36,047 nt of DNA from Phycisphaerae bacterium. Its GTDB lineage: Bacteria > Planctomycetota > Phycisphaerae > Sedimentisphaerales > Anaerobacaceae. The notes beneath the pieces are model-generated. The model worked only from the letters and a program-made list of their open reading frames with translations, did no database searches and was not told the origin of the DNA. This document shows positions 1-36,047 of the stretch, one piece after another (the first letter of the stretch is position 1; each line of letters begins with the position of its first letter). The DNA lies in assembly GCA_003553245.1 (NCBI GenBank), contig PWDX01000167.1:1-36047 (forward strand), given 5' to 3'. The translations under genes and the position numbers were made by a program.

Positions 1-506
1 AGGCTCGCCTTGGCCACCGCAAGCAATTTCTAAAAGATGTCCAATCGCACATAGATGAAATCGCCGCCAAATACATCAACCCCGAAGAAGGCACGCTCGA
101 TTTCGCGATGATGTTCATACCGGCCGAGAATGTCTATTACGAAACCATCGTCAAATACCCCAACCAGCCGCAGGACATAATGCAGTACTGCCTTGACAAA
201 AAAGTCATCCCCGTAAGCCCGAACCTGCTCTACGCCTATCTGATGACTGTCGTGATGGGTCTGCACGGCCTGCAAATCGAAAAACAGGCCGCCGAAATCC
301 GCTCCAACCTCAAAAAACTAAACTCATCCTTCGCCATGTTTATAAGCAACTGGGACATCCTCGGCAAACACATCAAAAACACATACAGCCAATACGAACA
401 AGGCCAGAAAAATCTCGATCGTTTCGCGATGCAGCTTGAACAGACTCAGGGCGATTCGCAAAATTCAGACACTACCAATCTTAAAGAAACAGGAGCAGTC
501 CAATGA
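1..506 (+). CDS. rmuC: RmuC family DNA recombination protein, C-terminal part
   Basis: The reading frame is open from the left edge (frame begins at base 3) and ends at a TGA at 504-506, so only about the last 167 residues are present. They match the end of the RmuC nuclease-like core: an MFIPAE stretch followed by KVIPVSPNLLYAYL and then a helical tail. RmuC proteins limit inversions and rearrangements at repeats and are thought to act on DNA ends; a catalytic activity is not firmly shown. The 3' end overlaps the next gene by 4 bases (ATGA), which suggests translational coupling to the thioredoxin-like gene. The N-terminal coiled coil and any membrane anchor would lie outside the window. Confidence 0.85.
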   Translation, partial: ARLGHRKQFLKDVQSHIDEIAAKYINPEEGTLDFAMMFIPAENVYYETIVKYPNQPQDIMQYCLDKKVIPVSPNLLYAYLMTVVMGLHGLQIEKQAAEIRSNLKKLNSSFAMFISNWDILGKHIKNTYSQYEQGQKNLDRFAMQLEQTQGDSQNSDTTNLKETGAVQ

Positions 507-1078
507 CAGAACAAGACCCCAAACCACCGCAAAGCAAAACAATCAACACTATCCTTATGGGCGCTATCATCATAGTGGCGCTGATTATAATCATCCGCAC
601 ATTCACCGCGGTCCCGACCGGCGAAATGGTCGGCACCGCCGCGCCGTCGCTCGATATCGACAACTGGATAACCGCCGAGGCGCCGGCAGCCGAACAACTT
701 AGCGACAGCATCCGCGTTGTCGAATTCTGGGCAACATGGTGCGGCCCGTGTATAGATGCGATACCGCATATGAAAGAGCTGGTCGAGCAATATCCGCAGG
801 CATATTTTATCGCCCTGTCCATCGAAGACTCGCCCAATCCGGTCGAACAGGCTGTCCAGGAGCATGATATCAACTACCATGTCGGTATGGCCGACGGCCT
901 GCAGCATCAGTTCGGCGTTGAGGGAATCCCGGCGGTTTTTATCATAGATACCGAAGGCATGATAGTCTGGCAGGGCCACCCGATGGATGACCAGATGGAA
1001 AACACTATCCAACAGCTTATCGACCTTGAAGATGTGGACCTTCAGGCCGAAGAAGTAGCGTTAAACCACTTGCCGTAA
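503..1078 (+). CDS. membrane-anchored TlpA/ResA-like thioredoxin
   Basis: A 191-residue protein with a short polar N-terminus, one membrane helix at about residues 15-36, and a thioredoxin fold outside the cytoplasm. The redox motif WATWCGPC has its cysteines at 80 and 83, and the cis-proline loop is in GIPAVFIIDTEG. TlpA/ResA-type proteins reduce or exchange disulfides in the periplasm, for example in cytochrome maturation, but no cytochrome c gene is visible here to fix the substrate. The ATG overlaps the rmuC stop by 4 bases. The C-terminal tail after the fold is acidic and short. Family assignment is secure; the partner is unknown. Confidence 0.88.
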   Translation: MTEQDPKPPQSKTINTILMGAIIIVALIIIIRTFTAVPTGEMVGTAAPSLDIDNWITAEAPAAEQLSDSIRVVEFWATWCGPCIDAIPHMKELVEQYPQAYFIALSIEDSPNPVEQAVQEHDINYHVGMADGLQHQFGVEGIPAVFIIDTEGMIVWQGHPMDDQMENTIQQLIDLEDVDLQAEEVALNHLP

Positions 1079-1098
1079 GCAGCGATTTACTGTAATCC

Positions 1099-1119
1099 CG
1101 AATTTCCCAGATAAATTCG
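1099..1119. repeat. 7-bp inverted repeat downstream of the thioredoxin gene
   Basis: CGAATTT and AAATTCG are perfect complements separated by 7 bases, starting 20 bases after the stop of the thioredoxin gene. It could form a weak AT-rich hairpin. It could also be part of the left end of the neighbouring IS1380-type remnant. No T-run follows on either strand, so I do not call it a terminator. Confidence 0.4.
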
Positions 1120-1223
1120 TGCAAAAAAGTAAAGATTTGATAGTATAGGGCTTGTGGATGCTGTTTAACAGTGTTTTGCCGTTCAGATTTGGAGAACCCA
1201 ATGGGTGAAAGCAAAAAGATGAT

Positions 1224-1575
1224 TTGCAAGTCAATTTTGATCGAAAATTGAAGCTCGAATTTCACGGAGTGAAAGTCACCAGTGATGCGGGTTTGTTAGC
1301 ATACAGAGAAATTGATGCTGTGTTTGGATTGACGGATATGGGAACTTACGAACCGACAGACAATCGGACTGGAAAGAATATACAGCATAGTATCGCTGCG
1401 TTGTTGCGTCAATCAGTTTACAGTCGGTTGGCAGGCTATGAAGATACCAATTGATGCCGAGCGACTATCTGTTGACCCTGCCATGCGTCACGTTGTTGGG
1501 GAACGCGCGAAAGATCAAACGCCTCAAGCCAGTCCTGACTGGGTAAATGATGCTGAAGAATGCTGGAAAACCTGA
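1224..1575 (+). pseudogene. IS1380-family transposase remnant, frameshifted and truncated
   Basis: The first 76 codons resemble the N-terminus of IS1380-type DDE transposases: LEFHGVKVTSDAGLLAYREID, then RTGKNIQHSIAALLRQSVYSRLAGYEDTN. A stop at 1452-1454 interrupts this, but skipping one T (base 1452) restores the conserved continuation DAERLSVDPAMRHVVGERAKD in the next frame. That frame loses similarity around base 1530 and stops at 1573-1575. The DDE catalytic part is absent, so the element is dead. There is no in-frame ATG; the frame opens with TTG at 1224. It sits at the edge of the AT-rich rhaM/URO-D patch and fits insertion followed by deletion. Confidence 0.75.
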
Positions 1576-1828
1576 TTTTACGAACGCCATAGCAATCAGG
1601 GTCTGTCAAAAAGTGATGTCTATAAGTGTTTGGCTATTTGAAAAGCCCTACATTAACGGGATTTTGAGAAAAACCGGGCATGTAAAGGATTATTCTTGCC
1701 CCTGCCATAGTGAATTTTGTAAGCTATCGATATTGCTATATGAAAAATTTGTTTTTTAAGCGTTTAAATGGGAAATGTCAGATCTGGTTAGATTTACAAA
1801 CTTTTACATGCTATATGGAGTCATTCAA
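1576..1828. other. intergenic stretch after the IS remnant, no gene recognised
   Basis: About 250 bases, AT-rich, between the transposase remnant and rhaM. A 70-codon open frame (1547-1759) lies partly here but has no recognisable motif, no convincing ribosome site, and begins inside the decayed transposase, so I treat it as chance. A clear right-hand terminal repeat of the IS was not found. Confidence 0.5.
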
Positions 1829-2107
1829 ATGATCCGAAAGGCGTTTAGGATGAAGTTGAAGCCGGGCAATGAGGCCGAATATAAAAAACGGCATGACGAA
1901 ATCTGGCCGGAATTATCGCAGGAGCTTAAAAAAGCAGGCATTTGCGACTATTCTATATTCCTGGACACAGACAGCCTGACGCTCTTTGCCGTGCAGAAGC
2001 TCGAAAATGACAACACAGCCTCTCAATTGCCGGAAAAACAAATTATGCGCAAATGGTGGGATTATATGACCGACATAATGGAGGTTAACCCTGATAATTC
2101 ACCTTAA
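1829..2107 (+). CDS. rhaM: L-rhamnose mutarotase (RhaM family)
   Basis: A 92-residue protein of the usual length for RhaM/DUF718. It starts MIRKAFRMKLKPGNEAEY and contains RHDEIWPEL, YSIFLD and a C-terminal MRKWWDYMTDIME, the family's typical order of blocks. The family interconverts alpha and beta anomers of L-rhamnose before isomerisation. I chose the ATG at 1829 because GGAG at 1818-1821 is correctly placed and MIRKAF is the usual start. No rhamnose isomerase or kinase is nearby, so the gene is separated from a full pathway, or it serves the neighbouring URO-D-like protein in an unknown route. It is AT-richer than recJ or rmuC, which fits acquisition. Confidence 0.88.
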   Translation: MIRKAFRMKLKPGNEAEYKKRHDEIWPELSQELKKAGICDYSIFLDTDSLTLFAVQKLENDNTASQLPEKQIMRKWWDYMTDIMEVNPDNSP

Positions 2108-2146
2108 GGTGATAACCGAAATTATCTCAAACAGTTATTCGAATAA
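2099..2146. promoter_or_regulatory. two perfect palindromes between rhaM and the URO-D-like gene
   Basis: TCACCTTAAGGTGA (2099-2112) is a 14-bp perfect palindrome overlapping the rhaM stop codon. TTATTCGAATAA (2135-2146) is a 12-bp perfect palindrome in the same gap, about 30 bases before the next start. Neither has a loop suited to a hairpin, so they look more like protein-binding operators than terminators. The binding protein is unknown. Confidence 0.35.
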
Positions 2147-2178
2147 TTAATAAATATTGTATAAAAGAGGTATTGTAT

Positions 2179-3300
2179 ATGGAACCATTTAGGCCAAAAT
2201 GGAAAGGGGTAATGACGGACCGGGAACGTTTCAATAATCAAATGCACTATGAACATACTGATAGATGCTTCAACATGGAATTTGGTTATTGGGATGAGAA
2301 TTTCAAGGCTTGGCCCATGTTCCGCGATAATAATATTGTTAATAATGAACAGGCAGATTCTTTTTTAGGTTTTGACAAAATAGTGAAAGTTAATGGTAAT
2401 ACATGGATGTGTCCACCTATAGAAGAAAAGATTATAAGAGAAACGGCTGACAAGCAAGTTATTATTAACTCTGATGGTTTGTTAGCTGAAGTGCCTAAGG
2501 ATCAGCATGATACAATACCACGCTATATGGAAAGTTCCATAAAGAATCCAAGTGACTGGGACAGGATAAAAAAGGAGCATTTTGATGTTGACCATCCTGA
2601 TAGGCTTGTAAATGTGGATATACTAAAGAAACAGCATCCCCCTGAAAGAGACTACCCGTTGGGTATAGATTGCGGCTCTATGATTGGTAAAATAAGAGAC
2701 ATGATGACATTTGAAGGGATTGCATATGCAATATATGATTATCCTGATATGGTCGAAGATATGGTCGAGACCTGTTGTCAACTTGTTGAGCATTTGCTTG
2801 ACCAGGTACTGGGTCATATTGATTTTGATTATGCCTGGAGCTGGGAGGACATTTGCTTCAAAAGCGGTCCGATAGTTTCGGTTGATTTTTTTAAAAACAT
2901 AGTTGTGCCTAGATACAAGCGCATAAGCGCAAAACTTCATCAGGCAGGTATCGATATTTGGTATACAGATTGTGATGGTGATGTCAGGCCAATCTTACCA
3001 TATCTGCTTGACAGCGGGATTAACTGTCTTTTCCCGTACGAAGTTAACTGTTGTGCGCATCCCTCTGAGTTGTTGAAAGAATACGGCAGAGAACTCAGGA
3101 TAATGGGGGGCGTTGATAAGATGGCTCTTGGGCAAGGGCCCCAACAAATCTTAAAATACATGGAAACACTTATTCCGCTTGTTGAAAGAGGCGGCTATAT
3201 CCCGTTCTGCGATCACCGATGTCCGCCCAACGTAAAACAAGAAGACTATTTGTATTATCTCGACTTGAAAGAAGAGTTGTTTGGTATAAAAGAAGCTTAA
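2179..3300 (+). CDS. uroporphyrinogen decarboxylase-like (URO-D/MtaA superfamily) protein
   Basis: A 373-residue TIM-barrel-type protein of the URO-D superfamily. The family pattern is seen in the C-terminal half: DYAWSWEDICFKSGPIVSVDFF, then a TDCDGD turn, GINCLFPYEVN, RIMGGVDK, and a final GGYIPFCDHRCPPNV before the terminal helices. Such proteins include haem-synthesis URO-D and corrinoid/CoM methyltransferases, but anaerobes and Planctomycetota/Lentisphaerota carry many divergent copies near sugar genes whose reaction is unknown. I see no haem genes here and would not call it HemE. The ATG at 2179 follows AAAGAGG at 2164-2170. Base composition is clearly AT-rich relative to recJ, suggesting transfer together with rhaM. 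Confidence 0.75.
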   Translation: MEPFRPKWKGVMTDRERFNNQMHYEHTDRCFNMEFGYWDENFKAWPMFRDNNIVNNEQADSFLGFDKIVKVNGNTWMCPPIEEKIIRETADKQVIINSDGLLAEVPKDQHDTIPRYMESSIKNPSDWDRIKKEHFDVDHPDRLVNVDILKKQHPPERDYPLGIDCGSMIGKIRDMMTFEGIAYAIYDYPDMVEDMVETCCQLVEHLLDQVLGHIDFDYAWSWEDICFKSGPIVSVDFFKNIVVPRYKRISAKLHQAGIDIWYTDCDGDVRPILPYLLDSGINCLFPYEVNCCAHPSELLKEYGRELRIMGGVDKMALGQGPQQILKYMETLIPLVERGGYIPFCDHRCPPNVKQEDYLYYLDLKEELFGIKEA

Positions 3301-3476
3301 TTGTGATTGTGTATATTTACACCACTAGGTTCATTGACATAGATTAATTTAAGTTACATTAAAATTGAAATCAAGTACAGCGTAAGTGGTTAATATAATG
3401 TAATATAAAAGCAACGCCCTGTGATGCCGGTAACCACACCGGCCAAAAACGGATTGAAAACTCAGCAGGCTGAAAA
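3301..3476 (+). promoter_or_regulatory. recJ upstream region with promoter-like boxes
   Basis: AT-rich gap. It holds a perfect TTGACA at 3334-3339, followed 17 bases later only by a poor CATTAA. A perfect TATAAT lies at 3394-3399 but lacks a good -35. A small GCCGGT...ACCGGC hairpin sits just before the recJ start, between 3426 and 3443. Some promoter for recJ is likely here, but I cannot pick one. Confidence 0.35.
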
Positions 3477-5219
3477 ATGAAACTCTACGCACGGACGCAG
3501 CAAAAACAATGGTCAATAAAGCCGCCCAGCGATCAGGCCGATGAACTGGCCGCCTCGCTGAATGTCTCGGCCCTGCTGGCACAGGTGCTTATCAACCGCG
3601 GAATCACCGAACCCGAAGCGGCTTCGGCGTTTTTGCGTCCAAAGCTTACCGACCTTATCCGTCCCGAAGAAATGCCCGGCGTCAAAGACGCCCTGAAAAT
3701 TATCAGCCAGGCCGTAAAAACAGGCCAAAAAATAATGCTCTACGGTGATTATGATGTGGACGGTATCACCGGCGTTTCCATACTCTGGCAGATACTTAAA
3801 AACTTTACCGAAAATGTCGATTTCTATATCCCGCACCGCATCGACGAAGGCTACGGCCTCAACGACGAAGCACTGCGGACAATCGCCAAAACCGGCGCCG
3901 AACTGCTGATAACCGTTGACTGCGGAATCAGCGCATGCGACTCGGTTCGCACCGCCTGCCAACTCGGAATGAAAGTCATAATCACAGACCACCATCTGCC
4001 CGGCAGGGAACTGCCCGACGCCGAGGCGATAGTCCACCCGATACTCGACGAAGAATACGCCAACCAACACTGCTGCGGAGCGATGGTCGCCTATAAACTG
4101 GCCTGGGCAATCGCCGATGAATTCAGCAACGGCAGCAGACTGCCCGACGAACTCCGCGAGTTTATGCTAAACGCCACAAGCCTGGCGGCGATGGGAACAA
4201 TCGCCGATGTAATGGATCTGCGAAACGAAAACCGCGCACTGACCCATTACGGCCTGAAAGCACTGCCACATTGCAAACTCTGCGGCGTCCAGGCGCTCAT
4301 AGAATCGGCAAAGCTCACAGGCCAAGGGCTCGACAGCTACCATATCGGTTTTCGGCTTGCCCCGCTGCTCAACGCCGCCGGAAGAATGGGACACGCAAGA
4401 CTCGCCGTCGAACTGCTGACAAACAAAAACTCCACCAGAGCTATGCAGATAGCCCAATACCTCAAAGAGCAAAACGAGCAGCGAAGAAAATACGAACGAA
4501 AAATCTTCAAACAGGCCTGCCGGATTATCACAGAACGACAGCTCAACCACCCCGACAGAAAAACAATCGTACTGGCAGGAGAAAACTGGCACGGCGGAGT
4601 AATTGGAATAGTAGCGTCTAAAATATGTGAAAAATTCTATCGCCCTACCATAATGATAGACTCCTCCAACGGCACGGCAAAAGGCTCAGGCCGCTCCGTC
4701 CCCGGCTTCGATATCCACAAAGCCATCACCGCCTGCGCAGAACACCTCGACGCTTTCGGAGGCCACGAAATGGCCGCCGGAGTTTCCCTGCAAACCGAAA
4801 ACATAGAACACTTCGCCGCCGCGATCGAGGCCTACGCACAGCAGAATTTAAGCTTTGAGAACACCATCGACACGCTGAACATTGACGCCGAGACGCCGCT
4901 TAGCACTTTTCGAGAAACAGCGGTGCAAGAGCTTTCGCTGCTGGAGCCTTTCGGCCAGGGCAACCCCGCCCCAATGTTCGCCGCAAGAGGCGTCCGCCTG
5001 GCGTCACCGCCGAGAAAAGTAGGAGCAAACGGCGACCACCTCCAGCTTGCCGTAACCGACAATGCAAGCACACTCCGCTGCATCGGATTCGGTATGGGGA
5101 AATTCGAAAAGAAGCTGATAGAAAACGACTTTTTCAACATCGCCTTCGAGCCGCAGATAAATACATACAACGGAAACTCATCCGTCCAACTCGTCCTAAA
5201 AGACATCCACTTCGAATAG
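3477..5219 (+). CDS. recJ: single-stranded-DNA-specific exonuclease RecJ
   Basis: A 580-residue protein, the normal length for RecJ. DHH-family motifs are in order: MLYGDYDVDGITG (DYDVDG at 91-96), LITVDCGIS (147-152), ITDHH (170-173) and IADVMDL (241-247). The DHHA1 half follows, with GRMGHA at about 301, WHGGVIGIVASK at about 370, GSGRS at about 402 and FGGHEMAAG at about 426. RecJ degrades 5'-ended single strands in recombination and mismatch or base-excision repair, using Mn2+ held by the DHH aspartates and histidines, all of which are present. A C-terminal OB-like domain is included. The ribosome site before the ATG is weak. It is GC-rich compared with the patch upstream. Confidence 0.96.
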   Translation: MKLYARTQQKQWSIKPPSDQADELAASLNVSALLAQVLINRGITEPEAASAFLRPKLTDLIRPEEMPGVKDALKIISQAVKTGQKIMLYGDYDVDGITGVSILWQILKNFTENVDFYIPHRIDEGYGLNDEALRTIAKTGAELLITVDCGISACDSVRTACQLGMKVIITDHHLPGRELPDAEAIVHPILDEEYANQHCCGAMVAYKLAWAIADEFSNGSRLPDELREFMLNATSLAAMGTIADVMDLRNENRALTHYGLKALPHCKLCGVQALIESAKLTGQGLDSYHIGFRLAPLLNAAGRMGHARLAVELLTNKNSTRAMQIAQYLKEQNEQRRKYERKIFKQACRIITERQLNHPDRKTIVLAGENWHGGVIGIVASKICEKFYRPTIMIDSSNGTAKGSGRSVPGFDIHKAITACAEHLDAFGGHEMAAGVSLQTENIEHFAAAIEAYAQQNLSFENTIDTLNIDAETPLSTFRETAVQELSLLEPFGQGNPAPMFAARGVRLASPPRKVGANGDHLQLAVTDNASTLRCIGFGMGKFEKKLIENDFFNIAFEPQINTYNGNSSVQLVLKDIHFE

Positions 5220-5350
5220 AAATCAAATCACCGCAACAGGCAAAGCCTTGTCGTTTTTAAGCAAAACCCTTACTTGCACTATGGCACGCCAAAGTTTATT
5301 CTCCACATTTAAGAAAAATTATCAAGTGAATTTTTTTCGAGGACATCAAG

Positions 5351-5491
5351 ATGCAGACAAAAATTAAATCAATCGTTACCGTCCTATTAGCCCTGGCCAT
5401 TATAATCAGCACACTTGGCTGCCATACAATTGAAGGAGCCGGAAGAGATATCGAACGAGGCGGCGAAGCAATTCAGGATGCGGCAGATTAA
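5351..5491 (+). CDS. entericidin-like small lipoprotein
   Basis: A 46-residue protein: lysine-containing N-terminus, hydrophobic stretch LLALAIIISTLGC with a lipobox ending in Cys at about 24, then the short amphipathic tail HTIEGAGRDIERGGEAIQDAAD. This is the entericidin EcnA/EcnB pattern (lipid-anchored, short Gly/Ala/charged helix). In enterobacteria these are stress-induced cell-envelope lipopeptides; a toxin-antidote role is only partly supported. GAGGA sits about 7 bases before the ATG at 5351. It is followed after 43 bases by the DUF1328 gene, a pairing of two small stress-type envelope genes that suggests joint control. Confidence 0.8.
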   Translation: MQTKIKSIVTVLLALAIIISTLGCHTIEGAGRDIERGGEAIQDAAD

Positions 5492-5506
5492 AAGCAAAAC
5501 TGTCAA
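5492..5506 (+). repeat. 15-bp direct repeat, left copy
   Basis: AAGCAAAACTGTCAA, immediately after the entericidin-like stop codon. An identical copy lies at 5718-5732, just after the DUF1328 gene, so the pair brackets that gene. The exact match ends at both sides. Confidence 0.8.
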
Positions 5507-5534
5507 TTAAAATCGCTTGTTAAGGAGATATAAG

Positions 5535-5705
5535 ATGGGCTTATTAGGATGGGCAATTACATTTTTCGTTATAGCGCTCATAGCCGCGTTATTCGGCTTC
5601 ACGCAAATAGCATCAGCAGCAGTCGGAATTGCGAGAATATTGTTCTTCATCTTTTTGATTATATTCCTCGTCTTGCTTATTATGTCCTTAACAGGCACAA
5701 GATAA
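5535..5705 (+). CDS. DUF1328/YtjA-family small membrane protein
   Basis: A 56-residue, almost wholly hydrophobic protein with two membrane helices ([21 protein letters not shown] and then [21 protein letters not shown]) and a short SLTGTR tail. It has the characteristic DUF1328 signature [21 protein letters not shown]. Function is unknown; homologues are often induced by envelope or general stress. AAGGAG at 5522-5527 sits 7 bases before the ATG at 5535, which decides the start over an upstream in-frame codon at 5517. It lies between the two copies of a 15-bp direct repeat. Confidence 0.88.
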
Positions 5706-5717
5706 AGCCATTAAAAC

Positions 5718-5732
5718 AAGCAAAACTGTCAA
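5718..5732 (+). repeat. 15-bp direct repeat, right copy
   Basis: Identical to 5492-5506 and begins 12 bases after the DUF1328 stop codon. Exact 15-mers this close are not expected by chance, so the pair may mark a past duplication or insertion. Confidence 0.8.
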
Positions 5733-5790
5733 CCCGCACCCGGCTTTATAAAGACGCCTTAAACGGCGGTTAGCTTGTCTTTTCCGGTTA

Positions 5791-6004
5791 TTATGATAAC
5801 TCGGCCAACGCCTCGAGCAGTTCCTGCCAGGGATTGGGGATGTTTTGTGAGCTTCTTAGCAGGACAGTAGCGGCGTGGCGGGATTGCTCGGCGTTTTCGG
5901 CAGAGGTTTGGCTGTGTTGGTGCAGCTCGTAGTATTTTGCCCGTCTGATTTTGAACGCAAATTTGGCTGTAGCGTTTATGGCTGTCCATTGCTATAATTT
6001 CCAT
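5791..6004 (-). pseudogene. IS110-family transposase N-terminal remnant
   Basis: From an ATG at 6004 (with AGGAGA upstream) the minus strand reads MEIIAMDSHKRYSQICVQNQ and then TGKIL. This fits the start of IS110-type DEDD transposases, with the first Asp and the HK pair. After about 26 codons similarity ends. The original frame becomes low-complexity, while a neighbouring frame reads a plausible helical stretch (RAKYYELHQHSQTSAENAEQ...) to a stop at 5791-5793. The simplest reading is an element decayed by deletion and frameshift. I am fairly sure of the first 26 codons only; what the second frame encodes is unknown. Confidence 0.5.
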
Positions 6005-6019
6005 GTGTGTCTCCTTTCT

Positions 6020-6032
6020 GCGGCCAGGCCGC
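6020..6032. repeat. GC-rich palindrome upstream of the IS110 remnant
   Basis: GCGGCC-A-GGCCGC, a 6-bp inverted repeat around a single base, followed on the plus strand by TTTTGGGTTTT. It lies just 5' of the transposase remnant's ribosome site, so it may be part of the element's upstream end. Confidence 0.4.
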
Positions 6033-6076
6033 TTTTGGGTTTTGGTTGAGGCTATTTTAACCGCAACCGGAAACAC

Positions 6077-6100
6077 ACGCCGCACTTGATGCGGGGTCTA
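6077..6100 (+). repeat. REP-like hairpin repeat, copy A
   Basis: Contains CCGCA-CTTGA-TGCGG, a 5-bp stem with a 5-base loop. A related copy lies in opposite orientation at 6157-6180. The two align over 24 bases with 6 differences, and two of these are a compensating pair that keeps the stem (C..G in one, G..C in the other). Confidence 0.6.
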
Positions 6101-6156
6101 TCAATGTTGCAAGACTGTGGGTGCGCCTTTGCGACATAGCGGTGTTTTGAGCTCTG

Positions 6157-6180
6157 TAGATGCCGGATCAAGTCCGGCAC
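6157..6180 (-). repeat. REP-like hairpin repeat, copy B (inverted)
   Basis: Contains TGCCGGA-TCAAG-TCCGGCA on the plus strand, a perfect 7-bp stem with a 5-base loop. Read on the minus strand it is the partner of 6077-6100, with the same CTTGA loop and a compensated stem change. Confidence 0.6.
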
Positions 6181-6200
6181 TCCCGTTTTCTACCCCCGTT

Positions 6201-6324
6201 GTCGCTCCGAACGAATGTGAGGAGTCTGCTGAATCAGCCGCGGCGACAGCCGCGTTCCAGACAATTAATGATGTCGCTGCGCGACGCTGTTTGAGCGGAT
6301 TCCTCGGCTGCGCCTCGGAACGAC
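6201..6324. repeat. imperfect inverted repeat pair enclosing hairpins (MITE-like)
   Basis: The left arm is 6201-6226 (begins GTCGCTCCGA, ends GAGGAGTC). The right arm is 6298-6324; its reverse complement begins GTCGTTCCGA and ends GAGGAATC. The ends match and the middles differ. The roughly 70 bases between hold further small inverted repeats (GCCGCGGC, GTCGC-TGC-GCGAC). No ORF with protein character crosses it. It resembles dispersed non-coding repeats seen many times in some genomes; other copies cannot be seen from this window. Confidence 0.5.
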
Positions 6325-6390
6325 ACTTTGCTGTGAGTAGAAGGATTGCAAGAAGAGCTTTCTAACTTAACATTCGGCCTTGCGCTGATG

Positions 6391-8352
6391 TCAATTTCCT
6401 CTTTTGCATTTTGGTATGGCCGAGAGGAATCGGCTGCCGTAGCGGCGGGTTACTACTCTGCTGTCGAGGATTACTACTATGCCGCTGTCTGTTTTGCTGC
6501 GAATCAGTCTGCCGAAGCCCTGCTTGAATTTTATAATAGCCGAGGGCAACTGGTAATCAAAAAACGGATTGCCGCCTTGGCGGCGTATCTGTTCGAGCCG
6601 GCCGGCCAGCAGCGGCCTGTCCGGCACCGCGAACGGCAGGCGGACAATTATCACATTGCACAGCGCCTGGCCTACGACATCAACCCCCTGCCAGAAACTG
6701 TCCGTGCCGAACAGCACAAATTTGCCGTCTTCCTTAAAACTGCTCAGCAGTGCGGCCCTGTCAATTCCGCCGCCCTGACGCAGCAGCTCGATGCCGTTTT
6801 CGTCGAACCAGTCCTGCAGCTCCTTAGCCATCTTATTGAGCATCGAATAACTCGTAAACAGCACAAACGCCCGGCCCTGGGTTTGTCCTACATAGTCCTT
6901 TATCTTTTGCCCGGCCTTTTCAATGAAACCGGCGTCGTTGGGATTGGGCAAGTCCTTTTCGATATACATAGTTACCCGACCGGCATAATCATACGGCGAG
7001 CCAAGCGATACGCCGTCAAAGTCGTCCAGCCCGATTCTTCCGGCGAAAAAGTCAAACCCGCTGTCTCCGTCAGCGCCGGCTGTGCTTAGGGTCGCGCTTG
7101 TCATCACCACACAGCCGTACTGGTCGAACAAACACCGCCTGACATCCGGGCCTACATTGACCGCTGCACTTCGCAACTGTAAATTCCGCCGACGCAGACC
7201 CATCGACTCGACCCAGTACACATTGTCTTCACGATCCTGTGACAGAAAGCAATCAATCTCAGCGGCCATCTGTCCGCATCTGTCCACGAACCGGCCAATT
7301 TCGAATTTCTCATCCTCGTCGTCTGTGCCTTTGGCCAGCTTGGCAAGCTCTGCCCGCAGCTTCTTCAGTGGTCCGGTCAGGCAGTCATCGACAAACCCTT
7401 TCGGGCAACTGCCGTTACCGACGCCGACATTCTCGTCATACCACTGCTGGACACTGTTGAAAAACCGCCTGGCGTAGTCACGGGCGTTTACGCTTGCCTC
7501 GATAGCCTCGTCGGCGCGTTTATAGCTTAACAGTCCTTTCTTCGTCCTGCTGTTATAAAGCCCGTCCAATAGAAACTCCACCCGCCGCTCGGTGACATTT
7601 ATCCCGAAATGCTCCTCGGCCACATGTTCGGTATTGTGCGCTTCGTCTATGACCACCGTTTCATACTCCGGCAGCAGTGACGCTCCGGCCTCTTTTAGAA
7701 CCAGGTCGCTGAACATCAGTGCGTGATTTGCTACGATGATGTCAGCCGTTTCCAGCTTTCGCCGTGCCCGCCAGTAAAAACACTTGCCGAAAAATCGGCA
7801 CTTTCTGCCGCGGCAATTGCCGTGTTCACTTTTTACTGCGTCCCATGCGGTATTTCGGGGCATAAAACTAATATCGCTGAGCGAGCCGTCCTCGGTGTCC
7901 TCAGCCCAGCTTTTTATAGAGTAAAGCTCGTTTGCATCAGCGGCGAAAAGACCCCCAGGCCGCTGAATCGCAAATTCCAGCCTGCGCAGGCACAGATAAT
8001 TTCCCCTGCCTTTGGCAAGCACCGCCGAAAATCCACCCGGCATACATTCTGCAAGAAACGGAATATCCTTATTTATAAGCTGTTCCTGAAGTGTGATGGT
8101 AAATGTGCTTACCAGAACGCGGGTTTTCTTTGCCAGCGCGGTTTCTATCGCAGGCACCAGATACGCGAAGCTTTTGCCCACCCCTGTTCCGGCCTCGGCG
8201 GCGAGGCGGCGATTTTGAGCCATTGCCTTTTGCACGGCTCGGGCCATCGAAATCTGCTCCGGCCTGGGCTCGAAAGTCTCAAAGGACTCGGCAATCGGCC
8301 CGTCGTTGCCGAAGACATATTCCATATCCCATTTTTGGTTGGCCTGGATCAT
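6391..8352 (-). CDS. dinG: DinG/XPD-type Fe-S ATP-dependent DNA helicase
   Basis: A 653-residue superfamily 2 helicase. Walker A is AGTGVGKS at 54-61 and DEAH is at 236-239. The Fe-S cysteines fit C121 (in GRGNYLC), C180, C185 and C191, the DinG/XPD spacing with one distant and three close cysteines. The C-terminal half has VMTSATL, the GTDSFWQGVDV block and QGFGRLIRS (motif VI). Such enzymes unwind forked, R-loop or quadruplex DNA 5' to 3' and depend on a [4Fe-4S] cluster. No exonuclease domain is present, so it is the shorter DinG/YoaA type. The ATG at 8352 lies 6 bases after a strong terminator-like hairpin and has no clear ribosome site; Met10 (8325) is a possible alternative start. Confidence 0.92.
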   Translation of the reverse strand: MIQANQKWDMEYVFGNDGPIAESFETFEPRPEQISMARAVQKAMAQNRRLAAEAGTGVGKSFAYLVPAIETALAKKTRVLVSTFTITLQEQLINKDIPFLAECMPGGFSAVLAKGRGNYLCLRRLEFAIQRPGGLFAADANELYSIKSWAEDTEDGSLSDISFMPRNTAWDAVKSEHGNCRGRKCRFFGKCFYWRARRKLETADIIVANHALMFSDLVLKEAGASLLPEYETVVIDEAHNTEHVAEEHFGINVTERRVEFLLDGLYNSRTKKGLLSYKRADEAIEASVNARDYARRFFNSVQQWYDENVGVGNGSCPKGFVDDCLTGPLKKLRAELAKLAKGTDDEDEKFEIGRFVDRCGQMAAEIDCFLSQDREDNVYWVESMGLRRRNLQLRSAAVNVGPDVRRCLFDQYGCVVMTSATLSTAGADGDSGFDFFAGRIGLDDFDGVSLGSPYDYAGRVTMYIEKDLPNPNDAGFIEKAGQKIKDYVGQTQGRAFVLFTSYSMLNKMAKELQDWFDENGIELLRQGGGIDRAALLSSFKEDGKFVLFGTDSFWQGVDVVGQALCNVIIVRLPFAVPDRPLLAGRLEQIRRQGGNPFFDYQLPSAIIKFKQGFGRLIRSKTDSGIVVILDSRVVTRRYGSRFLSAIPKCKRGN

Positions 8353-8357
8353 AAGTT

Positions 8358-8381
8358 AAAAAGCGGACCGCTCGGCCCGCT
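8358..8381 (-). terminator. intrinsic terminator after the TPR gene, abutting dinG
   Basis: On the minus strand AGCGGGCC-GAGC-GGTCCGCT forms an 8-bp stem with one G-U pair and a 4-base loop, followed at once by a run of T. It is placed to end transcription of the exported TPR gene (stop at 8462). It ends only about 5 bases before the dinG ATG. Confidence 0.7.
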
Positions 8382-8461
8382 CAAAATATGCAAAAATTCC
8401 TCTAAAATACCGGCAACAGCTCGAAAAACACCATAACTTACCAAAAATTACCGGATGATTT

Positions 8462-9931
8462 TTATCCTTCAATTACTACCTTCAGCACTTCGACAGCACG
8501 CCAGTCGGAGAGCCTGTCGGCGGCCTGTCGTATGGACTCACCGGCGCGGTCTGACCTTCCAAGATGATGATAATAGTAAGCCAGCAGAAAATCAAACTCA
8601 CCGGCTTCTGTTTGTTCACTGAGGCGACGTGCGGTGGCCATTCTGGACTCCAGCAAGTCCCTGTCACCTATCATCGCGACAATATCTATCGAAAGCGCAG
8701 CGTAGCCCTCGAACATTTCGATAGCTCTGCCAAGCATAAACGCGCTGCTTAGATATTCTCCGGCTGCGAACAAAGCGTGGCTTCTGCCTGCGTATGCCAG
8801 CGGATTCTCGGGCTTGTAGATGGAGGCCAGTTTGTAAGAGTCGGCCGCGTTGTAAAACTCACCGGCCTTGAGAAAGCGTTCGGCGTCACGCATGTGTCTG
8901 TCGAAACGACCTCCGGCAAAAGTCGCGAAAGTCTTGTATTCATCCATTTCACCGCGTGCGCGGGCGGCTACAAGCTCCTGCTCTGTCATTGGGCCTATCT
9001 GTTCAGGCGCTTCGGCTTCTTCATCGTCGGGCTGCTCTTCATAGGTGCCCTCTTCGACGGCTTCTTCGCGGAATCTTTCAATCTGGAGCATCATCTGCTG
9101 ATAAACATCCATGTCCATTTCAGGATGTTCCATCCACGGCTTGCCTTCGATGTCAATATCCATATCTTCTATATCTATATCTTCCCTGCGCATTCCCTCG
9201 AATCCTTCGGGCAACTCGACATCAGCTTCGGGGTCTTCTTCATCAAAGTCCAGTTCAGGCCGTCTTCTGCGGCGAAGCTGCTCGGTAAGATCCGCCAGCT
9301 CTTCATCGTCAATATCCATATCCCTTACACCGATTTGTTCGAGCTCAGGCTGTCCGCCGGGGAAGTATTCAGGGCTGTCGAGCCTGCTCAGTTCAATATC
9401 CGCAAGGCTTCGTTCAAGCGGTCTGCGTCTGGAAAAAAGCTCATCGCCCGGAGAGAAGAAAATATCGTCGCCTGCCACCCCGGCATCGGGAATTTGCCTG
9501 CGATCGTCTATTCGACTTGCGGAAGGTCCGGTAACAACGCCGGGGCCTACTGGGCTTGTTTGAGTAACAGTTCCTCGCGACGAGTAGTGAGGTTCAAAGC
9601 CGAAATCCTGTGTTCGTGTGCCGCTGTATCTCATAAAACCCTCAATCGGCGATGTTGCCAGTGTGCCGCCGAATTCGGTTTGTGAACCGTAAGGAACAGC
9701 TCCTCTGAAATGCCTGCCTCCACCAACCTGGCCGGTAACGATTTGATTACCGTCGCTGCTGAACGGACTTGGGCTGCGATGCAGACCTCGCTGTCCCTCA
9801 GAGACCGGACTTCTACCGGAGCCGACCGGACTGTCCAAACCTCTCCCGATATTTGGGTTATCGATGGCCAGACCTGTTGATATCAGCCCTGAAATCGTCA
9901 ATATGATTGTTATTGTTCGTATAGCTTTCAT
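8462..9931 (-). CDS. exported acidic TPR-repeat protein
   Basis: A 489-residue protein with a signal peptide (MKAIRTITIILTISGLISTGLA). A Gly/Ser/Pro-rich region of about 150 residues follows, then a strongly acidic stretch at about 180-300 rich in Glu, Asp and Met (for example EDIDIEDMDIDIEG). A helical C-terminal third has TPR-like repeats: DAERFLKAGEFYNAADSYKLASIYKPENPLAY, then AGRSHALFAAGEYLSSAFMLGRAI and further units. No enzyme motif is seen. It probably acts in the periplasm as a scaffold. GAGGAG stands about 8 bases before the ATG. The gene begins 48 bases after nadK ends, so it may be the last gene of the ispA-dxs-nadK unit. It is followed by a clear terminator. Confidence 0.7.
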   Translation of the reverse strand: MKAIRTITIILTISGLISTGLAIDNPNIGRGLDSPVGSGRSPVSEGQRGLHRSPSPFSSDGNQIVTGQVGGGRHFRGAVPYGSQTEFGGTLATSPIEGFMRYSGTRTQDFGFEPHYSSRGTVTQTSPVGPGVVTGPSASRIDDRRQIPDAGVAGDDIFFSPGDELFSRRRPLERSLADIELSRLDSPEYFPGGQPELEQIGVRDMDIDDEELADLTEQLRRRRRPELDFDEEDPEADVELPEGFEGMRREDIDIEDMDIDIEGKPWMEHPEMDMDVYQQMMLQIERFREEAVEEGTYEEQPDDEEAEAPEQIGPMTEQELVAARARGEMDEYKTFATFAGGRFDRHMRDAERFLKAGEFYNAADSYKLASIYKPENPLAYAGRSHALFAAGEYLSSAFMLGRAIEMFEGYAALSIDIVAMIGDRDLLESRMATARRLSEQTEAGEFDFLLAYYYHHLGRSDRAGESIRQAADRLSDWRAVEVLKVVIEG

Positions 9932-9979
9932 TTTTAACTCCTCGTCAAAATGATATATGAAAAAAATCCGGATGCCCTG

Positions 9980-10831
9980 TTATATATACCTCGGTTTTTC
10001 GGCCCAGTTCAGTTTTGTTGCCAGAGTATCCCACTGTGTGATTCGCGGATTACTGACCACCATAAAGTGCCCCTGGTGGCGATGCACCCTTACCGTATCA
10101 TCGCTGCTTAGATTATACCAATGCTGACCGTCTATCGACAAAGTAGTGCCTTCATTTAACTGCATTCCCCGAATCTCCACGATACAATCGCATTGTATTA
10201 CGATGGGTCTGAAGCTAAGCGAATGCGGGCATATCGGCGTTATTACCATAGCGTCCATTTCTCGCGATAGTATAGGCCCGCCTGCCGAAAGATTGTACGC
10301 TGTTGAACCTGTTGCGGTTGCGATAATAATTCCGTCGCTGACACAGCCGGCAAGTCGCTGGCCGTCCACGCTTATTTGCAGTTCGATTACTCTGTATGGC
10401 GGCCCTGCTGTTATGAATATATCATTAGTCGCGCTGGAGGCGAGTTTTTCGCTGCCGTCTGTCGAAACCGAGCAACAAAGCTGCATTCGTTTTTCGATTT
10501 GAGCCTTGCCCGCGATAATTTCATCGAAGTATTCTTTTAATTCCTCTGCGTTGAATTCGGCAAGGAATCCCAGCTTGCCCAGGTTCACACCGATTACGGG
10601 GACATTCGTTTCGCTAAGGCTTCTGGCGGCGCCAATAATAGAACCATCTCCGCCAAAAACCACAGCGTAATCGGCGTCGGCCAGGATTTGCGGCGAGCAG
10701 TCCTCAAGACAGTAATTGCCGATTATCCGGGCTTTTGTTTCAACAAACGAAATAAAGTCCTTTACCGTCTCAGCCACTCTGCCCTTGCGGGCATCGCCGA
10801 AAATGACCAGTTTAGGGGCGTTTTGCGCCAT
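9980..10831 (-). CDS. nadK: NAD kinase
   Basis: A 283-residue ATP/polyphosphate-dependent NAD kinase of normal length. The catalytic GGDGS motif is at 60-64. VIGVNLGKLGFLAEF follows, then the NAD-binding ISVDGQRLAGCVSDGIIIATATGSTAYNLSAGGPIL and CPHSLSFRPIV blocks. It makes NADP+ from NAD+, the only route to NADP in bacteria. It lies 83 bases after dxs on the same strand. Pairing with dxs and a prenyl synthase is functionally sensible because the MEP pathway consumes NADPH. A hairpin between dxs and nadK may modulate read-through. Confidence 0.95.
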   Translation of the reverse strand: MAQNAPKLVIFGDARKGRVAETVKDFISFVETKARIIGNYCLEDCSPQILADADYAVVFGGDGSIIGAARSLSETNVPVIGVNLGKLGFLAEFNAEELKEYFDEIIAGKAQIEKRMQLCCSVSTDGSEKLASSATNDIFITAGPPYRVIELQISVDGQRLAGCVSDGIIIATATGSTAYNLSAGGPILSREMDAMVITPICPHSLSFRPIVIQCDCIVEIRGMQLNEGTTLSIDGQHWYNLSSDDTVRVHRHQGHFMVVSNPRITQWDTLATKLNWAEKPRYI

Positions 10832-10881
10832 TTTAGCCGTCCTGAATCCGGTTGATAATCGCGTTATTTATCTTTGCTCAC

Positions 10882-10915
10882 AAAGCCGCTCGTCCGTGCG
10901 TCCGGCGAGGGCTTT
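10882..10915. terminator. hairpin between dxs and nadK
   Basis: AAAGCC...GGCTTT and CTCG...CGAG pair to give a stem of about 10 bp with one bulged base, starting directly after the dxs stop codon. The plus strand has TTTTATTTATT after it and the minus strand only TTTGTG. It is thus a better terminator for plus-strand transcription than for dxs itself. It may be a partial terminator or an RNA-processing site. Confidence 0.4.
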
Positions 10916-12813
10916 TATTTATTAGTTTTTATGAGCGATTTTGCTGTTTCTATTATATTTTCGGCACTTATGCCTGCTTCTTTTAACTGTTTTTGACGGC
11001 CATCGTGTTTAATGAAGTGTTTTGCCGCACCGAGGATTCGGATTGCGCCCGGCGTCTTGTCGGGGTATAGCTCAGTCGCTCGCTCCAGCAGAGCAGAACC
11101 GAATCCGCAATCGGCGGCATGTTCTTCGACGGTGATGATGCGCCGGCCTTTGTCAACTCTGGTCAGAATGTCGTCGTCGATAGGTGCGGCGAAGCGGGCG
11201 TTTATCACTTCAACCTCTATGCCGGATTTGGAAAGTTTTTCGGCGGCTTTTAGGGCTTCTGTAAGCATACTGCCATAACTGACGATGCTCAGAGGGTCTT
11301 TATCCGCTTTTTTCACGACTACCGATTTACCCATTTCAAAAGGTTTTTGGCAGGCGCTTCTGTCGAAGTCATCGGCGGGGATCGGCTCTTTGGCATAGCG
11401 AACAGCGACTGATTTTTCCGATTTTACGGCAAATTCCAGCACGAGTTTCATCTCCTGGGCGTCTGAAGGAGCTGCCACCACGACATTAGGCATCATCCGC
11501 AGAAAACCTATGTCCATCAGGCCGTGATGGGTCGGCCCGTCGGAGCCTACCATCCCCGCGCGGTCTATGCAGAAAATTACCGGAAGATCCTGCAACGAGA
11601 CTTCCTGGAATATCTGGTCAAAACTTCTTTGCAGGAATGTTGAGTAAATGCACACGATGGGCTTGAGGCCTTCTTTTGCCATTCCTCCGGCAATGGTAAC
11701 TGCTGCGCTTTCGGCGATGCCGACATCGTAGAAGCGGTCGGGAAATTGCTCACGAAACTCGCCAAGACCTGTGCCTGCGCCCATTGCTGATGTTATCGCG
11801 ATTATCCTGCCGTTATTTTTAGCGATTTCAACAAGGCTTTGTCCAAAAGCATCGGTAAATGTTTCTTTGCCTGTTTGGGTAGGCTCTACGGCCTCGCCGT
11901 TGATTGTAAACGGACCGGTAGAATGATATTTCATACAGTCCTGCTCGGCTGCTTCAAACCCCTTGCCTTTGTGAGTGTATGCGTGAAGTATAACCGGGTG
12001 GTCAACATGGCCGATTTCTTTGAAAATCTCTACCAGTGAGCCTATGTCGTGGCCGTCCACGGGACCAAAATAAGGGATATTCAGACTTTCAAATATCTGA
12101 CTTGCCGGCACCGTCATCCTTATTCCCTTTTTTATTCGCTCGATAGCATCTTCAACGCCTTTGCCGATAATAGGCATGTGCTCGAGTATGTCATTAGTGG
12201 TTTTTCGCATATCTTCGTATGTCTGGCTGAGTCGGATTCGGGAGAAGAATTTAGCCATAGCTCCCTGTGTTACATCGATAGCCATTGAGTTATCATTAAG
12301 GACGACAAGCATTTGCCGCTTTACTATCGCCAGATTGTTCAATCCTTCGAAAGAAACGCCATTGACGACGCTGGCATCGCCTACGAATGCGATAATTTTG
12401 TCTTTTCTGCTCATATGGCTCTGGCCCAGAGCCATTCCGATAGCAGTTGGCACGGCCGTGCCGGCGTGTCCGACGGTGAACTGGTCATACGGACTTTCTG
12501 CAGGGTTCGGAAAACCGCTGACCCCTTCTGCCTTGCGCAGTTTTGCAAAGGCGTCTTTTCGGCCTGTGATAATTTTATGCGTATAGCACTGATGGCCTAC
12601 ATCCCAGAGAAGTTTGTCTCTTTCAAAGTCAAAGACATAGTGCATCGCCAGCGTAAGCTCAATGGCCCCGAGGTTGCTTCCGAGGTGGCCGCCGCAATTG
12701 CCTACAGTGGAAATAATGTATTCTCTGATTTGCTCGGCAAGTTCCTGAAGCTGGGGTATCGAGAGCTTCTTCAAATCTGCCGGGCCTTGTATCTGATCAA
12801 GATAGTCGCTCAT
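10915..12813 (-). CDS. dxs: 1-deoxy-D-xylulose-5-phosphate synthase
   Basis: A 632-residue thiamine-diphosphate enzyme, the usual Dxs length. It condenses pyruvate and glyceraldehyde-3-phosphate as the first step of the MEP isoprenoid pathway. Visible family blocks are GGHLGSNLGAIELTLAMHYV, DVGHQCYTHKIITGRKDAF, AFVGDASVVNGVSFEGLNN (ThDP/Mg site), GPVDGHD, and in the pyrimidine/transketolase half VGIAESAAVTIAGGMA and DRAGMVGSDGPTHHG. The ThDP motif reads GDA where most Dxs have GDG, probably tolerated. It starts 17 bases after the prenyl synthase stop and belongs to one operon with it. The product feeds IPP/DMAPP to that synthase and to MiaA encoded next door. Confidence 0.96.
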   Translation of the reverse strand: MSDYLDQIQGPADLKKLSIPQLQELAEQIREYIISTVGNCGGHLGSNLGAIELTLAMHYVFDFERDKLLWDVGHQCYTHKIITGRKDAFAKLRKAEGVSGFPNPAESPYDQFTVGHAGTAVPTAIGMALGQSHMSRKDKIIAFVGDASVVNGVSFEGLNNLAIVKRQMLVVLNDNSMAIDVTQGAMAKFFSRIRLSQTYEDMRKTTNDILEHMPIIGKGVEDAIERIKKGIRMTVPASQIFESLNIPYFGPVDGHDIGSLVEIFKEIGHVDHPVILHAYTHKGKGFEAAEQDCMKYHSTGPFTINGEAVEPTQTGKETFTDAFGQSLVEIAKNNGRIIAITSAMGAGTGLGEFREQFPDRFYDVGIAESAAVTIAGGMAKEGLKPIVCIYSTFLQRSFDQIFQEVSLQDLPVIFCIDRAGMVGSDGPTHHGLMDIGFLRMMPNVVVAAPSDAQEMKLVLEFAVKSEKSVAVRYAKEPIPADDFDRSACQKPFEMGKSVVVKKADKDPLSIVSYGSMLTEALKAAEKLSKSGIEVEVINARFAAPIDDDILTRVDKGRRIITVEEHAADCGFGSALLERATELYPDKTPGAIRILGAAKHFIKHDGRQKQLKEAGISAENIIETAKSLIKTNK

Positions 12814-12830
12814 AAGTCTTTCCGTATCAA

Positions 12831-13727
12831 TTATTTACTTCTCTCAACCAGCAGCACCGCAAGCTGTCTTAGTTTGTCAGCTTCATCGCCAAAATCACCT
12901 AACAGCGCAACGGCCTGGTCTGAGAATTTTTCTAAGAGTTTTTTAGACTGTTCCATTCCAACAACCGACGGGTATGTTGTTTTTCCCTGCTCAGCATCTT
13001 TTCCGGCGGTTTTCCCAAGTTGTTCGCTCGAGGCCGAAACATCCAGAATATCGTCTGCGATTTGAAAACTTAAACCGAGTTTCATCCCATATTCTTTTAG
13101 CGTTTCAATCTGCTGGCCGTTGGCGTCACCACATATCGCTCCCATCGCCGCGGCGGCAGCAAACATTTTAGCGGTTTTATTGCGTTGTATGTATTCGAGT
13201 AATTTTTTATCCGGCGGTGTGTTTTCGGCCCGCAAATCCGCCATCTGGCCGCTTACCATACCTGAAACGCCCGCCGCTTCTGCCAGTTCAGCCACAAGAC
13301 GAACGGCGATTTCGGCTTTGCTTACATCTTTGCCAAGTATTTCAAACGCCAGCGTCAAGAGCCCATCGCCGGCAAGAATGGCGGTGGCCTCGTCAAATCT
13401 TTTATGACAGGTCGGTCTGCCTCGACGCATATCGTCGTTATCCATTGCCGGAAGGTCATCGTGGACGAGCGAGTAGGCATGCACCAGCTCTATGGCCGCT
13501 GCCGGAGCTTCGACCTTTCTGTTTTCGGCGGTGGCAAAAAGCTCACACGCCCATAAGACGAGCACCCCTCGCAAACGCTTGCCCGGACTGTGGACAGCAT
13601 ATTCCATTGCCTCCTGCAAACGAGGATCGACTTCCTTGCGAGGGCGTAAATACCTTTTCAGCAGGGAGTTTACAAATTCCCTCGTTTCTTCAAGCTGCTG
13701 TTTTATGTCTGTTTTTTGCGAACCCAT
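12831..13727 (-). CDS. ispA: polyprenyl (farnesyl/geranylgeranyl) diphosphate synthase
   Basis: From the ATG at 13727 the protein is 298 residues, the usual size for short-chain trans-prenyl synthases. The open frame runs further upstream, but the extra part crosses the promoter and is not protein-like. The first aspartate-rich motif DDLPAMD is at 90-96 after LVHAYSLVH; the second, DDILD, is at 225-229 after GLSFQIA. GKRLRG near 50 binds IPP. The two residues between the Asp pair and the last Asp (DDxxxxD form) are typical of bacterial FPP/GGPP synthases; chain length cannot be told safely. First gene of the ispA-dxs-nadK unit. Confidence 0.93.
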   Translation of the reverse strand: MGSQKTDIKQQLEETREFVNSLLKRYLRPRKEVDPRLQEAMEYAVHSPGKRLRGVLVLWACELFATAENRKVEAPAAAIELVHAYSLVHDDLPAMDNDDMRRGRPTCHKRFDEATAILAGDGLLTLAFEILGKDVSKAEIAVRLVAELAEAAGVSGMVSGQMADLRAENTPPDKKLLEYIQRNKTAKMFAAAAAMGAICGDANGQQIETLKEYGMKLGLSFQIADDILDVSASSEQLGKTAGKDAEQGKTTYPSVVGMEQSKKLLEKFSDQAVALLGDFGDEADKLRQLAVLLVERSK

Positions 13728-13794
13728 AATCACTTTCCGGATGCTCGGTGAGCAGCCAATTGTGCATAATTTGCGTTTTACAATGCAGATGTGT

Positions 13795-13824
13795 ATTATA
13801 TACGCCCCGCGGGGCGCGGGGCAA
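13795..13824 (-). promoter_or_regulatory. probable sigma70-type promoter of ispA-dxs-nadK
   Basis: On the minus strand TTGCCC (13824-13819), an 18-base spacer and a perfect TATAAT (13800-13795) stand about 68 bases before the ispA ATG. The spacer contains a 14-bp perfect GC palindrome (13803-13816, CGCCCCG/CGGGGCG), unusual in that position and a possible regulator site. Confidence 0.5.
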
Positions 13825-13878
13825 CCAATAATTATGGCATGGGGGCATTGAATTTGACTGGTCAATAGCAGCGGATTT

Positions 13879-14814
13879 ATGATTGAAAAAACGCATATAT
13901 TGATTGCTGGGGTAACGGCCTCAGGCAAAGGCAGGCTGGCATTTGACATGGCCAAACAGCTCGACGGAGAGATTCTTAGCGTCGATTCAATGAAAGTCTA
14001 TCGACGAATGGATATCGGCACCGCCAAGCCTTCGCCGCATCGCAGAGAGCAGGTTCGGTATCATCTTATTGATGTCGTAGAGCCGTCGGAGTCTTTCAGC
14101 GTGGGCAGATATGTTGCCTTTGCCGACGAGGCTATCAAGGACATTCGCCAGCGAAACAAGCCTGTAATCGGTGTAGGAGGAACCGCGCTGTATATCAAGG
14201 CTCTGCTTTACGGGCTGTTTGAAGGTCCCGGCAAGGATGCGCATATCAGGATGCGTCTGCGAAGAGTCGCCAATATGAAAGGGCTCCAATACCTGCACGA
14301 GAAATTGGGCGAAAAAGACCCCGAAGCGGCACAGCGCATTCATCCCAATGACGCCAAGCGAATTATTCGCGCGCTGGAAGTTTATGAACTTACAGGCAAG
14401 CCGATATCGAGCTTTCAGCAGCAGTTCGAATCGCAGGCTGCAAGGCATCCGTGGACGATTATCGGTCTGCGTCGAGAGAAAGAGGTGGAAAGCCGACGAA
14501 TTAACCTTCGCGCCAAAATGATGTTCGAGAAAGGCCTCGTTGAGGAGGTAAAGGCCTTGCTGGCAGAGGATAAACCGCTTTCACCGCAGGCGCGAGCGGC
14601 TATCGGTTACGCCGAGGTGATTGACTATCTTAACGGCCAGTACGATCTGGACCAAACAGTGGAGCTTGTAAAGAAAAACACCCGCAGACTGGCTAAGAAT
14701 CAGCGGACATGGTTCAAAACTTTCGGCAACATACGCTGGCTGGATTTGGGCGAAGATGAAAGTCCCGAACAGATATTCGAGCGTTCTATGCAGATTATTC
14801 ACGAAGAAAGCTGA
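13879..14814 (+). CDS. miaA: tRNA dimethylallyltransferase MiaA
   Basis: A 311-residue protein of normal MiaA length. It transfers the dimethylallyl group of DMAPP to A37 of tRNAs reading UNN codons. Family blocks are present: DSMKVYRRMDIGTAKP, a HLIDV...ESFSVGRY segment, GVGGTALYIKALLYGLFEG, NDAKRIIRALEVYELTGKPISSF and a C-terminal IGYAEVIDYL plus KKNTRRLAKNQRTWF. The P-loop is odd: GVTASGKG at 11-18, where the family has GPTASGK[ST]. The Ser/Thr that normally coordinates the nucleotide's Mg2+ is Gly. The rest is intact, so I expect function, perhaps altered. It diverges from the prenyl synthase gene, 151 bases away. Confidence 0.93.
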   Translation: MIEKTHILIAGVTASGKGRLAFDMAKQLDGEILSVDSMKVYRRMDIGTAKPSPHRREQVRYHLIDVVEPSESFSVGRYVAFADEAIKDIRQRNKPVIGVGGTALYIKALLYGLFEGPGKDAHIRMRLRRVANMKGLQYLHEKLGEKDPEAAQRIHPNDAKRIIRALEVYELTGKPISSFQQQFESQAARHPWTIIGLRREKEVESRRINLRAKMMFEKGLVEEVKALLAEDKPLSPQARAAIGYAEVIDYLNGQYDLDQTVELVKKNTRRLAKNQRTWFKTFGNIRWLDLGEDESPEQIFERSMQIIHEES

Positions 14815-14830
14815 GCCTGGCAGATATTAC

Positions 14831-15481
14831 TTACTCGCTGTCGATATCATCTTCGCCTTGTCGCGGAGTTCGCACCGTTACGCCGAGTCGTCCGAGTTGT
14901 TCAGCTACGGTAGGCTGGCTAGGATTAAGCTCAAAGCTGCGCGTAAGATGCTGGCGGGCTTTATCACGATCGTCTCTGCCCAGATAGAAATATCCGAGCT
15001 GCCGGTGAACTACCGCCGAATTCGGCGCCAGACTCTTGGCTTGTTCGTAGCATTTGAGTGCATAGTCGTCGAGTTGCTGACCCTGAAAAGCTACTGCAAG
15101 CCTGAGTGAAGCGGCTGCCGAGCCGGCGGCCTGGTCCAGATAAACTTCCGCATATGTTCTGGCACGGTCTTCGTCGCCTGCCTGAATGAGAGTTTTTACG
15201 ATTCCGGCCTGCGCGCCGCGATGGATAGGATCAAATCGAACGGTTGTAAGAAAATGCTGGCGGGCCTTTTCCCATAGTCCGTCCTGCTGGTAGAGCCTTC
15301 CCAGTTCGTAATGTGCTTCAGAGTCGGAATAACGCCTGGCGACGCGTTGTTCGAGTCGATGCCTGTGAGCCTCGGTGGGAGAACGATCAATTTCGTCCTC
15401 AGCAGTCGGGGCGTTGCAGCCGCCGGTGATGGTTATAATCAATGCGAATATAATGCAAAAGATGGTTGGTTTGATGCTCAT
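14831..15481 (-). CDS. TPR-repeat lipoprotein
   Basis: Lipoprotein signal peptide MSIKPTIFCIIFALIITITGGC with the acylated Cys at 22, then at least four TPR-like units: SEAHYELGRLYQQDGLWEKARQHFLTTVRFDP, HRGAQAGIVKTLIQAGDEDRARTYAEVYLD, the AASLRLAVAFQGQQLDDYALKCYEQAKSLAP unit, and SAVVHRQLGYFYLGRDDRDKARQHL. It is likely a periplasmic scaffold held in the inner or outer membrane. GGAGG lies just before the ATG at 15481, which I prefer over an ATG 12 bases upstream that overlaps the ribosome site. It converges on miaA (16 bases between stops) and diverges from the sigma factor gene. Confidence 0.82.
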   Translation of the reverse strand: MSIKPTIFCIIFALIITITGGCNAPTAEDEIDRSPTEAHRHRLEQRVARRYSDSEAHYELGRLYQQDGLWEKARQHFLTTVRFDPIHRGAQAGIVKTLIQAGDEDRARTYAEVYLDQAAGSAAASLRLAVAFQGQQLDDYALKCYEQAKSLAPNSAVVHRQLGYFYLGRDDRDKARQHLTRSFELNPSQPTVAEQLGRLGVTVRTPRQGEDDIDSE

Positions 15482-15533
15482 TTGCGCCTCCATAGCTAAA
15501 ATTGGCCGCCGACAATGACTGTTCCTGCAGTCT

Positions 15534-15549
15534 TTGCGCCTATGCGCAA
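15534..15549. promoter_or_regulatory. inverted repeat between the TPR lipoprotein and sigma factor genes
   Basis: TTGCGC-CTAT-GCGCAA, perfect 6-bp arms around 4 bases, in the 186-base divergent gap. A related perfect palindrome TTTGCGCAAA (17673-17682) lies just after the sigma gene. Operator-like, but the binding protein is not known. Confidence 0.35.
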
Positions 15550-15667
15550 GATACTTCCATTTTGGCGTTGTATGATATTTTTTGCAAGTAAATTTTGCAG
15601 TTTTTTTGAATTATAGCGTCTTTTAGCCGACTAAGGTGGTATAACATCTGATAAAAGGAGTGTATTT

Positions 15668-17665
15668 GTGCGAACTATTAGTTGCCGGATTGCTGTTGAG
15701 CGTAGCGGGGCGTTGGTTTGGAAAACTGCTTACCGCATACTTGGAAGCGGTGAAGATGCGGCTGATTGTCTGCGGCAGGCGTTTATCAAAGTGCTTCGGG
15801 CGGCCAAGAAACAGCCTGTTCGAAACATTGAAACTGCGCCGGCATTGACGGCGGTAACTTTAGCGCTTGAGAAAATACGAGAGCGTATTCACCACGGGGA
15901 TACAAGCACAGACCCGCTGGACTTCGAGGTTCTCACAAGCGGCGCCAATGGTCCTGATGATATACTTCAAAGAGAAGAGCTTGCCAACGGCCTGCGGCGA
16001 GGTCTTGCCGAGCTTACTGTTCACGAAGCTGAGGTTTTCTGCCTGAGCGTTTTTTCGGGAATTTCGTTGCGCCGAATTGGGCGTCTGCTGGAAATAAAAC
16101 CCGGAACCGCTCGTGTACTTCTGAAAAGGGCGACAGGAAAGCTTGAAACTCTGCTGCCACAATTTAAGGATCCGCAAAAAAACAATCTCCAGAAAGCTAT
16201 CGAAATTATATTATCCGAAACCGCTCACTCGGCGCCGCCGCGGGAATTGCTGAACAATACAGTTGGACTGTTAGAGGAGCAATGTGACGAAGGCGATGGT
16301 TTCAGGGCTGCCCGGCCAAGTGTATGGGAAATTATCAATTCAGCAGGACCAGTAGCAAAAACGGCTGTAATAATTGCTTTTATCGCGGCTTTTGTTATAG
16401 GTTATAGAGGATATCGCCCGCCCGTGGAAGAGTTACCGATAGTAACAGGCGATGTCCAGCAGGAAATTGGTGAAGAAATTGAAGTTGGAGAAGAAATCGA
16501 GGATATAGAAACACAGCCGCAGGAGCTTCCTACACAGAAAATCAGGCGGTTGTTCGATTCCGAGGACTTTGAAGGGTTGCTGGAGCTTGCCGAGGCAGGT
16601 ACGCTGGATGAGCAAAGGGGGCTTGCGACATATCTTGCGAATATCGGCGATGAGCGAGCTTTCATACTGCTTAGCCTGCTGGCAAGAATCCACGAAGACC
16701 AAGCTGAAAACCCGTTCGCGCAAAGGCTGGAGGAATTTGAGACACCGATTGATATTATTGAGCAGATTACTGAAGCGGAACAAGCTGCGGCAGAACCTGA
16801 CGAAGAAGAGCCTACGGCGATTGAACCTGCCGATGCTGAAGAACAGGTCTATCCTCTCAGCGGGCTGGTAACGGATACTTTTGGACAATCGGTCAGCGGG
16901 GTGGAAATATCCATAGCAGGGCCGAACGAAGCGATAACTGTTTTCAGTGATGATAACGGCTTTTACAGTGTGGAAGAAGGGGATTTCGAGCCGGGTATGT
17001 ATCGCATAGACAGGGCGATGTCGCTGGGGTATGTCTATGCAGGAGAATCGCCGGAGCTGGAGCTTGCCCCTGACATTGAGCAGGCATACGATATTGAGGT
17101 TGAGCCGGCGTGTATGATAGATATCGCGATTGTTGACGAGGACGGCGAGGCGGCAGGGCATGTGAGCTATTATGTTTTCAGGAATACGGATAATGATGAG
17201 CCTTTTGAGGCTGTTGCATATATCAGCGAAAGTCAGCTTAGCCAGGGCGATGAATTAATCGCGATAGGAGGGTTAATACCTGAGAGCAGGCCTTACCGAA
17301 TTTATGTTATTCACCGCGATTATGCGCCGAAGTATTTTGATATTACGCTCAATAATCCCGATATTGTGGAGTATCGGGAAATAGTTCTTTCGGAAGGTTA
17401 TGAGCTGGAAGGTTATCTCAGTGACATAAATGACCAGCCGGCTGACGGCGTAAGGATACACGCCATAGCGCAGGATTGGCCGAGGCAGATAGACCTTGAA
17501 AGAGCCGCCGAAACCGACCAGGACGGTTATTTTATGATTTCAAATCTGCAAGAGGGGCTCCACAGCATTGTCGCAGAGATTGTCACTGACGGCCAGGTCG
17601 GGCAGGAAGAAGTAGCCGTTGTGGAAGTTCCGCTCGATGAATTTGCCGATATCACTCTGCCGTAG
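15668..17665 (+). CDS. ECF-type sigma factor fused to membrane helix and carboxypeptidase-regulatory-like domains
   Basis: A 665-residue protein starting at GTG 15668, with AAAAGGAG 8 bases upstream. Residues about 11-48 resemble sigma70 region 2 (LVWKTAYRILGSGEDAADCL). Residues about 106-160 are a region 4 helix-turn-helix (LTVHEAEVFCLSVFSGISLR, then a helix beginning IGRLLEIKPGTARV). One membrane helix follows at about 232-249 (AVIIAFIAAFVIGY), then an acidic linker at 260-290 and a helical part. Outside the membrane are at least two beta-rich modules: GLVTDTFGQSVSGVEISIAG...DDNGFYSVEEG at about 399-440, and GYLSDINDQPADGVRIHA...TDQDGYFMIS near 577-620, both carboxypeptidase-regulatory-like. 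If translated as seen it would be a membrane-tethered transcription factor with its sensor on the far side. No separate anti-sigma gene is adjacent. Confidence 0.8.
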   Translation: MRTISCRIAVERSGALVWKTAYRILGSGEDAADCLRQAFIKVLRAAKKQPVRNIETAPALTAVTLALEKIRERIHHGDTSTDPLDFEVLTSGANGPDDILQREELANGLRRGLAELTVHEAEVFCLSVFSGISLRRIGRLLEIKPGTARVLLKRATGKLETLLPQFKDPQKNNLQKAIEIILSETAHSAPPRELLNNTVGLLEEQCDEGDGFRAARPSVWEIINSAGPVAKTAVIIAFIAAFVIGYRGYRPPVEELPIVTGDVQQEIGEEIEVGEEIEDIETQPQELPTQKIRRLFDSEDFEGLLELAEAGTLDEQRGLATYLANIGDERAFILLSLLARIHEDQAENPFAQRLEEFETPIDIIEQITEAEQAAAEPDEEEPTAIEPADAEEQVYPLSGLVTDTFGQSVSGVEISIAGPNEAITVFSDDNGFYSVEEGDFEPGMYRIDRAMSLGYVYAGESPELELAPDIEQAYDIEVEPACMIDIAIVDEDGEAAGHVSYYVFRNTDNDEPFEAVAYISESQLSQGDELIAIGGLIPESRPYRIYVIHRDYAPKYFDITLNNPDIVEYREIVLSEGYELEGYLSDINDQPADGVRIHAIAQDWPRQIDLERAAETDQDGYFMISNLQEGLHSIVAEIVTDGQVGQEEVAVVEVPLDEFADITLP

Positions 17666-17672
17666 GACAAAC

Positions 17673-17682
17673 TTTGCGCAAA
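17673..17682. repeat. 10-bp palindrome between sigma gene and gyrB ends
   Basis: TTTGCGCAAA is a perfect palindrome in the 62-base gap between the convergent stops of the sigma factor gene and gyrB. It resembles the TTGCGC arms at 15534-15549 upstream of the sigma gene. Confidence 0.35.
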
Positions 17683-17727
17683 TTCACCGTAATGCTAAAA
17701 GCCGGCATCCCGGGCATTGTGATAATA

Positions 17728-20178
<2,451 letters not shown>

Positions 20179-20184
20179 CTAAAA

Positions 20185-20526
20185 TTATAAGCTTATTTTG
20201 ATATCTTTTATTCTTGCGGCTCGGCAGTGTTTTTTCAGTTCTCTGACAAGCTCAACTTTCCGCATTCGAATCTGGTGCATGTAGCTTGGTGAGTCAACGG
20301 CCACTTTAAGGATACCGCCGGAAAGCTCCTTGAGCTTGCAGTGTTCTCTGATATGCGCCGGAAGTAACTGCCGCCATTTCTCTTCCACCGGTTCGAATCG
20401 GTTGTGCCCGGGTTCTATTCGGTTCTCCATCAGCCTTAGCAGGTCGGTGCCAAGTGTGGCAGGTCGGGCAGGCGACTTTTTTGTTCGCCACTTTACAGTA
20501 TTATAAAACCGTTTTGTTTCATCCAT
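20185..20526 (-). CDS. DUF721 (DciA-like) protein
   Basis: A 113-residue basic protein. The DUF721 core is seen in VEEKWRQLLPAHIREHCKLKELSGGILKVAVDSPSYMHQIRMRKVELVRELKK, a W...L...H pattern followed by a short beta/alpha fold like KH type II. DUF721 includes DciA, the ancestral loader or operator of replicative helicase DnaB in bacteria without DnaC/DnaI. The position between dnaN and gyrB, where many bacteria have recF, supports a replication role. The DciA function is inferred. Only 18 and 44 bases separate it from its neighbours. Confidence 0.8.
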   Translation of the reverse strand: MDETKRFYNTVKWRTKKSPARPATLGTDLLRLMENRIEPGHNRFEPVEEKWRQLLPAHIREHCKLKELSGGILKVAVDSPSYMHQIRMRKVELVRELKKHCRAARIKDIKISL

Positions 20527-20570
20527 GTTAATATGTTCTAAACAGCCCGCCTGTGCGAATCGGCGATAAA

Positions 20571-21677
20571 TCAGCCCAGATTTATGGGCATCAGCACATA
20601 CATAAAATCCTGTCCGACCTTTATCATTCCGGGTCTGTCCGGCTCACCGAGCAAAATATCAAACTCAGGGGCGTTTATGACCCTGATGACATCGATTAAA
20701 TACTGCGGGTTGAACCCTATATCTATGGGCTTACCTTTGTAATCAATTTGCAGATCGACCTCGGCGTCTCCGGTTTCCGGCGCTCTCGATGACAGCACGA
20801 GCTTATCCTCATTGACAGAAAGCTTGATTCCCCGGCTCTCTTCCGATGTCAAAAGTGAAGCTCTTCTCACGGCTGACAGTGCAATATCTGTGGCCAGTGT
20901 AATTTTTTTATCGTTATCGACGGGTATAATCTCCTGATACTTCGGGAATTTGCCCTCGACCAGGTTCGAGCTTATCACGACATCGCCGCACTTTATGGAA
21001 ATCTGGTTGTCGATGAGCTTTACGAACACAGACTCTTTATCGGTAGCGCCTACCTTATCGAGCAGTGACATTGTTTTTGCCGGTATAATGAGATTAGTCT
21101 CCGCAAACGTTTCGCTCGGAGCTTGCTTAAGATTGATTCTGCATTTTGCCAGGCGCCGTCCGTCAGTGGCCACCAGCGATAGCTTTTTGCCCTCTACTTC
21201 CCACATTACGCCGTTGAGAGCGTATCGCGTTGATTCCTTTGCGGTGGCGAATAATACCTGTTCGATGGCTGCCTGGAGTTTTCCGATAGTTACTTCGAGG
21301 TCTCCATCGCCTTCGAACCCGGGTACTTTTGGAAATTGTTTGGGATCGTGGCCGTAAATTGTAAAGTGACTGTCGGCTCCGACGATTTTGCAGGCGCCTT
21401 CCTCGGCCTCCATCGCCAGAATCTCATCCTGACTTTCCCGGACAATCGCCAGCAGTCGATCGGCAGGAACTACAACTTCGCCTTCCTGCTCAACCTGGAC
21501 TTCCGGTATTATATAATTTATTCCCGCTTCGAGGTCTGTTCCGCAGATTCTAACTTCCTTGTCCGCGGCGGATATCAGCACGCAGCGGAGAATCGGCTTG
21601 GGCGTTCTCGGGGGAACGACCGAATTAAGCAGTCCTAACGCCTGTGCTAATGCCGCTCGATTAAAATTTACTTTCAT
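20571..21677 (-). CDS. dnaN: DNA polymerase III beta subunit (sliding clamp)
   Basis: A 368-residue ring-clamp protein of normal length, with three clamp folds: MKVNFNRAALAQALGLLNSVVPP, a middle domain with the VEGKKLSLVATDGRRLAKCR block, and a C-terminal part ending in QDFMYVLMPINLG, the PM-containing tail of the protein-binding pocket. It tethers polymerase and other partners to DNA. GGAGG is 8 bases before the ATG at 21677; the in-frame ATG 6 bases upstream is too close to it. First gene of the dnaN-DUF721-gyrB unit. dnaA is not adjacent; upstream is a divergent HTH membrane protein. Confidence 0.97.
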   Translation of the reverse strand: MKVNFNRAALAQALGLLNSVVPPRTPKPILRCVLISAADKEVRICGTDLEAGINYIIPEVQVEQEGEVVVPADRLLAIVRESQDEILAMEAEEGACKIVGADSHFTIYGHDPKQFPKVPGFEGDGDLEVTIGKLQAAIEQVLFATAKESTRYALNGVMWEVEGKKLSLVATDGRRLAKCRINLKQAPSETFAETNLIIPAKTMSLLDKVGATDKESVFVKLIDNQISIKCGDVVISSNLVEGKFPKYQEIIPVDNDKKITLATDIALSAVRRASLLTSEESRGIKLSVNEDKLVLSSRAPETGDAEVDLQIDYKGKPIDIGFNPQYLIDVIRVINAPEFDILLGEPDRPGMIKVGQDFMYVLMPINLG

Positions 21678-21846
21678 AAGCATTGCCTCCTTACAATTTT
21701 AATTTAGCACCGGAGTTTACACTAAAATACACAAATGCACAAGCAAAATAAACAGTCAAATAGTGCGAAAGTGCTCGTCTGAAAAGGCCGGAAACCATTT
21801 TTGGCCTTACTTGCGGCATAACGGTAATATCAGGAGTTTCTGGCAA

Positions 21847-21875
21847 TGTAACTTTATTTTAATCAATAAGTTACA
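21847..21875. promoter_or_regulatory. 8-bp dyad upstream of the HTH gene promoter
   Basis: TGTAACTT, 13 bases, AAGTTACA: perfect arms whose centres are 21 bp apart, about two helical turns. It ends 16 bases before the -35 box at 21892, the usual place for an activator or repressor dimer. The minus strand leads to dnaN. Confidence 0.45.
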
Positions 21876-21891
21876 GTTTGGGCAAAACGGC

Positions 21892-21920
21892 TTGCAAAAG
21901 CTTTCGTTTTTGCGTATAAT
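21892..21920 (+). promoter_or_regulatory. sigma70-type promoter of the HTH membrane protein gene
   Basis: TTGCAA (21892-21897), a 17-base spacer and a perfect TATAAT (21915-21920). It stands about 90 bases before the ATG at 22013. The best-formed promoter in the window. Confidence 0.65.
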
Positions 21921-22012
21921 TCTAACCTCGGTGCGGAATTGTATTTATCCGCAGTAAATTGCCGAAAAACACTGTTGCCAGAGTATTTAATCCATTTGGA
22001 GAAACAGCAATT

Positions 22013-23335
22013 ATGGCTGGTATGTTTTATTCACTTGAAGAAGTTGCGGCGAAGCTTAATATCTCGGAAAACCAAATCAAAGAATATGTAAACCAGGGTA
22101 AGCTGCGTGAATTTCAGGATGGGCCTAATCAGCTCTTTAAGGTCGATGAGGTCAACGCCCTGGCTGCTGAACTTGACGGCACCGCCGTTGAGGGTCGTGA
22201 GGTTTCCGAGCCCGCACAGGCAGAAGAAAAACAACCCGACTCCGCCGAACCCGAGGAAGACACCGGAAGCGATATAGAGCTTGATATCGGCGATACGGAC
22301 ATTATAGGGGCTCAGCAGGAAGATACAGGCGCTGACAAACAAGAGCCTGATGAGGACACCGGTGAAATAGAGCTTGATCTTGGTGACAGCAGTGAGCAGG
22401 GCGAAGAACCTCAGCCGCAACAGCCGGAACAGAAAAAAGAAGAACCTGCCCAGCCTGCTGAAGCCGATTCCGGTGAAATGGAGCTTGACCTGGATGACAG
22501 CGGCGAGCAGGAAGAAGAGCCTGAACCGGAGCAGCCGGAACAAAAAAAAGAAGAGCCTGCTCAACCTGCTGAAGACGATTCCGGTGAACTAGAGCTCGGG
22601 GAAGTTGACGACGAGCAGGCAGAGCAGAAAAAAGACGAGGATACTCTCGGGGAGCTTTCTCTGGCAGATACTCACGACGGCAGTGATGAAACGGCCGCCG
22701 GCGGCGAAGGTATAAATATCCTTGATGAGAGCGATTCTGAATATAAGCTGGCTGACGACACTCTTGGCGAGACAAAGGCTGGCGAGGAAGAAGCGTCTCT
22801 GGAAGAAATCGAGGGGGATGTTAATCTGGATAGTTTCGGCAGCGGATCGGGCTTGCTGGACCTTTCGTTGCAGGCAGATGACACATCACTGGGAGGAATT
22901 CTCGATGAAATTTATGCTCCTGAGGGTGAAGAGCCGAAAAGTATGGAAAGTGCCGGCGAAGGTGTTGCCGCTGAAGCCGATAGTGTAATGCCCGATGACG
23001 AAAAGGCCGGCGAAGCCGAAACATCCGCCGCGGCAGCTGCGGTCGGATATGTCGAACCGGAGCCTGATACAATCAGCAATGCTCTGGGGATAATGCTGTT
23101 TGTACCGCTTTTGGCTTTGGTTTATATGTCAATAGTAGTAATCGCAGGGTTCGTTCCGGGTGTTTTCGCCGGCTTGACGGACTATGTTTGGTATGTAATG
23201 GGCGCATTGGCGGTGATTGCGTTGGGTATTGCCGGCGGAGGCTATATGATGGAAACATCCGCCTCGTCACCGAAGAAGCCAAAAGCCGAGAAGAAGCCAA
23301 AAGCTGGCAAAAAGGCTAAAAAAGCAAAGAAATAA
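22013..23335 (+). CDS. helix-turn-helix protein with acidic repeats and C-terminal membrane helices
   Basis: From ATG 22013 (GGAGA 10 bases upstream) the protein has 440 residues. Residues 4-54 are an excisionase/MerR-like helix-turn-helix: MFYSLEEVAAKLNISENQ...LREFQDGPNQLFKVDEV. Residues 60-355 are very acidic, with two tandem 37-residue repeats (115-151 and 152-188; core QPEQKKEEPAQPAE) and a partial third. Two membrane helices follow at about 357-385 and 391-413, then a lysine-rich tail (KKPKAEKKPKAGKKAKKAKK). It thus looks like a DNA-binding head on a long acidic tether bound to the membrane. No known named protein is recognised; similar N-termini are common in Planctomycetota. It is divergent from dnaN. 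Confidence 0.78.
   Translation: MAGMFYSLEEVAAKLNISENQIKEYVNQGKLREFQDGPNQLFKVDEVNALAAELDGTAVEGREVSEPAQAEEKQPDSAEPEEDTGSDIELDIGDTDIIGAQQEDTGADKQEPDEDTGEIELDLGDSSEQGEEPQPQQPEQKKEEPAQPAEADSGEMELDLDDSGEQEEEPEPEQPEQKKEEPAQPAEDDSGELELGEVDDEQAEQKKDEDTLGELSLADTHDGSDETAAGGEGINILDESDSEYKLADDTLGETKAGEEEASLEEIEGDVNLDSFGSGSGLLDLSLQADDTSLGGILDEIYAPEGEEPKSMESAGEGVAAEADSVMPDDEKAGEAETSAAAAAVGYVEPEPDTISNALGIMLFVPLLALVYMSIVVIAGFVPGVFAGLTDYVWYVMGALAVIALGIAGGGYMMETSASSPKKPKAEKKPKAGKKAKKAKK
22355..22642 (+). repeat. 111-base in-frame tandem repeat inside the HTH protein gene
   Basis: Copies at 22355-22465 and 22466-22576, then a shortened third to about 22642. Each encodes D[TS]GE(I/M)ELDL..., then an E/P/Q-rich part and QPEQKKEEPAQPAE. 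The copies differ at several third positions, so they are not brand new, but copy-number change is likely. Confidence 0.75.
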
Positions 23336-23455
23336 ACTCTCTTGACGAAAGTGGAAAAATAGTTTTAGTTTCGCAGGGAAGTAGGTTACTTAGCGAAAGA
23401 TTATATTTTGGCGTAGAATTGTCAAACAAATGGACTTGTCTGGAAAGGATTAATC

Positions 23456-24238
23456 ATGCGAACTGTCAAAAACCTGGCCCTTATTATTTTATTTTCCGCA
23501 ATACTGGTTATTACCGGATGTGTTTCTCAGGACCGTTATGAAGAGCTTCAATTGCGCAATGATGCTCAGCGGGAGCGTATCTCTGAGCTCGAAAGCAGAG
23601 TTGAATCACTTCAGCTTGAGCTTGATCAGGCCAATCGACGGCTTGAGGCGGCCCGAGACAGATCCGGCGTAGAGGCACAGGCTCTTGAACAGAAAGTGGC
23701 TGCTCTTGAGGAATCTCTTAGAAACAAAGAGGAACTTGTTGAGCAACTTCAGGATCAGTTAATGCACGGGACTATTGCCCTGCCGGCAGAGCTTGATACG
23801 AGGCTTATGGAATTGGCCGATCGCGCGGAAATGGTAACTTATGACCCAGACCGCGGAGTGGTGCGATTTGAAAGCGATCTTCTTTTTGATCCGGGCAGTG
23901 CCGAGCTGACATCCGATGCCGAAGAAGCTGTTCGTTCGCTCGCGGAAATTTTGCGTTCAGATGAAGCTCTGCAATTCGACGCCATCATCGCCGGCCATAC
24001 CGACGATATGCCGATAGCCCGGCCTGAAACGCGCCGTAACCATCCGACAAACTGGCACCTTTCGGCACACAGGGCAATATCTGTCCTTCAGGAGCTTTCC
24101 GACAACGACGTCGATGCTGAAAGGATGAGCGTTCGGGGCTTTAGCGAATATCGTCCTGTTGCCGATAATGAGCCTGGCCGCGGCGGCAATCCTAAGAATC
24201 GTCGTGTAGAGATATATATAGTGCCTGAAGGTATGTAA
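23456..24238 (+). CDS. OmpA-family (Pal-like) lipoprotein with coiled coil
   Basis: A 260-residue protein. Lipoprotein signal MRTVKNLALIILFSAILVITGC with Cys22; a heptad-rich coiled coil at about 28-105 (ISELESRVESLQLELDQANR); an OmpA/MotB domain at about 135-257. The domain shows FDPGSAELTSDAEEAVRSLAEIL, IIAGHTDDMPIA and NPKNRRVEIYI, the peptidoglycan-binding signature with its Asp and Arg. It likely links a membrane lipid anchor to the cell wall, which argues for peptidoglycan in this organism. It begins 120 bases after the HTH protein and is followed 29 bases on by ndk. Confidence 0.88.
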   Translation: MRTVKNLALIILFSAILVITGCVSQDRYEELQLRNDAQRERISELESRVESLQLELDQANRRLEAARDRSGVEAQALEQKVAALEESLRNKEELVEQLQDQLMHGTIALPAELDTRLMELADRAEMVTYDPDRGVVRFESDLLFDPGSAELTSDAEEAVRSLAEILRSDEALQFDAIIAGHTDDMPIARPETRRNHPTNWHLSAHRAISVLQELSDNDVDAERMSVRGFSEYRPVADNEPGRGGNPKNRRVEIYIVPEGM

Positions 24239-24267
24239 ATCGCAAACACTATAACCGGTGCTCAATA

Positions 24268-24729
24268 ATGCCAGAACGAACACTTATAATAGTAAAGCCG
24301 GACGGCGTACAGCGTCATCTGACAGGAAAGATAATATCTCGCTTTGAAAGTAAAGGCCTGAAGCTGGTCGGGGCTAAGTTTATTCAGATAAGCCCGGAAT
24401 TAGCCCAAAAGCACTACGCTGTCCATAAAGACAAGCCTTTTTTCGAGGGCGTGGTCAAGTATCTTTCGTCCGGGCCGTCTATGGTTATGGTATGGGAAGC
24501 TGAGGGCGTAATCGCTATGGCCCGTAAGATGATGGGCGCGACCTTCGGCTTTGACGCCGAGCCGGGTACTATTCGAGGCGATTTTGGCTGTTCTATGCGC
24601 TATAATCTGGTTCACGGCTCTGACAGCCCCGCATCGGCCGAAGAGGAAATCAATTTGTATTTCACTGATGAGGAACTTGTTGATTATGATTTGTCGGGCG
24701 CCGCATGGCTCTACGGCACAAATAATTAA
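24268..24729 (+). CDS. ndk: nucleoside diphosphate kinase
   Basis: A 153-residue NDK, close to the usual length. ERTLIIVKPDGVQRHLTGKI starts it; the phosphorylated histidine is H116 in RYNLVHGSDSPASAEEEI; IRGDFG precedes it. It equalises NTP and dNTP pools by ping-pong phosphate transfer. It lies 29 bases after the OmpA-like gene on the same strand. A stem-loop follows 24 bases after its stop. Confidence 0.97.
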   Translation: MPERTLIIVKPDGVQRHLTGKIISRFESKGLKLVGAKFIQISPELAQKHYAVHKDKPFFEGVVKYLSSGPSMVMVWEAEGVIAMARKMMGATFGFDAEPGTIRGDFGCSMRYNLVHGSDSPASAEEEINLYFTDEELVDYDLSGAAWLYGTNN

Positions 24730-24753
24730 GGTTTTTGGGGTTTTTCAAAAAAT

Positions 24754-24778
24754 AAGGGCGCGCCGAGAGCGTGCCCTT
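24754..24778 (+). terminator. stem-loop after ndk
   Basis: AAGGGCGCG, a 7-base loop, CGTGCCCTT: a 9-bp stem with one G-U pair. Only two or three T follow, so it is a weak intrinsic terminator, but its place 24 bases after the ndk stop is right. Confidence 0.5.
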
Positions 24779-24951
24779 TGGCGTTATACACAGGTTTATT
24801 ATCAGCCTGTAACGGTAAATTACGCCATTTTTTGAATATTAATCCGCTCAAAGGGGGGGAAAATGCCTGAATTGCACAAAAATTCGCTAAAGCTAATTTC
24901 TCTGTATCCGGACGAGGGATAATTTGGCTGGAAAAATGAGGCCTTTTAGGT

Positions 24952-24957
24952 TATAAT
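24952..24957 (+). promoter_or_regulatory. -10-like box upstream of the LolA-like gene
   Basis: A perfect TATAAT 34 bases before the ATG at 24992. No good -35 is visible at 16-18 bases, so the promoter may be activator-dependent or use another factor. Confidence 0.35.
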
Positions 24958-24991
24958 ACTATCGCTACAGGGCGGAAATTGGAGCAGTACA

Positions 24992-26017
24992 ATGAAATGG
25001 GGATTACAGGTTTTTATCTTATTTTTGTCGGCTTCGATGTTGTTTGCCAACGGCGGAGCTGATGAACCGAACGGATCTCAAGCCGATCCGAATGATATCC
25101 GTCTATCCGATGGCGATCCAAATGCTGTCGAAGTCGGACCGAACGACACTTCGGATGCCAATGAAGATCCAAACGATATCGAGGCTAAGGAACAGAACGA
25201 TATTACGGTTGCTGCTGAGGATCCCAACGCCGTCGAAGTTGATGCCGAAACCGAGGCCGAGAAACAGATCGAACAAGCCGAAGATGCCACCTTAGAAGTT
25301 GATGAAATTGTCAAAAGAGCACATCGGGCGGCGTATTATAACGGGCAGGACTTCAAAGCAAGAGTAAATATGACAATAACAAACGGCCAGGGACAAACGC
25401 GCAGTCGTGAGTTCGTAATCCTGAGAAAAAATGTCCCTGACAGCAATGATCAGAAGTATTACGCTTATTTCCATCGTCCTTCTGATGTCAGGGATATGAC
25501 TTATATGGTGCATAAAAATATCTGTTCGGATGCCAATGACATTCGTCAGCTTTATCTGCCCAGCCTTGATATGGTCAAAGAAATTGAGGATGAGGATAAA
25601 CGCGACAGCTTTGTGGGTTCACATTATTTTTATGAAGATATCTGCGGCAGGAACCCGCTTGCAGATGAACATGAACTGCTAAGTAATAATGAGAAGTTTT
25701 ATGTCGTAAAGCATACGCCTCACGAACCTAATTCCGTTGATTTTGATTACTATTATTCATATATCGATAAAGAGAATTTTCTGCCGATGAAAACCGAGTA
25801 TTATGATCAGGAGAACAATCTTTACCGAGTAATTGAAATTGAACAGACAGAGGAAATCGAAGAATTTGTCACACCAACAAAACTCGTTGTCCGTGAACTC
25901 TCCGGCGGTGGACACACTAAGCTGGAATACAGTGAAATCGAATATGATATTGATATGCCAGATATTTTTATAGATAGATTCTTGACCAGGCCGCCTCGAA
26001 TAGCGACAGACCAATAG
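24992..26017 (+). CDS. exported LolA-like outer-membrane lipoprotein-sorting family protein
   Basis: A 341-residue protein with a signal peptide (MKWGLQVFILFLSASMLFA), then a low-complexity acidic segment at about 22-90 built on DPN units (DPNDI, DPNAVEV, each more than once). The C-terminal 240 residues resemble the LolA-like family annotated as outer membrane lipoprotein-sorting proteins: RAYYNGQDFK-type start, SREFVILRKN, KYYAYFHRPSDVRDMTYMV, LYLPSLDMVKEI and FVGSHYFYEDI, then beta strands to the end. The fold carries hydrophobic cargo in relatives; the cargo here is unknown. The start at 24992 follows GGAG. It converges on the EndoIII-like gene, 18 bases apart. Confidence 0.72.
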   Translation: MKWGLQVFILFLSASMLFANGGADEPNGSQADPNDIRLSDGDPNAVEVGPNDTSDANEDPNDIEAKEQNDITVAAEDPNAVEVDAETEAEKQIEQAEDATLEVDEIVKRAHRAAYYNGQDFKARVNMTITNGQGQTRSREFVILRKNVPDSNDQKYYAYFHRPSDVRDMTYMVHKNICSDANDIRQLYLPSLDMVKEIEDEDKRDSFVGSHYFYEDICGRNPLADEHELLSNNEKFYVVKHTPHEPNSVDFDYYYSYIDKENFLPMKTEYYDQENNLYRVIEIEQTEEIEEFVTPTKLVVRELSGGGHTKLEYSEIEYDIDMPDIFIDRFLTRPPRIATDQ

Positions 26018-26035
26018 AGACCTAATCAGCCGAGC

Positions 26036-26911
26036 TTACCTGTACCTGCAATATTCAATAATTTCACATTGGTCACATTTATCACTTAGCCGACCGTTGC
26101 ACGCCTGCACTATGCCGATTCGCGAGAGAGCGAAATCATATTTGGCCGGGTCGTCCGGCTGCATTTTGGCAAAACCTCGAGTGATTTGCAGGGCCGCCGA
26201 GAGTGAAACAGTCTTTGCATTATAGAGTCCAAGTATCCGGCAAAGCCTGCCCATATGAACATCGATCGGTACTATCAGCCTGGTTTTATCTATGGACTTC
26301 CACACACCGGCGTCCACATCGTCATCTCGCACCATCCACCGCAGATACAGGTTAAGCCGTTTACACGCACTTCCCAAAGCCGGCCCGGGCAGCAGATACG
26401 CAAAGCTCCTGCGGACAGCCCCTGAATGCCGCTTTTGGTGCATTGCCAGCAAAGTATCCCTGAACCGCGAAAGAGCCGGCAGGATATTTTCATCAGCGGC
26501 ATCGTATCCGTCGGCAAAGAAGTTTTCTATACTGCCGTGTCTGTCAAGCACCTCTTTTAGAATCTCGCAAAGGTCGGCGATATCCTGGCCGGTATTGAAG
26601 CGGTGCTTGAAGCCCTCAAATCTGCGGCGTTTTCGCTTGTCGAATCGCCGTATAAATTCCGCCGGAGTCGGGGTCATTACACCAATCAAGCGGGTGAGGC
26701 TTTTTTCAATCTGCTGTACTCTGCCGTAAGCGAGCATCGCGGCCAGCAAGCCTGCGATTTCCATATCAGCGGGTTTTTCGTAGCGATATACGAATTGCAG
26801 CGGATCCGGCGCGATTAGTTCATATCGATTATACCGCTGGTAGAGCTGCTCGAGGACTTCCTTTAACCGCTTGTAATATGCCTGCCCGGGGTCTGTTGCC
26901 TGCGAAATCAT
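26036..26911 (-). CDS. TIGR02757/DUF2400 family protein with EndoIII-like Fe-S motif
   Basis: A 291-residue protein matching the TIGR02757 family (PADMEIAGLLAAMLAYGRVQQIE near the start, then RDTLLAMH and VPIDVHMGRLCRILGLY). The C-terminus has C271-x7-C279-x2-C282-x5-C288, almost the C-x6-C-x2-C-x5-C [4Fe-4S] loop of endonuclease III and MutY, and PIDVHMGRLCRILGL lines up with EndoIII's VDTHV...RL region. So I infer a helix-hairpin-helix glycosylase-like fold; a DNA substrate is not shown. It begins 14 bases after korB and is probably the last gene of the redox operon. Confidence 0.72.
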   Translation of the reverse strand: MISQATDPGQAYYKRLKEVLEQLYQRYNRYELIAPDPLQFVYRYEKPADMEIAGLLAAMLAYGRVQQIEKSLTRLIGVMTPTPAEFIRRFDKRKRRRFEGFKHRFNTGQDIADLCEILKEVLDRHGSIENFFADGYDAADENILPALSRFRDTLLAMHQKRHSGAVRRSFAYLLPGPALGSACKRLNLYLRWMVRDDDVDAGVWKSIDKTRLIVPIDVHMGRLCRILGLYNAKTVSLSAALQITRGFAKMQPDDPAKYDFALSRIGIVQACNGRLSDKCDQCEIIEYCRYR

Positions 26912-26925
26912 CTAATCCTTGTTTG

Positions 26926-27789
26926 TCAGTCGCGGTAGGAAGCTATGAGCTGCTTGAGTTGTGTCATATCCGGCTCTCGCTGATACAGCGGCCGGTCATC
27001 ATGTTTGTATCCGTCGGCCATATCTTCCCATGGCCGGCGACTGTCGTCGGTATAAAAAACGCCGAGCGGATATTTGCCCTCTTCGCAGGCGCGTTTAAAA
27101 GCGGCCTGACGGTCGGTCGGGTCATAGTCATCTTCAAGATAGTATGTGTTGTCTTTGAACCATTTATATGTGTTTAGCTTATTAAATGTCACGCACGGCT
27201 GAAATACATCAACCAGTGCGTAGCCTTTATGCCGGATCGCCTGCTTGAAGATTTCTTTTGTCTGCTCGATATGTCCGGAAAATGCTCTTGCGACAAATGT
27301 CGCATTCAGGGCTATGGCCACCGCCAGCGGATTAAACGGATCCAGCACAACTCCGCCGACCTGCACCGGCGTTTTGAACTGAAGCTTACTCGTGGGAGAG
27401 GCCTGGCCTTTTGTTAAGCCGTAAACCATATTATTGTGTACGATGTTGGTGATGTCGGGATTTCGCCGGATTGTGTGGATAAAGTGGTTTCCTCCCTCGC
27501 CGTACATATCCCCATCGCCGCTTTCTGCGATTACGGTCAGTGACCTATTGGCGAATTTAATCGCTGTCGCCGCAGACAGCGCCCTGCCGTGCAAGCCGTT
27601 GAAATAGTTGCATCGCAGATATTGTGGAATCTTGGCGGCCTGACCTATGCCGGAGACCATCACAAGCTCCGACAGCGGCATTTCAATCTCGCTAAGCGTT
27701 TGCTTGAGTATCTTCAGGATGCCGAAATTACCGCAGCCGGGACACCAGGCTATATCTATGTCGCCTAATTCGAGTTCTTTGATATCCAT
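26926..27789 (-). CDS. korB: 2-oxoacid:ferredoxin oxidoreductase, beta (ThDP) subunit
   Basis: A 287-residue ThDP-binding subunit. [15 protein letters not shown] near residue 14 and [19 protein letters not shown] are followed by [21 protein letters not shown], the ThDP/Mg motif GDGD...N, and [19 protein letters not shown]. It pairs with KorA to oxidise a 2-oxoacid (2-oxoglutarate or pyruvate type; substrate not decidable) with CoA and pass electrons to ferredoxin. A [4Fe-4S] cluster is expected on the conserved cysteines. No separate delta ferredoxin-like subunit is present, so it is the two-subunit kind. Start preceded by GGGAGG; 11 bases after korA. Confidence 0.93.
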
Positions 27790-27800
27790 AAAATACCTCC

Positions 27801-29528
27801 CTAAATGAGGTTGTTTACCGCTTCGTAAATCTCTTCAACAAAAAAGCTCAACCCGTCATATTTGTTGATTCTATGCTCGATACTGATTCCGGTTTCAAGT
27901 TTTATAAGCTGTGCAAACTGGCTGGTGGCGTTGCCCTCGATAATTATCGTCTGCTCGGCCTTTTTCAGATAATCAGCGGCTTGTTCGGGCAAAGGCCAAA
28001 GCTGCTTGAAATACAAAAGGGCGACATCATCTCGGCCAAGCAATTCCATCGCTTCCTTTGCGGCGTGATAAGTCGATCCCCAGCATATAACGAGCGTTTT
28101 ATAATCATCCGAACCTACGAGTTCCGGAGCGATAGTTTCGTTCCTGATAAGCTCGGTTTTTTTAATAAGCCGTTTCTGCATCATCCGGTTTCGCACTTCC
28201 ATACTTTCAGTGATGTGTCCGGCGGCGTCGTGTTCGTCACTGTCAACATCGACCAATCCCTCGCCATATCCGGGTATGCCCCGCGGCGAAACGCCGTCTT
28301 CGGTCAATGCGTATCGCAGATAATCCTTGTCTGTCTTTACAAGGTGCTTTTCGTTTTTCACCTCGGATAAGTCAAACTCCGGTATCGTATATCGGGAGTC
28401 CAGCAGGAACTGATCGGTCAGGACAAACACCGGCACCTGATACTTATCGGCTATGTTGAATGCTTTGTGCGTAAGCGACATCGCGTCTTGAGGATTGCCC
28501 GGTGCATATATCACTCTGGGGAATTCGCCGTGACCTGCATACAGCGCAAGATTGAGGTCCGCCTGTTCGGTGCGCGTCGGCAGTCCGGTGGCAGGTCCCG
28601 GCCTCTGACCGATATGAATCACCATCGGGCTTTCAATCATCGCCGCCAGACTAAGCCCCTCGGTCATCAGCGCAAATCCTCCGCCGGAAGTCGTAACCAT
28701 CGCCCGCGCACCGGCATACCAGGCGCCGATTGACATATTCATCGCCGCGATTTCGTCCTCTGCCTGTTCGACTATCAGACCGAATTGCTCTGCTTTTTGT
28801 GCCAGAAAAGTAAGAACGGCGGTTGACGGCGACATCGGATAAGAAGACGCGAAATTACAGCCGCCGGCAATAGCGCCTATTGACACCGCCTCGGCGCCGC
28901 CAAGCAAAAGCTGCTCTTTCAGGCTCTGGTCTTTTTTTAATTCAAGCTCGATGTCTCCTGAGTCAAGCAGTGCTTTGGATTTTTCATAAGCGGCTGCGGC
29001 AGCTTTTTTATTATTGTCGATTATTTCAGAGCTTTTGCTTTTGAAAAACCCAGCCAGAAATTCGTTTACATCAGACAATTCTATTTTCAGCAAAGCCGCT
29101 AACGCCCCTACAGCCGCGGTGTTGGCGTATATTTTCCCGCCGGCTTCTTCGGCTATCTCGGTAAACGGTATTTCGATAAAGTTGTGTTTGTTCTGATCTA
29201 CGCTGTCGCCAAGCGTCACTTTATCACCTACGATGAGCGTATCGTCTGAAAGCCGATTTTCGACATGCTCGATAGCGTTTTTGCTCATCGGTATCAGCAA
29301 ATCTATTCTGCGAACAAAAGCTGAAACAGGTTTTGACGAGACCCGTATCTGCGTGGAGTTGGCGCCGCCGCGGATTCGTGACATAAACTCCTGTGTAGAA
29401 AACACATTATATCCGGTGCGTTTGCAGATACCGCTTAGCAGCGAATCGACCGTTTGAATGCCCTGGCCGGCCTGTCCGCATAAAACAATGGACACATCGG
29501 CTCGGCCTTTTGTCAATGAAACAGCCAT
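27801..29528 (-). CDS. korA: 2-oxoacid:ferredoxin oxidoreductase, alpha subunit (gamma-alpha fusion)
   Basis: A 575-residue fusion. The N-terminal ~190 residues are the gamma domain ([20 protein letters not shown]...[17 protein letters not shown]). The alpha part follows ([66 protein letters not shown]-type pyrimidine-binding blocks), then a C-terminal domain with [16 protein letters not shown]. This is the typical architecture of two-subunit KOR/PFOR-like enzymes. GGGAGGG precedes the ATG at 29528. It stands 36 bases after a ferritin-like gene in the redox run, so low-potential electrons from 2-oxoacids could feed the rubredoxin-dependent enzymes upstream. Confidence 0.93.
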
Positions 29529-29564
29529 AAACCCTCCCTTATATAAAAAAGTTTAACCGCCTTT

Positions 29565-30053
29565 TTAATAGTCCTCAAGATGATACCATTCGGGATTTTC
29601 AACCCATTGCTCCGGACGAGAGACCATCTCGATAATGTTGTCCAGCAAAAAGTAGTGTTTTCTCTCCTCATCGGCCAGCTTTTCAAAAATCTCTTTGATT
29701 TTTGCGTCATCCGATTCGGAAGCTTTTTCCAGATAGTAATCTCTGCTGTCCTTTTCAATTTGCCGGGCTTTCCTGTAGATCTCCAACTCCGATTCTTCGG
29801 TGCCAAAGTGATCTTTTTTGCCTTTCATTTTCGCGAATATAGCCCGAGCGTCATTCATTACATCGACATCCGTAATGTCTTTGGGGTGGATTTGTTCCTT
29901 CATTTGACTAACAGTGTCATAATGTTTCTGCTCTTCTTTGGCAAGCATTTCAAATATATTCGCGAATCCCGTATTGTCGGTCTTCTCTGCCATATCATGA
30001 TAATAGTCTTTCGCGAATTTTTCTTTTTCCATAGCCAGTTCAAAAATGTCCAT
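29565..30053 (-). CDS. ferritin-like diiron protein without rubredoxin domain (1)
   Basis: A 162-residue four-helix protein of the rubrerythrin/COG1633 kind. Two repeated half-sites are visible: EKEKFAKDYYHDMAEKT with EMLAKEEQKHYDTV, and ARQIEKDSRDYYLEKAS with KLADEERKHYFLLD. Each gives E...E and ExxH ligands for a diiron centre. There are no cysteines for a rubredoxin domain, so an external rubredoxin (perhaps the Hrb fusion nearby) would be needed as electron donor if it is a peroxidase. It is in the middle of the redox operon, 21 bases after zwf. Confidence 0.82.
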   Translation of the reverse strand: MDIFELAMEKEKFAKDYYHDMAEKTDNTGFANIFEMLAKEEQKHYDTVSQMKEQIHPKDITDVDVMNDARAIFAKMKGKKDHFGTEESELEIYRKARQIEKDSRDYYLEKASESDDAKIKEIFEKLADEERKHYFLLDNIIEMVSRPEQWVENPEWYHLEDY

Positions 30054-30074
30054 AATTATATCCTTTCTAAAATA

Positions 30075-31625
30075 TTAGTTGTCTTTCAGAGGTCTCCACT
30101 TTCGTCCGTCTTTTTCAATAAGTTCATCGGCTTGCGGAAAGCTTGCCGCACCGGCCGGGTATTGCACCGGCTTTATCTTATTGCCGCGTCTGTCCTGCAG
30201 AATCGGCTCAAGCAGCTTCCACGAGATTTCAACCGCGTCATATCGCATAAACAGCGTCTGATCGCCGGCCATACAGTCCAGCAGCAGTCGCTGATATGCT
30301 TCGGGAATCTCCACGCCGAAAATATCCTTATAATTGAATGTCATCTCAAGAGTGCTAAGGCACATTTTTCCGCCGGGGCCTTTGGCCTGGAACCGCAGCG
30401 ATATGCCCTCATCAGGCTGAATGCGCATAATAAGAATGTTCGGCGGCAACTGTTCGATACCGATAGAAGCAAACATCGAATGCGGCATTTGCTTAAAAGT
30501 AACGACTATTTCGGTTTTTTTCGAGGCAAGGCATTTGCCTGTGCGACAATAAAAGGGCACCCCGCTCCATCGCCAGTTATCGACAAACATACGAGCGGCT
30601 ATGAATGTCTCTGTTAGCGAATCACCTGCCACTGATTCTTCTTCAAGATAGCCGGCCACCGACTGACCATTGATAGTTCCGCTGCTATATTGGCCCAGGA
30701 CTACATTTTCGGCAAACGAAGATTCACTGAACGGCCGGACAGCTTTCAACAGTTTTGTTTTCTCATCGCGAACACTGTCGGCATCGAAAGAAACCGGCGG
30801 CTCCATTGCTGCCAGGCTTATCAGCTGAAGCGTATGATTCTGTATCATATCACGGATAGCGCCGCTATTGTCGTAATAGCCCGCCCTGCGTCCGACGCCG
30901 TCTTTTTCAGCTATGGTGACCTGAACATGATCGACATAGTTATTATTCCAGACAGGCTCGAAAATACTGTTGGCAAAGCGAAACATCAGAATATTCTGAA
31001 CCGTTTCCTTGCCGAGATAGTGATCGATACGATAAACATTCGACTCATCGAAGCACCTGGAAATCGTCCGGTTCAGTTGCCGTGCGGTTTCCAGATCGTG
31101 ACCAAAAGGCTTTTCAATGACTAATCGGGGGTTTGGCTGATTTTTATTCGCCGTAGGACAGGATAAGCCGCCGTCACGAAGTTGCTGAACGATTTTATCA
31201 TATATATCAGGCGGCACGGACAGGTAAAAAACCCTGCTGCCGGACATCCGGTATTCTTTATCCAGCACATCAAGCCGCTCTTTTATAGACTCATAAAACC
31301 GACGGTCGGAATAGTCGCCTATAATATAGTAAAACCTTTTCAGGAAACTCTCGGCCTGGTCATCTGTAACATCGGAAAGAAATTTTTTCAGTCCGGCTTT
31401 GACGCCGTCACGAAATTTCTCATCGGAAAGCTCTTTGCGCCCGCAGCCTAACAGATAGAAACTTTCATCCAGCAAATTGCGCTGCCATAAGCGAAACAAA
31501 CTGGGAAACAGCTTTCGATGCGCAAGGTCGCCCGATGCGCCGAAAACCACCAGCCCCGCCGGTGAAGCGGTCAGCTCCTGGCAGGCTCCGATATTCTTAT
31601 ACAAGCTCGGCTTAAGCTGCGGCAT
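30075..31625 (-). CDS. zwf: glucose-6-phosphate 1-dehydrogenase
   Basis: A 516-residue G6PDH of normal length. NADP-binding GASGDLAHRK is at 29-38, EKPFG at 171-175, and the substrate/catalytic RIDHYLGKE at 199-207 (with the active-site His of the HYLGKE block). The C-terminal part carries GVPFYCRTGKCLASKKTEI. It makes NADPH from glucose-6-phosphate. It is not beside pgl or gnd as usual but lies inside the oxygen-defence run between the ferritin-like and Hrb genes (27 and 21 bases). This suggests it supplies NADPH to those enzymes. Confidence 0.96.
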   Translation of the reverse strand: MPQLKPSLYKNIGACQELTASPAGLVVFGASGDLAHRKLFPSLFRLWQRNLLDESFYLLGCGRKELSDEKFRDGVKAGLKKFLSDVTDDQAESFLKRFYYIIGDYSDRRFYESIKERLDVLDKEYRMSGSRVFYLSVPPDIYDKIVQQLRDGGLSCPTANKNQPNPRLVIEKPFGHDLETARQLNRTISRCFDESNVYRIDHYLGKETVQNILMFRFANSIFEPVWNNNYVDHVQVTIAEKDGVGRRAGYYDNSGAIRDMIQNHTLQLISLAAMEPPVSFDADSVRDEKTKLLKAVRPFSESSFAENVVLGQYSSGTINGQSVAGYLEEESVAGDSLTETFIAARMFVDNWRWSGVPFYCRTGKCLASKKTEIVVTFKQMPHSMFASIGIEQLPPNILIMRIQPDEGISLRFQAKGPGGKMCLSTLEMTFNYKDIFGVEIPEAYQRLLLDCMAGDQTLFMRYDAVEISWKLLEPILQDRRGNKIKPVQYPAGAASFPQADELIEKDGRKWRPLKDN

Positions 31626-31652
31626 AAGCCCTCCCGTTAAATCGTCGGCATA

Positions 31653-32381
31653 TTATGCCGGTTCGAATTCGTCCTTACCCGCTCCGCAGTCAGGACAAAC
31701 CCAGTCATCGGGCAAATCATCAAACGATGTTCCTGGCTCAATATTGTTTTCAGGGTCACCCTTTGCCGGGTCATAAATGTAATCACAAATAATGCATCTG
31801 TATTTCTGCATAGCTTTAGCACTCCTTTTAAGTCCTGTTTTTGATTTCTGAATATAAGTCGCTGCCGACTTCGGCGTCCGACCGTGTTTTACATCGCGAT
31901 AATACCGATATGTCATCGGTTCTTTGGTCTCGTCAATCGTCCGGCAGGCAACCACCTTGCCGATAAAAAGCGTGTGCGTGTGAACATCGATACTGTGCAT
32001 CAATTCAGCCTCAATACACGATACAGTTTCATAAAGAAGAATCGGCGCACCCGTCCGGCCAGGCTCGTATTTCGTTTCACGAAATTTATCAAAGTCCCTG
32101 CCGGAGCGAAAACCGAACCTGCCCAGATAAGTTTTTGGCGCGTCTTCACTGAGTATCGACGCGGCAAAGACGCCGCTTTTTTCGATAAACTCATGAGTCA
32201 GCGCTTCTTTGTTGACGCTTACGGCAACCATCGGCGGCTCAGGGACAATCTGAAAAACAGTATTTACCACACAGCCGTTAATCTGCTTGCCGTGTTTGGA
32301 GCTGATAACACACATTCCGTAGCTAAGATGGAACAGCGACTCAAGCTCAAGCGTTTCTGTGTTATAGTCCGCGTCAATCAT
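31653..32381 (-). CDS. hrb: flavin reductase-rubredoxin fusion (high-molecular-weight rubredoxin)
   Basis: A 242-residue two-domain protein. Residues about 10-155 are an FMN-binding flavin reductase-like domain ([50 protein letters not shown]). Residues 194-242 are a rubredoxin with C196, C199, C229, C232 ([13 protein letters not shown]...[14 protein letters not shown]). Hrb of Moorella-type anaerobes takes electrons from NAD(P)H and reduces flavodiiron protein; an equivalent role is inferred here, with the flavodiiron gene four genes upstream. 27 bases separate it from zwf and 15 from the next ferritin-like gene. Confidence 0.92.
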
Positions 32382-32396
32382 TTAACTGAAGAGCTT

Positions 32397-32897
32397 TTAG
32401 CCAGACCTTTTTTCTGCCTGGAGATAATCCTGAAGAGTATTTAGATGCCTGAACTCCTCGTGGATTATCTCATTGACTTTTTTCTTACCCGAAGGGCTTT
32501 TGACATATTCCATAATGCTGTGATAAAACACAATCGAGTTTTTCTCGGCACCGCAGGCGATTTCCAGTAATTCCCGTATGCTTTCTTTACCGGTCAGCGG
32601 TTTGTCCGGGCCTTTTTTGCCCTCCATACCATGCGAATCCGCCATAGCCTGTAAATATAGAACAGCTTGATTGTCGGGGTCATAAACGGTCTCTTCCTTG
32701 TCCTGCTGGGAAAGATGCGACCGCATTTCGTGGAATATTTTCATATGGTTCTCTTCCATATGTGAGAATTCACCGAGTAGTTCTTTGGTTTTCTCATCAG
32801 AGGCCTTTGACTGAGCGTCCTTGTAAAGCCGCATCGCCTGGCGTTCCATTTCCTCTGCGATTTCAAAAATTTCATCGGTGTTAAAAGTAATACTCAT
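32397..32897 (-). CDS. ferritin-like diiron protein without rubredoxin domain (2)
   Basis: A 166-residue four-helix protein: DEIFEIAEEMERQAMRLYKDA with LGEFSHMEENHMKIFHEM, then ELLEIACGAEKNSIVFYHSIM with IHEEFRHLNTLQDYL. The E/ExxH pairs fit a diiron site. It is only distantly like the first ferritin-like protein of this operon, so they are not a recent duplication. No rubredoxin domain. It follows ferritin by 3 bases, so the two are translationally close. Confidence 0.78.
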   Translation of the reverse strand: MSITFNTDEIFEIAEEMERQAMRLYKDAQSKASDEKTKELLGEFSHMEENHMKIFHEMRSHLSQQDKEETVYDPDNQAVLYLQAMADSHGMEGKKGPDKPLTGKESIRELLEIACGAEKNSIVFYHSIMEYVKSPSGKKKVNEIIHEEFRHLNTLQDYLQAEKRSG

Positions 32898-32900
32898 CGT

Positions 32901-33413
32901 TTAAGCTCCTTCACTTTCACTATGTGCCTGTCTTTGACCTGCTTCTCTGTCGAGTATGTAAAGTCCGCCCGGCGCACCAGCCACCATCTCCAGCTTGTGA
33001 ACCATTTGATCGGCGGTGGCTTCCTCTTCAACCTGCTCATTCACAAACCATTGGAGGAAGCTGTTAGTGGCGTAGTCCTTATCCTTTTCAGACATCGCCA
33101 CCAGATCGTTAATCCGACCGGTAACATACTGCTCGTGCTTGAGAGCGGCCTTGAAAACCTCGACTGGCGATTTCCACTTGGTCGGCGGCTCTTCAATGGC
33201 GAGCAATTTCACGCTTGCCCCGCGTTCATGGAGATAATTAAAAAACTTCATACCATGTTCCATCTCTTCCTGCGCCTGCAATTTCATCCACGAGGCGAAC
33301 CCTTCGAGGTTTTCATCCTCGAAATAAGCCGCCATCGAAAGATAAATATAAGCGGAATAAAACTCAGCGTTTATCTGCTCATTCAATGCCTTTGTCAGTT
33401 TTTCACTAATCAT
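32901..33413 (-). CDS. ftnA: ferritin (non-haem, FtnA type)
   Basis: A 170-residue ferritin from the ATG at 33413, with AAGGAG 7 bases upstream inside the end of dfx. Iron-site residues fit E17 (NAEFYSAYIY), E50 and H53 (QEEMEHGMKFF), E94-region KHEQYVTGRIN, and Q127/E130 in FVNEQVEEEATA. It stores Fe3+ in a 24-mer shell and keeps free iron low during oxygen exposure. dfx ends 2 bases before. An in-frame start 18 bases upstream overlaps dfx and lacks a ribosome site. Confidence 0.94.
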   Translation of the reverse strand: MISEKLTKALNEQINAEFYSAYIYLSMAAYFEDENLEGFASWMKLQAQEEMEHGMKFFNYLHERGASVKLLAIEEPPTKWKSPVEVFKAALKHEQYVTGRINDLVAMSEKDKDYATNSFLQWFVNEQVEEEATADQMVHKLEMVAGAPGGLYILDREAGQRQAHSESEGA

Positions 33414-33415
33414 GT

Positions 33416-33793
33416 TTATGCTCCTTCCCATAGGCCGTGAACATTACAATGCTCACGAGCGGTGATATTATCTGCTTCAATTTCGAATACCGCCTTCGGC
33501 TCACTGCCGGGCGTTAAAAACTGTCGGTAAATTTTCCCGTCAGCAAGAATTTCTATCCATTCAATGTAGTGTTTTTCCTCCATCGGATGCGGCACATCTC
33601 CGACGGAAACAGTAACTTTACCATCTGTTTTTTCTACCACGGGCACATGTTTTTCTCTTCCCTGGTCAGCGGTTTTTGCTGTCAGCAATTCCATAGGTTC
33701 GCCGCAGCATACCAGTTCACCGCTGCCCCCATAAAGCACTTCAACAATATTGCCGCACATTTGACATTTGTAAATCTGGTCTCTTTTCGGCAT
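33416..33793 (-). CDS. dfx: desulfoferrodoxin (superoxide reductase)
   Basis: A 125-residue two-centre protein. Centre I, desulforedoxin-like: C10, C13, C29, C30 (CQMC...CC). Centre II, the catalytic Fe(His4Cys): H49, H69, H75, C116, H119, with E47 before H49 ([19 protein letters not shown] and the end block EHCNVHGLW). It reduces superoxide to H2O2 using rubredoxin electrons, without making O2, typical of anaerobes. It stands 48 bases after the flavodiiron gene and 2 before ferritin. Confidence 0.96.
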
Positions 33794-33841
33794 TTCAAAA
33801 TCCTTTCTTATATTGATTAAATTTTACCAGCCATGCCCCTG

Positions 33842-35023
33842 TCAGGCAATGTCCAGTGACTTATGTTTTTCAAGAATGCTATCGGCCAGCTCATCAAGCT
33901 TTTTCATATCAGCATCATTGGGATATCCCTTGGCGATGACCGGCTCGAGCATCTCGGCCTTCATTGAGGACAGCAATCCGGAAACCTGCTTTACCGCCTG
34001 CGAGCCCCACCCGAAAGAACCTATCATCGATATAAACCGAGTTTTAGGCCTAAGCGCATTTGTAAGAAGTGCGGCATAGGCGGCCTTTGGGTGCGCCTGA
34101 CCAAGCATCGTCGGTGAGCCCAGCACGACAGTGGCCGCATCAACCAGCGCCATCGCTATCTGGCCGGTGTCCGGCTCGGTAAGATCGAACCGCTTTACCT
34201 GAATACCTCTGGTCATCAAAGCTTCTGTAAGCTTATCAACCATCGCTTCGGTGCTGTGGTGCATAGAGATAAACGCAAGCACCACCTCGTTTTTAACATC
34301 ATCACTGATCCAGTCACGGTAGGCCTCTACGATAAATTCCGGCCTGTCGTAAATCGGCCCGTGACTTGGCGCTATCATCCGGATATCCAGAGGCTCTATT
34401 TTAGCAAGATTTCTCTTGATAATATTCCTGAACGGCATCATTATCTCGGCATAATAGCGTTTGGCGGCCTGATAGACAAAGCCCTCATCGTCACCGACGA
34501 ACATTCTGCTCGTGGCGTAATGCGAACCAAAGAAGTCGCAGGAAAACAGAATCTTATCCTCGCCCAGATAGGTGCTGATCGTTTCGGGCCAATGAACCCA
34601 CGGCGTGAAAATAAACTGCAAATTCTTATTACCCAGCGAGATACTCTGGCCGTCTTCGATAACGGTAAAGTTTTTCACCGTAAGAGGCATAAGGTCAATC
34701 AGCATATCCCGGCACTTTTGATTAGTAACTATTTTGGCATCAGGGAACCGCTCAATCACTGCCGGCAAACCGCCGGAATGATCCTGCTCGGCGTGATGCG
34801 AAATCACATAATCAATTTTATCCACACCCAGTTCTTTAAGATGCCTGAACAAATCGCCTCGCTTGCGAGGGTCAACGGCATCGATAAGGGCGGTCTTCTC
34901 GCTGCCGCGAATAAGATAAGAATTGTAGCTCGTGCCGTGAGGAAGCGGTATCAGCCCGTCAAACATCCTCGCGTCCCAGTCGATACCGCCAACTTCGTAA
35001 ATATCAGTTTTTATCTTTCTCAT
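33842..35023 (-). CDS. fprA: flavodiiron protein (A-type flavoprotein, O2/NO reductase)
   Basis: A 393-residue class A flavodiiron protein. Beta-lactamase-like diiron domain: H77-x-E79-x-D81-H82 (SHHAEQDHSGG), H144 (PWVHWPETI), D163 (FSCDFFG), H221 (APSHGPIYDRPEF). A flavodoxin domain follows from about 253 (VLAFISMHHSTEAMVDKL, VVLGSPTMLGQAHP, SFGWGSQAVKQV). It reduces O2 to water (or NO to N2O) with rubredoxin electrons. I chose the ATG at 35023 because AGAGG precedes it and MRKIKTDIYEVGGID is the family start. It is the first gene of the long redox run. Confidence 0.96.
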   Translation of the reverse strand: MRKIKTDIYEVGGIDWDARMFDGLIPLPHGTSYNSYLIRGSEKTALIDAVDPRKRGDLFRHLKELGVDKIDYVISHHAEQDHSGGLPAVIERFPDAKIVTNQKCRDMLIDLMPLTVKNFTVIEDGQSISLGNKNLQFIFTPWVHWPETISTYLGEDKILFSCDFFGSHYATSRMFVGDDEGFVYQAAKRYYAEIMMPFRNIIKRNLAKIEPLDIRMIAPSHGPIYDRPEFIVEAYRDWISDDVKNEVVLAFISMHHSTEAMVDKLTEALMTRGIQVKRFDLTEPDTGQIAMALVDAATVVLGSPTMLGQAHPKAAYAALLTNALRPKTRFISMIGSFGWGSQAVKQVSGLLSSMKAEMLEPVIAKGYPNDADMKKLDELADSILEKHKSLDIA

Positions 35024-35101
35024 AATAAAAAACCTCTGCATTCTAAGCGTATAAAATCATATCTATGCGGTATTTTCCTATAGAACAGCTATGATTACAA
35101 G

Positions 35102-35140
35102 CAAAGACAGGCAATTTTTAATGATTTTTTCCTGTCTTTG
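35102..35140. promoter_or_regulatory. 10-bp inverted repeat upstream of the flavodiiron gene
   Basis: CAAAGACAGG and CCTGTCTTTG, perfect arms around 19 AT-rich bases, 79 bases before the fprA ATG. On the minus strand a weak TTGCTT/TATAGG pair (16 bases) lies just after it. It might be an operator for the redox operon or a terminator for rubrerythrin. It does not resemble the known PerR box. Confidence 0.45.
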
Positions 35141-35229
35141 TTTGCACCGGCAGCCTGTTAATATAGAAAAGTACCCAGACCTTACCCGCTAAAAGGCGCT
35201 GCCACAATAAGTAAAAGCCTTATTAAATG

Positions 35230-35239
35230 ATAGGCCTAT
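35230..35239. repeat. 10-bp palindrome after rubrerythrin
   Basis: ATAGGCCTAT, a perfect palindrome 8 bases after the rbr stop. On the minus strand it merges into GCCT...AGGCTTTT, a short stem with T-run that could be a weak terminator for perR-rbr. Confidence 0.3.
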
Positions 35240-35246
35240 GCTTAGT

Positions 35247-35819
35247 TTAGTAGTTTGCCGCTTCCAATTCGAAATGCGCCTGGGGATGCGCACATGCCGG
35301 ACACTCTTTCAACGCTTCTGTTCCTTCATGCACATAACCGCAGTTTCGACACACCCACCTGACGGGCTGCTCGCGTTTAAACACCCTGCCGGTCTGAATA
35401 TTCTTGCGAAGCGCGATATAACGGTCCCGATGCCGTGCCTCGGCCACCGCGATTTTACGAAAAACGGCCGCGATTTCTGAAAAACCTTCCTCTTCGGCCA
35501 CTTTGGCGAAGTTCGGATACATCTCGGTCGTCTCATAATTCTCGCCGTTGGCCGCTTCTTTGAGATTCTCCTCAGTCGTTGCAATCACACCTGCCGGAAA
35601 CGCGGCGTTTATTTCAACCTCGCCGCCCTCGAGAAACTTAAAAAGCCGTTTGGCGTGTTCTTTCTCCTGATCGGCTGTCTCGCTGAAAATCGCCGAAATC
35701 TGGACATACCCTTCTTTCTTTGCCTGGCTTGCAAAATATGTATAACGATTCCTGGCCTGTGATTCGCCCGCGAAACCGGTTAAAAGATTCTTTTCGGTCT
35801 GAGTTCCTTTTACACTCAT
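35247..35819 (-). CDS. rbr: rubrerythrin
   Basis: A 190-residue rubrerythrin of usual length. Diiron domain with E19 (GESQARNRY), E52 and H55 (QEKEHAKRLF), an E pair in the ENYETTEMYP region, and E127/H130 (AVAEARHRDRY). C-terminal rubredoxin: C157, C160 (WVCRNCGY), C173, C176 (CPACAHPQ). It reduces H2O2 to water with NAD(P)H-derived electrons. AGGAG precedes the ATG. It starts 32 bases after the PerR-like gene, so the regulator and its classical target are co-transcribed. A 205-base gap separates it from fprA. Confidence 0.97.
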   Translation of the reverse strand: MSVKGTQTEKNLLTGFAGESQARNRYTYFASQAKKEGYVQISAIFSETADQEKEHAKRLFKFLEGGEVEINAAFPAGVIATTEENLKEAANGENYETTEMYPNFAKVAEEEGFSEIAAVFRKIAVAEARHRDRYIALRKNIQTGRVFKREQPVRWVCRNCGYVHEGTEALKECPACAHPQAHFELEAANY

Positions 35820-35851
35820 AAATAGCTCCTAATCAAAAAAATTAAAAAAAT

Positions 35852-36047
35852 CTACTTTTTCTGGCAATTGCCGCAGATGCCTTCAACATAAACTACTGTC
35901 CGAAGAATCTGAAAATCTCCGTCCATATCCTGCGGCAGTTTTATTCCGTTGAGATCTTCATGCTCAAAATCCCGTATTTTTTTGCATTTTATACATCGAC
36001 AGTGCCGGTGACTCTCTGTCCGGGCGTCAAATCGCTTCGGATCGCCG
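35852..36047 (-). CDS. perR: Fur-family (PerR-like) metalloregulator, C-terminal part
   Basis: Only the last 65 residues are inside the window; the frame is open at the right edge. It reads SHRHCRCIKCKKIRDFEH, an H-x-H-C...CxxC Fur/PerR dimerisation and metal block, and ends in VEGICGNCQKK with the second CxxC of the structural zinc site. The operonic place before rubrerythrin favours a peroxide regulator (PerR) over Fur; the deciding N-terminal residues and DNA-binding helix are outside. Confidence 0.82.
   Translation of the reverse strand, partial: GDPKRFDARTESHRHCRCIKCKKIRDFEHEDLNGIKLPQDMDGDFQILRTVVYVEGICGNCQKK

Follow-up and report, generated by a model that had tools for sequence, protein, structure and literature searches.

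A planctomycete ECF sigma factor joined in one polypeptide to its neighboring membrane regulator

In a member of the Phycisphaerae (GenBank assembly GCA_003553245.1), an ECF sigma factor and the membrane regulator encoded next to it in related bacteria are genuinely joined into one gene, and the same joining is found in a second genus at the same locus. The gene lies at positions 15668–17665 (+) of the window, by which we mean the whole stretch of DNA analysed (36,047 nucleotides of contig PWDX01000167.1). As the probable mode of action we favor a single polypeptide, made of the sigma factor and of the regulator that relatives encode in the next gene, in which the sigma factor would be tethered to the membrane, masked in cis and set free by proteolysis. 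Here we describe the protein, its separate counterparts, its promoter and its divergence, and weigh this reading against the alternatives.

Domain architecture of the fused protein

The fused gene encodes 665 amino acids in an uninterrupted frame that runs from a GTG start, a few bases downstream of an AGGAG, to the stop codon ending at 17665. Its first 163 residues (15668–16156, +) form a sigma domain with regions 2 and 4 and without region 3, which is the composition (sigma2 and sigma4, lacking sigma3) that defines the ECF class. Residues 10–161 match the NCBIfam model sigma70-ECF (TIGR02937) at 58.4 bits against a cut-off of 42.9, residues 10–48 match Pfam Sigma70_r2 at 26.1 bits (cut-off 24), and residues 109–155 match Sigma70_r4_2 at 25.1 bits, slightly below the Pfam cut-off of 25.7. 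The AlphaFold2 model of the domain has a mean pLDDT of 85, and its matches in the PDB are ECF sigma factors.

The sigma domain is followed by a cytoplasmic segment, residues 168–227 (16169–16348, +), which corresponds by homology to the N-terminal part of the downstream partner that relatives encode separately and is a putative anti-sigma domain; AlphaFold2 predicts two helices in it (173–183 and 192–207). Neither a zf-HC2 nor a FecR domain was matched in the window protein in the Pfam search, and residues 164–227 contain no HxxxCxxC motif. A single transmembrane helix then spans residues 228–248 (16349–16411, +), as indicated both by the AlphaFold2 helix and by hydropathy: the top 19-residue window (226–244) has a mean of 2.13 and the runner-up elsewhere in the protein 1.30. 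From the cytoplasmic sigma domain we infer that this helix is oriented with its N-terminus inside. Everything beyond it is strongly acidic (99 acidic against 19 basic residues in 250–665), beginning with an acidic linker at residues 250–285 (16415–16522, +; 12 acidic and one basic among 36). Next comes a HEAT-like stretch at about residues 287–374 (16526–16789, +), recognized through phmmer matches and conserved at this place, behind the transmembrane helix, in many related membrane proteins; HEAT_2 was found in the relative L077. Two CarboxypepD_reg stretches (40.5 bits, Pfam cut-off 32.3) complete the outer part, the first at residues 397–446 (16856–17005, +; PF13620) and the C-terminal one at about 576–665 (17393–17662, +), where a second PF13620 stretch is accompanied by PF13715 at 612–639. 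Much of this layout had been recognized in a preliminary description of the sequence, whose sigma regions 2 and 4 in one frame, single membrane helix (put at about 232–249), acidic linker and at least two CarboxypepD_reg modules are all borne out; the conserved 168–227 segment and the HEAT-like stretch had been overlooked.

The separate pair beside gyrB and its fusion

At about 48 related loci the sigma factor is a separate gene of roughly 175 amino acids, and among 89 genomes searched within this family many sigma relatives of 170–200 residues terminate where the sigma domain of the window does. Directly 3' of these genes lies a partner gene, either overlapping by a few bases or after a gap of up to about 20 bases. 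Its product opens with a conserved head, LxxAIxxLKxExxPxGPPxExVDxTLxKLxE, followed by one membrane helix and by outer domains that are exchangeable among relatives (CarboxypepD_reg, FecR, DUF2092 and VIT). A profile of the partner head, built from 48 downstream partner proteins with the window protein left out, matches window residues 168–244 at 23.2 bits, while the best of 2000 shuffles reaches 7.2. The 60-residue segment and the helix of the fused extension are thus, by sequence comparison, homologous to the adjacent separate membrane partner. Among the separate partners, one (L100, 5522–7513) also has a weak AhpC/TSA-like (thioredoxin-fold) match at its end, after CarboxypepD_reg.

The usual gene order in relatives is a divergent TPR gene, the sigma gene, the partner, a convergent gyrB, dciA and dnaN. 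The window has the TPR gene (14831–15493, −), which is also kept beside the sigma gene in relatives, then the fused gene, gyrB (17728–20166, −), dciA and dnaN. Since it occupies the same chromosomal slot, the fused gene is the fused orthologue of the pair and not a new insertion. Such a joining would need only a small change, because in several relatives the sigma and partner genes are in the same frame, with one or two stop codons and a few bases between them. The relatives belong mainly to Sedimentisphaerales and other Phycisphaerae, and more distant ones occur in Schlesneria and Pirellulaceae in a scan of named genomes; in the literature searched we found no study of this planctomycete pair beside gyrB. 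Near the dnaN end of the cluster the window also encodes a 458-residue protein (21959–23335, +) with a marginal HTH_17 match.

The preliminary description had raised the possibility that a sequencing error joins two genes, and the genome is indeed a draft of 260 contigs with a run of seven A near the junction. A frame error at this run was considered and rejected, as the other frames give no combination of stop and partner start codon. The junction itself retains no stop codon and no start codon for the partner, so that more than one error would be required, and codon-position GC is coding-like on either side of it. In addition, a genome of a second genus (L054) has an unbroken frame of sigma domain, segment and helix next to the same TPR gene; its HEAT-like and CarboxypepD-like parts were recognized by eye and are uncalled by Pfam. 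A fusion at the same locus in a different genus argues against an assembly error, which is largely refuted and which we now consider very improbable. The question whether the fusion is absent from close relatives has a mixed answer: most of them lack it, but the second genus has it. It is a rare arrangement: among 298 sampled genomes of the class, the profile has no other match that reads through beyond the helix without a stop. Neither the sigma tree (AU test p 0.53 for a single clade of the fused copies) nor, likewise, the GyrB tree separates one fusion event from two.

Several other sigma genes depart from the two-gene form. L144 (149–1777, +; the same gene is in L194) has a sigma relative in frame with a part named DUF2092-like for its likeness to partners with DUF2092 hits, lacking the segment and the membrane helix; it is either a soluble fusion or a remnant. 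Two broken copies are found at the same locus as the pair, one in which an unrelated hydrophobic tail comes after sigma region 2, directly before gyrB (L145, 5001–5558), and one in which region 2 runs into an early stop (L147, 5001–5270). Genome G056 (contig C153, 3224–3873) has a second copy of the sigma gene that contains one internal TAA and is preceded by a canonical promoter of its own. In a different ECF subgroup the sigma factor continues into a membrane segment and CarboxypepD_reg repeats (L080, 1829–5644, −; L084, 2350–5274, +, with five CarboxypepD_reg stretches; L091, 2650–6525, +), a distinct sigma-receptor fusion within this bacterial family. Another long sigma protein of the genome (L180), read from its sequence, is a helix-turn-helix and sigma70 protein and was set aside as not comparable.

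Promoter and divergence of the fused sigma factor

In relatives the pair is preceded by an ECF-type promoter of the form TGTAATAAA-N13/14-CGAC (for example L092–L149). The strict form TGTAATW-N15/16-CGACTA occurs at 29 of the 60 loci, against no occurrence in 100 shuffled sets, and a relaxed form, TGTAA[T/G][A/T] with CGAC 22 or 23 bases downstream, is found with this fixed spacing at 48 unfused loci. Searched genome-wide, the strict and CGAC forms turn up at a rate of about one per genome, chiefly before the sigma-partner pair, and matches to a reversed-pattern control are few. Such a conserved promoter at about one copy per genome makes autoregulation probable and, as far as a strict pattern can tell, points to few targets.

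The canonical form is absent from both fusion genomes. The window has a diverged ECF-type promoter at 15607–15633 (+), about 35 bases before the start codon, which reads TTTTTTTGAATTATA ... CCGACTA (also given as TGAATTATA...CGACTA). It scores 12.0 against 39 for the canonical promoter, a value reached by 1% of shuffles, and it is the sole match to this variant in the genome; its −10-like CGACTA is kept at the expected position. In the second genus the drift of the promoter is greater still, and the best site there does not stand out clearly from shuffles.

In the two fused proteins the sigma domain has diverged as well, with branches of 1.6–2.1 against a median of 0.23–0.26. The window GyrB branch (0.53 against 0.23) is only about twice its median, so the rate effect is stronger in the sigma factor. 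Of 57 conserved positions the window protein keeps 35 and that of the second genus 33, against 38 or more in each of the 55 unfused relatives. Region 2.2 is affected just past the conserved D33 and C34: Q36, which is 95% conserved in unfused relatives, is R in the window and K in the second genus, and E37 is Q in the window. These two positions we take to be the equivalents of Q406 and E407 of sigma70. The preliminary description had mentioned loss of core-polymerase contacts in region 2 across the family as an argument against its reading; Q36 is indeed changed in both fused proteins, whereas D30, D33 and F39 are kept, and to judge from these residues the contact may be altered, though it is not clearly lost. 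Loss at the same conserved sites was rejected as a link between the two fused copies, with 11 positions shared (22 and 24 changed among the 57) against about 9 by chance. The divergence may mean either an altered specificity, with the promoter co-diverging, or a relaxation of constraint.

Proposed mechanism and comparison with known systems

An anti-sigma factor is our best guess for the partner, given that it is the immediate operon partner of an ECF sigma factor and that its short cytoplasmic head is followed by one helix and by exchangeable outer domains, among them FecR (in L098) or, in others, DUF2092; FecR is the periplasmic part of known anti-sigma factors. Outer modules homologous to those of the fused protein follow zinc-finger anti-sigma-like heads elsewhere (L077, 2803–6657; L087, 3025–4083), and a zf-HC2-like head precedes the same outer module in a relative, with weak profile support. 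Another membrane protein with a zinc-finger anti-sigma-like head is encoded at L139 (8797–10461). The preliminary description had observed that no anti-sigma gene is adjacent, which is literally so, but the membrane partner gene that is adjacent in relatives is fused on here, and the missing anti-sigma factor is thus probably inside the fused protein.

In the proposed mechanism, segment 168–227 would mask the sigma domain in cis, in the manner of two-helix anti-sigma domains such as CnrY, which wraps both sigma domains (PMC7406223). The HEAT-like and CarboxypepD_reg modules would sense something beyond the membrane; a site-1 cut, followed by cleavage by the RseP-type site-2 protease of the genome, would free the sigma domain, and the freed sigma factor would transcribe chiefly its own operon. 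With the segment included, the AlphaFold2 model gives a sigma shape closest to SigW of the SigW-RsiW complex. As proof of the segment gripping the sigma domain this was rejected: the control without the segment gives the same compact sigma form, and the structural test is therefore uninformative. Features expected of a substrate of regulated intramembrane proteolysis are present, namely a single N-in membrane helix and, in the genome, an RseP-like protease that carries HExxH and PDZ-like repeats; a Peptidase_S41 (Prc family) was not detected in the 92%-complete genome. There is a direct precedent in IutY of Pseudomonas putida, a sigma and anti-sigma factor in one polypeptide that is cut by Prc and RseP, freeing the sigma factor (PMC5411451), and ECF48, ECF52, ECF53, some ECF36 and ECF243 are listed as fusions for which a proteolytic mode of action is expected or has been shown (PMC8999054; for ECF52 see PMC5826349). 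On the IutY precedent and the RseP-like protease, proteolytic release is the favored route even with no Peptidase_S41 detected.

The protein might instead stay intact as a one-piece membrane sensor, in which an outside ligand shifts the hold of the segment on the sigma domain and the tethered sigma factor recruits polymerase in the way of ToxR or CadC. Within a fusion the partner does not have to release the sigma factor fully; the one strongly conserved target among relatives is the system's own promoter, at about one copy per genome, so that diffusion to many promoters would be unnecessary; and the undetected Prc-family protease fits this reading too. We nevertheless think it unlikely, as the sigma/anti-sigma fusions studied so far act through proteolytic release (PMC5411451, PMC8999054), a promoter-bound holoenzyme requires free sigma2 and sigma4, and an RseP-type protease is present. 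The rapid divergence raises a different doubt, namely that the protein is a decaying or repurposed remnant whose sigma function is lost and which is kept for its outer part or is disappearing. Loss of function is possible, with fewer conserved positions than in any unfused relative and a drifted promoter; the long sigma branches in both fused genomes beside a modest GyrB branch in the window, the change of Q36 in both proteins and of E37 in the window, and the truncated copies in other genomes point the same way. Against it, the 665-codon frame is still open despite the divergence, the TIGR02937 match is well over its cut-off, the −10-like CGACTA is kept in place and the structure model is confident, and on balance a remnant seems improbable to us. 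Beyond the favored tethering, masking and release lies a bolder version, which we hold to be quite doubtful: a self-contained one-protein circuit that senses the outside and reads essentially its own diverged promoter, maybe while tethered, with sigma factor and promoter co-diverging fast after the fusion.

The fusion is new in its lineage, its sensor modules and its head, and the arrangement itself is already known in other bacteria. IutY, a FecI/FecR-type hybrid of ECF243, likewise unites an ECF sigma factor, one helix and an outer regulatory part within one polypeptide, and it too has separate-gene relatives. However, what lies outside the membrane in IutY is the periplasmic domain of a FecR-type anti-sigma factor of cell-surface signalling that responds to the siderophore aerobactin, whereas the window protein has a HEAT-like and CarboxypepD_reg outer part and belongs to Planctomycetota. 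ECF52, ECF53 and ECF48 of Actinobacteria (e.g. SCO4117) share with it the succession of sigma factor, regulatory segment, helix and large extracytoplasmic module in one frame, but they use a zinc-finger anti-sigma domain, and ECF52 has a proline-rich part and a carbohydrate-binding module. By description, the segment resembles the class II domains CnrY and NepR in being short, zinc-free, predicted to be two-helical and next to an ECF sigma factor; unlike them it is fused in cis, and its sigma binding is putative. The nearest counterpart is the pair beside gyrB in Sedimentisphaerales and other Phycisphaerae, with an orthologous sigma factor, a homologous segment and helix and the same neighbors, in two genes there and in one here.

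These results identify a partner for a widespread planctomycete ECF sigma factor, namely the second member of the pair beside gyrB, and they suggest for the partner head an anti-sigma role that can be tested. With the two-gene and the fused form at one locus a natural comparison is available, and the near-unique promoter before the pair suggests an ECF system that mainly targets itself, which can easily be tested. If the one-protein circuit were true, it would be a membrane-bound sigma factor specialized with its own diverged promoter.
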